DNA from: an uncultured Colwellia sp.
GTDB lineage: Bacteria; Pseudomonadota; Gammaproteobacteria; Enterobacterales; Alteromonadaceae
Length of the DNA stretch: 64,000 nt
NCBI GenBank assembly: GCA_913058145.1
Contig: CAJXQM010000009.1
Location: forward strand, 1 to 64,000
Reading direction: 5' to 3'
The notes beneath the pieces are model-generated. The model was not told where the DNA came from, did no database searches, and saw only the letters and a list, made by a program, of their open reading frames with translations. Shown piece after piece: positions 1-64,000 of this stretch (its first letter is position 1; the number at the start of each line of letters is the position of its first letter). A program made the position numbers and the translations under genes.

Positions 1-53
1 CCAGTGACACATGGATTAACAGTCCATCGCTCTACCAACTGAGCTATTGGGGA
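1..53 (-). tRNA. tRNA-Asn (GUU), 3' end cut off by the window edge
   Basis: Read on the minus strand, the gene begins at 53 with acceptor TCCCCAA. It continues through a standard D-arm (AGCTCAGTTGGTAGAGC) and an anticodon arm whose loop CTGTTAAT gives anticodon GTT, and runs into the variable/T-arm sequence at base 1. The last ~23 bases, including the acceptor 3' strand, lie outside the window. The decayed copies just upstream (71-179) suggest an unstable tRNA cluster. Confidence 0.9.
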
Positions 54-70
54 ATAAATTTTTTATCTTT

Positions 71-132
71 GATTAGACTACATGGATTAACAGTAACTAA
101 TCTCCTAGGCTCTACTAACTGATACTTAGGGA
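71..132 (-). pseudogene. decayed tRNA-Asn-like copy
   Basis: The reverse complement keeps pieces of the intact neighbour: a TCCCTAAG acceptor-like start, a D-arm-like TCAGTTAGTAGAGC, and the exact string ACTGTTAATCCATGT from the anticodon arm. About ten extra bases sit between the D-arm and the anticodon arm, and GATTAG...CTAATC frames the anticodon piece. A normal cloverleaf cannot form, so this is most likely a tRNA remnant left by duplication or recombination. Confidence 0.6.
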
Positions 133-144
133 GTTGCTTTTCTT

Positions 145-179
145 TCGATTAGCTTGTTAACCTACTTGGCTAACGGGGC
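145..179 (-). pseudogene. possible 5' half of another tRNA-like remnant
   Basis: On the minus strand GCCCCGTTAGCCAAGTAGG resembles the acceptor and D-arm of a tRNA, but no anticodon arm follows in register. The call is weak and rests only on its look and its place next to two other tRNA-like sequences. Confidence 0.25.
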
Positions 180-646
180 AGAATAATAAAGACCTGTGGG
201 CTTAGTGTCAACACAAAAATAAGAAAAAATTCATTTATTAGTTTGTTTGCTTAAATTGCGTTCACTAAAGTTAGTTTGTCAGCATTTGTTGGTAGTTTTA
301 TAATCATTGAATATAAATTTTTATCTGTAGGATAAAATTGGTAGTTATCCACCGAAGTTGTGGATAACTATGTGAGTTAATTTATAATAACTCTTTATAT
401 TATCGTTTTAACTAGCTTGTAGCCAAGTCAATAATTTATTTTGTATATATTTTAAATATTTAAAATCAATTAGTTACGTTTATTTTGTTGTTTTTTTAAG
501 TGTTTGGTGTGATTTTTAAACAAAGATATATTTAACAGCATTCACTGTGCATTTCTTTTGGATTTGATTACAATGGATGAACAGCTAAAAGAGCTTATGA
601 ACTCTCCCTTTAATAAAGTTTATTAATGATATTAAATAAAATAACC
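180..646. other. gene-free, very AT-rich leader before the MATE/uvrB pair
   Basis: No long reading frame is present. The stretch holds the inverted DnaA-box pair at 342-370 and T-rich sequence at 480-500. It also holds a 17-codon frame (573-626, beginning MDEQLKELMN) whose TAA overlaps an ATG at 626. That small frame has no visible Shine-Dalgarno, so I do not call it a gene. The promoter of the MATE-uvrB unit must lie in this region, but I could not fix it. Confidence 0.5.
342..370. promoter_or_regulatory. inverted pair of DnaA-box-like sites
   Basis: Two perfect 11-base arms, TAGTTATCCAC (342-352) and GTGGATAACTA (360-370), are separated by 7 bases. On the minus strand 359-367 reads TTATCCACA, the consensus DnaA box. 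The plus-strand site at 345-353 reads TTATCCACC, one base off. No T-run follows, so a terminator is unlikely. The pair lies about 280 bases upstream of the MATE-uvrB genes and could let DnaA affect their transcription or simply bind DnaA; that role is an inference. Confidence 0.5.
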
Positions 647-2026
647 ATGAGTAAGAAACAACCGGTAAATTTACTAAAAGATCCCGTTGCTAGTACAATC
701 AAAAGAATGACCATTCCAATGATCTACGGCATGGTCTTATTAATGACATTTAATTTAATAGATACTTTTTTTGTTAGTTTATTAGGTACTCAGCCTTTAG
801 CGGCTATTAGTTTTACTTTTCCTGTTACTTTTACCGTTATTAGCTTCATGATCGGCTTAGGAATAGGGACTTCAGCAGTTATTGCAAGGTTTTTAGGAAG
901 TGATGATCATGAATCGGCAAAAAACTCTGCGACAGCAGCTTTATATCTAGCTGCTGTTATTGTCATTAGCCTATCTTTTTTAGGTTATATATTTACTGAC
1001 GAGTTATTTACTTTATTAGGGGCTCAAGCATCTTTATTACCTTTAATTCATGAGTATATGGATATTTGGTATATAGGTAGTGTTTTTTTAATTGGTCCTA
1101 TGATCGGTAACGCTATTCTTCGAGCATCAGGGGATACTAAAACACCTAGCATAATCATGGGCAGTGCCGGATTAATTAATGCGATTCTTGACCCTATCTT
1201 TATTTTTGGTTTTGGTCCTGTTCCTGCCATGGGTATTCAAGGTGCTGCTATCGCCACATTTATTTCTTGGTTGTTTGGTTTTTCATTTGCATTGACTATA
1301 TTAACAAAACAAAAAAACTTAATTCATACGCATTTATTATCGCTTAAGCAGTTAATTTCGTCATGTCGTATTATTTTGAAAATTGGTTTACCTGCTGCAG
1401 GTGCAAATATGTTAACCCCAATTGCTGCCGCTATTATGACGGCTATTGCCGCAACTTATGGTGAATCAGTGGTTGCTGGCTTTGGTGTCGGATCTAGAAT
1501 TGAATCTATTGCCTGTTTAGTTGTTCTGGCTCTGTCGATGACGTTACCGCCATTTATTAGCCAAAATTTTGGTGCCGGTCATATGCACAGAGTTAAGCAT
1601 GCCTATAAAACGTCAATCAAGTTTGTTTTGTGTTGGCAACTATTGATCTATGTTGTGTTAATTATTGCTGCTCCTTGGGTCGCCTCTGCTTTTGCAAAAG
1701 AGCAAAAGGTTGCCGATATCATTGTGCTATTTATGTGGATTTTTCCACTAGGTTATGGTTTTCAAGGCGTAATTATTTTAACTAATTCTTCTTTTAATGC
1801 GTTGCATAAGCCGATAGTAGCTCTAGTATTGAGTTTTATACGATTATTTATTTGTTATGTACCGCTGGCCTCCATAGGTAGTTATTTTTATGGTTTACAT
1901 GGTTTTTTTATTGGTGCGCTAATAGGGAACTTAGTCATGGCAACTATTTCTTATCGACTGTTTTCCAAGCAATTTAATGGTGATGAGTTTATTGTGAGTA
2001 GCGTAGCCCAGGAAAAATCATCTTGA
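647..2026 (+). CDS. MATE family multidrug/Na+ efflux transporter
   Basis: This is an inner-membrane secondary transporter expected to export cationic drugs or other organic compounds in exchange for Na+ or H+. The ~459-residue product is the usual MATE length with about twelve hydrophobic segments. It shows the family-typical N-terminal stretch [20 protein letters not shown] and two homologous halves (PAMGIQGAA in the first; LPAAGANML begins the second). An in-frame ATG at 626 would add seven residues. I prefer 647 because MATE proteins usually start shortly before the NLLKDP-type sequence, but neither start has a clear Shine-Dalgarno. The stop codon overlaps the TTG start of uvrB, so the two are probably co-translated. 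The substrate is unknown. Confidence 0.88.
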
Positions 2027-4050
2027 AAAATATCATTTTAAAAGAAACAAATTTAAAATCCTTTATATTAGAGTCAAACTATACGCCAGCGGGTGATCAG
2101 CCAACTGCAATTAAACAATTACTTGAGGGTATTGATGCCGGTTTAGCCCATCAAACATTACTCGGTGTTACCGGATCGGGTAAAACCTTTACTATCGCTA
2201 AAGTTATTGAAAAATTGAATCGCCCAACGATGATGTTAGCGCCAAATAAAACCTTAGCGGCGCAGCTTTATGGGGAAATGAAAGAATTTTTTCCTAACAA
2301 TGCCGTTGAATATTTTGTTTCTTATTATGATTATTATCAACCTGAGGCTTATGTACCCACAACCGATACGTTTATTGAAAAAGATGCCTCGGTAAACGAA
2401 CATATAGAACAAATGCGTTTATCTGCCACTAAGGCTCTATTAGAGCGGCGTGATGTCATCATTATTGCTTCTGTTTCTGCTATTTATGGGTTAGGTGATC
2501 CTGATTCATATTTGAAAATGATGCTTCATATAAGCCAAGGGGATATTATTAACCAACGTGATATTTTACGTCGGTTAGCTGAACTACAATACACCCGTAA
2601 TGATGTTGCTTTTGCACGAGCAACTTATAGAGTACGTGGTGATGTTATTGATGTTTTTCCAGCAGAGTCTGACCGGCTAGCCTTAAGAATAGAATTATTT
2701 GATGAAGAAATTGAGCGTATTAGTCAATTTGATCCATTAACAGGGCAGGTTGAGCGTAAATTGGCCCGAGTGACTATTTATCCAAAAACTCATTATGCAA
2801 CTCCGAGAGAAAAAATTTTAGCCGCTGTTGATAAGATTAAAATTGAGTTAAAAGACAGATCACAATTCCTTAAAGACAATAATCGCTTAGTTGAAGAGCA
2901 GCGAATATCACAGCGGACTCAATTTGATATTGAAATGATGACAGAGCTTGGTTACTGCTCTGGCATTGAAAACTACTCTCGTTATTTGTCAGGTCGAGGG
3001 TCAGGTGAAGCACCGCCGACGTTATTTGATTATTTACCTGATGATGGTTTGCTTATTATTGATGAATCTCATGTAACTGTCCCGCAAATAGGCGCGATGT
3101 ACAAAGGTGACAGATCACGTAAAGAAAACTTAGTAGAATATGGTTTTAGATTACCTTCTGCGCTTGATAATAGGCCGATGAAGTTTGAAGAGTTTGAAGC
3201 ACTTTCGCCACAAACTATCTATGTGTCAGCAACGCCAAGCAACTATGAAATTGAAAAGTCAGCAGGGGATATCGCTGAGCAAGTGGTGCGTCCTACTGGC
3301 TTGTTAGATCCCCAAATAGAAGTGCGCCCGGTAGAAACACAAGTGGATGATTTATTATCTGAAATTCACAAACGATTACCCTTAAATGAACGCGTGTTAG
3401 CGACTACGTTAACTAAGCGAATGGCGGAAGATTTAACCGATTACTTAGATGAACATGGTATAAAAACACGTTATTTGCATTCTGATGTTGATACCGTAGA
3501 ACGGGTTGAGATCATTCGTGATTTTCGTTTGGGTAAGTTTGATGTGTTAGTAGGTATTAACTTATTACGTGAAGGTTTAGATATGCCTGAAGTGTCGCTG
3601 GTCGCTATACTAGACGCAGACAAAGAAGGCTTTTTACGCTCAGAGCGATCACTGATTCAAACCATTGGTAGAGCAGCGCGTAATATTAACGGTAGGGCTA
3701 TTTTATATGCAGGGAAAGTCACTAAATCAATGCGTAAAGCCATTGATGAAACCGATCGTCGAAGAGAGAAACAGCATCAAAATAATATAGACAAGAATAT
3801 TACTCCTAAAGGAGTCGTTAGAAAAATCACTGATGTTATGGGTGTTGGTGGCTTCAGCAAGTCCAAGGAGCTAGATAAAGTTGCTGAACGACATGCTAAT
3901 TATCAGTTACTAACGACACAAGGAATTGATAATAAAATTGAGCAACTTGAAAAAGAAATGTACTTATGTGCTCAAAACTTAGAATTTGAACAAGCTGCTG
4001 CAATTCGTGATGATATTGCTAAGCTTAGAAATCAGCAACTGTCGACTTAA
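2023..4050 (+). CDS. uvrB: UvrABC excinuclease subunit B
   Basis: UvrB is the damage-verifying helicase-like subunit of nucleotide excision repair; it is loaded by UvrA and recruits UvrC for incision. The 675-residue product matches the E. coli protein (673) along its length. It has Walker A GVTGSGKT near residue 48, the beta-hairpin [12 protein letters not shown], the DESH Walker B, the helicase motif [16 protein letters not shown], the QTIGRAARN motif and a C-terminal UVR domain ([22 protein letters not shown]) that contacts UvrC. TTG at 2023 is chosen because AGGA lies nine bases upstream and no ATG fits; it overlaps the MATE stop as TTGA. No LexA-type CTG-N10-CAG box was found upstream. 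Confidence 0.97.
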
Positions 4051-4092
4051 CAATACTTTTAGACTCTAGTGGCTCAATATACTATAGGTAAA

Positions 4093-4305
4093 CTACTTAA
4101 GATGTATCATGGAGTAATGGTAGATAATCCTAGCAATGGCATCACTATTACAATGATTTAAATGGCTGATTTCTTCAATTATTATATCTTGAATATCGAG
4201 AGGGAAAAGCAATAATTGCTCAAGATACATAGGCACTTGAGTTTCATTATTTTCCGCTATTATTTTTTTTAAACACGGCGCTTGGCACGTCCTCGTGGTA
4301 CTCAT
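4093..4305 (-). CDS. small hypothetical protein, 70 residues
   Basis: I do not recognise this protein. The sequence begins MSTTRTCQAPCLKKII and ends HYSMIHLK. It has two N-terminal cysteines and a leucine/isoleucine-rich acidic middle that could form helices, with no signal peptide or membrane span. The case for a real gene is an AAGGA Shine-Dalgarno six bases before the ATG and its position filling the gap between uvrB (convergent) and the K+ channel. Codon use is ordinary for the region. A chance frame cannot be excluded. Confidence 0.5.
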   Translation of the reverse strand: MSTTRTCQAPCLKKIIAENNETQVPMYLEQLLLFPLDIQDIIIEEISHLNHCNSDAIARIIYHYSMIHLK

Positions 4306-4469
4306 AAGTTATCCTTAATAATTTATTGAATATGTATTAAGTTTAGACCATCAATTAATAATGATTATAAAAAAGTCTTAAAGTAAAATCAAAGGATAAA
4401 AATATTCTATAGAAAAAATTAATATTGAGTCTATTATTGATTTACATTAAACGTTTTATGTACATTAAA

Positions 4470-5432
4470 CTATTTACCGCAATGAGGACACTTTTTACCG
4501 TGTTGACTCTGCTTTAACACGTGAATACTACGTTGAAGGTCGGCCGGTTCTATTTCTAGTTGATCGGCTAATTTTTCTAGTGCTTGATACTCTTCTTGAT
4601 CAATATAACCATCAGTTAAGGCATTGGTTATATTCACATCTAGCTTTTGTTTGCGTTCACGTAATTCTTCACTAAAACGCGCCGCTAACATTGCGGCAGG
4701 TAATGCGACTAAACCAACACCTATAAGCATAATAAAAGTGGAAATAACCTTCCCTATGGCTGTAATAGGGACTACATCACCATAGCCTACGGTCGTCATT
4801 GTAACAACGGCCCACCAAAAAGATTGAATAATACTGCCAAAAACGTCAGGCTGAACTTTTCCTTCGACGGCATGCATTAAACTGGCGGCAATAACAATTA
4901 AAAACATCATCACCATCATGGCAGCGGTAATACTTTTAAATTCTTTAGTGATGACATTGATGAAAATATTGAAACCCTTAAAATAGTGGGTCAGCTTCAA
5001 TAATCTCAATACTCTTAGTAAACGCAGTGTTCTTAAGTCAATGGCAAAAAATAAGGCAATAATAAAAGGTAAAATGGCAATTAAATCAATTAATGCCATA
5101 GGAGTTAATATGTAGTTGGCTCTAGATTTTATCGTTGAGATACCTCGATACTTAGGGTCTTCTATACAACACCAAACTCTTAACAAGTATTCAACACAAA
5201 AAAATGATAGGGAAATAAATTCAAATAAAGCGAATTCTTGGTGGTAAATATCATGATAATTAGCTTCTGATTCAAAAATTGCCGCAATAACATTGATAAT
5301 AATAAGAATGATTAAAAATAAGTTGATTGCCTTAGCGGTGAAATTTTTTCTAGTTTCACTTTCAAGCAATTGATACGCTTTTGATCTTAAAGGCTCACCT
5401 GAAGTGAGCTTATTAGGTAAAGTGTCAGACAT
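4470..5432 (-). CDS. voltage-gated potassium channel (6-TM, Kv-like)
   Basis: This is an inner-membrane K+ channel subunit, expected to act as a tetramer. Six hydrophobic segments are visible. The S4 voltage sensor LRTLRLLRVLRLLKL has arginines every third residue, and the pore helix leads into the selectivity filter TVGYGD at about residues 214-219. The C-terminal cytoplasmic tail has a basic/coiled stretch (FSEELRERKQKLD), an acidic helical region (DGYIDQEEYQALEKLADQL) and a final KKCPHCGK, one CxxC knuckle per subunit. There is no TrkA/RCK domain. The ATG at 5432 gives MSDTLPNKL. It is transcribed towards the small gene at 4093. Length (320) is a little above the minimal bacterial Kv family. 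Confidence 0.9.
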   Translation of the reverse strand: MSDTLPNKLTSGEPLRSKAYQLLESETRKNFTAKAINLFLIILIIINVIAAIFESEANYHDIYHQEFALFEFISLSFFCVEYLLRVWCCIEDPKYRGISTIKSRANYILTPMALIDLIAILPFIIALFFAIDLRTLRLLRVLRLLKLTHYFKGFNIFINVITKEFKSITAAMMVMMFLIVIAASLMHAVEGKVQPDVFGSIIQSFWWAVVTMTTVGYGDVVPITAIGKVISTFIMLIGVGLVALPAAMLAARFSEELRERKQKLDVNITNALTDGYIDQEEYQALEKLADQLEIEPADLQRSIHVLKQSQHGKKCPHCGK

Positions 5433-5481
5433 AATGTTATTTAAATTTTGTGAATATAATATCTATTAATTTAATAGTATC

Positions 5482-6168
5482 TCACTCGTATGTAATTGGA
5501 TCTACCATTTTATTTTTGCTAAAAGCTTCTAAGCGTTCTTGGCAAGATCCACATTTACCACACGCTTTTTCTCTGCCGTTATAGCAAGTCCAGGTATTAC
5601 TATAATCTAAACCCATACTCAGCCCCTCAGCTAAAATAGCTGCTTTATTTACCTTTAAATAGGGACTGAAAATTTCAACACTTTCATAATTAGCAATATG
5701 GCATACATCATTCATTTTTTTTACAAATTCAGGGCGACAGTCAGGATAAATAGCATGATCACCGCTATGAGCACCATAATAAACCTGTGAAGCACCAACA
5801 GACACGGCATAACCTACCGCTAACGAGAGTAAAATCATATTACGATTAGGCACTATCGTGGATTTCATATTTTCACTTTCGTAATGACCCTCTGGAATGT
5901 CAATATCATCGGTGAGTGAAGAACCGGCTAGTAATTGATTGATAGATGAAATATCAATCACTTTATGTCGGATGTTAAGTGAATTACAAACTTTACTAGC
6001 GTATTCAAGCTCTTTTACATGACGTTGCCCATAATCAAATGAAAGTGCATATACTTCTTTACCATCTTTTAGTGCTCTATTAAGTACGGTAAATGAATCC
6101 ATGCCGCCGGAATAAATAACAACCACTTTTTCAGCCATACCTTTTTCTGTCATAGCTTTTTCTGTCAT
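5482..6168 (-). CDS. queC: 7-cyano-7-deazaguanine (preQ0) synthase
   Basis: QueC converts 7-carboxy-7-deazaguanine to preQ0 with ATP and ammonia, the step after QueE in queuosine synthesis. The protein shows the PP-loop YSGGMDSFT, the FDYGQRH motif, YPDCRPEFV, and the zinc site [16 protein letters not shown]. The frame is open to a TTG at 6204, but I start at ATG 6168, where AAGAG lies eight bases upstream and the length (228) suits the family. Two further in-frame ATGs (6153, 6138) follow because the 5' end is an imperfect 15-base tandem repeat coding MTEKA / MTEKG / MAEK. Divergent from queE with a short shared promoter region. Confidence 0.95.
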
Positions 6169-6252
6169 AGTAAGGTCTCTTAAAAATAAATAAGGTATAA
6201 TCAATACGACTATTTTACTTGATTAACACCATAGGCAAAAGCATAAATTATA

Positions 6253-6924
6253 ATGATCCAATACAAAATCAACGAACTATTTGAAACTATACAAGGTGAA
6301 GGCTCTTTTACGGGTCAGCCATCAATATTTATTCGTTTGCAAGGTTGCCCTGTCGGTTGCTCGTGGTGTGATACCAAGCATACTTGGCAAATAGACCTTA
6401 GTGATGAAGTCAGTCAAAATATCATGTTAACTAAAGTGCAAGAAACATCACAGTGGGCTGATATGACGGTAGAGCAGATTTTAGCTTTAGTTAAAGAAAA
6501 AGGTTATCAAGCTAAGCACATAGTGATCACTGGTGGTGAGCCTTGTATGGAAGACTTAACCCCATTATGTGGTGCGTTTGAACAATTAGGGTATAGCACG
6601 CAAGTCGAAACATCAGGTACCTTTGACATTCGTGTTTCAGATAACTGCTGGGTGACAGTATCGCCTAAAATCAATATGCGCGGTGGTTATCCTATTTTAA
6701 ATAGCGCTATGATACGTGCTAATGAAATAAAACATCCAATCGCAACAGAGCAACATGTTAGCGATCTAAAAAAGCTATTAGCAGAGCACAAGGTTGACAA
6801 TACGGCTATATATTTACAGCCCATTAGTCAAAAGCCTAGAGCAACAGAACTGGCTATTGCTACTTGTATTGCTAATAATTGGCGTTTGTCAGTACAAGTA
6901 CATAAATACTTAGGTATTGAGTAG
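6253..6924 (+). CDS. queE: 7-carboxy-7-deazaguanine synthase (radical SAM)
   Basis: QueE is a radical S-adenosylmethionine enzyme that rearranges 6-carboxy-tetrahydropterin into 7-carboxy-7-deazaguanine. The N-terminal NELFETIQGEGSFTG and the cysteine cluster in GCPVGCSWCDTKHTW match the E. coli-type protein (223 residues, the normal length). TGGEPCMEDL carries the SAM-contacting GGE motif. It is divergent from queC. The pathway's QueD and the later queF/queA/tgt genes are not in the window. The ATG at 6253 matches the family start. Confidence 0.95.
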   Translation: MIQYKINELFETIQGEGSFTGQPSIFIRLQGCPVGCSWCDTKHTWQIDLSDEVSQNIMLTKVQETSQWADMTVEQILALVKEKGYQAKHIVITGGEPCMEDLTPLCGAFEQLGYSTQVETSGTFDIRVSDNCWVTVSPKINMRGGYPILNSAMIRANEIKHPIATEQHVSDLKKLLAEHKVDNTAIYLQPISQKPRATELAIATCIANNWRLSVQVHKYLGIE

Positions 6925-6989
6925 CTTGAACTGATGTAAAGTAATATTATTAATAGCCTGCCCAGTACTTGCGCACGAGTACATACCGT

Positions 6990-8072
6990 TTACTTATCAA
7001 TATAAACTTTAGGTACGCGTGCAGACACGCAAGTCAGTAATTCGTAATTAATCGTATTCATATACTCCGCGACTACTTCAACATGGAGGTTTTCTCCCCA
7101 TAACTCGACTACGTCACCCAAACTCACCTGATCTAAATTAGTGACATCTACAGTGATCATATCCATTGATACACGTCCTGCTAGGGGAGCTAGTTGATTA
7201 TTGATAAATACGGGCGTGCCAGCTTGGGCATTTCTGGGGTAACCGTCAGCATAACCTATTGCAATTGTAGCAATAACTGACGCTTGCTTAGCTCGCCAAG
7301 TTCCTCCATAACCAACAGCCTCACCGACACTTAATTTTCTTAAAGAAATAATTGTCGATTGTAGCGTCATGACTGGAGTCAATTCAATGGGCATCTTGTT
7401 TATTTCTATTGGGTTTGCACCATATAAAGCGATACCCAGTCGATTAAAATCAGCATGACTTTGGGGCCAGTTAATTATTCCTATAGAATTAGCCAAGCTA
7501 AACTGACACGAATATTTCTGAGCTAATGCAGTTAAACAAGTAATTTGTGTTTGTGTTTTCGGATTATCTATTTCATCAGCGTTAGAAAAATGTGAACAAA
7601 GAACAAGCGCTTCTTTTTGTTCATGGGTTAATTTTTCTAGTATTGTTTTGGTGTATTCAGGTGTAAAACCTAATCGGTTCATGCCGGTATTAACTTTAAG
7701 CCAAAACTTTTCTTTATAGTTTGGTTGTTGCATTAACCATGAAACTTGTTCGATATTATGTATCATCAACCAAAAATTATGCCGTTGCGCTAATGCAAAG
7801 TCTTCCTTATTTAAAGGACCTTCAAGAATTAAAATAGGTAACGTAATTCCGGCAGTACGTAAAATAATGGCTTCATCAATAAATGCCACAGCAAAAGCCG
7901 GTACCAGTGAATGGAGGCTTTTAGCTATTTCAATCGCACCATGACCATAAGCATTTGCTTTAATAACCGCAATAGTTTTACTTTGCGGCGCTAAGTTAGC
8001 AATTTTATGATAGTTATTTTTCAAGGCAGATAAATTTATAATTGCTTGTGTTTTTCTAGAACGATAGCTCAT
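6990..8072 (-). CDS. alr: alanine racemase
   Basis: A PLP enzyme interconverting L- and D-alanine, which supplies D-alanine for peptidoglycan. The PLP lysine sits in AVIKANAYGHGA (K38), and the second catalytic residue is the tyrosine of EAVGYGGTWR (Y255). Further family motifs are VNTGMNRLGF, LYGANP and GRVSMDMITVDVT. The 360-residue length is typical. It is convergent with queE and divergent from murQ, another cell-wall gene. One or two alr paralogues are common, so this could be the biosynthetic or the catabolic copy; context does not decide. Confidence 0.95.
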   Translation of the reverse strand: MSYRSRKTQAIINLSALKNNYHKIANLAPQSKTIAVIKANAYGHGAIEIAKSLHSLVPAFAVAFIDEAIILRTAGITLPILILEGPLNKEDFALAQRHNFWLMIHNIEQVSWLMQQPNYKEKFWLKVNTGMNRLGFTPEYTKTILEKLTHEQKEALVLCSHFSNADEIDNPKTQTQITCLTALAQKYSCQFSLANSIGIINWPQSHADFNRLGIALYGANPIEINKMPIELTPVMTLQSTIISLRKLSVGEAVGYGGTWRAKQASVIATIAIGYADGYPRNAQAGTPVFINNQLAPLAGRVSMDMITVDVTNLDQVSLGDVVELWGENLHVEVVAEYMNTINYELLTCVSARVPKVYIDK

Positions 8073-8248
8073 AGATGGTTTCTACTGGTGAAAGCATGTT
8101 TTTTTGAAGTATATCATGCTTCTATTGCGTGAATAGTTTAATATTTATGATGATATTACCATCTATTTTAATTCGTTATTTATATGTTTTTTTTTGAATA
8201 ATGTATTCTTATTTGAATTCAAGTAAAAACCAAATAACAAGGTTAACC

Positions 8249-9187
8249 ATGAGCGCTGTGCTAATGACAAAACAATCTACACTAATTGATGAACTGAAAA
8301 CAATAACCACTGAAGGACAAAACTCCGATACGCTAGATATTGATCTACTTGATGTAACGGGTGTGTTGGAAAAAATTAATGATGAGGATCAAAAAGTTGC
8401 CAATATCGTTAAGCTTATTATTCCAGAAATTGCGAAGGTGGTAGATAAAATAGTAGATGCTTTCGCTCAGGGTGGTCGTCTAATTTATATTGGCGCAGGA
8501 ACGAGCGGTCGTCTTGGCGTGTTAGATGCCGTGGAATGTCCGCCAACGTTCAGTGTAAGTGACCAGCAAGTTTTAGGTATTATTGCTGGTGGAGATAAAG
8601 CCATTAAAAAAGCAGTTGAAGGGGCAGAAGACAATGAGTCTCTCGCCATTAAAGATTTAAAAGCGGTTAAGTTGGTTGCTAAAGATGTGTTAGTGGGTAT
8701 TGCCGCCAGTGGCCGAACCCCTTATGTGCTTTCAGCAATGAACTATGGTAAAGCTGTTGGTGCAACCGTTGTTGGTTTAAGTTGTAGTTATAATGACAAG
8801 TTTGCACAAGCCAATGATATTAATCTTTGTGCGATTGTTGGCGCTGAAGCATTAACAGGCTCAACACGTATGAAATCGGGCACCGCGCAAAAATTAATTC
8901 TTAATATGCTGACTACCGCTAGCATGATCCGCAGTGGCAAAACTTATCGCAATCTAATGATTGATGTCAGTGCTAGTAATGAAAAGCTTTATGCCCGCGC
9001 GGTGAGGATAGTAATGCAGGCGACCGAGTGCGATTATCAAGGAGCTAAAAAGGCCTTAGATATAGCAGATAATAACACTAAATTAGCCACTTTTATGGTA
9101 TTGACGGGCTTGGATGTAGCCACAGCAAAGGCTGCTTTGTTACACCATAAAGGCTTTTTACGCAAAGCTATTAAACAATCAGTGTAA
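8249..9187 (+). CDS. murQ: N-acetylmuramic acid 6-phosphate etherase
   Basis: MurQ removes the lactyl ether from MurNAc-6-phosphate to give GlcNAc-6-phosphate in peptidoglycan recycling. The SIS-domain signature GAGTSGRLGVLDAVECPPTF and the second signature GSTRMKSGTAQKL are both intact, and the length of 312 residues fits. The open frame reaches an ATG at 8201, but the ATG at 8249 is preferred because AAGG lies about six bases upstream and the extra 16 residues do not look like the family. It is followed after 28 bases by namZ, so one operon can release and use muramic acid. No murP or amgK was seen nearby. Confidence 0.95.
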   Translation: MSAVLMTKQSTLIDELKTITTEGQNSDTLDIDLLDVTGVLEKINDEDQKVANIVKLIIPEIAKVVDKIVDAFAQGGRLIYIGAGTSGRLGVLDAVECPPTFSVSDQQVLGIIAGGDKAIKKAVEGAEDNESLAIKDLKAVKLVAKDVLVGIAASGRTPYVLSAMNYGKAVGATVVGLSCSYNDKFAQANDINLCAIVGAEALTGSTRMKSGTAQKLILNMLTTASMIRSGKTYRNLMIDVSASNEKLYARAVRIVMQATECDYQGAKKALDIADNNTKLATFMVLTGLDVATAKAALLHHKGFLRKAIKQSV

Positions 9188-9215
9188 TCAAAACAATAAA
9201 TATTTAGGGTATGTC

Positions 9216-10439
9216 ATGCGTCGTTTTTTTATTAAAGTATCTGATCAATTAACGGTGCTTTATTTGATGTTATTCTTGCTGCTTTTTTCTTGTGTTTCCT
9301 CTGATGAACATCATAATGAGCAAGTAAAATTACATAACAAAGATATTATTTTTGGTGCACAACAACTGACAGTTTACTTGCCTATGCTTAAAGGCAAAAG
9401 AGTTGGTTTGGTGGTCAATCAAACATCACAAGTAGCTAATAAGCATTTAGTCGATGTGCTTATAGCTAATCATGTTAACGTGCCGGCTATTTTTGCACCT
9501 GAACATGGTTTTCGTGGTGATTATGATGCAGGTGAAAAATTTAGCTCCAGTGTCGATGAAAAAACAGGTATTCCTTTAATATCCATTTATGGTAAAAATA
9601 AGAAGCCCTCAGCTGAAGTGATGGCAAACCTTGATGTGATTATTTTTGATATTCAAGATGTTGGCGTACGCTTTTATACTTATATCAGTTCTATGCATTA
9701 TATGATGGAAGCGGCAGCTGATGCAGGCGTAAGCTTTATTGTTTTTGACCGACCTAATCCAAACGGTGCCTTTGTTGACGGACCTATGCTTGAACCTGAG
9801 TTTACTTCATTTGTAGGCATGCATAAAATACCTTTAGTACACGGTATGACCGTTGCTGAGTTGGCATTAATGTTTACAGGTGAAGGTTGGCTTAATAGTG
9901 ATAAAGATCTTAATCTAACCGTTGTTAGTATGAAAAACTATCAACGGAAAATGCTTTATTCACTGCCTATAAAACCAAGCCCTAATTTACCTAATGATGT
10001 GGCTATTAATCTTTATCCCTCGCTTGGCTTTTTTGAAGCGACCCCCGTGAGTATTGGCCGAGGCACCAATTTTCCCTTTCAGGTAATAGGTCATGATAAA
10101 ATAGCGGTAGGAGATTTTGAATTTATGCCTGTTTCTACCCCCGGTGCAGCATCTACTCCTAAATTAATGAATAAAATGCTTATTGGACAAGATTTACGAC
10201 AGAGTCATGTTAAAGGAATAGACTTATCTTTTATAATTAAGTGGCATCAAGCATTTAAAATAACAAACACAACGTTTTTTACGCGTGCTAATTTTATGGA
10301 CAAACTCAGTGGTACTGATAAATTACGAAAATCGATTGTAGCAGGTAAAACTCAGCAAGAAATTAAGCAAAGTTGGCAGCAAGGTTTACTTAACTTCAAC
10401 AGTTTAAGAAAACCTTATTTATTGTATAAAGACTTGTAA
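9216..10439 (+). CDS. namZ: exo-beta-N-acetylmuramidase (DUF1343 / NamZ type), lipoprotein
   Basis: The DUF1343 family includes NamZ, which removes MurNAc from non-reducing ends of peptidoglycan fragments. Motifs visible are GLVVNQTSQV, FAPEHGFRG, FDIQDVGVRFYTYISSMHY, FDRPNPNG, LVHGMTVAELA and SPNLPNDVAINLYPSLGFFE. The N-terminus is hydrophobic and ends LLLFSC, a plausible lipobox (cysteine at about residue 26), so the enzyme is probably membrane-anchored in the periplasm. It sits directly behind murQ. Family membership is clear; activity on MurNAc is inferred from the characterised NamZ and from murQ next door. Confidence 0.88.
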   Translation: MRRFFIKVSDQLTVLYLMLFLLLFSCVSSDEHHNEQVKLHNKDIIFGAQQLTVYLPMLKGKRVGLVVNQTSQVANKHLVDVLIANHVNVPAIFAPEHGFRGDYDAGEKFSSSVDEKTGIPLISIYGKNKKPSAEVMANLDVIIFDIQDVGVRFYTYISSMHYMMEAAADAGVSFIVFDRPNPNGAFVDGPMLEPEFTSFVGMHKIPLVHGMTVAELALMFTGEGWLNSDKDLNLTVVSMKNYQRKMLYSLPIKPSPNLPNDVAINLYPSLGFFEATPVSIGRGTNFPFQVIGHDKIAVGDFEFMPVSTPGAASTPKLMNKMLIGQDLRQSHVKGIDLSFIIKWHQAFKITNTTFFTRANFMDKLSGTDKLRKSIVAGKTQQEIKQSWQQGLLNFNSLRKPYLLYKDL

Positions 10440-10635
10440 TTAACACCGTTAACAGCCATTTTAAAGCAGTCAAACTAGATGTTGTTACTTTCAACCCTTT
10501 AAATTCAGCGACGACGGTATTAGATTTCTCTAATAACTTTTAACTTTGTCTTGAGGACTGAGTGATAGTTATTGTTGGCTCACTTCAAAAATGATATAAA
10601 CTTAGACAGATTGCCCTTTGATTTATGGATGAAAC

Positions 10636-13428
10636 GTGTTGGCTAACCTACTTAGTAAACTCCCCTTTGTGTTACTGTGTTTTTCACTTACTGTTTTTGC
10701 TCAGTCAGAAGATTATTACGAGAAAGCTTTACAAAGTTTTAATCTAAAAAAAAGCAATGAAGCTTTAATACATTTAAAGAATTCGCTGAAGGAACACCCT
10801 GAACATTTACCATCAAAATTATTGCTTGGCAGGGTTTATTTAGACACAAGAAATGCGAATGCCGCTATAGAAATACTCGAAGAAGCAATTTCTTTTGGTG
10901 CAGATATCAATTTGACCACTATTTTGTTGATGAAAGCACACATACTTAATAGAAATTACCTAACTGTCATTGACCAAAATCATGATAAGCTCAACAAAAA
11001 TAACCAATTTAAACTTATCTTATTGCAAGCCTCAGCATTAGAAAGCCTTAAGCGTTTTGAGCAATCATTAGCAAAATATGAACTAGCACTTAAACTTAAT
11101 CCAAATAATATTGAGGTCATGACCGCTCTAGCTTATTTTTTCCTGCAACAAGAGGAACACGATAAGGTAAATTCCTTAGTGACTCAATTATTATCTATAG
11201 ATCCTCAGGCAACCCAAACCATTCATCTTCAAGGATTAGTGTTTCAAAGAGAAAATAAGGCTGAACAAGCGTTGCAGGCATTTGAAAAAGCCTATAAAAA
11301 AGATTTGACTGATCCGTATATAGCTCGTTCATTAGCCAACATGTACATTCAAATCCAAGATTTCGTTAACGCTCGCCTAATAACGGATGAGATTTTGAAA
11401 GAAACCCCCAACGAACCCTTTATGATGCTATTAAGTGCACGATTGCATACCATCAATAAAGATAATGAACTTGCGAATCAAGCGTATGACGACATAATGG
11501 CTAAGCTTTTGTTAATCCCAAGCGAAACACTAGATCAATTACCTGAGCTACGGTATGTTTCTGGATTAACGGCGTACATGTTAGGACATCACGAATTGGC
11601 GAGAAAAAGCTTACTTCTTTTTCTCGCACAAGATAAAGAAAACCTCAGAGCGATTAAGTTACTTGTTGATATCTACCGTAAACAGAATATGCCAGAACAA
11701 GCGCTTCTCGTATTAGAACAACACACCTCAATTGTGGCAGAAGATTTAGCGCTCTCATCGGCATTTTGTAATCTATATAATGACGTTAAAAAGCCCCATA
11801 AGTGCCAGTTAATGATTGACGAATTACGTTTTATATATGGTGACCACTGGGAGCTAAAATTACTGCAAGTGAAAACGTTTCAGATACAGAAATTGTATTC
11901 TAAGGCGCTATCTTTTTTTGATAGGTATTTTGAGCGAAATACAGAAGAAAAGATCCAGTATATTGGTGCCATGCTTTACTATCAAAATAATTTAGAACAA
12001 AAAGCTATTGATAAAATTAATGCATTATTACAAATCGATAAAGAGAGCCTTCGTTATCAAATCCTAAAAAGTGAAATACTATTAAAGTTTAAACACACAG
12101 AAGAAGCAGAAATTCTTATTAAGAAAATGTTAATCGTTCAACCTAATTTGTTTAATGTTAAATTCAATTTGGCTCGCCTACATTTCTTAAAAGAAGAATA
12201 TTATGAAGCACAAAGAATTGCAGAAAAACTTATAACTAATGAAACAAGAAGCCTTAGACTTTATTTATTAGTAGGCAATGCATTTTATGAACAAAAAAAA
12301 TTCGTTGAAGCGCTTGATTATTTTAAAAAAGCAAAAAAATTAGCTGACAATAATCCGGCTCCTTCTGAACAGATAATTAAAACATACCGTTTAATGAAAA
12401 AGCCTGAGCAGGCAATGGCTGAATTAGAAAATTTAACCAAAAGCCACTTATTAGAGCCAAAATATATTCAATTTAAAGCAGAGCTTTATCTTGAAAATAA
12501 GCAATTTGAGAAAGCAGAACATGAATATAAGTTACTCTATAGTTTATGGAATAATGATATCCAAAAACTCTTATATTTAGGACAAAAACAACGAATAGCT
12601 AATTTTTATGATGATGCCGAAAATTCTCTACAACGTGCGCTAACGCTTGAACCTAAATTTCTGTTTGCTCATATAGAGTTGTTACGCTTGTATGTCGCGC
12701 AAAAAAAGATTGAAAAAGCGGATGAATTGATTAGGTCTTTGATAGTTTCAAACCCTGAGAATGCAAACTTACAGCTTTTATCAGGTGATATTGCTAGCCA
12801 TAAAAATAATCCAACATTAGCACAACAATACTATCTACATGCTTTGAAATTAAATAATAACTATCAACTAGCGGCAATTAAATTATTCAATCTGGCAAAA
12901 AATGAAAGCATTGGGAGAAAGTCGTTTGAGCAGTTAATGTTAGGTATTATTAATAAGCATCCAGACAGCCACTTTCATCGCTTTCTATTTTCAAATTATT
13001 TATTGAGCATAGGTAATTCTGATCAAGCAAAAATACACCTGCTTGTATTAGAAAAAATCCAGGATTTACCTAGTCTAAAATTTGTTTATAATAATTTGGC
13101 CAACATATACTTGAAAGAAAATATAGACTTATCTTTGCTGTACATAGACAAAGCGCTCGCTATAAATAATGCCAATGCTAGTTTTTTAGATACGAAAGGC
13201 TGGGTTTTGTCCTTACAGCGGAATTATCAACGAGGTTTAAAATTCCTCAGAATGGCTCACTCGTTGGATTCATCCAATCCATCAAATCGATATCATATTG
13301 CTTACACTTTAAGTAAGTTAGGTCGAAAAACAGAGGCTTTAATTGAACTTAATGGTGCACTTGAATTAGATGCGTATTTTTTGGAAAATGAACAGGCGCT
13401 TAATCTACGAAATGTATTAATTCACTAA
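10636..13428 (+). CDS. prsT: PEP-CTERM system TPR-repeat protein (PrsT-like)
   Basis: A 930-residue secreted protein made almost wholly of tetratricopeptide-type helical repeats. After a signal peptide (hydrophobic core to FAQ, about residue 23) come repeats such as YYEKALQSFNLKKSNEALIH, ALAKYELALKLNPNN-like units and AEQALQAFEKAYKKD, continuing to the end. Length and the opening (repeat unit, then LLGRVYLDTRNANAAIEILEEAI) match the PrsT family, often called a TPR lipoprotein of PEP-CTERM/exosortase systems. No acceptable lipobox is visible here, so lipid anchoring is doubtful. GTG 10636 is used as start (TTG follows directly). The next gene encodes a PEP-CTERM protein, which supports the assignment. 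No exosortase gene is in the window. Confidence 0.8.
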   Translation: MLANLLSKLPFVLLCFSLTVFAQSEDYYEKALQSFNLKKSNEALIHLKNSLKEHPEHLPSKLLLGRVYLDTRNANAAIEILEEAISFGADINLTTILLMKAHILNRNYLTVIDQNHDKLNKNNQFKLILLQASALESLKRFEQSLAKYELALKLNPNNIEVMTALAYFFLQQEEHDKVNSLVTQLLSIDPQATQTIHLQGLVFQRENKAEQALQAFEKAYKKDLTDPYIARSLANMYIQIQDFVNARLITDEILKETPNEPFMMLLSARLHTINKDNELANQAYDDIMAKLLLIPSETLDQLPELRYVSGLTAYMLGHHELARKSLLLFLAQDKENLRAIKLLVDIYRKQNMPEQALLVLEQHTSIVAEDLALSSAFCNLYNDVKKPHKCQLMIDELRFIYGDHWELKLLQVKTFQIQKLYSKALSFFDRYFERNTEEKIQYIGAMLYYQNNLEQKAIDKINALLQIDKESLRYQILKSEILLKFKHTEEAEILIKKMLIVQPNLFNVKFNLARLHFLKEEYYEAQRIAEKLITNETRSLRLYLLVGNAFYEQKKFVEALDYFKKAKKLADNNPAPSEQIIKTYRLMKKPEQAMAELENLTKSHLLEPKYIQFKAELYLENKQFEKAEHEYKLLYSLWNNDIQKLLYLGQKQRIANFYDDAENSLQRALTLEPKFLFAHIELLRLYVAQKKIEKADELIRSLIVSNPENANLQLLSGDIASHKNNPTLAQQYYLHALKLNNNYQLAAIKLFNLAKNESIGRKSFEQLMLGIINKHPDSHFHRFLFSNYLLSIGNSDQAKIHLLVLEKIQDLPSLKFVYNNLANIYLKENIDLSLLYIDKALAINNANASFLDTKGWVLSLQRNYQRGLKFLRMAHSLDSSNPSNRYHIAYTLSKLGRKTEALIELNGALELDAYFLENEQALNLRNVLIH

Positions 13429-13597
13429 TAGCTTAGTGTATTAGATAATTATTTGTGTCAGGTAATTTTACACAAATGAATGACGATAAATTCAGTTAAC
13501 TATAAGTCACTGAATATAAATGTTTTATTTTTATGGTATGTTTTTTGCTTAATACATAGTGAACTTTTTTATTAATTTATTATAATGGTATTCACTT

Positions 13598-14878
13598 ATG
13601 TTAAAAAAACTCGCAAGTTACGCATTTCTTTTAGGATTGAGTTCTGTAGCACATGCAGCAGTGACTTATGATGGGCATTTAGCGTTAGACGCGAATGGTA
13701 ATCAAACCGAATACGATGTCTTTTTTGATATTACTTATACCTTTGATGATAGGGATATTGAAGGCGGTAAATTGGGGTTAGGTAGTGATGGTACCAACCA
13801 ATATATGTATATTCAACATCCGCTTGGTTTTAAAGATTTGTCTTATGGGGTTCCTGATGTTGTAGGTACAACTTGTGATGGCGATAGTACTTGCCTAGCG
13901 ACAATCGCAGCAGCAAAAGAAAAAGCCGTAACGGATTTTGCGTTTTATGATAACGCCGAGGAAGAAGCTGAACAAGCTAAAGATGCAGCAAAAAAAGCTA
14001 AAAAGAAAGCTAAAAAAGATAAAAACAAAGCTGATGAAGCTTATTACAAAGCGCTTGAAGATCAGGCAAAAGCGGATGAAAAAGAAGCTAAAGAATTAAA
14101 AGAAGGGGTAGAAGAAATAGCCGATGCCACAATTGCGGCCGCAATTGCGGCCGCAATTGCGGCAATTAATGGTAGTGAGCAATACCGTGTAGGTTGGAAT
14201 AGCCAGGATGATGGTAATACAAACCTTGAGAAAGCAGTTGGAAGTGAATATTTTGAACTTTCATTTGACGGTGAAGACGATGTAAAATTTGATCTGGGAG
14301 TTTTAACCGCAGATAACGCGATAACGGGTGATGGAAATGATATATCTGGATTTAAAAGTACATTAGATTATAACAGGGTACTATTCGGTTCGAATACTGG
14401 CGATTTGGGTGCTTTTGAAGATCATTCACCAGAGACCATCGACTGTGGTAGTGAAACTAGCAGTGACCCTAGCTGTTATATTGTAAAGAATACAGTAGAA
14501 AATCGTCTTGGAAATACAGATGTTACTAGTCCAGTAATTGACTGGGACTTTAATTTTGGTATTGAAATTCAATTAAGCAATACGTTTTTTAGTAATTTAC
14601 AAGGTATTACTGCGGGTAATTTTGGTTATAAAGATAATACTAAATTAATTAATTTAGTTGGGCTTCATGCGTCCGACCCAAAAACAATGTCTTCTGAAAA
14701 ACATGGGGAGGAAGATTGTGTTAGTGGATCTACTCATCATCATGAACCTTGTGCTGCCACGGTAACAATTAATACACCTAATGAACCTGTTGAAGTACCG
14801 GAGCCTTCGTCTATATTTATGTTCACTTTAGGCATGGTAGGACTTTGGTTAAAGCGTAGAAAATCTCACACAGTCTAA
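13598..14878 (+). CDS. PEP-CTERM sorting-signal protein with an inserted Lys/Ala-rich helix
   Basis: A secreted protein (signal peptide up to VAHAA, about residue 21) that ends in a PEP-CTERM signal: VPEPSSIFMFTLGMVGLWL followed by the basic tail KRRKS, recognised by exosortase for sorting to the surface or exopolysaccharide. The middle (about residues 120-190) is a highly charged Lys/Ala/Glu helix, likely coiled coil, ending in three IAAA repeats coded by a 12-base tandem repeat (14131-14163). The flanking parts look globular and rich in Gly/Asp, with two cysteine pairs (CDGDSTC, CGSETSSDPSC). Probably an exosortase substrate working with the upstream PrsT-like protein. The biochemical role is unknown. 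Confidence 0.85.
   Translation: MLKKLASYAFLLGLSSVAHAAVTYDGHLALDANGNQTEYDVFFDITYTFDDRDIEGGKLGLGSDGTNQYMYIQHPLGFKDLSYGVPDVVGTTCDGDSTCLATIAAAKEKAVTDFAFYDNAEEEAEQAKDAAKKAKKKAKKDKNKADEAYYKALEDQAKADEKEAKELKEGVEEIADATIAAAIAAAIAAINGSEQYRVGWNSQDDGNTNLEKAVGSEYFELSFDGEDDVKFDLGVLTADNAITGDGNDISGFKSTLDYNRVLFGSNTGDLGAFEDHSPETIDCGSETSSDPSCYIVKNTVENRLGNTDVTSPVIDWDFNFGIEIQLSNTFFSNLQGITAGNFGYKDNTKLINLVGLHASDPKTMSSEKHGEEDCVSGSTHHHEPCAATVTINTPNEPVEVPEPSSIFMFTLGMVGLWLKRRKSHTV
14131..14163 (+). repeat. 12-base tandem repeat inside the PEP-CTERM gene
   Basis: AATTGCGGCCGC is repeated about 2.75 times in frame, coding IAAA units. It is GC-rich against an AT-rich gene and contains two NotI-type GCGGCCGC sites. Unit gain or loss would keep the frame, so the protein could vary in length here. 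Confidence 0.85.
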
Positions 14879-14892
14879 GCCCCTTACTACAT

Positions 14893-14934
14893 AATGGAAT
14901 CCACATACATATGCATGTGGATTCCATTTTTATT
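14893..14934 (+). terminator. intrinsic terminator after the PEP-CTERM gene
   Basis: A perfect 14-base-pair stem (14893-14906 with 14915-14928), an 8-base loop and a TTTTATTT tail, 15 bases after the stop codon. This is a textbook rho-independent terminator ending the prsT/PEP-CTERM unit. Confidence 0.92.
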
Positions 14935-14977
14935 TAAAAAGAATCCATCACCAATATCTAGCCGCTGAGTAATATGA

Positions 14978-14993
14978 TAATTGTTAACAATTA
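14978..14993. promoter_or_regulatory. 16-base palindrome, possible operator
   Basis: TAATTGTTAACAATTA is a perfect palindrome in the 14935-15161 gap between the terminator and the tetR hairpin. It could be a binding site for a dimeric regulator, perhaps the TetR protein encoded downstream, but it is AT-rich and may be chance. Confidence 0.3.
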
Positions 14994-15161
14994 CTATATT
15001 GTTGTGACGACTACGTTGTAATTTCTCAGTGCATGAAGATGACTTCTAACGTAATAAAAATAGTCTAAATAAAGCCAAAGTACACCAGATGAATAATTTT
15101 TCGTGGAAAAGTGATCGTGTTGGCATTCAATTTAATTTGTTAATTTGAAATTATGCTTGCT

Positions 15162-15223
15162 AAAAACTCTATTTTGCCATTTAATTAATCAATCGATTAA
15201 TTAAATGGCAAAATAGAGTTTTT
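15162..15223. promoter_or_regulatory. 29-bp perfect inverted repeat ending two bases before the tetR start
   Basis: The arms 15162-15190 and 15195-15223 are perfect reverse complements with a 4-base loop (AATC). The right arm ends at 15223 and the tetR ATG is at 15226, so any leader mRNA would fold into a very stable hairpin covering the ribosome-binding region. The right arm ends in a T-run, so it could also act as a terminator or attenuator. A DNA operator for the TetR dimer is the other reading. Confidence 0.75.
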
Positions 15224-15225
15224 GT

Positions 15226-15912
15226 ATGGAAAAGTCAGATCCAGTTAAGGGACGCCCGGTAAACCCAGAAAAAAAAGCGATGCAAAAAGCTAAGCTGTTG
15301 GCATCGGCAGAACAGTTACTTGCTGAAAAACCTTACGCGAGTATAACGATAAGAGAGCTTGCACAGCGCTCGGGTGTTAATTCTGCGATGATCAGTTACT
15401 ACTTCACTAATAAAGAAGGGCTATTTGTTGCTTTATTAGATGAAATGTCGACAAAGCATTTTACTGTTATGCAGACTATCACGCATTCAGCGGATCCCAT
15501 TAAAACTTTTATTGAAACTATCTTAGCGATGTTAAATAAGAACCATGGTTTAGCACGCTTAATCCATCAGGAATTTTCAACAGGAAATTCAACGTTAAGT
15601 AATGTTTTTATTGATCGCTTCCCTCGAAAGATGGCTGGTTTTATTCCTCAACTTGTTAAAAAAAATACGTTAATTAATGATGAGCGTAAAGCCAAGTACG
15701 CCGCATTTTCGCTTGTTACACTACTTATTACGCCTTTTATTCATAAATCTATTCGTCAACAAGCATGGGAAATTAGTGATGAAGAATTACAAAGCCCTTC
15801 ATGGGCAGAACATATCCATCAACAGTTTATGCTCGGTTGTAATGTGCCAGCAAATACGCAGCCTAAAGTACTGTGTCGTAATAATGTTCAAAGTAAGGAA
15901 GTTCTGTCATGA
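15226..15912 (+). CDS. TetR/AcrR family transcriptional regulator
   Basis: A 228-residue DNA-binding repressor. The N-terminal helix-turn-helix is visible as SITIRELAQRSGVNSAMISY followed by YFTNKEGLFVALLDEM (residues ~40-75), the standard TetR layout. The C-terminal ligand/dimer domain is less conserved. It overlaps the adaptor gene by four bases (ATGA) and heads the efflux operon, so it most likely represses its own operon and is released by a pump substrate. No good Shine-Dalgarno precedes ATG 15226, and the start sits at the foot of a 29-bp hairpin. The ligand is unknown. Confidence 0.9.
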   Translation: MEKSDPVKGRPVNPEKKAMQKAKLLASAEQLLAEKPYASITIRELAQRSGVNSAMISYYFTNKEGLFVALLDEMSTKHFTVMQTITHSADPIKTFIETILAMLNKNHGLARLIHQEFSTGNSTLSNVFIDRFPRKMAGFIPQLVKKNTLINDERKAKYAAFSLVTLLITPFIHKSIRQQAWEISDEELQSPSWAEHIHQQFMLGCNVPANTQPKVLCRNNVQSKEVLS

Positions 15913-17360
15913 GTTTTTTAGGAAAAGTTAATATTAATACGTGGCTACAAAAAAAAATTGCTTTCCCCATTATTGCCATTACTGGTTTAGTTGTGATGGT
16001 ATTTATCGTAAAATTGCAGCCAGAGATGAAACACCAGCCTGCCGCAAGTCTTGTTACCCCCGTTAACTATATACAGGTTAAATCTCAACTTATTAAGCCT
16101 GAAATTATTGGTTATGGCGTCATTAAGCCAGACATAACATTACAAGCGAAAGCTGAAGTTTCCGGACGTATCACTTATATTCACCCCCAGCTTAAAAAAG
16201 GTGAAATATTTTCGAAAGGTACTTTGTTATTAACCATCGATGATAAAGACTACCTATTGCAATTGAGGCAAGCACAAGCGGATTTATTAGTGAGTAAAGC
16301 TAACTTGCAAGAAATGACTTTATCCATTGAAAATAATGAATTAGAGCTTTCGCTAGCGTTAGAAAAATTAAAGGTCAGAGACGCAGAATATATTCGTATA
16401 TTGAAATTGAGTCAAACAGGTGTGGTTTCAAAATCATCATTAAATGGTGAAAAACAAAATTTATTAAAGCAAAAACAAGAAGTTCAACAACTTAAAAATA
16501 AGAAAACACTATTACCCTCAACGTTATCCGTGATGAAAGCTCATCTTGAAATATCCAAAGCAAATTTAGAGAAAAGCGAGCGTGACTTAGCTCGAACGCA
16601 AGTGACTATGCCTTTTGATGGCAGAATTAGCCAGGTTTACACTGAGTTAACTCAGTACGTTACTGCAGGGGGCTTATCAAGTGCAGGGCAACTTTTTGAT
16701 GCATTTACACTTAATAAAGTCATGATCAATGCACAATTTCCTTTAGATCAGTTCCGACTTTTTGCGCAAAACTTTAACAGAAAAGCTTTTGCGAATAATA
16801 AAAACACGCCTGATATGAAAGACGTATTACCGTCTTTGGGTTTGTCCGTAATGGTCAAAGATCCCGGTGGACTTTTTGAAGCTTGGCCAGCAACAGTTGA
16901 ACGCTTCAGTGATAATTTAGATGCTAAAAGTCGCACCGTGGGCATAATGGTCAGCGTAAGTAATGGTTATAAAAAAGTGTTACCCGGTACTAGGCCACCA
17001 CTTCTTGAAGGGATGTACATGAAAGTGATATTGGCGGGGAAACCGAAAAAAATGCTGATATTGCCACGTTATGCTTTACACAAAAAACAAGTTTTTACGA
17101 TTGATGATAAAAACTTATTGCAGCGAATTACGCTTGATAAATTACAATATCACGGTGATTTATTACTTATTGATCCGACAAAAGAGCAAATAATACAAGC
17201 GAATGATAAAGTCATTACTACAGATGTTTTTCCTGCTGTTAATGGCATGGAAGTGTCGCCAATACTTGATGATAGTGCGACGAAACAAATGATATTGTGG
17301 TTAGAGAATGACTCAGTACCTATTAATTCAATTGCAGTTAATAAAGCAGGGACTCAATAA
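15909..17360 (+). CDS. RND efflux periplasmic adaptor (membrane fusion protein)
   Basis: The HlyD/AcrA-type subunit that joins the inner-membrane pump to an outer-membrane channel. An N-terminal hydrophobic anchor (about residues 18-37) is followed by the lipoyl-like half motif VSGRITYIHPQLKKGEIFSKG and then LLTIDDKDYLLQLRQAQADL. A long helical hairpin comes next (residues ~110-220, rich in Leu/Lys/Glu), with the returning barrel LARTQVTMPFDGRIS. At 483 residues it is longer than AcrA, but this is usual for the TetR-linked marine group. It overlaps both neighbours (ATGA with tetR, TAATG with the pump), so translation is coupled. Confidence 0.92.
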   Translation: MSFLGKVNINTWLQKKIAFPIIAITGLVVMVFIVKLQPEMKHQPAASLVTPVNYIQVKSQLIKPEIIGYGVIKPDITLQAKAEVSGRITYIHPQLKKGEIFSKGTLLLTIDDKDYLLQLRQAQADLLVSKANLQEMTLSIENNELELSLALEKLKVRDAEYIRILKLSQTGVVSKSSLNGEKQNLLKQKQEVQQLKNKKTLLPSTLSVMKAHLEISKANLEKSERDLARTQVTMPFDGRISQVYTELTQYVTAGGLSSAGQLFDAFTLNKVMINAQFPLDQFRLFAQNFNRKAFANNKNTPDMKDVLPSLGLSVMVKDPGGLFEAWPATVERFSDNLDAKSRTVGIMVSVSNGYKKVLPGTRPPLLEGMYMKVILAGKPKKMLILPRYALHKKQVFTIDDKNLLQRITLDKLQYHGDLLLIDPTKEQIIQANDKVITTDVFPAVNGMEVSPILDDSATKQMILWLENDSVPINSIAVNKAGTQ

Positions 17361-20300
17361 TGATCCGTTTTTTTTCGGCTCACCCAACGGCAGCTAACTT
17401 GTTAATGATGGTTTTATTAGTGATTGGTTTAATCACGTTGCCAGAAATAAAGCGTGAAACTTTTCCTAAAGTGGACGCGTATGCAGTGCAAATACAAGTG
17501 CCCTATCCGGGTGCTACTCCGCTTGATGTGGAGCAAGGTATTTGCTTAACGTTAGAAGATGCGCTTGATGGTATTAGTTTTGTAGAAGAGAAAGTTTGTC
17601 AAGCTAGGCAAAACATTGGCATCATGACAGTGAAGATGTTTGAACAGGGCGATTTTTCTAAATTTATAGACGATGTTAACAGTGCGGTTGATGGCATTAG
17701 CGACTTCCCTACTGAGACTGAGCAAACTATCGTTAGTGAAGTAGGGCGTGTGCAAAATGTGATCTCTATCGCGCTAACCGCTGCTCTTCCCCGCGCTGAA
17801 TTAAAAACCTTAGCAGAGCAAATAAAACAACGGTTATTACGTCACCCTAATATTCCACTTGTTGATATTCAAGGTTTTTCAGACCGTCAATTACTTGTTC
17901 AAGTACCCAGTTATAACATCAGACGCTACGGATTAAGTTTGCAAGATATTGCTAATATTATTGCTAAGCAAGATGTTGATTTACCTTTAGGGACCATCGA
18001 AACTGATTTTCAAGAAACTCAGTTACGCTTTTCAGATGAAAGAAGAACAGCTAGCGATTTAGCCAGTATTGTGGTGATGAGTGGTGCAAATGGCAATGAC
18101 GTACTACTTGGTGATGTTGCCAATATTATTGATACGTTCGAGTTACCTGAAGATAAGCTCACTTTTGCGGGAAAAGAGGCTGCTATTTTAGCGGTTAGTA
18201 AAAACACCACAGATGATAGTTTACGCGTGTTAGAAGCCGTTGAAGAAATGCTAATAGTAGAGCGTGCTAAACTGCCAAATGGCGTTAATCTAAAGCTTAC
18301 CCAAGATGCCACTAGTATTGTTAAAGACAGAATTAGTTTGTTAACCAGAAATGCGTGGCAAGGGCTTATTTTAGTTTTTGGTGTGATGTGGTTATTTTTT
18401 ACCTTCCGTTATGCCTTTTGGGTGGTAATGGGTTTACCCGTTTCATTCCTTGCTAGCATGTACTTTTTAAATGTTTTTGGTATCTCTATTAACATGTTTT
18501 CTATGGTGGCGTTATTGCTTTCTTTAGGCATATTAATGGATGATGCTATTGTGATTTCAGAATCTATTGGCAGTCAAATCAAAAAAGGTTTGTCACCCTT
18601 ATCGGCATCGATAGAAGGCACTAAAATAGTTGCCCGAGGGGTAATATCTTCATTTTTAACGACGGCGTGTATTTTTACCGGTTTGATTTTTATTGAAGGT
18701 GATTTAGGACAAGTATTAAAAGTTATTCCTATTGTATTACTTACCGTGATCAGTGTTTCTTTGATTGAAGCTTTTCTAATTCTTCCTCATCATTTAAACC
18801 ATTCGTTGTCTCATGCAAAGGATAAAAATGTTTCTAAATTTAGGTTTGAATTTGAACAAAAATTTGAACGTTTTAGAACTAAAGTAGGTGACTTGGTTGA
18901 GTTACTTATTCACTTTCGTTATGTCTTTTTAGGGAGTGTAGTAGCCTTATTTTTATTATCTATTAGCATGTTAGCATCAGGTGTTTTAAAGTTCTCCGCT
19001 TTTCCAAATATTGAAGGTGACATGATACAGGCGCGGGTATTAATGCCATCAGGTACGCCATTAAAACAAACCGAAGCGGTAGTACAACAATTACTAAAAG
19101 CGTTAGATAAAACGTCAGAGCACTTTCAAAAAAATGAACAAGAAACACTCATTAAAGCAATTAGTGTTAGCTACAATGAAAATGAAGATGCTTTTGAATT
19201 AGGACCTCATCTAGCCACCATTAAAGTTGACTTACTTACTGCGGAGTCACGCCAAACGAGTACCCAGCCTTTTATTAATTATTGGCGAAAAAATGTGGGT
19301 GTCATTGCTAGGGCAAAATCAATTTCTTTTAAAGAGCCTGTGACAGGTCCTAGTGGTAAAGCGATTGAAATCCGACTTAACGGAGATGATTTTGTCCAAT
19401 TATCACAAGCCTCTTTTGACTTACAATCTTGGCTTGCGGGTTATGATGGTGTTGAAAATGTTTTTGATGATTTACGACCCGGTAAACCTGAGTTTTCAAT
19501 CACCTTAAAAGCAGGGGCGTTAAATTTAGGTATTGATGCACAAACCATTGCTAGTCAAATGCGCAGCGCCTTTCAAGGAATTAAAATATTAGAAACCAAT
19601 GTCGGTTTAAATACATTTGAGGTAACGGTAAAACTTGATACTTCTTCTCGAGATGAATTTCAGGATTTTGATACTTTTTCAATTATACATCCACAAACGA
19701 AAGCGATTATCCCCTTATCGAGTGTTGCTAACATTGAACCATCAAGAGGGTATGCACGTATTAGTCGGGTAAATAATCAGCGTAGCGTTACTGTCTATGG
19801 GGATATTGATGCGGATAAAAACAATACCAATAAAGTACTTGCCGATATTACTACGCGTTGGTTGCCACACTTTAAACAACGCTATCCAGAATTAACGCTA
19901 AGTTTTGAAGGTGAAATAAAAAATGCGGGCACTACACAACTTTCTATGATTAAAGCGTTTGTGGTTGGTTTGTTTGGCGTATTTATAATACTGTCATTTC
20001 AATTTAAAAGTTATCTTGAACCCTTTGTGGTTTTAGTGACTATTCCTTTAGCTATGATTGGTGTTATTTGGGGGCATTTAGCGATGGGGCTACAATTTAC
20101 TATGCCTTCAATGATGGGGTTTATTTCACTGGCAGGTATTGTCGTTAATGATTCAATACTGTTAGTTGAGTTTGTTAAAAAACGCGTAAAAACGGGCTTG
20201 ACTGTACACGAAGCGGCAGCAAAAGCGAGTCATGATCGTTTTAGGGCTGTACTGCTGACATCAATTACAACGATTGTAGGTATGACACCGTTGTTGTTTG

Positions 20301-20494
20301 AGACCAGTTCACAAGCGCAAATTTTAATTCCTTTAGCGGCCAGTATTGTTTTTGGCATAGCGACCTCAACACTACTAGTGCTTTTTGTTATTCCGTGTCT
20401 TTATTGTGTTTTGGATGATTTTGGTGTTGCTAAAGCGAGTGAGTCAGAAACAGAACTAGATTCAAAGCAGCTATTGCATTCAAATAGCGTTTAA
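17360..20494 (+). CDS. RND efflux transporter permease
   Basis: A 1044-residue inner-membrane proton-driven pump of the AcrB/HAE1 superfamily. The N-terminal segment (MIRFFSAHPTAANLLMMVLL) is the first membrane span. Two large periplasmic loops and twelve spans follow in the expected order, and the proton-relay aspartates D394 and D395 lie in LSLGILMDDAIVISES. The C-terminal repeat shows SLAGIVVNDSILLVEF. It overlaps the adaptor gene by one base. No outer-membrane channel gene is in the operon, so it presumably uses a TolC-like protein encoded elsewhere. The substrate is unknown; a solvent, bile or lipid-like compound would fit the family. Confidence 0.95.
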   Translation: MIRFFSAHPTAANLLMMVLLVIGLITLPEIKRETFPKVDAYAVQIQVPYPGATPLDVEQGICLTLEDALDGISFVEEKVCQARQNIGIMTVKMFEQGDFSKFIDDVNSAVDGISDFPTETEQTIVSEVGRVQNVISIALTAALPRAELKTLAEQIKQRLLRHPNIPLVDIQGFSDRQLLVQVPSYNIRRYGLSLQDIANIIAKQDVDLPLGTIETDFQETQLRFSDERRTASDLASIVVMSGANGNDVLLGDVANIIDTFELPEDKLTFAGKEAAILAVSKNTTDDSLRVLEAVEEMLIVERAKLPNGVNLKLTQDATSIVKDRISLLTRNAWQGLILVFGVMWLFFTFRYAFWVVMGLPVSFLASMYFLNVFGISINMFSMVALLLSLGILMDDAIVISESIGSQIKKGLSPLSASIEGTKIVARGVISSFLTTACIFTGLIFIEGDLGQVLKVIPIVLLTVISVSLIEAFLILPHHLNHSLSHAKDKNVSKFRFEFEQKFERFRTKVGDLVELLIHFRYVFLGSVVALFLLSISMLASGVLKFSAFPNIEGDMIQARVLMPSGTPLKQTEAVVQQLLKALDKTSEHFQKNEQETLIKAISVSYNENEDAFELGPHLATIKVDLLTAESRQTSTQPFINYWRKNVGVIARAKSISFKEPVTGPSGKAIEIRLNGDDFVQLSQASFDLQSWLAGYDGVENVFDDLRPGKPEFSITLKAGALNLGIDAQTIASQMRSAFQGIKILETNVGLNTFEVTVKLDTSSRDEFQDFDTFSIIHPQTKAIIPLSSVANIEPSRGYARISRVNNQRSVTVYGDIDADKNNTNKVLADITTRWLPHFKQRYPELTLSFEGEIKNAGTTQLSMIKAFVVGLFGVFIILSFQFKSYLEPFVVLVTIPLAMIGVIWGHLAMGLQFTMPSMMGFISLAGIVVNDSILLVEFVKKRVKTGLTVHEAAAKASHDRFRAVLLTSITTIVGMTPLLFETSSQAQILIPLAASIVFGIATSTLLVLFVIPCLYCVLDDFGVAKASESETELDSKQLLHSNSV

Positions 20495-20525
20495 TAATCG
20501 CTAAATATAAAAATAGGAGAACAAA

Positions 20526-21002
20526 ATGTTAACTCAGAAGAAATTATTACTTGCCATTTCGTTAGTCATCTTAACAACGGCCAACTTTTCAATAGCAAAT
20601 GATATAGTAAGTTCAGCTGCTGTAAGTTCTAATACAACAAAGGAAAAAGCCCCAGAAGGTAGTCTCAAATTAGTCATGCAAGGCTTATTAAAAAACACCC
20701 AAGAGTTAACCGCGGCAATGCTTAATGAAGACTTTGCGTTAATAGTGACTAAAGCAGACAATATTGCTGAACACCCCGCACCGAGTATGTCCACTCGTAT
20801 AAAAATCATCAAGGCTATGGGGTCTGATATGGCTAAATTTAAGGAAAATGATGAGAACGTTCATAAAGCAGCTTTGGATATAATGACAAATGCCCAACAA
20901 AAAAATATCAATGGTGTGGGTGAAAACTTTAAAAAAATGATCGGTGGCTGTTTATCTTGTCATGGTCAGTTTAAAGGCAGTGTGTCTGCTCTTTTTAAAT
21001 AA
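20526..21002 (+). CDS. periplasmic cytochrome c (c'/c-556-like)
   Basis: A 158-residue secreted protein with a signal peptide (to about SIAND, residue 25), a mostly helical body and a single haem-attachment site CLSCH at residues 142-146, close to the C-terminus. That is the layout of the four-helix cytochrome c'/c-556 fold. It starts 31 bases after the RND pump gene behind an AGGAGA Shine-Dalgarno, so it probably belongs to the same transcript. Its link to efflux is unexplained; it might handle redox stress from, or binding of, a pump substrate. Electron partners are unknown. Confidence 0.85.
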   Translation: MLTQKKLLLAISLVILTTANFSIANDIVSSAAVSSNTTKEKAPEGSLKLVMQGLLKNTQELTAAMLNEDFALIVTKADNIAEHPAPSMSTRIKIIKAMGSDMAKFKENDENVHKAALDIMTNAQQKNINGVGENFKKMIGGCLSCHGQFKGSVSALFK

Positions 21003-21189
21003 ATAGGTATTAAGCTTAGGGAGTACAATGTTCTTCGGGGAAGTCTGACGGCTATTGTTGTTCGTGTTATGTGAGCCATAGTAGTAAAGTTTTCTTACAA
21101 TTACCTATAACTAAGGCTAATAACTCACACAAAAATTAATGGGCTCATGATATACTTTAGCCAATTCCAACCTGTATAGATAAATATCC

Positions 21190-24100
21190 ATGCTACCGCG
21201 TATTGATCATGAAACACATCTTTCTCCACTTTATGAGCGTTTTGTCGCTTCTCTAAAAAGTAATAGTTTTACTGGCGATATCAATGCTAGTTATAGTGCA
21301 CGTTTATCGGTTGCCACTGACAATAGTATTTATCAGCAATTACCTAAACTGGTAATTAATCCTCGCACTAGGCAAGACATTGTTGTGCTCACAAAAACTG
21401 CAAGTGAAGATCAATACAGCGAAATAAAATTTAGCGCACGTGGTGGCGGTACCGGAACTAATGGTCAAAGTTTAACGCCTGGTATTATTGTTGATTTGTC
21501 TAAGTACATGAATAAAGTGCTTGAAATCAACGTAGAAGAAAGATGGGTAAAAGTTGAAACGGGTGTTATTAAAGATCAACTTAATGACTATTTACGCCCT
21601 CATGGTTTTTTCTTTGCTCCTGATTTATCTACGTCTAGTCGCGCGACTATTGGTGGCATGATTAATACTGATGCATCAGGACAGGGCTCATTAGTATATG
21701 GAAAAACCTCTAATCATGTTTTATCTCTTGAGTCAGTTTTAGCGAATGGCGATCTACTCAATACAGCGCCAATGACTATGGAAGAGGCACAATTATTAGC
21801 CAAAGAAGACAGCAGTCACGGACAAATAACAAAACAAGTATTGGCGTCAAGTTTGGATAATCGTCAACTTATTTTAGAAAAATTCCCCCGTTTAAATCGA
21901 TTTCTAACGGGTTATGATTTAGAAAATGTTTTACAAAATGAAGAAAACACCTTTGATCTAAGTCGTTTAATCACAGGCTCTGAAGGTTCATTGGCGTTTG
22001 TTTGTCAGGCAAAACTTAACATAACCCCTGTTAGCCCAGCTAAAACATTGATCAACATTAAATATGACAGTTTTGATTCGGCATTGCGCCATTCACCCTT
22101 TTTAGTTAGCGCCAAAGCAACATCAGTTGAAACCATTGATAGCAAAGTATTGAACTTAGCTAAGCAAGATATTGTTTGGCACAGTGTCAGTGATTTAATC
22201 ACTGATGTGCCTGATAAAGTCATGGATGGTATTAATATTGTTGAATTTAATGGCACAACGGTTGAGGCATTAGCTGAGCAAGTGACACTATTAACCCAAG
22301 GGTTAGATGAAACTATTGTTAGTGACAACACGGGTGGCGTTATTGGTTATCAAGTGACATCTGATTTAGTTAGCATAAATAAACTTTATGCTATGCGTAA
22401 AAAAGCAGTGGGTTTATTAGGAAACACTGAGGGGAGTCAAAAACCGTTAGCATTTGCAGAAGACACCGCGGTACCTCCTGAAAACTTAGCTGATTATATT
22501 GGTGAGTTTCGCCAATTACTTGATAGTTATAATTTACATTATGGGATGTTTGGTCATGTTGATGCCGGGGTGTTACATGTACGCCCAGCACTTGATATGT
22601 GCGATCCAGAGCAAGAAAAACTACTGAGAACGTTATCTGATGAAGTGGTAAAACTTACCGCTAAATATGGTGGTTTAATGTGGGGAGAGCACGGCAAAGG
22701 TTACCGCTCTGAATATGGTCCAGCATTTTTTGGTGAGCAATTATTTATCGAGCTTAGAAAAATTAAAGCCGTTTTTGATCCATTAAACAAAATGAATCCA
22801 GGTAAAATTTGTACCCCGATTAATTCTAACGAACAATTGGTTAGTGTTGATGACACTAAACGTGGCTTCTATGACAGACAAATTCCAGTTGAAGTAAAAG
22901 AGTCTTTTACCGCCGCGATGGATTGTAACGGTAATGGTTTATGCTTCAACTATGATGCAGACAGCCCGATGTGTCCGTCGAGTAAAATAACAAAAGATAG
23001 ACGTCACTCCCCTAAAGGGCGAGCAGGCTTAATGCGTGAATGGTTGCGTTTATTAGAAAAGCAGGGCGTAGACATTTTAGCGCTTGAGCAAGATATTAAT
23101 AATTGGAGCATCAAAAAGTTACTTGATACGAGCATTGCTAAATTCAAAGTAACATTCTTATCTAAAGCTGACAATAAAGACGATTTTTCTCACGAAGTAA
23201 TGGAAGCGATGCAAGGCTGTTTAGCGTGCAAAGCGTGTGCTAGCCAGTGCCCAATTAAGGTTGATGTACCTGACTTTAGAAGTCGTTTTATTAACCTGTA
23301 TCACTCGCGCTACCCTAGACCATTAAAAGATCATTTGGTGGCTAATGTTGAAATTTTAGCGCCGTTGATGGCAACTGCACCAAAACTGATTAACCGTATC
23401 TTAAGCTTAAAAGCGTATGATACCTTGTCTGAAAAAACCATTGGCTATGTTAATACACCATTGCTTAGCGTACCTACATTGAAAAAACAGGTAAAGCAGG
23501 CAGGGTACTCGGGTTTCGATTTAACCAAGCTACAATATTTGACTGATAAGCAACGTGAAGGCTACGTGCTGATTGTTCAAGATCCTTTCACTTCATTCTA
23601 TGATGCTAATACCGTACAAAGCATGATGGCACTCATTAGAAAATTAGGTTTAGAGCCTATTTTATTACCGTTCAAACCTAATGGTAAAGCGCAACATGTT
23701 AAAGGGTTTTTAGCGCGTTTTGCTAAAACGGCAAAATCGAGCAGTGAGTTTTTAAACCAGATAGCCGCGTTAAATATGCCTATGGTTGGGATGGATGCCT
23801 CAATGGTGCTTTGTTATCGAGATGAATACGCTAAGACATTAGGCGATAAACGGGGGGATTTTAAGGTGTTGTTAGCACATGAATGGTTGTTGTCGTTTAT
23901 TCAAAAAGAGACAGCGTGTGATTCTAAACTTCGCGCTAATATAAGTGTAAATCACAAACCGACAAATTTTAAACTCTTTTCTCATTGCACTGAAAAAACA
24001 GCCTTAGTGAATAGTGAAAATGAATGGTTAACTATTTTTAATCATTTTGGTTTAGCGTTAGAAAAAGTCAGTATTGGTTGCTGTGGCATGGCAGGAACTT

Positions 24101-24288
24101 ATGGTCATGAAAAGTCAAATTTAGAAAACTCGAAAGGTTTATTTGAATTAAGTTGGCAACCTAAATTAGCTGATCTTGAAACTGAGCAAATTTTAGTGAC
24201 TGGTTTTTCTTGTCGCTCACAAGTCAAGCGGCTGACTGAATTAAAGGCAAGGCATCCTGTTGAGGCATTACTTAACGTATTGACGTAA
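21190..24288 (+). CDS. ydiJ: FAD/Fe-S D-2-hydroxyglutarate dehydrogenase (YdiJ type)
   Basis: A 1032-residue fusion of an FAD-binding oxidase and an iron-sulfur/CCG domain, closely similar to E. coli YdiJ along its length. The FAD part contains RGGGTGTNGQSLTPGIIVDL and GGMINTDASGQGSLVYGKTS, then GHVDAGVLHVRPALDM and WGEHGKGYRSEYGP. The ferredoxin-like part has CLACKACASQCP (C677, C680, C683, C687). The C-terminal CCG motif is GCCGMAGTYGHE. YdiJ homologues oxidise D-2-hydroxyglutarate and related 2-hydroxy acids. It is a single gene with no obvious operon partner; the lactate dehydrogenases of the same superfamily are usually split or shorter. Confidence 0.93.
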   Translation: MLPRIDHETHLSPLYERFVASLKSNSFTGDINASYSARLSVATDNSIYQQLPKLVINPRTRQDIVVLTKTASEDQYSEIKFSARGGGTGTNGQSLTPGIIVDLSKYMNKVLEINVEERWVKVETGVIKDQLNDYLRPHGFFFAPDLSTSSRATIGGMINTDASGQGSLVYGKTSNHVLSLESVLANGDLLNTAPMTMEEAQLLAKEDSSHGQITKQVLASSLDNRQLILEKFPRLNRFLTGYDLENVLQNEENTFDLSRLITGSEGSLAFVCQAKLNITPVSPAKTLINIKYDSFDSALRHSPFLVSAKATSVETIDSKVLNLAKQDIVWHSVSDLITDVPDKVMDGINIVEFNGTTVEALAEQVTLLTQGLDETIVSDNTGGVIGYQVTSDLVSINKLYAMRKKAVGLLGNTEGSQKPLAFAEDTAVPPENLADYIGEFRQLLDSYNLHYGMFGHVDAGVLHVRPALDMCDPEQEKLLRTLSDEVVKLTAKYGGLMWGEHGKGYRSEYGPAFFGEQLFIELRKIKAVFDPLNKMNPGKICTPINSNEQLVSVDDTKRGFYDRQIPVEVKESFTAAMDCNGNGLCFNYDADSPMCPSSKITKDRRHSPKGRAGLMREWLRLLEKQGVDILALEQDINNWSIKKLLDTSIAKFKVTFLSKADNKDDFSHEVMEAMQGCLACKACASQCPIKVDVPDFRSRFINLYHSRYPRPLKDHLVANVEILAPLMATAPKLINRILSLKAYDTLSEKTIGYVNTPLLSVPTLKKQVKQAGYSGFDLTKLQYLTDKQREGYVLIVQDPFTSFYDANTVQSMMALIRKLGLEPILLPFKPNGKAQHVKGFLARFAKTAKSSSEFLNQIAALNMPMVGMDASMVLCYRDEYAKTLGDKRGDFKVLLAHEWLLSFIQKETACDSKLRANISVNHKPTNFKLFSHCTEKTALVNSENEWLTIFNHFGLALEKVSIGCCGMAGTYGHEKSNLENSKGLFELSWQPKLADLETEQILVTGFSCRSQVKRLTELKARHPVEALLNVLT

Positions 24289-24364
24289 TTTTGATGTAGC
24301 GCAAATAATAGTTAGAGTGTCAGGCGTATAGTTTTTCAATGTTATTAATTGGAGAACTTTTATT

Positions 24365-24628
24365 ATGTCTGAACACACTTTAATTAAATTATTGAAAATA
24401 TCAATATGCCTTGGTTTAACTTTACTGATTCTTGGTATCTACCTACATAACTTTAGTAGTTATATGGAATCACTCGGCGTGACTGGAATAATCATTAGCG
24501 CCGTGTGTATTGCTTTAGGTTTGATTTTTTCATTGCCAACGAAAATGTTTCTCACCTTTGTTTTAGTTAAGCGTGAAGCAGAATGGAGATTAGCAGAAAA
24601 AGAAAAACGATTTCCTCCAGGCTGCTAA
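24365..24628 (+). CDS. small two-span membrane protein, unknown function
   Basis: An 87-residue protein with two hydrophobic segments (about residues 9-27 and 37-60) and a charged C-terminus (KREAEWRLAEKEKRFPPGC). GGAGA lies nine bases before the ATG, and the gene fills the gap between ydiJ and pheS in the same direction. I do not recognise the family. The length and the two-helix hairpin resemble many uncharacterised gammaproteobacterial inner-membrane proteins. Confidence 0.7.
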   Translation: MSEHTLIKLLKISICLGLTLLILGIYLHNFSSYMESLGVTGIIISAVCIALGLIFSLPTKMFLTFVLVKREAEWRLAEKEKRFPPGC

Positions 24629-24709
24629 AAAACTTTAGTAAAATAAATAATTCACTAGATATCATTAATAAGCGCTATTTACCCTACATATTCCTTGAAT
24701 ATCGTGTAA

Positions 24710-25753
<1,044 letters not shown>

Positions 25754-25763
25754 GAAACCACAA

Positions 25764-28217
25764 ATGAAATTTAGTGAATCTTGGTTACGTGAGTGGGTAA
25801 ATCCTGCACTTTCATCTGATGACTTAGCGCATCAAATAACAATGGCTGGTCTTGAAGTAGACGGCGTTGAACCTGTTGCTGGTGAGTTCAGTAACGTTAT
25901 TATTGGTGAAGTTGTTGAATGTGGCCCACATCCTGATGCAGATAAACTGCAAGTAACAAAAATTAGCCTTGGCGATTATAGCTCAGCCGACGTAGAAAAA
26001 GGCGAGTTAGTTGATATCGTCTGTGGCGCAAAAAACTGCCGTTTAGGTTTAAAAGTTGCTGTTGCTACCGTTGGTGCAGTACTACCAGGTGATTTTAAAA
26101 TTAAGAAAGCCAAATTACGCGGTATAGTCTCTAATGGCATGTTGTGTAGTGAATCTGAAATAGGTTTAAGTGATAGCTCAGACGGTATTATGGAATTAGC
26201 ACAAGATGCACCCATTGGTACTTGTGTTCGTGAATACCTAGATTTAAACGATGTCACGATTGATGTTGATTTAACGGCTAACCGTGGTGACTGCCTAGGT
26301 ATTAAAGGTTTAGCACGTGAAGTCGGGGTTTTAAATTCTCAATCTGTAAAGGAAGTAGAAATCACTGCGGTACAACCGACTATTGATGATACGTTAACCA
26401 TTACGATTAACGCAGAAGAAGCGTGTCCTCGCTATTTAGGTCGTGTTATTAAAGGCATTAACCTAAATGCACAAACACCGTTATGGATGGTTGAAAAACT
26501 ACGCCGCTGCGGTACACGCGCAATTGACCCCGTTGTTGATGTGACTAACTATGTGCTATTAGAACTGGGTCACCCAATGCATGCATTTGACTTAGCTAAA
26601 ATCGACGATGGCGCTGCTGATGCAGGTATTACAGTTCGTTTTGCTAATAAAGATGAAAAACTAACGTTACTTGATGAAAAAGAAGTGACGTTAAAAAACA
26701 AAACATTGGTTATTGCGGATACGGGCTCAACTGGAGAAAGTAAAGCATTAGCTATAGCGGGTATTTTTGGTGGCTTACATTCAGGTGTAACGAATGAAAC
26801 TACCGATATCTTTTTAGAAAGTGCTTTCTTTGCCCCGTTAGCCATTATTGGTAAAGCGCGCCAATACGGCTTACATACTGACGCATCACATCGTTATGAA
26901 CGCGGTATTGATCCAACATTGCAACATGATGCTATGGAACGTGCAACAGCACTTTTATTAGCGATTGTTGGTGGTCAGGCAGGTCCTATTGTTGAAGCAA
27001 AGTCAGATGACAATATTCCAAAAACTAAAAACATTAATTTACGCCGTGAAAAATTAGATGGCCGCATTGGTCATCATATAGGTGATGAAAAAGTATCTGA
27101 AATATTAACTCGCCTTGGTTTTGACGTGAGTGAGCAAGATTCAGGTAGTGCCAAAGTATGGCAAGTAATCGTACCTGCTTACCGTTTTGATATTAAAATC
27201 GAAGTGGATTTAATCGAAGAAGTTGCCCGTATTTTTGGTTATAACAACATTCCGAATGTTTCGCCAAAAGCCACGTTAAAAATGGTTAAGCAACAAGAAG
27301 CTAACATCAGTGTTAATAAACTTAAAAACACGTTAGTTAACCGTGATTATCAAGAAGCGATCACTTACAGCTTCGTTGATCCGAAAGTACAAAGTTTATT
27401 GCATCCAGATGAAGCCGTTATGACTTTACCACATCCTATTTCGTCAGAAATGTCGGTAATGCGTTTAAGTTTATTCACAGGTTTATTACAATCTGTTGTT
27501 TATAACCAAAACCGTCAACAAGCGAGAGTTCGCTTGTTTGAATGTGGATTACGTTTTGTTCCTGATGAGTCAGCGGAAAATGGTGTACGTCAACAAAACA
27601 TGATTGCTGGTGTTATTGGTGGTAATCGAAGTGATGAACATTGGAGTATAGAAAAAGCAGCAGCAGATTTCTATGATATTAAAGGTGATGTTGAAGCGCT
27701 TCTTTCATTAACGGCTGATGCAACCAATTATGAATTTTCACAAGCGGAAATTGCGGCATTACATCCAGGACAAACGGCAAAAATTACGCGTAATGGCATT
27801 TTAGTGGGTTATGTTGGGGCCTTACATCCTGAATTAGAACGAAAATTAGGACTTAATGGGAGAGCATTAATTTTTGAACTATTGTTATCAGAAATATTAG
27901 TTCAAAAAATCCCTGAAGCCAGTGATATATCTCGCTTTCCTGCAAATAGAAGGGACCTTGCAATAGTGGTAAAAGAGGATGTTGATGCAAAAAAAGTGCT
28001 ACAACTTATTGAAAAGGTTGGCGGAAATTATTTAATTGATCTAAACTTGTTCGATGTGTACCAAGGTCAAGGTATTGAAGACGGCTATAAAAGTCTTGCC
28101 ATTGCCCTAGTATTACAAGATACAAACAAAACACTTGAAGATAAAGACATCACAGATGTTATAAATCGAGTTGTAGAAACCTTAAAAACTGAATTAAATG
28201 CATCACTGAGGGACTAA
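25764..28217 (+). CDS. pheT: phenylalanyl-tRNA synthetase beta subunit
   Basis: The large subunit with tRNA-binding, B3/B4 editing and B5 domains. Starting [14 protein letters not shown], it shows the EMAP-like domain ([14 protein letters not shown]), the editing/core segment [20 protein letters not shown] with [16 protein letters not shown], the B5 region ([16 protein letters not shown]) and a C-terminal ferredoxin-fold anticodon-binding domain ([14 protein letters not shown]). At 817 residues it is slightly longer than the E. coli protein. Translationally close to both pheS and ihfA. Confidence 0.98.
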
Positions 28218-28220
28218 GCA

Positions 28221-28514
28221 ATGGCGCTTACCAAAGCAGAAGTAGCAGAACATTTATTTGAGAAAGTTGGGCTCAGCAAGCGCGACGCAAAAGAAATGGT
28301 TGAGATATTTTTTGAAGATATTCGTGAAACTTTAGAAAGTGGTGAACAAGTTAAACTTTCTGGTTTTGGTAATTTCGATTTGCGTGTAAAAAGCGAACGC
28401 CCTGGCCGTAACCCTAAAACGGGTGAAAACATTCCAATTTCCGCCCGTAAAGTAGTGACTTTTAGACCGGGACAGAAATTAAAAAGCCGTGTTGAAGGCG
28501 GTAATAGCGACTAA
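28221..28514 (+). CDS. ihfA: integration host factor alpha subunit
   Basis: A 97-residue DNA-bending protein of the HU/IHF family. The signatures [20 protein letters not shown] and [21 protein letters not shown], followed by the DNA-arm stretch, match IhfA closely. It forms a heterodimer with IhfB and bends specific sites for recombination, replication and transcription. It lies 3 bases after the pheT stop codon, as in other gammaproteobacteria, so it is probably co-transcribed. Confidence 0.97.
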
Positions 28515-28851
28515 CATAGAGAACCTTGAATTTCCTCTGTTGAGCTGAATGATTGTATTGTTCGGTTTCTTGCTCTATATTTTTTAGGTAATTTAGTTAT
28601 CTGAAATAATATAATAAAACCGTATTAATGAAAGTTAATACGGTTTTATGCGTTAAAAGGAAGGGTAAAGGTGTATTTCTAAATGCTTACTTATTTATGG
28701 GCAGGAATAGAGCCTAGAAAATGATGCTTGGTTGTCGCTTTAGCAAAATATAAATTTGGTCTTAATATAAGTATTGTATGAAGATTGTTTATATATTGAA
28801 TATAGTCAACACACGGTAGCAACACGTTAACATGTCGCTACCCGTTTTGAT
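28515..28851. other. intergenic region between ihfA and yhbY
   Basis: No credible gene. It contains the strong terminator at 28614-28649 and a second, imperfect hairpin at 28815-28842 (GGTAGC paired with GCTACC, inner ACA/TGT), followed by GTTTT on the plus strand. The second hairpin could stop residual ihfA read-through or the convergent yhbY transcript. The rest is AT-rich with nothing recognisable. Confidence 0.5.
28614..28649. terminator. bidirectional-type terminator after ihfA
   Basis: A perfect 15-base-pair stem (28614-28628 with 28635-28649) with loop TGAAAG. The stem base is rich in A on the left and T on the right, so it can act on the pheST-ihfA transcript and probably on convergent yhbY transcription. 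Confidence 0.85.
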
Positions 28852-29148
28852 TTATATTTTAGGAATACGAATCTTGTGTTCTTCACTTTGACGATAAATG
28901 ACTAACGTTTTGCCTATTACTTGGATTTTAGTTGATTTAGTTTCACGGCAAATTGCCTCAACAATTAACCCTTTAGTTTCTTTATCATCTGTTGGGATTT
29001 TTACTTTAATCAATTCATGGTGATTAAGTGCGTAATCTATTTCGGCTACAACAGCTTCAGTTAAGCCATTATTCCCCAATAAAACAATAGGTTTTAGTGA
29101 GTGAGCAACACCTTTTAAGTATTGGATTTGCTTTTTATTTAGGTTCAT
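28852..29148 (-). CDS. yhbY: ribosome assembly RNA-binding protein YhbY (CRM domain)
   Basis: A 98-residue CRM-domain protein associated with pre-50S ribosomal particles. MNLNKKQIQYLKGVAHSLKP, VLLGNNGLTEAVVAEIDYAL and HHELIKVKIPT match E. coli YhbY nearly residue for residue; the GxxG-type RNA-binding loop is LGNNGLT. It is divergent from rlmE, which is also involved in 50S maturation; this pairing is conserved in gammaproteobacteria. Confidence 0.97.
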   Translation of the reverse strand: MNLNKKQIQYLKGVAHSLKPIVLLGNNGLTEAVVAEIDYALNHHELIKVKIPTDDKETKGLIVEAICRETKSTKIQVIGKTLVIYRQSEEHKIRIPKI

Positions 29149-29234
29149 TAATAAATTTCGATAGTTGTTAACTTGAATTAACGCTATTTTACCCTTATCT
29201 AACAGCTAATATCTATAAATAGTAGAAAATAAAC

Positions 29235-29861
29235 ATGGTAAAGAAAAAACATACCAATAGTTCACAACGTTGGCTTGATGAACATTTTGAAGATGAATAT
29301 GTTAAAAAAGCTAAAAAGCTTGGTTTACGTTCACGTGCTGTCTTTAAAATTGAAGAAATAAATAATAAAGACAAACTGATTAAACCAGGCATGAAAGTTG
29401 TTGACTTAGGCGCAGCCCCTGGGGGATGGTCTGAATATGCTGTCAAGGCTGTAGGTGATAAAGGGCAGGTGATTGCCTGTGATATTTTGCCTATGGATGC
29501 TATCGCCGGCGTTGACTTTTTAGAGGGCGATTTTCGTGAAGATGTGGTTCTAGACGCATTACTACAACGTATTAACGGAAAAAATATTGATGTTGTTATG
29601 TCAGATATGGCGGCAAATATGACAGGTAATGAAAGTGCTGATTCAGCGCGTAGTATGTATTTAGTCGAATTAGCCTTGGAAATGTGTCATCAGGTATTAA
29701 AACCTAATGGTGCTTTTGTTGTTAAGGTATTCCAAGGTGCTGGCTTTGAAGACTTTATGAAAGCACTGCGAACTGTCTTTAAAAACGTTAAAACTCGCAA
29801 ACCAGAGTCATCCAGAGCTCGTTCTCGTGAAGTTTATCTAGTGGCGACCAATTTTAAATAA
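29235..29861 (+). CDS. rlmE: 23S rRNA 2'-O-ribose U2552 methyltransferase
   Basis: RlmE (FtsJ/RrmJ) methylates U2552 in the A loop of 23S rRNA. The 208-residue protein contains the SAM-binding motif [15 protein letters not shown], the second acidic motif ([17 protein letters not shown]) and [14 protein letters not shown]. The catalytic K-D-K-E pattern is consistent with K39-region [11 protein letters not shown] in SDMA, K in VVKVF and E in the C-terminal [13 protein letters not shown]. It is followed by ftsH, as in E. coli. Confidence 0.97.
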
Positions 29862-30008
29862 CTGTTTGTCATTGGAACGAAGAGATATTATGTTACCAGT
29901 TGTAAATTGTGACTAAAGTTAAATGGCTACTGCCCTTGAATTATAGTAAATTAGTCACAATAAAGTTTTACAGTATTATTTTAATAAATTTATTAACCCA
30001 AAGAGGTC

Positions 30009-31973
30009 ATGAAGTTGAGTGATATGGCAAAAAATATTATTTTATGGTTAGTTATAGCCGTTGTTCTAATGTCTGTTTTTCAGAGCTTTTCTCCTAATAC
30101 AGCCACTGAAAAAGAAACAGATTACACACAATTTATTACCGAGGTACGCCAAGGGCAGATTCGTGATGCAAATGTTGATAGGAATGGCATTATTACGGGT
30201 GAAAAACGTAGTGGCGAAAGCTATCAAACCGTTATTCCTGGTGGTTATGATCGTGACTTGATTAATGATTTAGTGAAACAAGGGGTCCGCGCAAAGGGTA
30301 AGCTTCCAGAAGAAACTAGTTTCTTAACCACTATTTTTGTTTCTTGGTTTCCGATGATATTACTCATTGGCGTATGGATTTTCTTTATGCGTAATATGCA
30401 AGGCGGTGGTGGCAAAGGTGCTATGTCTTTTGGTAAATCTAAGGCGCGTCAATTAAGTGAAGACCAAATAAAAACAACTTTTGCTGATGTTGCCGGTTGT
30501 GATGAAGCCAAAGAAGATGTGGCCGAATTGGTTGATTACTTAAGAGAGCCAACAAAATTCCAAAAGTTAGGTGGTCGCATTCCATCGGGTATTTTATTGG
30601 TGGGTCAGCCAGGTACAGGTAAAACGCTATTAGCAAAAGCCATTGCGGGTGAAGCAAAAGTACCCTTTTTTACTATTTCAGGTTCAGACTTTGTCGAAAT
30701 GTTTGTCGGTGTTGGTGCTTCGCGTGTTCGAGATATGTTTGAACAAGCAAAAAAAGCCGCCCCTTGTATTATATTTATTGATGAAATTGATGCAGTAGGT
30801 CGTCAACGTGGAGCCGGAATGGGTGGTGGTCACGATGAACGTGAACAAACCTTGAACCAAATGTTAGTAGAAATGGATGGTTTTGAAGGCAATGAAGGCG
30901 TTATTGTTATTGCTGCCACTAACCGTCCTGATGTATTAGATCCTGCATTATTACGTCCAGGTCGATTTGACCGTCAAGTAACGGTAGGTTTACCTGATAT
31001 CCGTGGTCGTGAACAAATACTAAAAGTGCATATGCGTAAAGTTCCTTTAGGGGACGATGTGAAACCCGAAGTTATAGCGCGTGGTACTCCTGGTTTTTCT
31101 GGTGCTGATTTAGCTAACTTAGTTAATGAAGCCGCATTATGTTCTGCTCGTACATCACGTCGTGTTGTCGGTATGCATGAGTTTGATGCAGCTAAAGATA
31201 AGATCATGATGGGTTCTGAGCGTAAATCAATGGTGATGTCAGAGTCTGAAAAAGAAATGACTGCATACCACGAAGCAGGTCATGCACTTATTGGCCGATT
31301 AGTGCCAGATCATGATCCAGTATACAAAGTAAGTATTATTCCACGTGGTCGCGCATTGGGTGTAACAATGTACTTACCAGAACAAGATAGATTCAGCCAT
31401 TCTAAGCAGCATTTAGAAAGCAATATCTCGTCTTTATACGGTGGTCGTATTGCCGAAGACGTTATTTACGGTAGTGATAAAGTATCCACTGGTGCATCAA
31501 ATGATATCGAACGTGCAACTAACATTGCTCGTAAAATGGTTACTCAATGGGGACTTTCTGAAAAGTTGGGTCCTATGCTTTTTGCTGAAGAAGAAGGTGA
31601 AGTATTCTTAGGACGTACCTCGTCTAAGTCGCTACATATGTCAGATGAAACAGCAAAACTAATTGATGAAGAAATTAAAAGGCTAATTGCTCGTAACTAC
31701 GACCGTGCAGAAACATTAATAAAAGATAATCTAGATATCTTGCATGCGATGAAAGATGCGCTAATGAAATATGAGACTATTGATGCGTTGCAAATTGATG
31801 ATTTGATGGCTAGAACTGATGTTCGTAAACCTGCTGGTTGGGATGAATATGGATCAAGTTCAAGCAGTAATTCAAGCAATGGTGATGATAGTTCAGCTAA
31901 AAAAGAAGATAGCGTGAAAGATAAACCAAGCCCTGATTTGTCAGAGCCAAGTGGTGATACACCAGCTAAATAA
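30009..31973 (+). CDS. ftsH: ATP-dependent zinc metalloprotease FtsH
   Basis: A membrane-anchored AAA+ protease degrading misfolded membrane proteins and regulators such as LpxC. Two N-terminal membrane spans (about residues 9-27 and 101-121) flank the periplasmic part. Walker A GQPGTGKT is at residues 199-206, Walker [12 protein letters not shown] follows, then the second region of homology with [20 protein letters not shown], and zinc motif HEAGH at 421-425. The C-terminal tail is Ser/Asp/Lys-rich and low-complexity ([13 protein letters not shown]). AGAGG precedes the ATG. Length (654) is normal. Confidence 0.98.
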
Positions 31974-32018
31974 TAAAAATTTGTTATGTCAAATATTTAC
32001 TACAAATAGTAAATAAAT

Positions 32019-32056
32019 AAAACCTCTATGTTTAGTACAAACATCGAGGTTTTATT
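32019..32056 (+). terminator. terminator after ftsH
   Basis: A 15-base-pair stem with one mismatch (32019-32033 with 32039-32053), a 5-base loop and a TTTTATT tail, 45 bases after the ftsH stop. It would separate ftsH from folP transcription at least partly. Confidence 0.85.
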
Positions 32057-32083
32057 GTATTAAACCTTTTATAAAATTAAATT

Positions 32084-32935
32084 ATGATGTCAAAATTTAT
32101 ACAAACAAAATTTCCTAGATCAACACAAAATGATTTAAATAAAGTTAACGTGATGGGAATATTAAACGTTACGCCAGACTCTTTTTCTGATGGTGGACAA
32201 TTTTCTTGTTTTGATAGTGCGTTAAAACAAGTAGAGAAAATGATTGATAATGGTGTCGATATTATTGATATCGGTGGAGAATCAACACGCCCAGGTGCTG
32301 CTGAAGTTAGTGTACAAGATGAAATAGTTCGTGTAATCCCATTACTTAAAGCAATCAAGTCACGTTTTGATATCAATGTTTCTATCGATACTTCAAAATC
32401 GGAAGTAATGAGCGAAGCCATTATTTATGGTGCTGATATGATTAATGATGTTCGCGCTTTGCAAAATAAAGGCTGCCTTGAGGTTGTTGCTCAAAGCAAT
32501 ATAGATGTATGCCTTATGCACATGCAAGGCATGCCTCGCACGATGCAAGAACAGCCACAATACAATGATATTATTGATGATATACTTGGTTTTTTTACAC
32601 AGCGCATCCATTGTTGTGAACAAGCGGGCATCACTAAAAAACGATTGGTGTTAGACCCCGGTTTTGGTTTTGGTAAAACATTAGCACACAATTATGAAGT
32701 GCTAGCCCAGTTTGCTCAGTTTAAATCTTTAGGTTTACCTGTATTAGCAGGAATTTCACGTAAATCAATGATAGGAAGTTTATTGAATAGAGAGGTGCAT
32801 GAACGCTTAGCCGGTAGTTTGGCCGCGGCAATCGTTGCCATTCAACAGGGTGCTAATATTATACGAGTTCATGATGTACAGGAAAGTGTGGATGCAATAA
32901 ATATTTTAAAAGCGGTTGCTCAATATAAAATATAA
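32084..32935 (+). CDS. folP: dihydropteroate synthase
   Basis: FolP condenses 6-hydroxymethyl-dihydropterin pyrophosphate with p-aminobenzoate in folate synthesis and is the sulfonamide target. Motifs in order: MGILNVTPDSFSDGG, DIIDIGGESTRPGA, VSIDTSKSEV, MINDVRAL, CLMHMQGMPRTMQ, LDPGFGFGKT, LAGISRKSMIG and RVHDV. Two adjacent ATGs (32084, 32087) are possible starts. Length (283) is normal. glmM follows 49 bases downstream. Confidence 0.97.
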   Translation: MMSKFIQTKFPRSTQNDLNKVNVMGILNVTPDSFSDGGQFSCFDSALKQVEKMIDNGVDIIDIGGESTRPGAAEVSVQDEIVRVIPLLKAIKSRFDINVSIDTSKSEVMSEAIIYGADMINDVRALQNKGCLEVVAQSNIDVCLMHMQGMPRTMQEQPQYNDIIDDILGFFTQRIHCCEQAGITKKRLVLDPGFGFGKTLAHNYEVLAQFAQFKSLGLPVLAGISRKSMIGSLLNREVHERLAGSLAAAIVAIQQGANIIRVHDVQESVDAINILKAVAQYKI

Positions 32936-32984
32936 ATATTAAAGCTCAACACTTTAATTAGAGATAAAAAGTAAGGAATGGAAG

Positions 32985-34322
32985 ATGTCTAGTCGTAAAT
33001 ATTTTGGTACCGATGGAATACGTGGTTTAGTGGGGCAATATCCCGTTACTCCAGAGTTTGTTATGAAATTAGGCTATGCTGCTGGTAAAGTCTTAGCGGC
33101 ACAAGGGACAAAAAAAGTATTAATTGGTAAAGATACACGTATTTCCGGTTATATGCTTGAATCGGCGCTTGAGGCGGGCTTCTCTGCTGCAGGTATTGAT
33201 ATCGGTTTACTTGGGCCAATGCCTACACCCGGTATTGCCTATTTAACCAAAACATTTCGTGCTGAAGCCGGTATTGTTATTAGTGCTTCTCATAACCCTT
33301 TTTATGATAATGGCATTAAATTTTTCTCACAAGACGGTCAGAAATTACCTGATGATGTAGAAATGGCCATTGAAGCTGAATTAGATAAGCCTATGGGCTG
33401 TGTGGAATCAGGTCATTTAGGTAAAGCAAATCGGATTGAAGATGCAGCAGGTCGATATATCGAATTTTGTAAAAGTAATTTTCCAAGCCAGCTATCTTTG
33501 CAAAACCTCACCATAGTGGTTGATTGTGCTCACGGTGCAACTTACCATATTGCGCCGAATGTTTTTCGCGAATTAGGCGCCACTGTGATTGAAGTGGGCA
33601 CATCACCTAATGGGACTAATATTAATGACGGCTGCGGTGCAACCTCAATGGCGATGATAAAGGCTGCGGTGATAGAGCATAAAGCTGATTTAGGCATAGC
33701 GCTTGATGGTGACGGTGATCGTTTAATGATGGTTGATCACACCGGGTATGTTATTGATGGTGATGAAGCTGTTTATATTATTGCATGTAATGATTTAAGA
33801 ACAGGTAACTTGCAAGGTGGTGTTGTCGGTACCTTGATGAGTAATATGGGCCTTGAATTAGCGTTAGAAAAGCTTGAGATACCCTTCGCTCGTAGTAATG
33901 TTGGTGATAGATATGTTATGCAAATGCTCAGAGAAAAAGGTTGGAAATTAGGGGCTGAAAATTCTGGACATATTATTAATTTAAATCACACCTCTACAGG
34001 GGATGGTATTATTGCCGCACTTAACGTATTAACGGCTGTTTGTCAGCGCAATGAATCGTTATTTGATTTACGTCAAGGCATGACTATGCTACCTCAACTT
34101 CTCGTTAATGTACGTTTTTCTGGTGGTAATGACCCTATCAATGCACCAAGTGTTCAAGCTTGTGTTGATAAGGTGAGTAGTCAGTTATCGGGTCGAGGTA
34201 GAGTGTTGTTACGTAAATCTGGTACAGAGCCGTTAATACGGGTAATGGTAGAAGGTCCTGAACTTGATGAAGTTACTCGCTTAGCACACGAAATTGCTGA
34301 TTCAGTGAAGTTAGCAAGTTAA
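32985..34322 (+). CDS. glmM: phosphoglucosamine mutase
   Basis: GlmM converts glucosamine-6-phosphate to glucosamine-1-phosphate for UDP-GlcNAc synthesis. The phosphoserine is S102 in [17 protein letters not shown], metal binding is by DGDGDR ([16 protein letters not shown]), the sugar loop is GAENSGHI, and the phosphate-binding [14 protein letters not shown] is near the C-terminus. Start [14 protein letters not shown] matches the family, with AAGGAATGG upstream. The folP-glmM order is conserved. Length 445. Confidence 0.98.
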
Positions 34323-34497
34323 CAAGTGTTATTGTTTTAATTTTTTATGTTGGAAAAAACAGCAGTTGAGTAAGATATTAACGGAAAGTTGATTGATTTT
34401 AACTTATCACTTGTAACTTAATCCTATGTTGGTTAATATCTCGCGGCTTTATTTTACAATTTTATAATGTGTTGAAGAATAGCAAGGGGAATAAAAA

Positions 34498-35268
34498 ATG
34501 GCTAGACGTGCAATCGTTGCAGCTAACTGGAAAATGAATGGCGGCTTAGCGTTAATAAATACGATAGTTGATGGCTTAACATCTGTTGAACTTCAAGAAA
34601 ATGTTGATATAGTTATTTGCCCAAGTTTCCCTTTTCTCTCTGAACTTGCTTCTCAGGCGAAAATTAATAAATTAGATAATCCGATCTATGTCGGTGCTCA
34701 AAATGTAAGTGCCCATGATAGTGGTGCCTATACTGGAGAAGTTTCTACACAAATGTTGCAGGAATTATCTGTAGAATTTGTTATTATAGGTCACTCTGAA
34801 CGTCGAAGTTATTATAAAGAGACTTCTACGCAAATTGCTCATAAAGTGGATGCTGCACTAAAAGCAGGCTTAACACCTATTTTATGTATTGGTGAAAGCG
34901 AGGCAGAGCGAATCGCAGAGCAAACAGAAATAGTCTTAGCATCACAATTACAACCCGTAATTGATGAAGTAGGTATTGAAAAATTTATTGATGTTGTTAT
35001 TGCCTATGAGCCAGTTTGGGCAATAGGTACAGGTAAAACAGCATCAAGCGAGATGGCACAAGAAACACATAAATTTATTCGCCAATTTTTAGCTAAAGCT
35101 AATGAAAATGTGGCGACTAAAGTGCCTTTATTATACGGTGGCAGCGTGAATGCGTCGAACTGTGAAGACTTATTTGCACAAACTGATATAGACGGTGGTC
35201 TTATCGGTGGTGCTAGTTTACACGTTGAGCAATTTAAAAAGATTTGCTCAGCAGCTAAAGGAAAGTAA
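34498..35268 (+). CDS. tpiA: triosephosphate isomerase
   Basis: The glycolytic enzyme interconverting dihydroxyacetone phosphate and glyceraldehyde-3-phosphate. N-terminal AANWKMNG carries the catalytic lysine, IGHSERR the histidine, and AYEPVWAIGTGK the catalytic glutamate and flexible loop; GGSVNASN and GLIGGASL complete the phosphate site. 256 residues. AAGGGGA lies just before the ATG. Its place between glmM and secG is common in Alteromonadales and Pseudomonas but not in E. coli. Confidence 0.98.
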   Translation: MARRAIVAANWKMNGGLALINTIVDGLTSVELQENVDIVICPSFPFLSELASQAKINKLDNPIYVGAQNVSAHDSGAYTGEVSTQMLQELSVEFVIIGHSERRSYYKETSTQIAHKVDAALKAGLTPILCIGESEAERIAEQTEIVLASQLQPVIDEVGIEKFIDVVIAYEPVWAIGTGKTASSEMAQETHKFIRQFLAKANENVATKVPLLYGGSVNASNCEDLFAQTDIDGGLIGGASLHVEQFKKICSAAKGK

Positions 35269-35270
35269 AA

Positions 35271-35675
35271 ATGTTTTATCAAGTTTTAATTATTGCTTAT
35301 GTACTTATTGCCTTAACATTAATTGGTTTAGTGTTAATTCAGCAAGGTAAAGGGGCTGATATGGGCGCCTCTTTTGGTGCGGGATCTTCTGCTACTGTTT
35401 TTGGCTCTGGTGGCTCAGGTAATTTCTTAACTAAAGCGACTACTTGGCTAGCGGTTGCCTTTTTTGTTATTAGCTTAGTGTTAGGTAATTTAACGGCTAA
35501 TAAAACGAAAGCAGTTGATGAATGGAATAATTTAAGTACTCCAGTAAATGAACAAACAATTGCTACTGATGCTATTCCTGTTGAAAGTGCTGAGTCTACT
35601 ATCATTCAAAACAGTGATGTGCCAGCTTCTGATGCACCGGTTACAAAAAATGATGCTACCGATGTACCCAAGTAA
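35271..35675 (+). CDS. secG: Sec translocase subunit SecG
   Basis: A small inner-membrane subunit of the SecYEG channel. Two spans are visible (residues ~3-22 and ~52-72) around the conserved loop LIQQGKGADMGASFGAGSSATVFGSGG. The C-terminal tail, about 60 residues of polar Ser/Asp/Thr/Val sequence, is longer than in E. coli. It begins three bases after the tpiA stop, so the two are translationally linked, and is followed by tRNA-Leu as in many gammaproteobacteria. Confidence 0.95.
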   Translation: MFYQVLIIAYVLIALTLIGLVLIQQGKGADMGASFGAGSSATVFGSGGSGNFLTKATTWLAVAFFVISLVLGNLTANKTKAVDEWNNLSTPVNEQTIATDAIPVESAESTIIQNSDVPASDAPVTKNDATDVPK

Positions 35676-35747
35676 TTTAATTTAGCTGATTAACCTCAAT
35701 ATTAGCAAAATAACTTACAAGTTCAGACAGTTTATATTTAACAGTGC

Positions 35748-35832
35748 GCGGATGTGGCGGAATTGGTAGACGCGTCAGCTTGAGGGGCTGGTGACTTAGG
35801 TCGTGGGGGTTCAAGTCCCCCCATCCGCACCA
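35748..35832 (+). tRNA. tRNA-Leu (GAG) with encoded CCA
   Basis: Acceptor GCGGATG (35748) pairs with CATCCGC. The D-arm is GGAATTGGTAGAC, the anticodon loop CTTGAGG gives GAG, and the long variable arm is typical of class II tRNA. The T-arm has GGGGGTTCAAGTCCCCC and CCA is encoded (35830-35832). It follows secG. In many relatives rimP-nusA-infB come next; here they are missing and accessory genes begin, and the gene's 3' end is found again at 50.37 and 52.90 kb, which fits an integration site. Confidence 0.97.
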
Positions 35833-35841
35833 TTAAATATA
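35814..35841 (+). repeat. attachment-site-like copy 1 (3' end of tRNA-Leu)
   Basis: The segment covering the T-arm end, acceptor and ATTAAATATA tail recurs at 50367-50393 (one base deleted) and, for its last 21 bases, at 52896-52916 (one substitution). The copies are in direct orientation. tRNA 3' ends are the classic target of tyrosine integrases. Confidence 0.7.
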
Positions 35842-35925
35842 CTAAACAATCAATAACTTACAGGTGTTACGTTTTTATTTGGATCGTCACCGGATCTATT
35901 TGAATTGTTTTTTAATAATTAGCAC

Positions 35926-36039
35926 CTAAATACCTATTCGTAATACGCACTTTTTGTGCATTACACTATTATCATCGTATCTAGACCAATATGCTTTTTG
36001 CCAAAACCATATTTTCTTACCACAATTACAACACTTCAT
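35926..36039 (-). CDS. 37-residue zinc-finger-like small protein
   Basis: A short frame with a strong GAGGTG Shine-Dalgarno five bases before its ATG at 36039. The product begins MKCCNCGKKIWFWQKAYW and ends in a segment containing HKKCVL. It offers a CxxC pair (C3/C6) and an HxxC pair (H28/C31) spaced by 21 residues, the pattern of a treble-clef or half-LIM zinc site. Aromatic residues between the pairs suit a compact fold. It sits just downstream of tRNA-Leu on the opposite strand, at the edge of the island. I do not know a named family; the function is unknown. Confidence 0.55.
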   Translation of the reverse strand: MKCCNCGKKIWFWQKAYWSRYDDNSVMHKKCVLRIGI

Positions 36040-36335
36040 ACTCACCTCGATTTATTTCTAAGACTATTGTTCGTCATTTTCAACTTTGCTATCTCCTCTT
36101 TTTGATCAAAGATAATCTTGTTGAAAAAGATAAACAGAGTTCAGGTATAGGCACCCCGAGCAAGCTCACTTTCATCAAATATACTCAGGTAATATACGGT
36201 AATTATAGGCGGTGGTTGTACTAGATTGAAAAATATAGACTTTAATACGTCCCGCACAGTCTAATGCTTACTCTTTTCAAAAGCGAACTCGGTACGTTTA
36301 TATAGGTGTTACCGTTTTGTTTTTCGCGCAATAGA

Positions 36336-38690
36336 CTAGAAGCTATACATGCCTTGTAGTGTGAACGTTCTTGGGGGATCAATATGTTGAAAATAACTAC
36401 CGCTAAAACCTAGTCCGCCCAAAGGAACATCATTTCCCCATGAAAATGTTGTTTCATTAGTCATGTTTTTAGCTAATAGAGACAATGACCATATATTACT
36501 TACAGGCGTTAGGGATATTCCCCCATTTACTTTATAGAATCCGTTTTGAAAAAGGTTCAAGTCTAAATCATTAGCGATAGCATATTTATCTGAAGCATTG
36601 ATATCCAAATATGTTGTGAGGCGTAAACGACTCGATATTGCAAACTGATAACGGGCACTCGCATTGATAGACCATTTTGGTGAAAATTGTAGTGTTTTTC
36701 CTGATAAATCTTGTCGGCATGGTTGACCCGTAGGAGTCATAGATAATTGGGCGTCATTACATACAGCATCAATAAAACTATCATAGGTTGCATCTAAATA
36801 AACAATGGCAGTGGATATAGATAAGTCATCAGTTAGTGATAAAGCTAACTCAAGTTCCACCCCTTGAGTAATAGCTGTAGCTGCATTACCCACAATAAAA
36901 CAGCAGTTTCCATCAAAGGAACTCACTTGTAAATCTTCAAAGTCACTCCTAAATATAGCGAGATTAAGTTGTCCTTGTTGCTGCCAAAAAGAAGATTTTA
37001 GCCCTAACTCATAAGCAATAACTTTTTCGTCTTCAAATATTGCATTTTCAACACTTGCTAATGCATTGTTTTCATCAAACCCCCCTGATTTCGAGCCATT
37101 ACTAATATTTCCGTATAGAAAGTCTACGTTAGATAATTGATATTGAATGCCAATGTGAGCAGACCAATGCTGTTCTTTACGTGTTGGATTGAAATTAGGA
37201 GTATCCTTATTAAAAACAATACTATTCATTATGTTAAGTACATCAGAGCTATAAATATAACTTAAAAAGGGATCAGCTTCATCCATAAAGAGCTTACCTG
37301 AATACTGACTTTTCAAAATATACTTTTCTTCATCAGTAAACCGAATTCCGATCTGAGTGGTTATTTTTTCATTTAATTGAAAGTCAATATTGGCAAACGC
37401 AGAATAACTTTTTGTGGTTTGTTCAAACTGCCATGTTGATGTCATATCTAACATGCCAGGCGGTGTTGTTGAAGGAAATCCTAATAGGTTATATAAAATA
37501 CTCTCCGCAGGAGGTAAATTACTTAATTGAAGATCGAGTACACGGTCTGTATTCAGGTCATTCTTTTGATAATAAAAGCCTAAATCATAAGAGATTTTTT
37601 CATTGTTAATGGAACTTAAAATTAACTCTTGGCTGATCTGTTCATGTTTCTCAATACGTCCTTGTGCTAATAATTGCAGGGGGCTGTAATCTCCCCCTAA
37701 ATAATAAATAAAGTTATAACCATGCCAAGCAGTAATTGAACGCAAAAGGTGATTACTTGTTTGGTAATTAGCAGCCACCTGTACACGGTGACTATCGGTA
37801 TTGTCGTATTGTTTACTTCTATTTATTTGGCGATAACTTGGCCCAGTAATCGTTTGCTGAGATTTAGTATAATTTTTTTCTGCAGTGAAGTTATCATCGC
37901 CAAAGGTTTGATAAAAATAGTTAGCCGTTGGAGAGGCAATAGTGATCATATCGTTACGGCCTTGGGTATCATAGCTTTGTGTTTCTGCTATAAAGGAAAC
38001 ATCAAGCGCATTCGAAGCTTGCCACAATAGGTTTAGCCTTATTTGTCTGTTTTCATTTTTTGGCTCTGAATCGTTGAGAAAGGTGTTGTTTATGTAGCCA
38101 TCACTTTCGCTTATCCTAAGTGCTAATCTACCTTGAATATTATCGCTTAGAGAACCTGAGGTAATTGACGTTAATATGGTTTCTTTTAGCTCAGTTTCAT
38201 AACTATAAGCAAGTGAACTACTAAATTTTTTAGTTGGCATTGCTGATGTAATATTTATTGTACCCGCAATTGTATTTTTACCAAACAATGTTGATTGTGG
38301 CCCTTTATAAACCTCTACTTGGGTTACATCTAAAAAACCACTTCGGGCATGACGACCTCTGCCATAATAAACCCCATCAATGAACAGCCCTACAGATTGT
38401 TCAAAGCCATAATTAACACCAGAGCCAATACCGCGAATAAATAAATTAGTGCCTAAACCTGCCTCACCCACATGAATGCTAGGTACATAGCGTGCAACAT
38501 CTTCCAATTGGACCATATCTTGTTGATTGAGTTTATCTTGAGAAATTACGGTAACAGATGCAGGAGTCTCGTTTAAATAGATGGGAAGCTTTTTACTATT
38601 TATAACTATACGTTCTATTTCGGACGTACTAGCATAAAGTTCAAGTGAAAATATTGATACAATAAGAAGGAGGATACTAAAAAATCGCAT
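36336..38690 (-). CDS. TonB-dependent outer-membrane receptor
   Basis: A 784-residue outer-membrane transporter taking up a siderophore, vitamin or carbohydrate with TonB energy. After a signal peptide (to about LELYA, residue 21) comes the plug domain with TPASVTVISQDKLNQQDMVQ, NLFIRGIG, VYKGPQSTLFGKNTIAGTIN and then a 22-strand-type beta-barrel with many aromatic-ended strands, finishing in the terminal phenylalanine of TLQGMYSF. It is divergent from the sensor kinase gene, which suggests regulation by that system. The heptamer repeat (38693-38718) lies directly before its start codon. The ligand cannot be told from sequence. Confidence 0.93.
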   Translation of the reverse strand: MRFFSILLLIVSIFSLELYASTSEIERIVINSKKLPIYLNETPASVTVISQDKLNQQDMVQLEDVARYVPSIHVGEAGLGTNLFIRGIGSGVNYGFEQSVGLFIDGVYYGRGRHARSGFLDVTQVEVYKGPQSTLFGKNTIAGTINITSAMPTKKFSSSLAYSYETELKETILTSITSGSLSDNIQGRLALRISESDGYINNTFLNDSEPKNENRQIRLNLLWQASNALDVSFIAETQSYDTQGRNDMITIASPTANYFYQTFGDDNFTAEKNYTKSQQTITGPSYRQINRSKQYDNTDSHRVQVAANYQTSNHLLRSITAWHGYNFIYYLGGDYSPLQLLAQGRIEKHEQISQELILSSINNEKISYDLGFYYQKNDLNTDRVLDLQLSNLPPAESILYNLLGFPSTTPPGMLDMTSTWQFEQTTKSYSAFANIDFQLNEKITTQIGIRFTDEEKYILKSQYSGKLFMDEADPFLSYIYSSDVLNIMNSIVFNKDTPNFNPTRKEQHWSAHIGIQYQLSNVDFLYGNISNGSKSGGFDENNALASVENAIFEDEKVIAYELGLKSSFWQQQGQLNLAIFRSDFEDLQVSSFDGNCCFIVGNAATAITQGVELELALSLTDDLSISTAIVYLDATYDSFIDAVCNDAQLSMTPTGQPCRQDLSGKTLQFSPKWSINASARYQFAISSRLRLTTYLDINASDKYAIANDLDLNLFQNGFYKVNGGISLTPVSNIWSLSLLAKNMTNETTFSWGNDVPLGGLGFSGSYFQHIDPPRTFTLQGMYSF

Positions 38691-38692
38691 AG

Positions 38693-38718
38693 GAAATAAG
38701 AAATAAGAAATAAGAAAT
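38693..38718. repeat. heptanucleotide tandem repeat in front of the TonB receptor gene
   Basis: GAAATAA is repeated 3.7 times (plus strand), ending three bases before the ATG on the minus strand. In the TonB transcript it reads TTATTTC units in the leader or promoter. A change in copy number would alter promoter or ribosome-site spacing by 7 bases, a typical phase-variation arrangement. Confidence 0.8.
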
Positions 38719-38790
38719 ATGATAACTTATATTTATTAAAGAGCGTAATATATTATGTAAAATAGCGCCACGTTATTAAATGAGTTTTCA

Positions 38791-40734
38791 ATGAGTAATC
38801 ACTACAATGCTTTAGCATTTTTTTTCTTTATAACGATATCAATATCTTCGCAATCTTTGGCAGTTGAAAGCGTAGTGCTTGAAGATGTCCCTGTTATTAA
38901 ACTTAACAATGGGAAATTAAGCTTTTTTCGAGATCCTTCTGGAAGCTTACATCTCAAAGATATTCAAAAGGCTCATTCTCAGGGGGAATTTAAACCGCTT
39001 AAAGGAAATTTATCTGCTGGATATGTTCAAGATACTTTTTGGTTACATTTATCTTTGAAACGGGTCTCTTCTTATCCCAAAGATTGGTGGTTAGAGGTTT
39101 TACCTCCTTATTTAGATAATATTCAATTGTTTCATATTAATACGCTAAATCAGCTAGATCATCGTAGAAGTGGTGATTTTATGCCACAAGCAGATAAAGA
39201 AGATAACTATAGAGGCTCATTGTTCAAATTAGCGTTAGACGTTGGAACGCATGAAATCTATATTAAGCTCAAAACCACAAGTACGATGGTGGCAATGGTT
39301 AATCTTTGGCAACCCAAAGCTTTCGGTGAGCATTTACGTAACAGTTACTTTTTATTTGGGCTTTATTTTAGTTTAATATTGACTGTATTAATTTTTAATA
39401 TGGTAAATTTTATACTTTCTCGTCGTATAATTTTTATCGTTTATGTATTTTATTTAGCATTAAACAGTATTCAGTGGTTAGGTATTCTTGGTTTTATTTC
39501 TGAATTTGTTTTTCAATCACAACCTCTTTTCGCTAACTTAACGCTCGGCATTTCTTTGTCATTATCGGCAGCCATGGCATTTGTTTTTTTTACTCTACTA
39601 TTTGAGTTGAAAACATATCACCCCTATATTTACCGGTTTAATTTATTTGGTACAATATTTAGCATAGCAACGGCCATAGCAACACCGCTAGGTTATTATC
39701 AAATATTTGCGCCGTGGATGTTATTTATAGCCATTGCATCTATTAGCTTAGCACCTTGGCCTATAATACGTTTATGGCGTAGTCAAGAAGTATGGGCGCG
39801 CTTGTTGGCTGTTGCACATTTATTTTTTGTAACATTAGTAAGCCTTAATATTCTAGGTTCTTTAGCGCTTATCCCCTTTAATGAGCTGACAGTTTATGCT
39901 GGTATGGCAAGTAATACTTTTCATCTATCAATTTTACATTTTGGGATCATGTTGCACTATATAAAAATTGAAAATAACCATAAAAAATCTATAGAGAAAT
40001 CAATGAGAGTAGAGCAACAGTTTTTATTAGAGAAAGCTCATAACAAAGAGCAAAGTCAGTTATTGTCAATGATCACTCATGAAATTCGCACTCCTATGAC
40101 GGTAATCAGTGCCGCCAATGAATCACTGCGTTTAATTGATGAAATAGAACAAATAACAGATGAAAACCGTTCTCGACGTTATGACCGTATTCAAAAGTCT
40201 ATTATGCGCATGAATTTAGTGATGGAGATGGCACAGCTACAAACAGATGAAAAAGCATCCTTTTTTGAAGTCAAATCATTTGACATTTATTTATTGACTA
40301 AAGAGGTAACTAACTTATGTGGCTCTGATGCTGAGAAGCGAATCATACTTGATTACTCAGAAAGAAAAATCTGGCTAGAGGGAGATGTAAAACGTATTAA
40401 AATTGCTTTACTTAATCTGGTTGATAATTCATTAAAATACTCTAACGTCAATACACCCATAATAATAAAAATTAACCCAATAGATCATGATGGCTCACTA
40501 GGTATACAATGGACAATAGAAGATCAAGGTGTAGGTATTCCACACAGTATGGAACATAAAATCTTTGAAAAATATCAACGTGGTGATGAAAGAATGAAGC
40601 TACCGGGTATGGGGCTGGGTTTATTCCTTGTTTCTGAAATTATCCAGCGTCATGGAGGACATATTAACGTAAAAAACAGCATGTTAGGGGGAGCCGTTTT
40701 TACACTTTGGCTCCCCTTACGCCCCCATCAGTAG
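38791..40734 (+). CDS. 7TMR-DISM sensor histidine kinase
   Basis: A membrane sensor kinase of 647 residues. A signal peptide is followed by a periplasmic 7TMR-DISMED2 domain (about residues 35-175, beta-rich; related domains bind carbohydrates) and seven membrane spans (about residues 185-395). A short coiled linker leads to HisKA with the phospho-acceptor H430 in MITHEIRTPM. The HATPase domain shows NLVDNSLKYS (N box), EDQGVGIP (G1) and GMGLGLFLV (G2). The cognate regulator follows 64 bases downstream. Divergent from the TonB receptor, it may sense the receptor's ligand or a breakdown product. Confidence 0.93.
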   Translation: MSNHYNALAFFFFITISISSQSLAVESVVLEDVPVIKLNNGKLSFFRDPSGSLHLKDIQKAHSQGEFKPLKGNLSAGYVQDTFWLHLSLKRVSSYPKDWWLEVLPPYLDNIQLFHINTLNQLDHRRSGDFMPQADKEDNYRGSLFKLALDVGTHEIYIKLKTTSTMVAMVNLWQPKAFGEHLRNSYFLFGLYFSLILTVLIFNMVNFILSRRIIFIVYVFYLALNSIQWLGILGFISEFVFQSQPLFANLTLGISLSLSAAMAFVFFTLLFELKTYHPYIYRFNLFGTIFSIATAIATPLGYYQIFAPWMLFIAIASISLAPWPIIRLWRSQEVWARLLAVAHLFFVTLVSLNILGSLALIPFNELTVYAGMASNTFHLSILHFGIMLHYIKIENNHKKSIEKSMRVEQQFLLEKAHNKEQSQLLSMITHEIRTPMTVISAANESLRLIDEIEQITDENRSRRYDRIQKSIMRMNLVMEMAQLQTDEKASFFEVKSFDIYLLTKEVTNLCGSDAEKRIILDYSERKIWLEGDVKRIKIALLNLVDNSLKYSNVNTPIIIKINPIDHDGSLGIQWTIEDQGVGIPHSMEHKIFEKYQRGDERMKLPGMGLGLFLVSEIIQRHGGHINVKNSMLGGAVFTLWLPLRPHQ

Positions 40735-40798
40735 TAAAACCCTATAAAATGCAAGGTTTTGTAAGCATTCATATAAAAAATTCAGTTATAATTGATTT

Positions 40799-41539
40799 AT
40801 GAAAAATCAATCTTTACATGTTGTTTTAGTCGAAGACAACCCTGACATTAGGGATGAAATCCAGTTTCAGTTGAGTACATGTAATATTCATGTGGCTGCG
40901 CTAGGTGACGCTATTGAATTTGATCATTACATAAAAAAATCTCCATGTAATATTGCCATACTTGATATTGGACTTCCGGGTGAAGATGGATTGTCGCTTG
41001 CTGGACGACTACATCAGTCTAATCCTGACATGGGTATAATTATGCTTACCGCACAAGGTGAGCTAGAAAGTCGCCTCACTAGTTTTGAAAAAGGGGCAGA
41101 CATCTATTTAGTTAAACCTGTAGATTGGCGAGAGCTAGTGGCTCAAATTAAATCCTTACAACGTCGACTAACTATATCAGAACAACCAGATAAAGAGCAT
41201 GGTTGGCTACTCAGTCGATCTGCTCGTGAACTCATCTCACCAGAAAATATTTTAATCCCCCTTACACATATGGAAGGTTTGATTTTAAAAACGCTAGCTA
41301 AAAATCAAGGTAAAACGGTTAACCGTCAAATACTTATTGAAGTTATTCAACCTAAAGAATCACATGTGTTTGACCCCCGTCGTCTTGAAGTTTGCATAAG
41401 TCGACTACGTCAAAAAGTAATCGATAAGTTAAACGCTTCAGAAGTAAAAAATAACTGTTTAATAGGCTTTCCCCTAAAAACAGCCAGAGGGGAAGGTTAT
41501 ATTTTTACCGAACAAATAGAAATAAAAGTTTATAAATAA
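40799..41539 (+). CDS. OmpR-type response regulator
   Basis: A 246-residue transcription factor. The receiver domain has acidic pocket residues in VVLVEDNPD, phospho-acceptor D56 in AILDIGLPGEDG, T in IIMLTAQG and K in YLVKPVDW. The C-terminal winged helix (ENILIPLTHMEGLILKTLAK to VCISRLRQKV) is of the OmpR/PhoB kind. Paired with the kinase directly upstream. Likely targets are the divergent TonB receptor and the two large surface-protein genes directly downstream; this is an inference from order. Confidence 0.93.
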   Translation: MKNQSLHVVLVEDNPDIRDEIQFQLSTCNIHVAALGDAIEFDHYIKKSPCNIAILDIGLPGEDGLSLAGRLHQSNPDMGIIMLTAQGELESRLTSFEKGADIYLVKPVDWRELVAQIKSLQRRLTISEQPDKEHGWLLSRSARELISPENILIPLTHMEGLILKTLAKNQGKTVNRQILIEVIQPKESHVFDPRRLEVCISRLRQKVIDKLNASEVKNNCLIGFPLKTARGEGYIFTEQIEIKVYK

Positions 41540-41625
41540 ATGGTACATATACATATAGATACATATATAGATATCACTTAATCATTCGCATCAACAGATA
41601 CATACAGACGAAGAGCAGAAACAAA

Positions 41626-43596
41626 ATGTTTAATATTACTCATGTAAATAAAAAGTCGCTAAAGCTTTCATTCATTGCTTTTATAACGGCAACGGTACTA
41701 AATATAGCGCATGCTGCTTCAAGTAACATAGCCTATCAAGGTGTCGCTTTTAACAATGGTGTAATAGTGGCTTCAATGCCTATCGCTTTAAAATTTACTA
41801 TATTAGGAAGTGATGGTACGACTATTGTGTATCAAAAAACCCCTCAAGCCCAGGTAACTACAACGGATAAAGGTTTTTTCTCTCACCCAATAGGAAGTGG
41901 TACTCGAACAGCAGGTGCTGCAAGTTATGGTGTGATAGTTTGGGCAGATGGTTATAAACTTAAGGTAGAAGTTGATTATGCAAATGGCACAACTTACACC
42001 GACTTAGGTATTGAAGAGTTCACTTCAAGTGTGTATGCACATAAAGCTACTAATGCTACTAATGCAGGTAAAGTCTATTCTTCAGGAGAGGGTGTTGTAA
42101 ATGCTATTAGGTACTTAACTTTTATAGAAAATGTAAATGACGCCTATTACACACCCCATATGGATAGTGGTTTGCAATATAATCCCGCAACACAAGTTTT
42201 GACTACAACTAATTTTACTGGAGCTTTAACTGGAAATGCAGCAACGGCAACAAAATTAGCCGCAACTAAAACGATAGATATCACAGGAGATATAACAGCT
42301 ACTGCTGTTGCTTTTGATGGTTCATCAAATATAGCTATATCTGCGGCTGTAAATAATGACTCACATACCCACACAGGTAGTACAATTAGCAGTCTTGCGG
42401 GTACAGATATCACAACTGGTACAATCTCTGATGCTAGATTACCCGCAACTATTTCTTCTAATATAACGGGAAATGCTGCAACCGCTACAACCACTACAAC
42501 AGCAACAACTGCTAACCAAGCCTCACGGTTATTCATCTACAATGATGATACGGGAGATACAAATAATCCAATACTCTTTACAGCTACTACTAACAGTGGA
42601 TACAAGGATATATTTGAAGACTCCGCTTTGTATTTTGACAATACGAGTAATAGATTGTACTCAACTTCGTTTTCTGGTTCGTTAATTGGAAACGCTTCAA
42701 GTGCAACTGCTTTAGCAGCTAATCCAGCAGATTGTGCTGCCGGGCTGTTTGCAACAGCAATAAATGCTAGCGGTACTTTAACTTGTACTGCTCAGAGAAC
42801 TATTACTGATAGTATATCATCATCATCTTCAACTATAAGCGCTTCGGCAACAGCAGTGAAAAAAGCCTACGACAAGGGGAATCACACACACCCATATCTT
42901 TCTACAGGTGGAGGAACAGTTAGTGGATCGTTAACAATTAATGGTCAATTTAGCAAAAGTGTAGCTGGTTATTACTACTATTCAAGAGATTTGGAAGAAC
43001 AATCAAATATACCCTTCAGTACAGGTGCTTCAACTGCGTCCGAGAATACTACTGCCATTTATACATCTTTATATGCAGCGTATGCTATCGTTGCCGATGC
43101 TTTTGTGGCTCCATCAGATAAAAGAATAAAAAAAGATATAACTCCACTTGAAAATTCACTAGATGCCATCAATAAATTAAATCCTGTAACTTATATAAAA
43201 AAAGATACATTTGCTCATAATGGTAGACTAGAAACTGGTTTTATTGCACAAGAGGTTAAAGAGATACTACCATCAGCAGTGAGCATAGGAAAAGGGGATA
43301 TACCAGTTCTTAAAACTGTAAATGAGATGAGCTTTGAAGATGGTGTAAAGTATACAATCCAAATCACAAAAGATGGTGAAAATGAAAAGCAAGACTACAT
43401 AGGTGGTGAAGAACTCCCTGAGGGTGAAATCTATGTGATAAGTAAAGAAGTTGACGACTTTCACTCTATAGAGTATGGCGTACTTTATACGCATGCTATA
43501 AAAGCTATCCAAGAGCAACAAGAACAAATCAAGGCCATGCAAGTAGAGTTAACAGCGCTGAAAACCAGGCTAGACTCGAAAGTTCAAAACCAATAA
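41626..43596 (+). CDS. secreted tail-fibre-like protein with C-terminal S74 self-cleaving chaperone
   Basis: A 656-residue exported protein (signal peptide to AHAAS, about residue 32). The body is rich in Thr/Ala/Ser/Asn and has repeats such as FTGALTGNAATATKL, SSNITGNAATATT and a collar-like HTHPYLSTGGGTVSGSLTIN, which are typical of phage tail fibres. The C-terminal ~160 residues form a peptidase S74 intramolecular chaperone domain: SDKRIKKDITPLENSLDAI starts at S497, the predicted self-cleavage site with its Ser-Lys dyad, then GFIAQEVKEILPSAV and a final trimeric coiled coil (IKAIQEQQEQIKAMQVELTA). It probably forms a trimeric surface fibre. The giant gene starts 10 bases later. There are no phage structural genes around it. 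Confidence 0.85.
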   Translation: MFNITHVNKKSLKLSFIAFITATVLNIAHAASSNIAYQGVAFNNGVIVASMPIALKFTILGSDGTTIVYQKTPQAQVTTTDKGFFSHPIGSGTRTAGAASYGVIVWADGYKLKVEVDYANGTTYTDLGIEEFTSSVYAHKATNATNAGKVYSSGEGVVNAIRYLTFIENVNDAYYTPHMDSGLQYNPATQVLTTTNFTGALTGNAATATKLAATKTIDITGDITATAVAFDGSSNIAISAAVNNDSHTHTGSTISSLAGTDITTGTISDARLPATISSNITGNAATATTTTTATTANQASRLFIYNDDTGDTNNPILFTATTNSGYKDIFEDSALYFDNTSNRLYSTSFSGSLIGNASSATALAANPADCAAGLFATAINASGTLTCTAQRTITDSISSSSSTISASATAVKKAYDKGNHTHPYLSTGGGTVSGSLTINGQFSKSVAGYYYYSRDLEEQSNIPFSTGASTASENTTAIYTSLYAAYAIVADAFVAPSDKRIKKDITPLENSLDAINKLNPVTYIKKDTFAHNGRLETGFIAQEVKEILPSAVSIGKGDIPVLKTVNEMSFEDGVKYTIQITKDGENEKQDYIGGEELPEGEIYVISKEVDDFHSIEYGVLYTHAIKAIQEQQEQIKAMQVELTALKTRLDSKVQNQ

Positions 43597-43605
43597 GGCA
43601 AGAAC

Positions 43606-46600
43606 ATGAAGTTTTTTAAACTTTTAGTCTTTGTTTTATTGAGTATTCAATGTGCAAATGCGGCTGAAACGGCATCCTTTCAAATAGGTTCACTCTCAGG
43701 TACAAGTACAACAAATGGTGGAGTACAAGTACTTTATGCAAGTACTTCAAATATTGGTGTGTACAGTAGTGGCACCAGTACTATATACCCTTCATTATTA
43801 GGTTTAGCATTAGGACCTAGTATTGTCATCTCTAGTGATGGAGCAGAGGCTACTGCTACCGTTAGCTCTGCTGAAAATCAAACAGTTGTTACAACAGTGA
43901 ATATTGTTAACGCATCAGGAACAGTCACTTATGCTTTAAGTGGCGTAGATGCAGCCAGCTTTAGTGTAGACAATAATGGTGTTATAACCTTTACTGCGAA
44001 TCCAAATTATGAAATAAAATCATCCTATAGTGTTACGGTAACAGCCACTGATGATGGAACAAACACCTCAGATTCACAAGTTATCACCGTTAATATTACT
44101 AATGTCAATGAAGCACCAAGCTTTGATGACAGCGGTACAACAACAGCAACCGAAAACACCTTGTACACATATGCCCCTGCGGTAAGTGATATAGATGGTG
44201 ATAAAACAGAACTTACTGCGAATACCTTGCCCAATTGGTTAAGCATAGTGCAGACGTCAGGCGACGTGGGTATAATTACAACAGTTGCGGGAACGGGCTC
44301 CCCAATTAATAGTGGCGATGGCGGTGCAGCAACCAGTGCAGGATTAAATACGCCAGACTCTGTAGCAGTAGATGCAACAGGTAATATTTATATTTTAAGT
44401 AACTATACAATACGCAAAATTGCTTTAAATGGCACTATAACCACGATTGCAGGCACAGGAATACAAGGTAGTACAGGTAATGGGGGGGCAGCCACATCGG
44501 CAAATATCTCTTCTGGCAATATTGCTGTTGATAGTCAAGGTAATGTTTATCTTGCCGAGCTTACAACCCATGTTGTTCGTAAAATTAGTACCAATGGCAC
44601 TATAACTATTTTCGCTGGTGATGGTACAGGTTCAAATACAGGTGATGGCGGGCAAGCGACTTCGGCCACGGTTCAATATCCTTCTAGTATTGCGATTGAT
44701 ATCAATGACAATGTCTATATTGGTACTTTTTCTTATGTAGTGAGAAAAGTAAATACCAGTGGAGTGATCAGTACTGTTGCTGGTTCAGGTGCTTTTGGTG
44801 ACAGTGGTGAAGGAGGCCTTGCAACGAATGCAGCGCTTAGTATTATGTCAGATATTGCTGTTGATAATGAGGGTAACCTTTATATTGCTGACATTATGTT
44901 TGGCAAACTTAAGAAAGTAGATAGCAGTAATAATATTTCTACCATACTTGAAGGCGACGACTTTAGAAACGCAAGAAGTATTGTTGTTGATAGTATTGGT
45001 AATGTTTATTTTAGTGTGACCAATGATCATCAAATAAAAATGTTATCTACTGAAGGAAGCGTTTCTCTTGTTGCAGGCATAGGTATTCCTGAATCTTTTG
45101 GTGATGGAGTTTCTGCAACAGACGCTGGTTTAAATAAACCAACGGGCTTAGCGCTTGATAAAAGTCAAAACTTATACATTGCAGACTCTAAAGGTCATTT
45201 GCTGAGAAAAGTTACCTTTGATAATGCTTACGCTATTCAGGGGACGCCAACTGAGGCAGGCGTTTATGATGTTGATCTTACTTTAAGTGATGGTGAGTTA
45301 ACGGATACGCAAAGCTACCAAATTACCGTGGCAAATGTGAATGATGCACCAATACTAGAATCAAGCGCTTATGTAGTGAGTGAAAGTAGTTTAGTGGGGG
45401 ATTCTGTTGGAATTATTCAAGCGTATGATGAAGATGGCGTACCACCAAGCCTAGCGATATCAGGCGGTGAAGTATTAAGTTACGCCATAGTGTCAGGTAA
45501 TACCAACAGTGACTTTGCACTGAACACTGCAACAGGTGAAATTACCGTCGACAATGCGTTAGATATAGCGACAACTGCTAATTACTCCCTTGTTATCACC
45601 GCGACCGATGATGATAATTTATCATCACAAAACACTATTTATATTACAATTTCAGAACGAGATGCCCCCCCAGTTACTGTGAACGATACTATTGTTGTGA
45701 ATGAAGATACCGATGCGGTAGTGAACCTCGTCAGTAATGATACAGACACGAATGATAATATTAACCCTTCAAGTATTACCATTGTTACACCACCAACTTT
45801 TGGTAGTGTGGTAATAAATAGTGGTGGCAATATTATTTACACGCCTAACCCTGATTTTTATGGTGCTGACGCTTTTACCTATACGGTATCAGACTATACG
45901 TTGTTAAAATCAAACGAGGCAACTGTATCTATTGTGGTTAATAACGTAAATGATGCACCCGTTGCTACATCTGAAACGGCGTTTATGTCATTTACTGTTG
46001 AAGATGTTGAATTACTGCAACCGCTTGTTGCGTTTATAACAGATGCTGATGGCATAGCTGATATTAGTAGTTATGTTATTGATACCAACACAGTAAATGG
46101 TTCATTAACGCTAAATGGAAATTTAGTAATATACAACCCAGCTCCTAATTTTTATGGCATCGACAGTTTTACGTTTCATGCGGTAGATGCGAGCGGTGCT
46201 GTTTCAAATATTGCTAGGGTTAATATTAATATTGCTGAGGTTAATGATATTCCAATCGCGTTAGCCGATAGTGCTACTACTGCAGAAGATACGTCTAAAA
46301 TTATAGATGTTCTGGCAAATGATAGTGATCCAGACGGAACACTAGATACCACGACTGTTGAGCTATTTAATCCCCCGACACACGGAACAGTTGTTGTTGA
46401 GGGGAATGGCTCTATTACTTATACCCCGGATGCAAATTGGTACGGAACAGACTGGTTTAGTTATAACGTTCAGGATGACGGATTAGTTTCAAGTGGTGGT
46501 GCTGCAGGTAAATTAATATCAAATGATGCTGTGGTGGTAATTACGGTAACTCAAGACAACGATGCACCTATTGCAGTGGATGACAGTTTTACTGTCAGTG

Positions 46601-49600
46601 AAGATAGTTTAGCCGCTATAGGGTTACACTTTAATGATAGTGATGTAGACAACGCGCTGTCAGGCACAAATATAACCATTTTAACCCAACCTGCTAGTGG
46701 CATTGTCACTCAAATGAGTAACGGTTTTGTATTATACATACCAACAACAGACTATATTGGTGTCGATAGTTTTACTTATCTCATTTCTGACGGGACATTG
46801 GATAGCGCTACTGCAACAGTTAACTTAACAGTGACTAACACTAACGATACACCAACCATTGGCGGAACCCCTGCCATCACGGTTGCTGAAGATAGCACTT
46901 ATAGCTTTATTCCAACAGCGAGTGATACCGATATTGGTGATGTGCTGAGTTTTGGTATTATCAATAAACCGAGTTGGGCGAGTTTCAATAGCAGCTCAGG
47001 TGATATTAGTGGAACACCAAGGAACAGTGATGTGGGTGTTTACCCCAATATAATCATTACGGTCAGCGATTTAGGGTCATTATCGAATGACTTAACGGCG
47101 TTTAGTATTACCGTCATCAACGTGAATGACGGACCAGTTATTTCAGGAGCCCCTGCCAGTAGCGTAATAGAAGATACGATTTATAGCTTTACACCAACGG
47201 CATCTGATCCCGATGGCGATAAATTAACCTTTAGTGTGACTGGTTTACCTAGCTGGGCGAATTTTAATGCTAGCACCGGCGCGATCACGGGCACGCCGCT
47301 CAATACTGATGTCGGTGTTTATCCCAATGTGATTATTACAGTCAGTAGTTTAGGATCACTCTCGAATGTCTTAGCGACGATTAGTATTACCGTTCTTGCG
47401 GATACTGATGGTGACGGAATACCTGATTCTATAGATTTGGATGACGATAATGATGGTTTTTCAGATACTTTTGAAGGAAGTGGTGACCTAGACGGTGACG
47501 GAATTCCAAATAGCTTAGATACAGACTCAGATGGAGATGGCATCACAGATTCAGATGAAGGCGCTGTCGATACCGATGGTGATGGTAAGCCGAATTATTT
47601 GGATCTTGATTCAGATGGCGATGGTATTTCAGATGCTATTGAAGGAAATAGTGACACTGATGGTGATGGTGTGGCTGATTATTTGGATACTAGTACCGAC
47701 GAAGATGACGATGGTATTCCTGACATTATTGAGGGTACCAACGATAGTGATAATGATGGTATTGCGGATTACCTTGATAGTGATAGCGATAATGATGGTA
47801 TCCCGGATACTATGGAGTCTAAAGTTAGCGGTGTCGACACGGATAACGATGGTATTGATGATAGTTATGATGTTGATGAAACCGGCGGAATAGATATAAA
47901 TAATGATGGTATCGACGACGACGTTAGTGCTCAAGACAGTGATAGTGATGGCATTGCTAATCGTTTAGATATTGATAGCGATAATGATGGTATCCCCGAT
48001 GTTATTGAAGCATTTTTACGAAAAAACAATATCGACAACATTAATGCCTTTGCTGTCTCTCATACCTCTAAATCCAACTCTCGACTCGGAAAAGCTAAAG
48101 ATACTCTGTTACAGCTAAGCGATCTTGACAATGATGGTATTGTAGATTACTTAGACCTCGATAGTGATAACGATGGTATTAGCGACACAGCTGAATCGGG
48201 TTTAAGTGGTGTCGACTCTGATAATGATGGCATTGATGATAGTTATGATGTTGATTCTACTTTTGGAATTGATCTTAATAATGATGGTATTGATGATAAT
48301 GTCACTGTTTTTGATACAGATTTAGATAACATTCCTGACTTGCATGATCTTGATAGTGATAATGACAGTTTGTTTGATACAGAAGAAGCTAGAGTCGCAG
48401 ATGAAAATCGTAATGCACTTGCCGACATTTCTGGCCCACTGATAGAAGTACCAATAGATAGCGACGGTGACGGTTTAGCCGATTTTAGAGATCTTGATAG
48501 TAATAATGACGGTATCAATGATATAGATACTGCACCATACGCAAGCTTAGACGCTGATAATGATGGTCAGATAGATATCACCTTTGACTTTGATAGAGAT
48601 GGTATTGATGATTCTCAAGACACATTGCCTGAAGTACACGGTACTACGGTTATAAATCAAGACCAAGATAATGATGGTATTTCGGATATGACCGAAGGGT
48701 TCGCTGATTCTGATTTAGACACTGTTGCCGATTACCTAGACAAAGATAGTGATAATGATGGTTTGTCTGACGCATTTGAAACAGATCGTCCTGAACCTTA
48801 CGGTTTAGATAGCGATTTTGATGGTATCGATGATGTTTATGATGTTGATTTAACCGGCGGCATTGATCAAAACTTAGATGGTATTGATGACCAATTTGTT
48901 GAAGTTGATACGGATTTGGATGGACTGGCTGATTACCTAGATACGGACAGTGATAATGATGGTATCAGTGATACAGTTGAGCAAATATTAGTCAACTTAT
49001 CTAACAGTGATGCTAACAATAATGGTATTGATGATGTTGTAGATGTCGATGTGACAGGTGGACTGGATCAAAATAGTGATGGGGTTGATGATTCAGTATT
49101 AAATATTGATGATTTTGATTTTGATGGTTTGCCTAATTTCAGAGATCTTGACAGTGACGGAGATACTATCTCAGACAGTGTAGAAGGAACCATTGATAAT
49201 GATGGTGATGGTTATCCAAATTATCTAGATGTTGATAGTGATGGAGATGGCATCTTAGACAGTGAAGAAGGAATCATTGATAGTGATGGTGATGGTATTA
49301 GCAACTATCTAGATATAGATAGTAACGGAAATGGTATTTCAGATAGAGATGAAAATGGTGACTTTAATGGTGATGGTATACCTGACTATATACAAGCTGG
49401 TGGTGTCGTGAAAACAGGCACCTCGGGTGCTGGATCAAACGATATATGGTTGCTTTTAGGCATAGCTGGAATTGTGGTACTAAGAAATCGTCGTCGCTCA
49501 AGTCAAATTTTCATCTTGGCTACATCACTCGTTATTTTTAATGTACAAGCTAACGAATCTTGTGAATTTACCCAAATTATCGATAAAAAAGAATGTTGGT

Positions 49601-50082
49601 ATTTAGGTGGAGGATTAGGCTATTCAAATCTTAAGCTTGATACAAATGGTTCTGCATGGCGTGTTAGTGATAAAAATGTTCTTGCTTACAAAGTATTTGC
49701 CGGGTTTACATTTACCGAACATTTATTTGCAGAAATGAGTTATGAAGACTTAGGTAGCGTATCACTAAATAATTTAAACCCAGCAATTACTAACACCTTG
49801 AATGTTGGTTATTCATTATTCGGTGCAAATGTTGGATATTTTTTAAAAAAGCATGACTCAGAGTGGAATTTATATGCAAAAAGTGGTGTCGCATTTTTAG
49901 ATACCGAAACTAGCAACTACGTTGAGCAGGTGTACAACGTCCAAATACTCATTGGTACCGGAGTTCAATGGCGGTTTGATGACAACTGGTTTGTACGACT
50001 TGACCTTACTAGTTATGGTAAAGATGCGTTTGTTATTGGAATTAATATAGCCGGAGTTATTGGTGGTTCATCATCTAAATAG
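43606..50082 (+). CDS. giant surface protein: Ig/cadherin, NHL propeller, TSP3 stalk, internal sorting signal and beta-barrel
   Basis: 2158 residues. Order: signal peptide (to ANAAE, ~20); cadherin-like domain (~85-165); first half of an Ig-like (He_PIG) domain; NHL beta-propeller (~222-535, repeats of TVAGTG...GDGG...[16 protein letters not shown] type); second half of the Ig domain ([20 protein letters not shown]); further cadherin and Ig-like domains with DAFTYTVSD and GDVLSF...ISGTP motifs (~580-1260). A long Asp/Gly-rich thrombospondin-3-like Ca2+ stalk (DTDGDGIPD units, ~1266-1930) follows. Then come [20 protein letters not shown] with NRRR (~1945-1965), which looks like a GlyGly-CTERM signal; a signal-peptide-like [15 protein letters not shown]; and a ~170-residue OmpA-like barrel. 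A rhombosortase is encoded ~8 kb away. Confidence 0.88.
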
Positions 50083-50366
50083 TGATAAAACAAGAATTAG
50101 TGATAGTTTTAACACTTTTTATATCCTAATAAGTTTCTATGGAGGTTTAGCTCGTTGCTAGCGTTATTGCTGGATGATTAATTGTTAACTGTCCAGATAA
50201 ACATAGTTAGTTGTCATAGAATGTTCAGTTAAATGCGCTTTGCGTAGAGCTCAGTTTTTATATTTGATAATGTATGACTTTTGTTTTTAGTGGTGCCGTT
50301 AGTGGTACTGGTGTGATTATACATAAGGTATAGTTAATATTTACAAGGTGTTACCATGCTTTATTT

Positions 50367-50393
50367 AGTCCCCCCATCGCACCATTAAATATA
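50367..50393 (+). repeat. attachment-site-like copy 2 (tRNA-Leu 3' end)
   Basis: AGTCCCCCCATCGCACCATT and the following AAATATA copy the end of tRNA-Leu with one C missing. No tRNA body precedes it. Direct orientation relative to copy 1. It marks the probable right end of the 14.5-kb first unit. Confidence 0.75.
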
Positions 50394-50408
50394 ACGAAGA
50401 ATACCAAT

Positions 50409-50450
50409 AAAACCGGTAGTCCTTTTAAAGCAAGGCTAGCCGGTTTTTTT
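50409..50450 (+). terminator. terminator behind att-like copy 2
   Basis: AAAACCGG (50409-50416) pairs with CCGGTTTT (50440-50447). Inner pairs are TAG/CTA and CCTT/AAGG, and a run of seven T closes the hairpin. It starts 16 bases after the repeat, the same distance as behind copy 3, so it may be the displaced tRNA-Leu terminator. Confidence 0.9.
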
Positions 50451-50930
50451 ATGTCCGAGGTAGTCCTATGGAGTGTGATCACATCCTAGGTTTTTAGTAG
50501 TACGCTTTATCTCTGATAAGCTGTGAACGTCTCGCTAAATGCACATACCCTAAACTGATCATTAACTCTATTACTGATCCAACGTAATAAACCGTAAAGG
50601 AACTTAGGGTAACTTAGGCTGAGATTGATTTAAAAGCAATGCTCGCGATAGCTAGTTTTATGTTTACTATTTCAAGGCTAACTTACATTCAAATAATTTT
50701 TAAGGCAATAAGCTACATAAAGCTAGATTGAAAATCAAATAAAGCTTAACATGTGAACTAAATTTTATTTGTTTATACTATCCATTCTTGCAATAGCACT
50801 TTCTACTTGGTTATTTTCTTGAATGATTAGTTCCCCATTTTCGGGTTATAGCTTTTTATAGTTAACCTTTATAAACTTTAAAAAAGGTAACTAAAGCAAA
50901 AGCTTATTAATAATTTAGGAGAATTATGTA

Positions 50931-52871
50931 ATGCAATTTCATTTAAATGGGTTTAAACCCGGTAACTATCAAATCCCTGATTCAATTCGAGAACCAGCCG
51001 CTACGCCACCTATTATAGATCTTCCAAAGGACGTGGATGTATTAATTGTAGGTTGTGGCCCTGCAGGGTTAGCGATGGCAAGGCAGCTATCTGAGTTCAC
51101 TGACATTACAACGTGTATCGTTGATCTAGAAGATGGTCCCTTAGAGTTTGGACGAGCGGATGGAATATCCTGTCGTACAATTGAGATTATGGAAGGATTT
51201 AATAGCAGTGAAATGATTGTAAAAGAAGCTTACAAGCTAAACCAGAATACATTCTGGGAGCCTGATAACATAAAGCCTGAGAACATAAAGCGTACACACA
51301 AAATTGCTGATGCGAGAATTGGTCTGTCTGAATTTGCACATGGCATTGTTAACCAGGCACGGCTTCATGAGTTATTACTAGAAGGCATGAAGAACTCAGT
51401 AACGCACCTTGTTCCTCATTACAGTCGTAGATTACTTGAATTAGATATTGATCCTAACCTCACCCAAGATTTAAATGCACACCCTATCACTGCTACATTT
51501 GAGCAAAGCGATGACTCTAAATCGGCTAAAGTTGAAACTGTTCGAGCCCGATACGTTGTCGGTTGTGATGGCGCAAGAAGTTCTGTTCGCAAAGGCATGT
51601 CAATAGCTTTAGAAGGGGATTCGGCAAATAAAGCCTGGGGCGTCATGGATCTTTTGTTAGTGACAGACTTTCCCGATATTAGAGTTAAAAGCTTTATTCA
51701 ATCAAAAGAAAACGGTGCAGTAATGACTATTCCGCGAGAAGGCGGTTATTTAGTTCGGTTTTATGTAGAGCTTGATCTATTGGGCAAAGATCAGCGTGCG
51801 TCAGATCTGAACCTTAAAGCCGAAGATGTTATAGCCAAAGCACAGTTAATTATGCATCCTTATAAATTAGATGTTAAAGAAGTCGCTTGGTGGTCAATCT
51901 ATGAAGTTGGACAACGGGTAGCAGAGAGATTTGATGACACACCGATTGGTAATCCAGACGGTCTTATTCCACGCGCCTTTGTTGCGGGTGATGCCTGCCA
52001 TACACATAGTCCAAAAGGAGGCTGGGGCTTAAACACATCACTGCCAGATACCTTTAATCTGGGCTGGAAAGTCGCGTCTGTTTTACAAGGAAAATGTAAG
52101 CCAAAATTGCTACAGACATACTCCTCAGAGCGACGCAAAGTTGCTTTACAGTTAATAGAGGCCGATAGACAATTATCAAAATTGGTGGCTACTCGCCCGA
52201 CATCAGACAAGGATGCACCTGAGGCTAAAACTAATACGGTCGATATTCAAAAATTCATGGCTAGGCAAAATGGTTTTGTTGCGGGAACATCTATTGAGTA
52301 CAATCCTTCCTATATCTGTACTGGTGCAGAGAATCAACATTTAGCGAGTGGATTTAAGATTGGCCAACGATTCCATTCAGCTGAGGCTATTCGTGTAGCA
52401 GATGGTGGGCGACAACATTTAGGGCATCTGAATAAAGCGGATGGTCGCTGGCGTGTTTTCATTTTTGGCAATAAACAAAACCCAGAAGAAAGCTCTTCCG
52501 AGTCATACAAACTTGTACAATTTCTTGCCAACTCTGAGTCTTCACCGGTACGAAAATACACACCAGACGTTGCAGACATTGATTCAGTGATTGATATTTA
52601 TACTGTATTTCAGCAAAAAGACTTATCAATTGAAAATATGCCAGACTTTTTATGGCCTGCCAAAGGAAAATTTGGATTGAGAGACTACGAAAAAGTATTC
52701 CATGCTGAAGAAGGTAACGATATTTTTGATCAACGCAGTATAGATCGCTCAAGCGGTTGCATGGTTGTAGTACGACCTGATCAACACATTGCCAATATAT
52801 TACCTCTCAACGCATACCAAAAATTAACTGCGTTTTTTGATGAATTTATGATTGCGCAAAACCAGTCCTAA
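50931..52871 (+). CDS. FAD-dependent aromatic monooxygenase (3-hydroxybenzoate 4-hydroxylase / MobA-like)
   Basis: A 646-residue flavoprotein hydroxylase of the phenol 2-monooxygenase group, with closest remembered similarity to MobA of Comamonas (3-hydroxybenzoate to protocatechuate): both begin MQFHLNGF and share VGCGPAGL (residues ~40-47), CRTIEIMEGF, VVGCDGARSSVRKG (~213) and the GDACHTHSPK motif (~354). The C-terminal thioredoxin-like domain is present. In the usual GDACHTHSPKAGQGMN motif this protein has GGWGLN, a noticeable change near the flavin. It stands alone between two tRNA-3'-end repeats. Substrate is inferred from family only. Confidence 0.85.
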   Translation: MQFHLNGFKPGNYQIPDSIREPAATPPIIDLPKDVDVLIVGCGPAGLAMARQLSEFTDITTCIVDLEDGPLEFGRADGISCRTIEIMEGFNSSEMIVKEAYKLNQNTFWEPDNIKPENIKRTHKIADARIGLSEFAHGIVNQARLHELLLEGMKNSVTHLVPHYSRRLLELDIDPNLTQDLNAHPITATFEQSDDSKSAKVETVRARYVVGCDGARSSVRKGMSIALEGDSANKAWGVMDLLLVTDFPDIRVKSFIQSKENGAVMTIPREGGYLVRFYVELDLLGKDQRASDLNLKAEDVIAKAQLIMHPYKLDVKEVAWWSIYEVGQRVAERFDDTPIGNPDGLIPRAFVAGDACHTHSPKGGWGLNTSLPDTFNLGWKVASVLQGKCKPKLLQTYSSERRKVALQLIEADRQLSKLVATRPTSDKDAPEAKTNTVDIQKFMARQNGFVAGTSIEYNPSYICTGAENQHLASGFKIGQRFHSAEAIRVADGGRQHLGHLNKADGRWRVFIFGNKQNPEESSSESYKLVQFLANSESSPVRKYTPDVADIDSVIDIYTVFQQKDLSIENMPDFLWPAKGKFGLRDYEKVFHAEEGNDIFDQRSIDRSSGCMVVVRPDQHIANILPLNAYQKLTAFFDEFMIAQNQS

Positions 52872-52895
52872 AGTACAAAAAATTGTGGTACGGAT

Positions 52896-52916
52896 CCATC
52901 CGCATCATTAAATATA
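52896..52916 (+). repeat. attachment-site-like copy 3 (tRNA-Leu 3' end)
   Basis: CCATCCGCATCATTAAATA and two further bases match the tRNA-Leu acceptor end and its downstream bases with one change (CAC to CAT). Direct orientation. It bounds the second unit (50.39-52.90 kb) that carries the monooxygenase. Confidence 0.65.
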
Positions 52917-52931
52917 ATTACAATGTGCTAT

Positions 52932-52973
52932 AAAACCAAAATCACCCTATTAATAAGGTGTTTTGGTTTTTTT
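52932..52973 (+). terminator. terminator behind att-like copy 3
   Basis: AAAACCAAAATCACC (52932-52946) pairs with GGTGTTTTGGTTTT (52957-52970) with one bulged base, then three more T. It starts 16 bases after the repeat, as at copy 2. Confidence 0.88.
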
Positions 52974-53188
52974 ATAACAAATCCAGCATAACGTCATTAA
53001 AGCCACTATTTAATATAACCCGTAAAGTAATATCGCAATTATAGTTAACTAGTGGGTGTTATAAGGCCTCTAACTTAATGGTATGTAGTGAGTATTAAGA
53101 TAATACGAGTCTGAAAGTCAACGTTAAGATAAAGCAGATATATAAATAAAAAACTATGGTGCCGTGGGATAGTAGAATGATTTTTTTC

Positions 53189-53207
53189 TGACGTCTATCA
53201 GACGTCA
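53189..53207. promoter_or_regulatory. palindrome, possible operator before the PhyH-type gene
   Basis: TGACGTCT-ATC-AGACGTCA is a perfect 8+8 inverted repeat 140 bases upstream of the start at 53347. A T-run lies before, not after it, so a plus-strand terminator is unlikely. It may bind a dimeric regulator. Confidence 0.4.
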
Positions 53208-53346
53208 AAGCAAGTGATAAAGATAATACTAATTTATTTTTAACGGTGAGTTAATCTTCATCATTCTGTATTATGGGTCACTTCTGATAGACAAAACCAC
53301 AGTTCAGTTTGTTATGCTTATAATCAAGTGGAGGCAAGGGTAGTTA

Positions 53347-54129
53347 ATGGTAGACAATCGAAGTCAATTAAATAGCAATTATAACCAGCAAGGTTACTTT
53401 GTTGTTAGAGATTATTTTACTCCATCTGAAATATCATCACTTAGAAAGATAGTACTAAAATTTCATGAGTTATGGACACAAAACAACAAAAAATTCTATC
53501 AGGAAGAAGCTTTTAATTCTTCTTTAATTACCGGAAATCAGTACTTAGCATTCGATGATAGGGTGAATCTTTTTAATTTTATTAGTTCACAAAAAATAAT
53601 GAATCTTATCGATTTAGTGATACCCACTAATCCAGCGTTTATGAATACTCAATTATTTTTCAATCCAGTCAATCCGCAACAAAAAAATTTCTGGCATCGA
53701 GATTGTCAATATGATCATGACGTTGATGTACAAAAAAAAGTCATCCATGAGACTCAAGTATTACACCTTCGAGTCCCGTTATTTGATGAACTCGGTATGG
53801 AGCTAGTGCCTGGAACGCATAAGCGATGGGATAGTGAAGAAGAATTTAATGTGCGACAAGAAATCAAGGGGAGAGTGAGCAGTGAAAGTCTCTCTACCGG
53901 CAAGAAAATCAAGTTATCTGCGGGGGACTTGTTACTTTTTTCGGCTGATATGATCCATCGTGGTTTATACGGATTGGATCGATTAGCGTTGGATATATTA
54001 GTGTTTGATTCAGCAGCCGATTTTGTTGATTATGTTGATGACGATTGTTTACCAGATACCTCAATACTAGCTAAAATAGATGATCCCAGGTTATTTATGA
54101 ATACTATCCACTTAAAGTCAAAGGGGTAA
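53347..54129 (+). CDS. phytanoyl-CoA dioxygenase (PhyH) family protein
   Basis: A 260-residue non-haem iron/2-oxoglutarate oxygenase. The double-stranded beta-helix iron site is H117 and D119 (FWHRDCQYDHD) and H204 (DMIHRGLYG), with R212 available for 2-oxoglutarate. PGTHKRW and AGDLLLFSADMIHRG are typical PhyH sequence. GGAGG precedes the ATG. It stands alone; such proteins hydroxylate lipids, amino acids or secondary metabolites and the substrate cannot be told. It lies just beyond the third tRNA-end repeat, so it may or may not belong to the island. Confidence 0.88.
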   Translation: MVDNRSQLNSNYNQQGYFVVRDYFTPSEISSLRKIVLKFHELWTQNNKKFYQEEAFNSSLITGNQYLAFDDRVNLFNFISSQKIMNLIDLVIPTNPAFMNTQLFFNPVNPQQKNFWHRDCQYDHDVDVQKKVIHETQVLHLRVPLFDELGMELVPGTHKRWDSEEEFNVRQEIKGRVSSESLSTGKKIKLSAGDLLLFSADMIHRGLYGLDRLALDILVFDSAADFVDYVDDDCLPDTSILAKIDDPRLFMNTIHLKSKG

Positions 54130-54139
54130 ACGTTATTAA

Positions 54140-54176
54140 AAAGGTTACTTAGCTATTGTAAAGCGAAGTAGCCTTT
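54140..54176 (+). terminator. possible terminator after the PhyH-type gene
   Basis: AAAGGTTACTT (54140-54150) pairs with AAGTAGCCTTT (54166-54176), with one G-T pair. The following sequence is only moderately T-rich, so efficiency is uncertain. Confidence 0.5.
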
Positions 54177-54251
54177 GTGTTGATGTGTTGCTTTAGAGGA
54201 TTTAGCACTAGGTATTCTCGCTAATCTCATTTTTATCCAAGTCTTATCAGG

Positions 54252-54758
54252 TTAGTAGATATCACCTAAGTGCTCTATTTGGGTCAGGTAAATTCGCAAA
54301 TCTAGCTCTACTTGATGGTAGTCACTCATCATATATTGACAGAGTTTGTAAAAAGCTTTGTTATGATCTTTTTCCTTTAAGTGCGCCAATTCGTGCACTG
54401 TGATCATCGATAAAAAAGCATCAGGTGATTTTTTAAATAAACTGCCAATACGAATTTCATTTTTACTTTTTAATTTATTACCTTGCACACGAGAGACATA
54501 AGTATGTAAGCCCAATGCATTGTTGATGACATGAATTTTATCATCAAACTTTATTTGGCTAAGGGGTGAAGATTTTTTCAAATATTGATTTTTAATATCC
54601 ATCACATAACAACGTAAGCTTTTATCGTTAGTTACGTTATGAACGCGGGGATATTTATTGAGTAAATACTTTTCCAGGGTGTTTTTATCAAGCATCTGTT
54701 GTACTTGGTTTTGCACTGTGGGCGAATAAGCGGATAGGTATTTTAAAGGTATTGACAT
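54252..54758 (-). CDS. ygjP: YgjP-like zinc metallopeptidase (DUF45, M48-related)
   Basis: A 168-residue protein matching the E. coli YgjP length. The zinc site HELAH (H122, H126) with H132 in KEKDHNKAFY is intact, preceded by HVINNALGLHTYVSRVQGNK. The frame extends to an ATG at 54800, but homology to the YgjP N-terminus (MS..L.YL..Y) favours ATG 54758. Neither has a good Shine-Dalgarno. Soluble, with no signal peptide when started at 54758. Function is unproven in the family beyond the protease fold. Confidence 0.85.
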   Translation of the reverse strand: MSIPLKYLSAYSPTVQNQVQQMLDKNTLEKYLLNKYPRVHNVTNDKSLRCYVMDIKNQYLKKSSPLSQIKFDDKIHVINNALGLHTYVSRVQGNKLKSKNEIRIGSLFKKSPDAFLSMITVHELAHLKEKDHNKAFYKLCQYMMSDYHQVELDLRIYLTQIEHLGDIY

Positions 54759-55027
54759 AAAAAGGTGATATTTAAGCGTGTTTATTAAGTTTAATGCCAT
54801 TATACGTGACTTTCATCAGACTGCTAATTTGTTAAAATTTAGGCGTAGTATCAAGGTTGAAATATGACGAAATAAATAGGGGCAGAACACGTTTTACTGC
54901 TGTCAGCAAAATTTTTGTACAGAGATATAGCCTAAAATAGAAGGTATACCTTCTAAATACTTATTAAACTTGGATATTCACTTTGTATTTGTCACACTGT
55001 GTTACTTTTTATATAAAGGTTTAGTTT

Positions 55028-56422
55028 ATGGAATGGTTGTCGGTACTTCCGCCACTGGTGGCAATTGTCGTTGTTGTATGGCGAAAAGAAGTTATTCTTG
55101 CTTTGTTAATCGCGGTATTTAGTTCAGAATTATTGTTGGCTTACCGAGAACATTCTAATGTGATCTTTTACGCTTTTATTGGCTTTGTCGAGCGGATCAT
55201 TTCGGTATTTAGTTCATCGAGTAACACGCGCTTATTGATTTTTAGTTTACTTATTGGTGTCTTACTCGCTTATGTTAGAAATTCAGGAGGAGTAACCGCT
55301 TTAGTGAGTATATTGGTCAACAAAGGTATAGCTAAAAGTAAACGGCAAGTTAGTGCTGTTACCATGTTTACGGGTATTGTTATTTTTATTGAATCAAATT
55401 TAAGTGTGCTCACGGCAGGTATTTTATCTCGTGATTTATTTGATAAATTTAAAATGAGTCGTGCTCGTCTTGCGTTTATCATTGATAGTACTTCTGCCCC
55501 CGTGTGTATTTTGGTACTACTTAATGGTTGGGGAGCTTATGTGTTGGGCTTACTTAACAATTATGAGTTAGGGCAATCATCCATGTCAGTATTATGGGGC
55601 ACAATTCCTTATAATTTTTATGCTATTATCGCGATCTTAATGGTGGCCTATACGGTCATCACGGACAATGTTCATGGTCCAATGAAACAATCAGAATTAG
55701 CGCTACATAAGCAAGACGTGAACAATGAAGAGTATTTAAAAAAAGAAGTCGTTAAACCCACTAAAGCGCGTTTTATGTTAGTGCCATTATTGAGCATGGT
55801 TTGTGGGATGTTCTTTTTTATGTACTGGACAGGTGATGGCGATATTACTCATGGTAGTGGTGGTAAATCAGTACTTTATGCTACTTGTTTAGCTTTAGTT
55901 ATTGCCTACTTTTTACTACTTTCAGCAAAGCGTTACTCTCATAAAGAGCTTGTTGAAGTAGGCTTTGAAGGTTTATCTGAGTTATTACCTTTAGTTATTA
56001 TCGTCTTATTTTCGCTTACATTGGGTTCAAGTTTAAAAGAATTAGGCACTGGTCTTTATATTGCAGGTTTTGTTGGTGAAAATGTACCACTTATTTTTGT
56101 CGTACCGATGTTATTTATTGTTGGCGGCATTATATCCTTTAGTACGGGTACCTCTTGGGGTACCTTTGCTATATTAATTCCTATTGGTGTTCCATTGATT
56201 CAATCGTTAGGCTTACCACCCTCGTTGGTTATTGCCGCTATTTTAGGTGGCGGAATTTTTGGTGATCACTGCTCACCTATATCTGACACTACCTGTGTTT
56301 CTGCTATTGCTTCAGGGTGTGATCTGCTTGAACATGTTAAAACTCAATTGCCTTACTCAATTTTTGGGGGGTCTTTAGCGCTTATTGCATACTTTATTAC
56401 AAGTTATTTTATGGTGGGATAA
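55028..56422 (+). CDS. NhaC-family Na+/H+ antiporter-like transporter
   Basis: A 464-residue inner-membrane protein with about eleven or twelve spans. Motifs of the NhaC/ArsB-like group are visible: FIESNLSVLTAGILSRDLFD, IIDSTSAPVCILVLLNGWGA, STGTSWGTFAILIPIGVPL and GGGIFGDHCSPISDTTCVSA. It probably exchanges Na+ for H+ or carries an organic anion; in marine bacteria several paralogues occur. A typical start (MEWLSVLPPL) is at 55028. It is monocistronic by spacing. Confidence 0.88.
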   Translation: MEWLSVLPPLVAIVVVVWRKEVILALLIAVFSSELLLAYREHSNVIFYAFIGFVERIISVFSSSSNTRLLIFSLLIGVLLAYVRNSGGVTALVSILVNKGIAKSKRQVSAVTMFTGIVIFIESNLSVLTAGILSRDLFDKFKMSRARLAFIIDSTSAPVCILVLLNGWGAYVLGLLNNYELGQSSMSVLWGTIPYNFYAIIAILMVAYTVITDNVHGPMKQSELALHKQDVNNEEYLKKEVVKPTKARFMLVPLLSMVCGMFFFMYWTGDGDITHGSGGKSVLYATCLALVIAYFLLLSAKRYSHKELVEVGFEGLSELLPLVIIVLFSLTLGSSLKELGTGLYIAGFVGENVPLIFVVPMLFIVGGIISFSTGTSWGTFAILIPIGVPLIQSLGLPPSLVIAAILGGGIFGDHCSPISDTTCVSAIASGCDLLEHVKTQLPYSIFGGSLALIAYFITSYFMVG

Positions 56423-56540
56423 CAGATGATTTATTGACAATGTTTCACTTGCAATTAGCGTCCTAACCTTTGTTAAAGCGTGATTTATTACACGGACGTC
56501 TCTATTTGACGAATAAAAGAACTGGCTTTAAGGAATAAAA

Positions 56541-57125
56541 ATGAAAATAGTTATTTCAACGCTCATGGTAACGATAATTACGGGCGTGATTGTCGTTAAA
56601 TTTTTTTTAAATAGTGTATTCTCATTATTTGGCTATGCCATATTGCCTATTGAAAGTTTAAAAAGCTTAACGCATTCTAAAACAATAGTGCAAAAAATGC
56701 AGCACAGGAACAGGGCTAAAAGTGCGAATGTATCGAAGAATTTTATTAAGCGTTCAGGTAAAAAAGTTGCTATAACTGCCGTTTCTGCGGCAACAATAGG
56801 TACCGTCGCGGTAATCGGTACACTAACTTATTTAGAAATAAGTCAATACTGTGAAGATAAACAAGTGCTCAATGAAGAGGCAAATATTTTATTTGATACG
56901 GATAAACAGTTTGATATGAATGCCTGTCTTGAACAGGGTAAAAAAGACTCAGCATATTTTGGCAATGAAGCTTGGCAGAGTATCAAAAAAACAAGTTCAG
57001 ATGTATTAGAGAGTATTGAACAGACAAGTGATGAATTACTAGATCCTAGTCGCAAAGCAACTACTGAGTTATTTGAATCTATTGATGAATGGTTTAATCA
57101 AACCTTTAACGAAGCTACTGAGTAA
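56541..57125 (+). CDS. membrane protein of unknown function, 194 residues
   Basis: I do not recognise this family with certainty. It has an N-terminal hydrophobic segment (residues ~3-34), a basic region (KMQHRNRAKSANVSKNF), a second hydrophobic segment (VAITAVSAATIGTVAVIGTL, ~74-95) and an acidic C-terminal half with two cysteines (C103, C129) and repeated Ser/Glu helical stretches. AAGGAAT lies upstream of the ATG. The layout fits a two-span inner-membrane protein with a soluble helical tail. Convergent with ychJ. Confidence 0.75.
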   Translation: MKIVISTLMVTIITGVIVVKFFLNSVFSLFGYAILPIESLKSLTHSKTIVQKMQHRNRAKSANVSKNFIKRSGKKVAITAVSAATIGTVAVIGTLTYLEISQYCEDKQVLNEEANILFDTDKQFDMNACLEQGKKDSAYFGNEAWQSIKKTSSDVLESIEQTSDELLDPSRKATTELFESIDEWFNQTFNEATE

Positions 57126-57212
57126 TCAGTACCCATCAATGTTTTTTAGCTTGCGCCTTAGCTCAGTTAGCTCAGTTTATTTTATGTGTCCAGTTTTACT
57201 AAATCTATTAAG

Positions 57213-57806
57213 TTATTTTCCACAGCAATGTTTAAATTTTTTGCCTTTTTTTATTTGCCATGTTGTTGGGTATTCATTACAGGGGCAAAGCTCATTGCGC
57301 TTAATGTTGGCTAATTCACTATGTGTAATTATATCCCCGTCGACATAACGCCATTGCTTAAGCGGGGTAGAAAGAGTTGAAGCTTTGTTAATATCATTGT
57401 TCGTCGATACCTTATTTTTTTCAGTGTTGTCTTTTATATATCCCTCTAAAATGAAACGTGATTTTTCTCTCAGTTCACATAAGGTATTATCTGTTATATA
57501 AAAAGCCGAAAACTCAACAAATTGCTCAGTAGCTTTATTTATGCGATTCGTTATTGGATGTATGTTAAGTGCTACCCAGACACAAGATTTACTCCAGTCA
57601 TCAATGTCTTTAACCGATTGTGCCGCTTGACTGCTTTTTGCGTAGGTATCATAAATATACTGTGCATCGCCAAAGGCGTATGCACTAAACCGAGATCGCA
57701 TTAATTGTTCTGCTGTTTGAACTTGTACTTCTTTATTGATGTAGGGCTGACAACAAGATGAAAAATCATAATTTGAGCCACAAAAACAGGGTTGGATCGC
57801 GTTCAT
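57213..57806 (-). CDS. ychJ: YchJ family SEC-C zinc-motif protein
   Basis: A 197-residue protein with a SEC-C motif at each end. The N-terminal one is CFCGSNYDFSSCC (residues 7-19) and the C-terminal one CPCNEYPTTWQIKKGKKFKH followed by CC. The middle contains LMRSRFSAYAFGDAQYIYDT and WVALNIHP, typical of the YchJ (UPF0225) family, with an extra Asn/Lys/Ser-rich insert before the C-terminal motif. The SEC-C motif binds zinc in SecA. The function of YchJ is not established. Confidence 0.88.
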   Translation of the reverse strand: MNAIQPCFCGSNYDFSSCCQPYINKEVQVQTAEQLMRSRFSAYAFGDAQYIYDTYAKSSQAAQSVKDIDDWSKSCVWVALNIHPITNRINKATEQFVEFSAFYITDNTLCELREKSRFILEGYIKDNTEKNKVSTNNDINKASTLSTPLKQWRYVDGDIITHSELANIKRNELCPCNEYPTTWQIKKGKKFKHCCGK

Positions 57807-57953
57807 AGATTTTGATGAAATTAAATTTTATAGTAGTTTATCATTATTGGTTATAAAAAGACGACAGGTGATGGTTGTTTAGCCGCATACTTCATGTTCA
57901 TGTGAACTGAACTTAGTTCATCTGGGTCCATCTTGAATGGTTAGCACTTAAGG

Positions 57954-58571
57954 TTAGTTTTCAAGGCGTAATCTCATATGAAGCATATAAAGGTAAATAA
58001 CAGAAAATAGTAAACCGCCCAGTGCTCCCCATAAATGAGCATTTACCGCAACACTTGCTTCTATTAAGTTACTTACATCTGTACTAGCACCATAAAATTG
58101 CTCATGAGCAATTTTAAGCCAGACACCTAAAAATAATAAGTAGCCGGTTTTGTCTTTGGCATTGATATCCATTAGCGCGCCAAAAACAAAAATACCATGC
58201 AATACGCCTGATAAACCGACATATTGTATTAATGAGGGATCAAAATAATAAATACCAACACTGGTAAATATTGAGCACAATAAAAATAAATAGGTATAAT
58301 TTTTTATGCTATAAAAACGGCCGTGTAATGCCCATAGCATAAATAAGGCGGCTAGGTTTAGTAGTAAATGATAACCATTAGTATGTAATATATGCCCAGA
58401 AAAAAGGCGCCAAATTTCACCTTGATTGATCAATTGTCTTTGATATACAAAAGTTTGAGTAAATGACTCGCCTAGAAAATATTCACTAATAAACGCGATA
58501 ACCGACAGTAATGCGACTATGAGTACTACCTGAAAGTGTTGTCTAGAGAGTACTAGGGTGTTTAATTTCAT
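57954..58571 (-). CDS. rrtA: rhombosortase (rhomboid protease for GlyGly-CTERM proteins)
   Basis: A 205-residue intramembrane serine protease with six spans. Rhombosortase hallmarks are visible: GEIWRLFSGHILHTNGYHLL then LNLAALFMLW (residues ~51-80), catalytic S121 in GLSGVLHG and catalytic H179 in NAHLWGALGG. Rhombosortases cut the GlyGly-CTERM tail of secreted proteins, often type II secretion substrates. No classic C-terminal GlyGly-CTERM protein is nearby, but the giant protein at 43.6-50.1 kb carries an internal segment of this type. The start ATG 58571 lies close to the divergent DTW gene. Confidence 0.9.
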   Translation of the reverse strand: MKLNTLVLSRQHFQVVLIVALLSVIAFISEYFLGESFTQTFVYQRQLINQGEIWRLFSGHILHTNGYHLLLNLAALFMLWALHGRFYSIKNYTYLFLLCSIFTSVGIYYFDPSLIQYVGLSGVLHGIFVFGALMDINAKDKTGYLLFLGVWLKIAHEQFYGASTDVSNLIEASVAVNAHLWGALGGLLFSVIYLYMLHMRLRLEN

Positions 58572-58656
58572 TTGGAATTTTAAAGGCTGACGTTATTAGG
58601 GCTTAAGTATACAATGATACTTTATGAAGTTTACACTCATTGACGATTTTCTTTTT

Positions 58657-59331
58657 ATGTCCAGAATTTTATGTAAGCAATGTCAACGCCCAATAATTGC
58701 TTGTATTTGCAATTTTACTTGTAGAATTGATAATCCAACCGCTGTGTTAGTGTTACAACATCCTAGTGAAGTCAAACAAACTAAAGGCACTGTTGCCTTA
58801 TTAAGTCGTTCATTAAGTCATTGCCAAGTATTAGTTGGAGAAAATTTTTCACAACACGATGAGCTGAATACGATACTGGCGAATAATCAAGCACTGTTAC
58901 TTTACCCAAATGCCCAAGCGCAAGTATTATCCTTAACTAACAATGGACTTAACAGCACGCATACTAGCCATAATAAACAGAGTCAACAACCAAAATTACT
59001 GATAATACTCGATGGCACATGGAAAAAAGCCTATCGTATGTTTATGTTATCTTCTAACCTACAGGCACTAGAGCAAGTTTGTTTACCAGATACGCTTGCT
59101 AATAAGGGACAATACTTAATTCGCAAAGTGGCTAAAAAAAATGCGTTGTCAAGCCTGGAAGCTTGTTGTTTTGCCCTCGCTTTACTTGAGAATGAGTTAG
59201 TTGAGAAAAAACTAAATGAGACTGAGTGTCGTGAGACGGCATTAAACCAAAGTGTTGATTGTGGGATTTATCAAGAATTATTAACTAAGTTTGCGCAATT
59301 TAATCAATTTCAGTTATCGTTTAGAACTTAG
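58657..59331 (+). CDS. DTW-domain protein, tRNA-uridine aminocarboxypropyltransferase family
   Basis: A 224-residue protein with an N-terminal CxxC pair (LCKQCQRPIIACICN) and the family motif DGTWKKAYRM, which belongs to the TDD superfamily (TapT/YfiP and relatives) that adds acp3 groups to uridine in tRNA. LQHPSEVKQTKGT and SSLEACCFAL are also typical. The frame extends 11 residues upstream to ATG 58624, but family members usually start just before the cysteine motif. The C-terminus ends inside a heptanucleotide repeat (59321-59362), so the stop position may vary between strains. Exact tRNA target unknown. Confidence 0.85.
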   Translation: MSRILCKQCQRPIIACICNFTCRIDNPTAVLVLQHPSEVKQTKGTVALLSRSLSHCQVLVGENFSQHDELNTILANNQALLLYPNAQAQVLSLTNNGLNSTHTSHNKQSQQPKLLIILDGTWKKAYRMFMLSSNLQALEQVCLPDTLANKGQYLIRKVAKKNALSSLEACCFALALLENELVEKKLNETECRETALNQSVDCGIYQELLTKFAQFNQFQLSFRT

Positions 59332-59362
59332 AACTTAGAACTTAGAACTTAAAACTTAGAAC
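59321..59362 (+). repeat. heptanucleotide tandem repeat across the DTW gene stop
   Basis: TTAGAAC repeated six times (the fifth unit TTAAAAC), beginning at the last codons of the DTW gene; the stop TAG lies inside the repeat. Because 7 is not a multiple of 3, unit changes could alter the C-terminus only if they occurred before the stop. More likely they change the 3' untranslated region. Confidence 0.85.
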
Positions 59363-59422
59363 TATAGTGGTCTAATAATATGTATGCGCTTGCTAGTATT
59401 GTAAAGGGCAAGCGCATTGCTC

Positions 59423-60262
59423 TTACTCAGCGATTAACTGTTTAAGCGTATAGTCACTTTCGTTAGAGCCTAGTTTAGCTTTCATATAAGGTAATATTTC
59501 TTCAAGCTGTTGGGATAGTTGCCAAGGAGGGTTAACGATAAACAACCCTGTACCTGTCATACCGTATTCATCGGTATCCTTTTCTAAACAAAACTCTACT
59601 TGTAATAGATTTTTGACAGAACTCGAGGTGAAAGACTCACTCATTTGGTCAATTAATTCGCGCTTAACAACTGGGTACCAAAGAATGTAAGTGCCCGTAG
59701 AAAACTTAGCGTAGGCTTTGATGATGGTATTTACGGCTTTTTGATAATCTTCTTTCAGCTCGTAAGGCGGATCGATAAGCACCACTCCACGACGACTTGG
59801 CGGCGGTAATAATCCCAGTACACCTTGATAGCCATCAGACTGTTTAACAAATACTTTACGCCAGCGCTGACAAAAATATTCTAAGTGTTCTATATCAGTA
59901 GGATGTAATTCAAATAAATGGCTACTGTCTTGACGACGCACAAAGGCTTTAGCTATCCCTGGAGAGCCAGGGTAAACTTCAAGCTCACTGTTGAGGTTGA
60001 GGCTGTTGATTAGTGATAAATAAGACGTTAGTGACTCAGGGGCTTCGTCATCGTTAATAATCTTAGCAATACCGTCTTTATATTCACCCGTTTTTTGTGC
60101 ATATTCTTCAGCCAATTGATACATACCAGCCCCAGAATGGCTGTCTATATAACAAAACCCTTTTTCTTTACGGGTCATATAATCTAAAACAAGTGATAAT
60201 ACACTATGTTTTAGTACATCGGCAAAATTGCCGGCATGAAAAGCGTGACGATAACTTAACAT
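59423..60262 (-). CDS. rlmJ: 23S rRNA (adenine-2030 N6)-methyltransferase
   Basis: A 279-residue RlmJ, close to the E. coli protein (280). MLSYRHAFHAGNFADVLKHS, YIDSHSGAGMYQL, YPGSPGIAKAF and the catalytic LIDPPYELKEDY (DPPY motif) are intact. ATG 60262 is chosen over 60292 because AAGGA lies six bases upstream and the family starts MLSYRH. RlmJ adds a methyl group to A2030 of 23S rRNA. Confidence 0.96.
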   Translation of the reverse strand: MLSYRHAFHAGNFADVLKHSVLSLVLDYMTRKEKGFCYIDSHSGAGMYQLAEEYAQKTGEYKDGIAKIINDDEAPESLTSYLSLINSLNLNSELEVYPGSPGIAKAFVRRQDSSHLFELHPTDIEHLEYFCQRWRKVFVKQSDGYQGVLGLLPPPSRRGVVLIDPPYELKEDYQKAVNTIIKAYAKFSTGTYILWYPVVKRELIDQMSESFTSSSVKNLLQVEFCLEKDTDEYGMTGTGLFIVNPPWQLSQQLEEILPYMKAKLGSNESDYTLKQLIAE

Positions 60263-60292
60263 ATAAATCCTTAAAAGTTGTGAGTGTCGCAC

Positions 60293-60460
60293 TTCGACTA
60301 CAGCTTCCGATTATTCTGAGCTTGTCGAAGAAACCTCGCACTCAGTGTGAACGGAACGCTCTCGTACCTCGCACTCAGTATAAACAGTTACCACTATCCG
60401 TTTGCCCTGAGCCCTGAGTCCTGAGCCCTGAGCTTGTCGAAGGGTCGAAGGGGCGAAGGG
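60293..60460. repeat. repeat-dense intergenic region with REP-like motifs
   Basis: CTGAGCTTGTCGAAG occurs at 60316-60330 and 60428-60442, ACCTCGCACTCAGT occurs twice (60333 and 60366 areas), and GCCCTGA is repeated four times (60404-60431). CGAAGGG-type units follow. The core, reverse complement CTTCGACAAGCTCAG, resembles a short dispersed repeat I recall from many proteobacterial genomes. No gene. It is GC-richer than the surroundings. Confidence 0.7.
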
Positions 60461-62053
60461 TTATACCTTACTGGCTAAATACTCATCATAAGCGCCTGCA
60501 AAATCAATATAACCGTCTTTAGTTAATTCGATAATACGTGTAGCGATGGTTGAAACAAATTCTCGGTCATGACTGACAAACAACAAGGTACCTTCGTAAC
60601 TTTCAAGTGCCATGTTTAACGATTCAATCGATTCCATATCCATGTGGTTGGTTGGCTCATCTAGTACTAAAATATTGGGCTGTTGCATCATTAGCTTACC
60701 AAATAACATCCGACCTTTTTCACCACCAGAAAGTACATGAACTGATTTTTTAATATCATCAGCAGAAAAAAGTAAACGACCTAAATAACCACGAACAGCT
60801 TGTTCATCATCGGTTGGTTGACGCCATTGGCTCATCCAATCAAATAATGTCATATCATTTTCAAATTCGTATTCATGATCCTGTGCATAATAGCCAATAT
60901 TAACATTTTCAGACCAAATCACGTCGCCAGAACTGGCTTCATAACCGACTTCATTCATCAATGAACGTAATAAAGTTGTTTTACCAATACCGTTTTCACC
61001 AATGATAGCGATACGTTCACCCACTTCAATCAAGGCAGAGATGTTTTTTAACACTTGAGTTTCATCAAAACTTTTATTAAGCTTTTCAATTACTAACGCA
61101 TTACGGAATAATTTCTTTTCTTGCTCAAAACGAATAAAGGGGTTGCTACGGCTAGAGGGTTTTACTTCATCTAGCTGAATTTTGTCAATTCGTTTAGCAC
61201 GAGATGTCGCTTGTTTTGCCTTTGATGCATTGGCAGAAAAACGTGCGACGAAGGCTTGTAACTCACCTATTTGTGCTTTTTTCTTGGCATTATCTGATAA
61301 TAAACGCGCTCGTGCTTGTGTCGCTGCCAACATGTATTCGTCGTAGTTGCCAGGGAATACACGTAGTTCACCGTAATCTAAATCAGCCATGTGTGTACAA
61401 ACACTGTTTAAAAAATGTCTATCATGCGAGATGATTATCATGGTTGAATCACGCTCATTCAAGGTGTCTTCTAACCATTGAATAGTGTGAATGTCCAAGT
61501 TGTTGGTAGGCTCATCAAGTAATAAAATATCTGGATTTGAGAATAAAGCTTGAGCCAGTAGAATACGTAATTTAAAACCAGGCGCTATTTCGGTCATTAA
61601 ACCGTAGTGCTGCTCAACAGGGATACCCACACCCATTAATAACTCACCGGCGCGACTCTCTGCAGAATAACCGTCCATTTCAGCATATTCAGACTCTAAA
61701 TCGCCAACTTTCATGCCATCAGCTTCACTCATCTCTGGTAAAGCATAAATACGGTCACGTTCTTCTTTTACCGCCCATAACTCGGTATGCCCCATGATAA
61801 CGGTATCAATGACATTAAATTCTTCAAAGGCAAATTGATCTTGGCGTAATTTACCTAAACGCTCGCCAGTATCAAGGCTAACATTGCCAGAGGTTTGCTC
61901 TAAATCATTACCTAAAATTTTCATAAAAGTAGATTTACCACAACCATTTGCACCGATTAAACCATAACGATTACCACCGCCAAACTTTTGTGAGATGTTT
62001 TCGAACAAAGGCTTAGCGCCAAATTGTTGAGTGATGTTGTTTGCTGCTAGCAT
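60461..62053 (-). CDS. ybiT: ABC-F family ribosome-associated ATPase (YbiT)
   Basis: A 530-residue ABC-F protein with two ATP-binding cassettes and no membrane part, matching E. coli YbiT. First cassette: [10 protein letters not shown] and [20 protein letters not shown]; second: [24 protein letters not shown] and [14 protein letters not shown]. The linker between them carries the charged [20 protein letters not shown] stretch. ABC-F proteins act on the ribosome's E site. ATG 62053 (MLAANNI) is preferred over the open frame to 62128 because GGAA lies about six bases upstream and it matches YbiT. Confidence 0.95.
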
Positions 62054-62473
62054 AAGGCTTCCGTAACAATAATAATGACTGTGTAAATAATGCCGAACAT
62101 TGTACAAGGCTTGAGAAAAAAGTACCAATTTTTACGTTTAAAAAAACTAAATGGACTGATTATGAAAACCGACTTTTTCGCGGGTTTTTAATGACACTAG
62201 GGATTGAGACACACAGACAGTGTGATGTTTTAATAAAGATTAAAACTGTAACAGGGGTAAATAGTGATGAGTCCATCTACAATGCAAGAGGGATTGCAAT
62301 TTATTTGTTAAAGCGTAATAGCTAAAACACGTAACGGCTGGCTTTAGCGGTTTGCCTAAGTAAGGCTAAAAAGTAGAACAAATAGTAGTTTGTATCGTGG
62401 TGGTTTTGTTATTGAGGTATTAAGTGTAGCGGGGTTATAACCTTGGATAATAGCCTGACATAAGGTTGAATGA
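62054..62473. other. intergenic region, no gene
   Basis: Nothing gene-like was found. A weak hairpin AAAACC...GGTTTT (62164-62190) with a loop of T and CG pairs might end the LuxR-type gene's transcript. The rest is AT-rich. Confidence 0.4.
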
Positions 62474-63130
62474 TTAGCGTTTTAAATATTGATTAAAATC
62501 TATACCACTACAGCCTACAACAACTTTTACACGATTGGATGCGCCTAATTTCTTTAAGATAGAAGAGACATGTGATTTTACCGTCGTTTCAGAAATATTT
62601 AAGTTAAAAGCGATTTGTTTATTTGCTTCACCTTTAGTTAAATGTTGTAACACCATTAATTCTCTACGGGTTAATAAAAACATTTTATCTGGTGATACTT
62701 CGAATTCTTTGGTGGAATTAAGGCTTGTTTGTGAACGAATAATATCTGCTGGTAAATAAACATTACCTTCAAATATACTTTCAAGTGCTTCACCGATAAT
62801 ATTTTTTGCGGATGATTTGGCAATAAAACCTACAGCGCCGTAAGCAATAGTTTGTAAGATAACTTGTTTTTCAGTTTCTGCTGAAATAATAACGACGGGA
62901 ATGGTGGGATAATGATTTCGTAAATCAAGTAAACCGGCAAGGCCTGACATACCAGGCATGTTCAAATCGAGCAAAATAAGATCGATATCATTGGTTTCTT
63001 TTGCAATGGCAAGCGTTGATTCAATGTCTTTGGATTCAAAAATTTCAGATTCAGGAAAAGTTTGAGAAATAATATTTATAACTGCATCCCTAAATAAAGG
63101 GTGGTCATCAGCGACTAAAATTTTATACAT
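62474..63130 (-). CDS. LuxR/NarL-type response regulator
   Basis: A 218-residue regulator with receiver domain and C-terminal helix-turn-helix. Acidic pocket KILVADDHP, phospho-acceptor D55 in LILLDLNMPGMSG, VVIISAE and FIAKSSAKN. The output domain shows LTRRELMVLQHLTKGEANKQ and the LuxR helices ISETTVKSHVSSILKKLGAS. No kinase gene is beside it in the window, so its partner is elsewhere or beyond the edge. A 16-base tandem repeat lies just upstream. Confidence 0.92.
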   Translation of the reverse strand: MYKILVADDHPLFRDAVINIISQTFPESEIFESKDIESTLAIAKETNDIDLILLDLNMPGMSGLAGLLDLRNHYPTIPVVIISAETEKQVILQTIAYGAVGFIAKSSAKNIIGEALESIFEGNVYLPADIIRSQTSLNSTKEFEVSPDKMFLLTRRELMVLQHLTKGEANKQIAFNLNISETTVKSHVSSILKKLGASNRVKVVVGCSGIDFNQYLKR

Positions 63131-63162
63131 GCAATTACCTATTCAAATAAATTAACTTTAAC

Positions 63163-63202
63163 ATTTCTAAATTATAATATTTCTAAATTATAATATTTCT
63201 AA
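63163..63202. repeat. 16-base tandem repeat upstream of the LuxR-type gene
   Basis: ATTTCTAAATTATAAT is repeated 2.5 times about 30-70 bases before the start codon at 63130, in the likely promoter region. Copy-number change would alter promoter spacing by 16 bases. Confidence 0.7.
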
Positions 63203-63271
63203 TTATTCATTCTAGCAGAGAGAATATAACTATAATACTTATTGGGTAAATACGCTGTATTTATTCAAATT

Positions 63272-63304
63272 AAAAGGAGCAGGAATATTATTCCTGCTCC
63301 TTTT
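63272..63304. terminator. bidirectional terminator between the porin and the LuxR-type gene
   Basis: A perfect 15-base-pair stem (63272-63286 with 63290-63304), a 3-base loop, A-run on the left and T-run on the right. On the minus strand TTTTAATTT follows, so it ends the porin transcript that comes from beyond the window. Confidence 0.9.
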
Positions 63305-63365
63305 CGTTTTTTATACCTTTATAAAAGACAAAAGATATCAGGATCTATATTGAGAAAGCTCTAAC

Positions 63366-64000
63366 TTAGAACGTTACAACAGTACCAATTGAGAAAACGT
63401 TATTCTCTTCTGCTGTAAAATCAGTAGCACTATTATTATCTACTTCAGTTTTATTGACTTCAAGTACCACGGTTACTCCAGGAATAACAGTTCTGAAATA
63501 AGAGATATTGCTGTTGCTACTTACTGTCTCTGTACCAGCGGCATCTACTGTCGATTCACCGTAAGATACTACAAAACGGTTAGCGCCCATTGTGTAAGAT
63601 GCTTGTGTTAAGTAACCATCAGTTTCAACAGAGTCATTTGTAATAAACGTGTCTAAACCTGCAACATGTCCTACACCTTCAGCGCTAAAACCAGAAGCAG
63701 TTAGTGAGAAACCAGAAGATTTAACGTTAACGCCGTAACCAGTACCTGATTGATCATTATCAACACCGTTGTGTTCACTTGATTGTGACATACCGTTAAC
63801 CCAAGCGGTGAATGAGCCATTATCAAATGCCGTGTTGTAGGTTAATTCAGCTTCAAAACGTGGTGCCGATTCTTCTGAAGCAGTAGTAGCAGCAATAGCA
63901 GCAATAGCATCAGTAGTATTAGTAGCAGCTACAGCATCTACAGCCGGTGTAGCCGCACTGAATTTAGTAGGATCCATTACACCAACCGCTAATTTAAAGC
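63366..64000 (-). CDS. outer-membrane porin, C-terminal part (cut by window edge)
   Basis: The last ~211 residues of a general porin-type beta-barrel. Strands alternate polar and hydrophobic residues (FEAELTYNTAF, YGVNVKSSGFSLTASGFSAE, ANRFVVSYGES) and the protein ends in the terminal phenylalanine of SIGTVVTF. An Ala/Thr-rich low-complexity stretch (VAATNTTDAIAAIAATTAS), coded by GCA/AGC-rich repeats (about 63885-63945), probably forms a variable surface loop. The N-terminus and start lie outside the window. Confidence 0.8.
   Translation of the reverse strand, partial: FKLAVGVMDPTKFSAATPAVDAVAATNTTDAIAAIAATTASEESAPRFEAELTYNTAFDNGSFTAWVNGMSQSSEHNGVDNDQSGTGYGVNVKSSGFSLTASGFSAEGVGHVAGLDTFITNDSVETDGYLTQASYTMGANRFVVSYGESTVDAAGTETVSSNSNISYFRTVIPGVTVVLEVNKTEVDNNSATDFTAEENNVFSIGTVVTF

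Follow-up and report, generated by a model that had tools for sequence, protein, structure and literature searches.

How can a single reading frame carry the parts of two exported proteins, a tagged surface stalk and an outer membrane barrel, and does the chain that it encodes stay whole? This question is raised by the frame at 43606-50082, on the forward strand of a 64,000-nucleotide stretch of DNA from an uncultured Colwellia sp. (hereafter the window, meaning the whole stretch that we analyzed). Our comparison of this frame with its relatives indicates that it probably encodes an exported polyprotein, which would be cut by rhombosortase and signal peptidase I into a stalk and a barrel.

One frame encodes a stalk, an internal tail, a second signal, and a barrel

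A preliminary description had read the frame as running from a stalk through SGAGS, a hydrophobic span, RNRRR, and a second span ending in VQA into a barrel. Our translation confirms this order in one open frame of 2158 codons (2158 aa) with no stop at the junction, and places SGAGS at residues 1940-1944, RNRRR at residues 1960-1964, and the end of VQA at residue 1982. The features are as follows.

43606..50082, + strand: stalk-tail-signal-barrel protein, whole frame (uninterrupted translation; Pfam domains)
43606..43662, + strand: N-terminal signal peptide, 19 residues (1-19; assigned by eye on the translation)
44308..47396, + strand: NHL propeller, cadherin-like, Big_9, and He_PIG repeats, residues about 235-1263 (Pfam)
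47401..49401, + strand: Asp-rich Ca-binding stalk, residues about 1266-1932 (DxDxDGxxD repeats, by eye)
49423..49437, + strand: SGAGS, Gly motif of the internal GlyGly-CTERM-like tail, residues 1940-1944 (translation; alignment)
49438..49482, + strand: hydrophobic span 1, 15 residues, 1945-1959 (translation and hydropathy; helix in the model)
49483..49506, + strand: basic loop RNRRRSSQ, residues 1960-1967, common to the tail and the second signal (translation)
49507..49551, + strand: hydrophobic span 2 ending VQA, 15 residues, 1968-1982; internal signal peptide with a candidate signal peptidase I site
49585..50079, + strand: OmpA-type barrel, residues 1994-2158, read as eight strands (Pfam, AlphaFold2, profile search of solved structures)
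57954..58571, - strand: rhombosortase, which may cut the internal tail (TIGR03902, 173.3 bits; cut-off, 84)

The Asp-rich stalk is presumably akin to TSP3. The loop, span, and small-x-small site of a signal peptidase I polyprotein are present when judged on a loose pattern, and 191 residues follow the basic loop.

The claim that an OmpA-like barrel runs to the stop also stands, with PF13505 and PF01389 both over their cut-offs. Scanned as 49507-50079, the region scored 44.4 bits with OMP_b-brl of this pair (cut-off, 28.7) and 41.5 bits with OmpA_membrane (cut-off, 21). An AlphaFold2 model of residues 1933-2158, made from a 14-row alignment (mean pLDDT, 74.9), contains two low-confidence helices that coincide with the two spans, followed by nine strand segments (block-mean pLDDT, mostly 70-94) that we read as eight strands, counting E86-90 and E92-103 as one. 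In addition, profile searches of solved structures gave weak matches of the barrel to OmpA (E = 0.0014) and to a porin. By its PF01389/PF13505 scores and its eight strands, the region classes as an OmpA-type barrel, like the transmembrane domain of OmpA, but this copy lies behind an internal signal and lacks the peptidoglycan-binding domain: no PF00691 match was found in the window, and no remnant of this domain was found downstream of the barrel. The window protein is thus outside the full-length OmpA family, as defined by the C-terminal OmpA domain.

The internal tail is GlyGly-CTERM-like

The tail had been described as having the three parts of a GlyGly-CTERM tail, but in an internal position. 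The Gly motif, span, and basic cluster do occur in the order of such a tail, and the genome encodes a rhombosortase (173-174 bits; cut-off, 84), but the TIGR03501 cut-off is not reached and the tail is not located at the C terminus. Since these two defining features are lacking, we class the window protein not as a GlyGly-CTERM member, but as one that works like a sorting-tag protein and a signal-peptide protein in one chain. A search of the window's own genome with TIGR03501 at E ≤ 10 returned four other tails, all of them true C termini and two of them over the cut-off, and no match to the internal tail. Matches of the window tail to the MYXO-CTERM, VPxxxP, GVDTG, and PEP-CTERM models were all below their cut-offs.

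The rhombosortase that had been placed at 57954-58571 is borne out by its TIGR03902 score and by the presence in its translation of GLSG and AHLWG, which we take to be the Ser and His motifs of rhombosortases. This gene is located ~8 kb downstream of the fused frame, on the opposite strand, and the same genome also encodes the type II secretin GspD. According to a study of rhombosortase acting on VesB, Ala is tolerated at P2 when P1 is Gly and P1′ is Ser (G382A, 116%), a small P1 residue is needed, and S381G, which puts Gly at P3, leaves almost no activity (PMC11389362). The P3 residue in the window is Gly. By analogy with VesB, SGAG/S is a plausible but not ideal candidate for a rhombosortase site, because Ala is allowed at P2 and Gly at P3 is nearly inactive.

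The junction is conserved and old in the clade of the window

A search with the barrel alone against a protein database gave no match at E ≤ 0.001 among 222 candidates, and we therefore sought relatives through the junction region and through whole genomes. Using residues 1900-2158 of the window protein, we obtained 19 database relatives, with P0001 and P0002 being near-copies. The tail motif, both spans, and the barrel follow one another in one chain in 18 of these 19, including P0018, whose junction fell beyond the alignment and was inspected separately, and only P0019 ends behind the tail. Because 18 of 19 relatives have the junction in one chain, this comparison indicates that the junction is no artefact. 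The T, G, and G of the motif ETxxxGxGS are invariant in all 17 aligned sequences, the window included, an invariance that points to more than chance.

In a tree of 84 barrels, all eight members of the clade of the window (the window, P0001, P0003-P0006, L048, and L049) are fused, with a support of 100/100. P0001 and P0003-P0006 share 47-51% identity with the window over the junction region, and the exit of span 2, of the form [AGVL]xA, is kept in all eight members. Together, these findings indicate that the fusion is old in this clade. The preliminary description had offered a recent fusion of two genes as its alternative; the gene fusion part of this alternative agrees with the repeated fused/split changes described below, but "recent" does not agree with a clade that is fused in 8 of 8 members. 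Likewise, the junction CAAATT does differ by two bases from a stop-plus-start TAAATG, as had been remarked, but we give this near-match no weight, since truly split relatives break elsewhere, at varied places. No close relative was found in 36 genomes of the same genus, 8 of which gave weak matches (best E, 9.5e-7), and in the barrel tree the window groups with Kangiellaceae.

A fused family across Gammaproteobacteria

We searched 369 genomes from the same class as the window, taken to be Gammaproteobacteria from the genome names, with a profile of the junction and barrel, and 108 of them gave a match. Among the matches listed, with up to eight candidates scored per genome, and a scan of named genomes, there are at least 50 distinct fused loci and at least 19 split loci. 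Left out of the 50 were duplicates (L001, L051, and the second copies in L064 and L073), frames with no junction (L057 and the 725-aa frame of L095), and L063, a fused frame truncated at the edge of its contig. Of the 50 frames, 24 are incomplete upstream within the stretch examined. In all 50 fused frames examined, the 16 residues that lead up to span 1 include two or more Gly, K/R/H outnumber D/E in the short loop (with D/E absent in 48), and span 2 is followed by an exit that fits a loose small-x-small pattern. The starts of the two spans are a median of 20.5 residues apart, both spans being placed by hydropathy in 49 frames and span 1 of L077 by hand. A strict AxA exit is present in 31 of the 50 frames versus 42% of shuffled exits (the window has VQA), and these exit motifs thus offer modest evidence for a signal peptidase I site.

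We compared the stretch between the Gly motif and the exit in six related fused pairs, two of which have codon gaps; a seventh pair, L048/L049, was saturated and was excluded from this test. The six pairs gave dN/dS values of 0.00-0.31, with a pooled pN of 0.112 against a pS of 0.456, which argues that the tail, loop, and signal are under purifying selection and are kept as protein sequence in the fused frame. The fused frames differ in what follows the barrel match, with at least 140 residues in 36 of 50 and at most 33 in the other 14, one of which (L083) is cut by a contig end. In addition, L090 represents a different, shorter fused type of 691 aa, with relatives across the junction and barrel in P0021 and P0022 (80% identity) and in P0023 (48% identity).

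The same parts occur as two genes, and the two arrangements interchange

An alignment of relatives had been suggested as a means to see whether they carry a single frame or two genes, and both are seen: while 18 of 19 database relatives are fused, 19 of 40 standalone barrel frames examined have a tail-ending stalk gene just upstream, for example in Teredinibacter sp. ISS155 (L052). In these 19 split loci, the stop of the upstream tail gene is located 76-218 nt before the barrel domain. The other 21 standalone frames, which include L063 and 14 frames from a genus-level search, have no tail-bearing gene upstream. At L067, the upstream tail has no basic cluster.

On the barrel tree, there are 11 changes between fused and split, at least 9 of them forced by well-supported branches; counting all label changes gives 15 with L063 labeled as "other" and 14 with it labeled as fused. 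From these 11 changes, the fusion appears to have arisen and/or been undone repeatedly. For example, one genus contains both a fused locus, L045 (genome G263), and a split locus, L071 (genome G135), with barrels that are closely similar (branch lengths, 0.019 and 0.075). In L071, the junction is longer by 26 bases, which face a 26-nt gap in L045; within them the stalk frame ends and, read by eye, a Shine-Dalgarno-like stretch comes ahead of a GTG start. At the place that matches this start, L045 has ATG AAA in frame.

Sorting proteases co-occur with the fused genes

We assigned tail types by eye, except for ten tails that were scanned with models; the atypical tails of L025 and L045 were counted as non-Cys, and that of L062 as Cys. 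Among the six non-Cys tails scanned with TIGR03501 (cut-off, 15.5 bits), L090 (16.0) and L092 (19.5) pass, L089 (15.1) is under the cut-off, and no match was listed for the window, P0004, or L086. For the L090 tail, the MYXO-CTERM cut-off (20.0) is reached as well. The four Cys-type tails that were scanned, three of them fused (L031, L061, and L083) and one split (L029), all pass the unrelated JDVT-CTERM model, whose protease is MrtJ.

All 27 genomes in which a non-Cys tail is fused encode a rhombosortase over the cut-off, versus 99 of 342 others (hypergeometric probability 3e-14, a value inflated by the relatedness of the 27 genomes, which span 18 families and are not independent). A rhombosortase was likewise found in five of the six additional named genomes that carry a fused gene, and in 25 of 70 barrel-matching genomes outside the examined fused and split loci, which may themselves hold further such loci. 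No rhombosortase over the cut-off was found in G433, the genome of L054, for which no completeness is given. MrtJ is encoded, over its cut-off, by each of the four genomes in which a Cys-type tail is fused, and by 52 of 369 genomes overall. Since all four of these Cys-tail genomes also encode a rhombosortase, genome content alone assigns no protease to a tail; conversely, 6 of the 27 non-Cys genomes have MrtJ. The mrtJ gene is located within 1.2 kb behind the barrel match, on the same strand, in G103, G124, G137, G205, G239, G244, G272, G366, G372, and G377. The order in G272 (L105) is stalk-barrel-mrtJ, and in G205 (L104) it is barrel-mrtJ, with the stalk absent upstream. At L090, the rhombosortase gene starts 41 nt past the fused gene. 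Co-occurrence with rhombosortase would also follow from other GlyGly-CTERM proteins, and the window's genome has four candidate terminal tails.

Proposed processing and its alternatives

If the frame does encode a polyprotein, the N-terminal signal would take the stalk through Sec, and span 1 would act as a stop-transfer segment, with SGAGS in the periplasm and RNRRR in the cytoplasm. The basic loop would double as the n-region of span 2, which would restart export for the barrel. A rhombosortase cut between SGAG and S would then give a stalk with a lipid-modified C-terminal Gly, which the type II secretion system would carry to the surface, while a signal peptidase I cut after VQA would free the barrel for BAM-mediated insertion, leaving over a hairpin of about 40 residues. 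The products would be a matched pair of an adhesin and an outer membrane barrel, as in the two-gene relatives. We infer both cuts, the topology, the destinations, and the joint function of the pair. The two-cut polyprotein proposed in the preliminary description is well supported by comparison, as both signals are kept, rhombosortase is found in 27 of 27 genomes, and the two-gene versions each carry their own signal. The best reason to think that the fused chain is cut is that its two-gene relatives use separately signaled proteins.

On balance, and with somewhat less assurance than for the window protein, we favor a broader reading in which Gammaproteobacteria repeatedly interconvert an adhesin-barrel gene pair and a polyprotein through loss or gain of a stop that separates the C-terminal sorting tag from the signal peptide of the next gene, with the two-cut hairpin yielding a 1:1 pair by means of rhombosortase (or MrtJ) and signal peptidase I. 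As two or more unrelated sorting proteases would act on the internal tags, this would be a general route and not a curiosity.

Signal peptidase I might instead act alone, the divergent GAGS tail being no substrate of rhombosortase, and the stalk being held by span 1 or freed by GlpG or another protease. TIGR03501 does not recognize the window tail, and the VesB study reports both that Gly at P3 is unfavorable and that GlpG cuts VesB when rhombosortase is missing (PMC11389362). We nevertheless regard this as unlikely, since GAGS or GGGS, the span, and the basic loop are kept in the clade of the window, rhombosortase accompanies every one of the 27 fused non-Cys genomes, and the window's own genome encodes both a rhombosortase and GspD.

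It is more doubtful still that the chain stays uncut, so that the stalk, a two-span hairpin, and the barrel form a single envelope-spanning protein. The single frame is indeed kept over long divergence, but two-gene versions are frequent and alternate with the fused arrangement, and exit motifs of the signal peptide type are kept, on the loose pattern. The N termini of OmpA-type barrels are periplasmic, and a stalk of about 1900 residues that remained uncut would therefore sit on the periplasmic side.

Slightly less credible again is the making of the barrel separately, from internal translation starts, with the chain not cut. An ATG is present in or near the loop in 20 of 50 fused frames, and L045 has its ATG AAA where the gene of its split relative begins. 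However, any start codon with a Shine-Dalgarno-like stretch is found in just 5 of the 50 frames, and 4 lack start codons there altogether; in the window, the only candidates are a GTG in span 1 and a TTG in span 2, neither with a Shine-Dalgarno-like stretch. Selection at the amino acid level through the junction would, moreover, not be needed by separate initiation alone. The idea that an assembly or sequencing error fused two genes has a negligible probability and was rejected for the family, nothing being found in its favor and the junction being in one chain in 18 of 19 relatives and in the fused frames of other genomes.

Comparison with known systems

FbcH, the cytochrome b/c1 precursor of Bradyrhizobium, is a bacterial polyprotein in which signal peptidase cuts at an internal signal; unlike the window protein, it gives inner membrane respiratory proteins and involves no sorting-tag protease. 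The closest precedent is MXAN_5598 of Myxococcus xanthus, a large adhesin with an internal MYXO-CTERM, an outer membrane barrel, and an OmpA domain in one chain, for which the authors suggested a fusion of two genes, proposed processing and anchoring of the N-terminal part, and drew a likeness to TraA plus TraB (PMC11980579). It was also found in a vesicle proteome as an "OmpA domain protein" (PMC4158809). The window protein resembles it in combining an adhesin, an internal sorting tag, and a barrel. However, MXAN_5598 is an atypical configuration with a myxosortase tag (PMC11980579), whereas the tags here are GlyGly-CTERM-like or JDVT-CTERM, the internal signal peptide is explicit, and there are many fused and split relatives. 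The TraA/TraB outer membrane exchange pair, in which a C-terminally tagged surface protein is followed by an overlapping OmpA-domain gene (PMC3325183), has the layout of our split loci; we compare it by layout only, as its domains and tag differ and outer membrane exchange is not implied here. HVO_0405 of Haloferax volcanii is a fusion of two formerly separate genes with an ArtA-dependent cut at a central site, but in contrast to the window protein it belongs to an archaeosortase system, with no outer membrane and no barrel (PMC7157517).

For VesB, it is reported that rhombosortase exposes the second Gly, that the new end bears a glycerophosphoethanolamine-containing group, and that type II secretion leads to the surface (PMC6219818). 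The window tail is like VesB and the rhombosortase RssP system in its Gly motif, span, basic cluster, candidate rhomboid protease, and proposed delivery to the surface by type II secretion, but the VesB tag is C-terminal, with nothing after it (PMC6219818, PMC11389362, PMC13393428). Haft and Varghese likewise described GlyGly-CTERM proteins as having a C-terminal tail and no transmembrane segment between the signal peptide and the tail, and the words "internal" and "OmpA" are absent from the main text of their paper (PMC3237569); a second export signal and a barrel after the tail depart from this picture. In a literature judged mainly by titles and abstract openings, with subscription papers incompletely covered, we found no description of a barrel located behind an internal GlyGly-CTERM or JDVT-CTERM tag. 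If cut as proposed, these proteins would form a widespread class of bacterial export polyprotein, rhombosortase and MrtJ would be linked to OmpA-type barrels, and a joint role of the surface stalk and the barrel would become testable. The few names given to relatives in databases cover only one half of the chain, such as "outer membrane protein OmpA-like peptidoglycan-associated protein," "putative Ig domain-containing protein," and "outer membrane beta-barrel protein."

Barrel genes next to the JDVT protease gene

Among the matches listed, mrtJ, the gene for the protease of JDVT-CTERM (Cys-type) tails, lies behind a barrel gene in at least 10 genomes, namely G272, G205, G103, G124, G137, G239, G244, G366, G372 and G377. 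In G272 (locus L105:2-2759) three parts follow one another, a stalk with a JDVT-CTERM tail, the barrel and then mrtJ; in G205 (L104) the barrel and mrtJ are present without an upstream stalk. The JDVT neighbourhood, as set out in the published account (PMC11980579), consists of two genes, target and protease. In G239, a fused gene with a Cys-type tail (L083) is interrupted by the contig end, and a different contig (G239:C131) begins with the end of a barrel, followed by mrtJ. These two pieces are probably a single gene and, if so, a fused gene would adjoin mrtJ.

Other arrangements of tail, barrel and protease

The same three parts, differently arranged, are present in L093 (G347), where a rhombosortase follows a 1261-aa frame bearing a GGGS tail and the OmpA-type barrel is a gene of its own, convergent to this frame. 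In the fused frames of L064 (G332) and L066 (G069), an insert of approximately 50 residues, rich in Ala, Lys and Glu, separates the barrel from the second signal peptide.

Tails located at the true C-terminus were also identified. P0019, a relative of 1262 aa, terminates in a GGGS tail whose end is basic; it is a naturally occurring tail-only version. The genome containing the window encodes a further Ca-stalk protein:

G000:C12:67500-72958 (L103), Ca-stalk protein, GGGS tail truly C-terminal

This tail scores 12.9 bits, which is below the cut-off; since it is truly C-terminal, ordinary and internal tails probably exist side by side in this single genome.

Origin and upstream neighbour of the giant gene

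None of the 36 same-genus genomes contains a close relative of the giant gene's barrel, and its nearest relatives in the tree of 84 barrels include Kangiellaceae; the giant gene may therefore have been acquired horizontally. Directly upstream is another gene:

41626-43596, + strand, 656-aa protein
43606-50082, + strand, giant surface protein

The C-terminal part of the 656-aa product is an S74 endosialidase chaperone, and its N-terminus matches a “mosaic adhesive trimer” model at 30 bits, below the cut-off of 60. Its sequence indicates a second, fibre-like surface protein adjoining the giant one.
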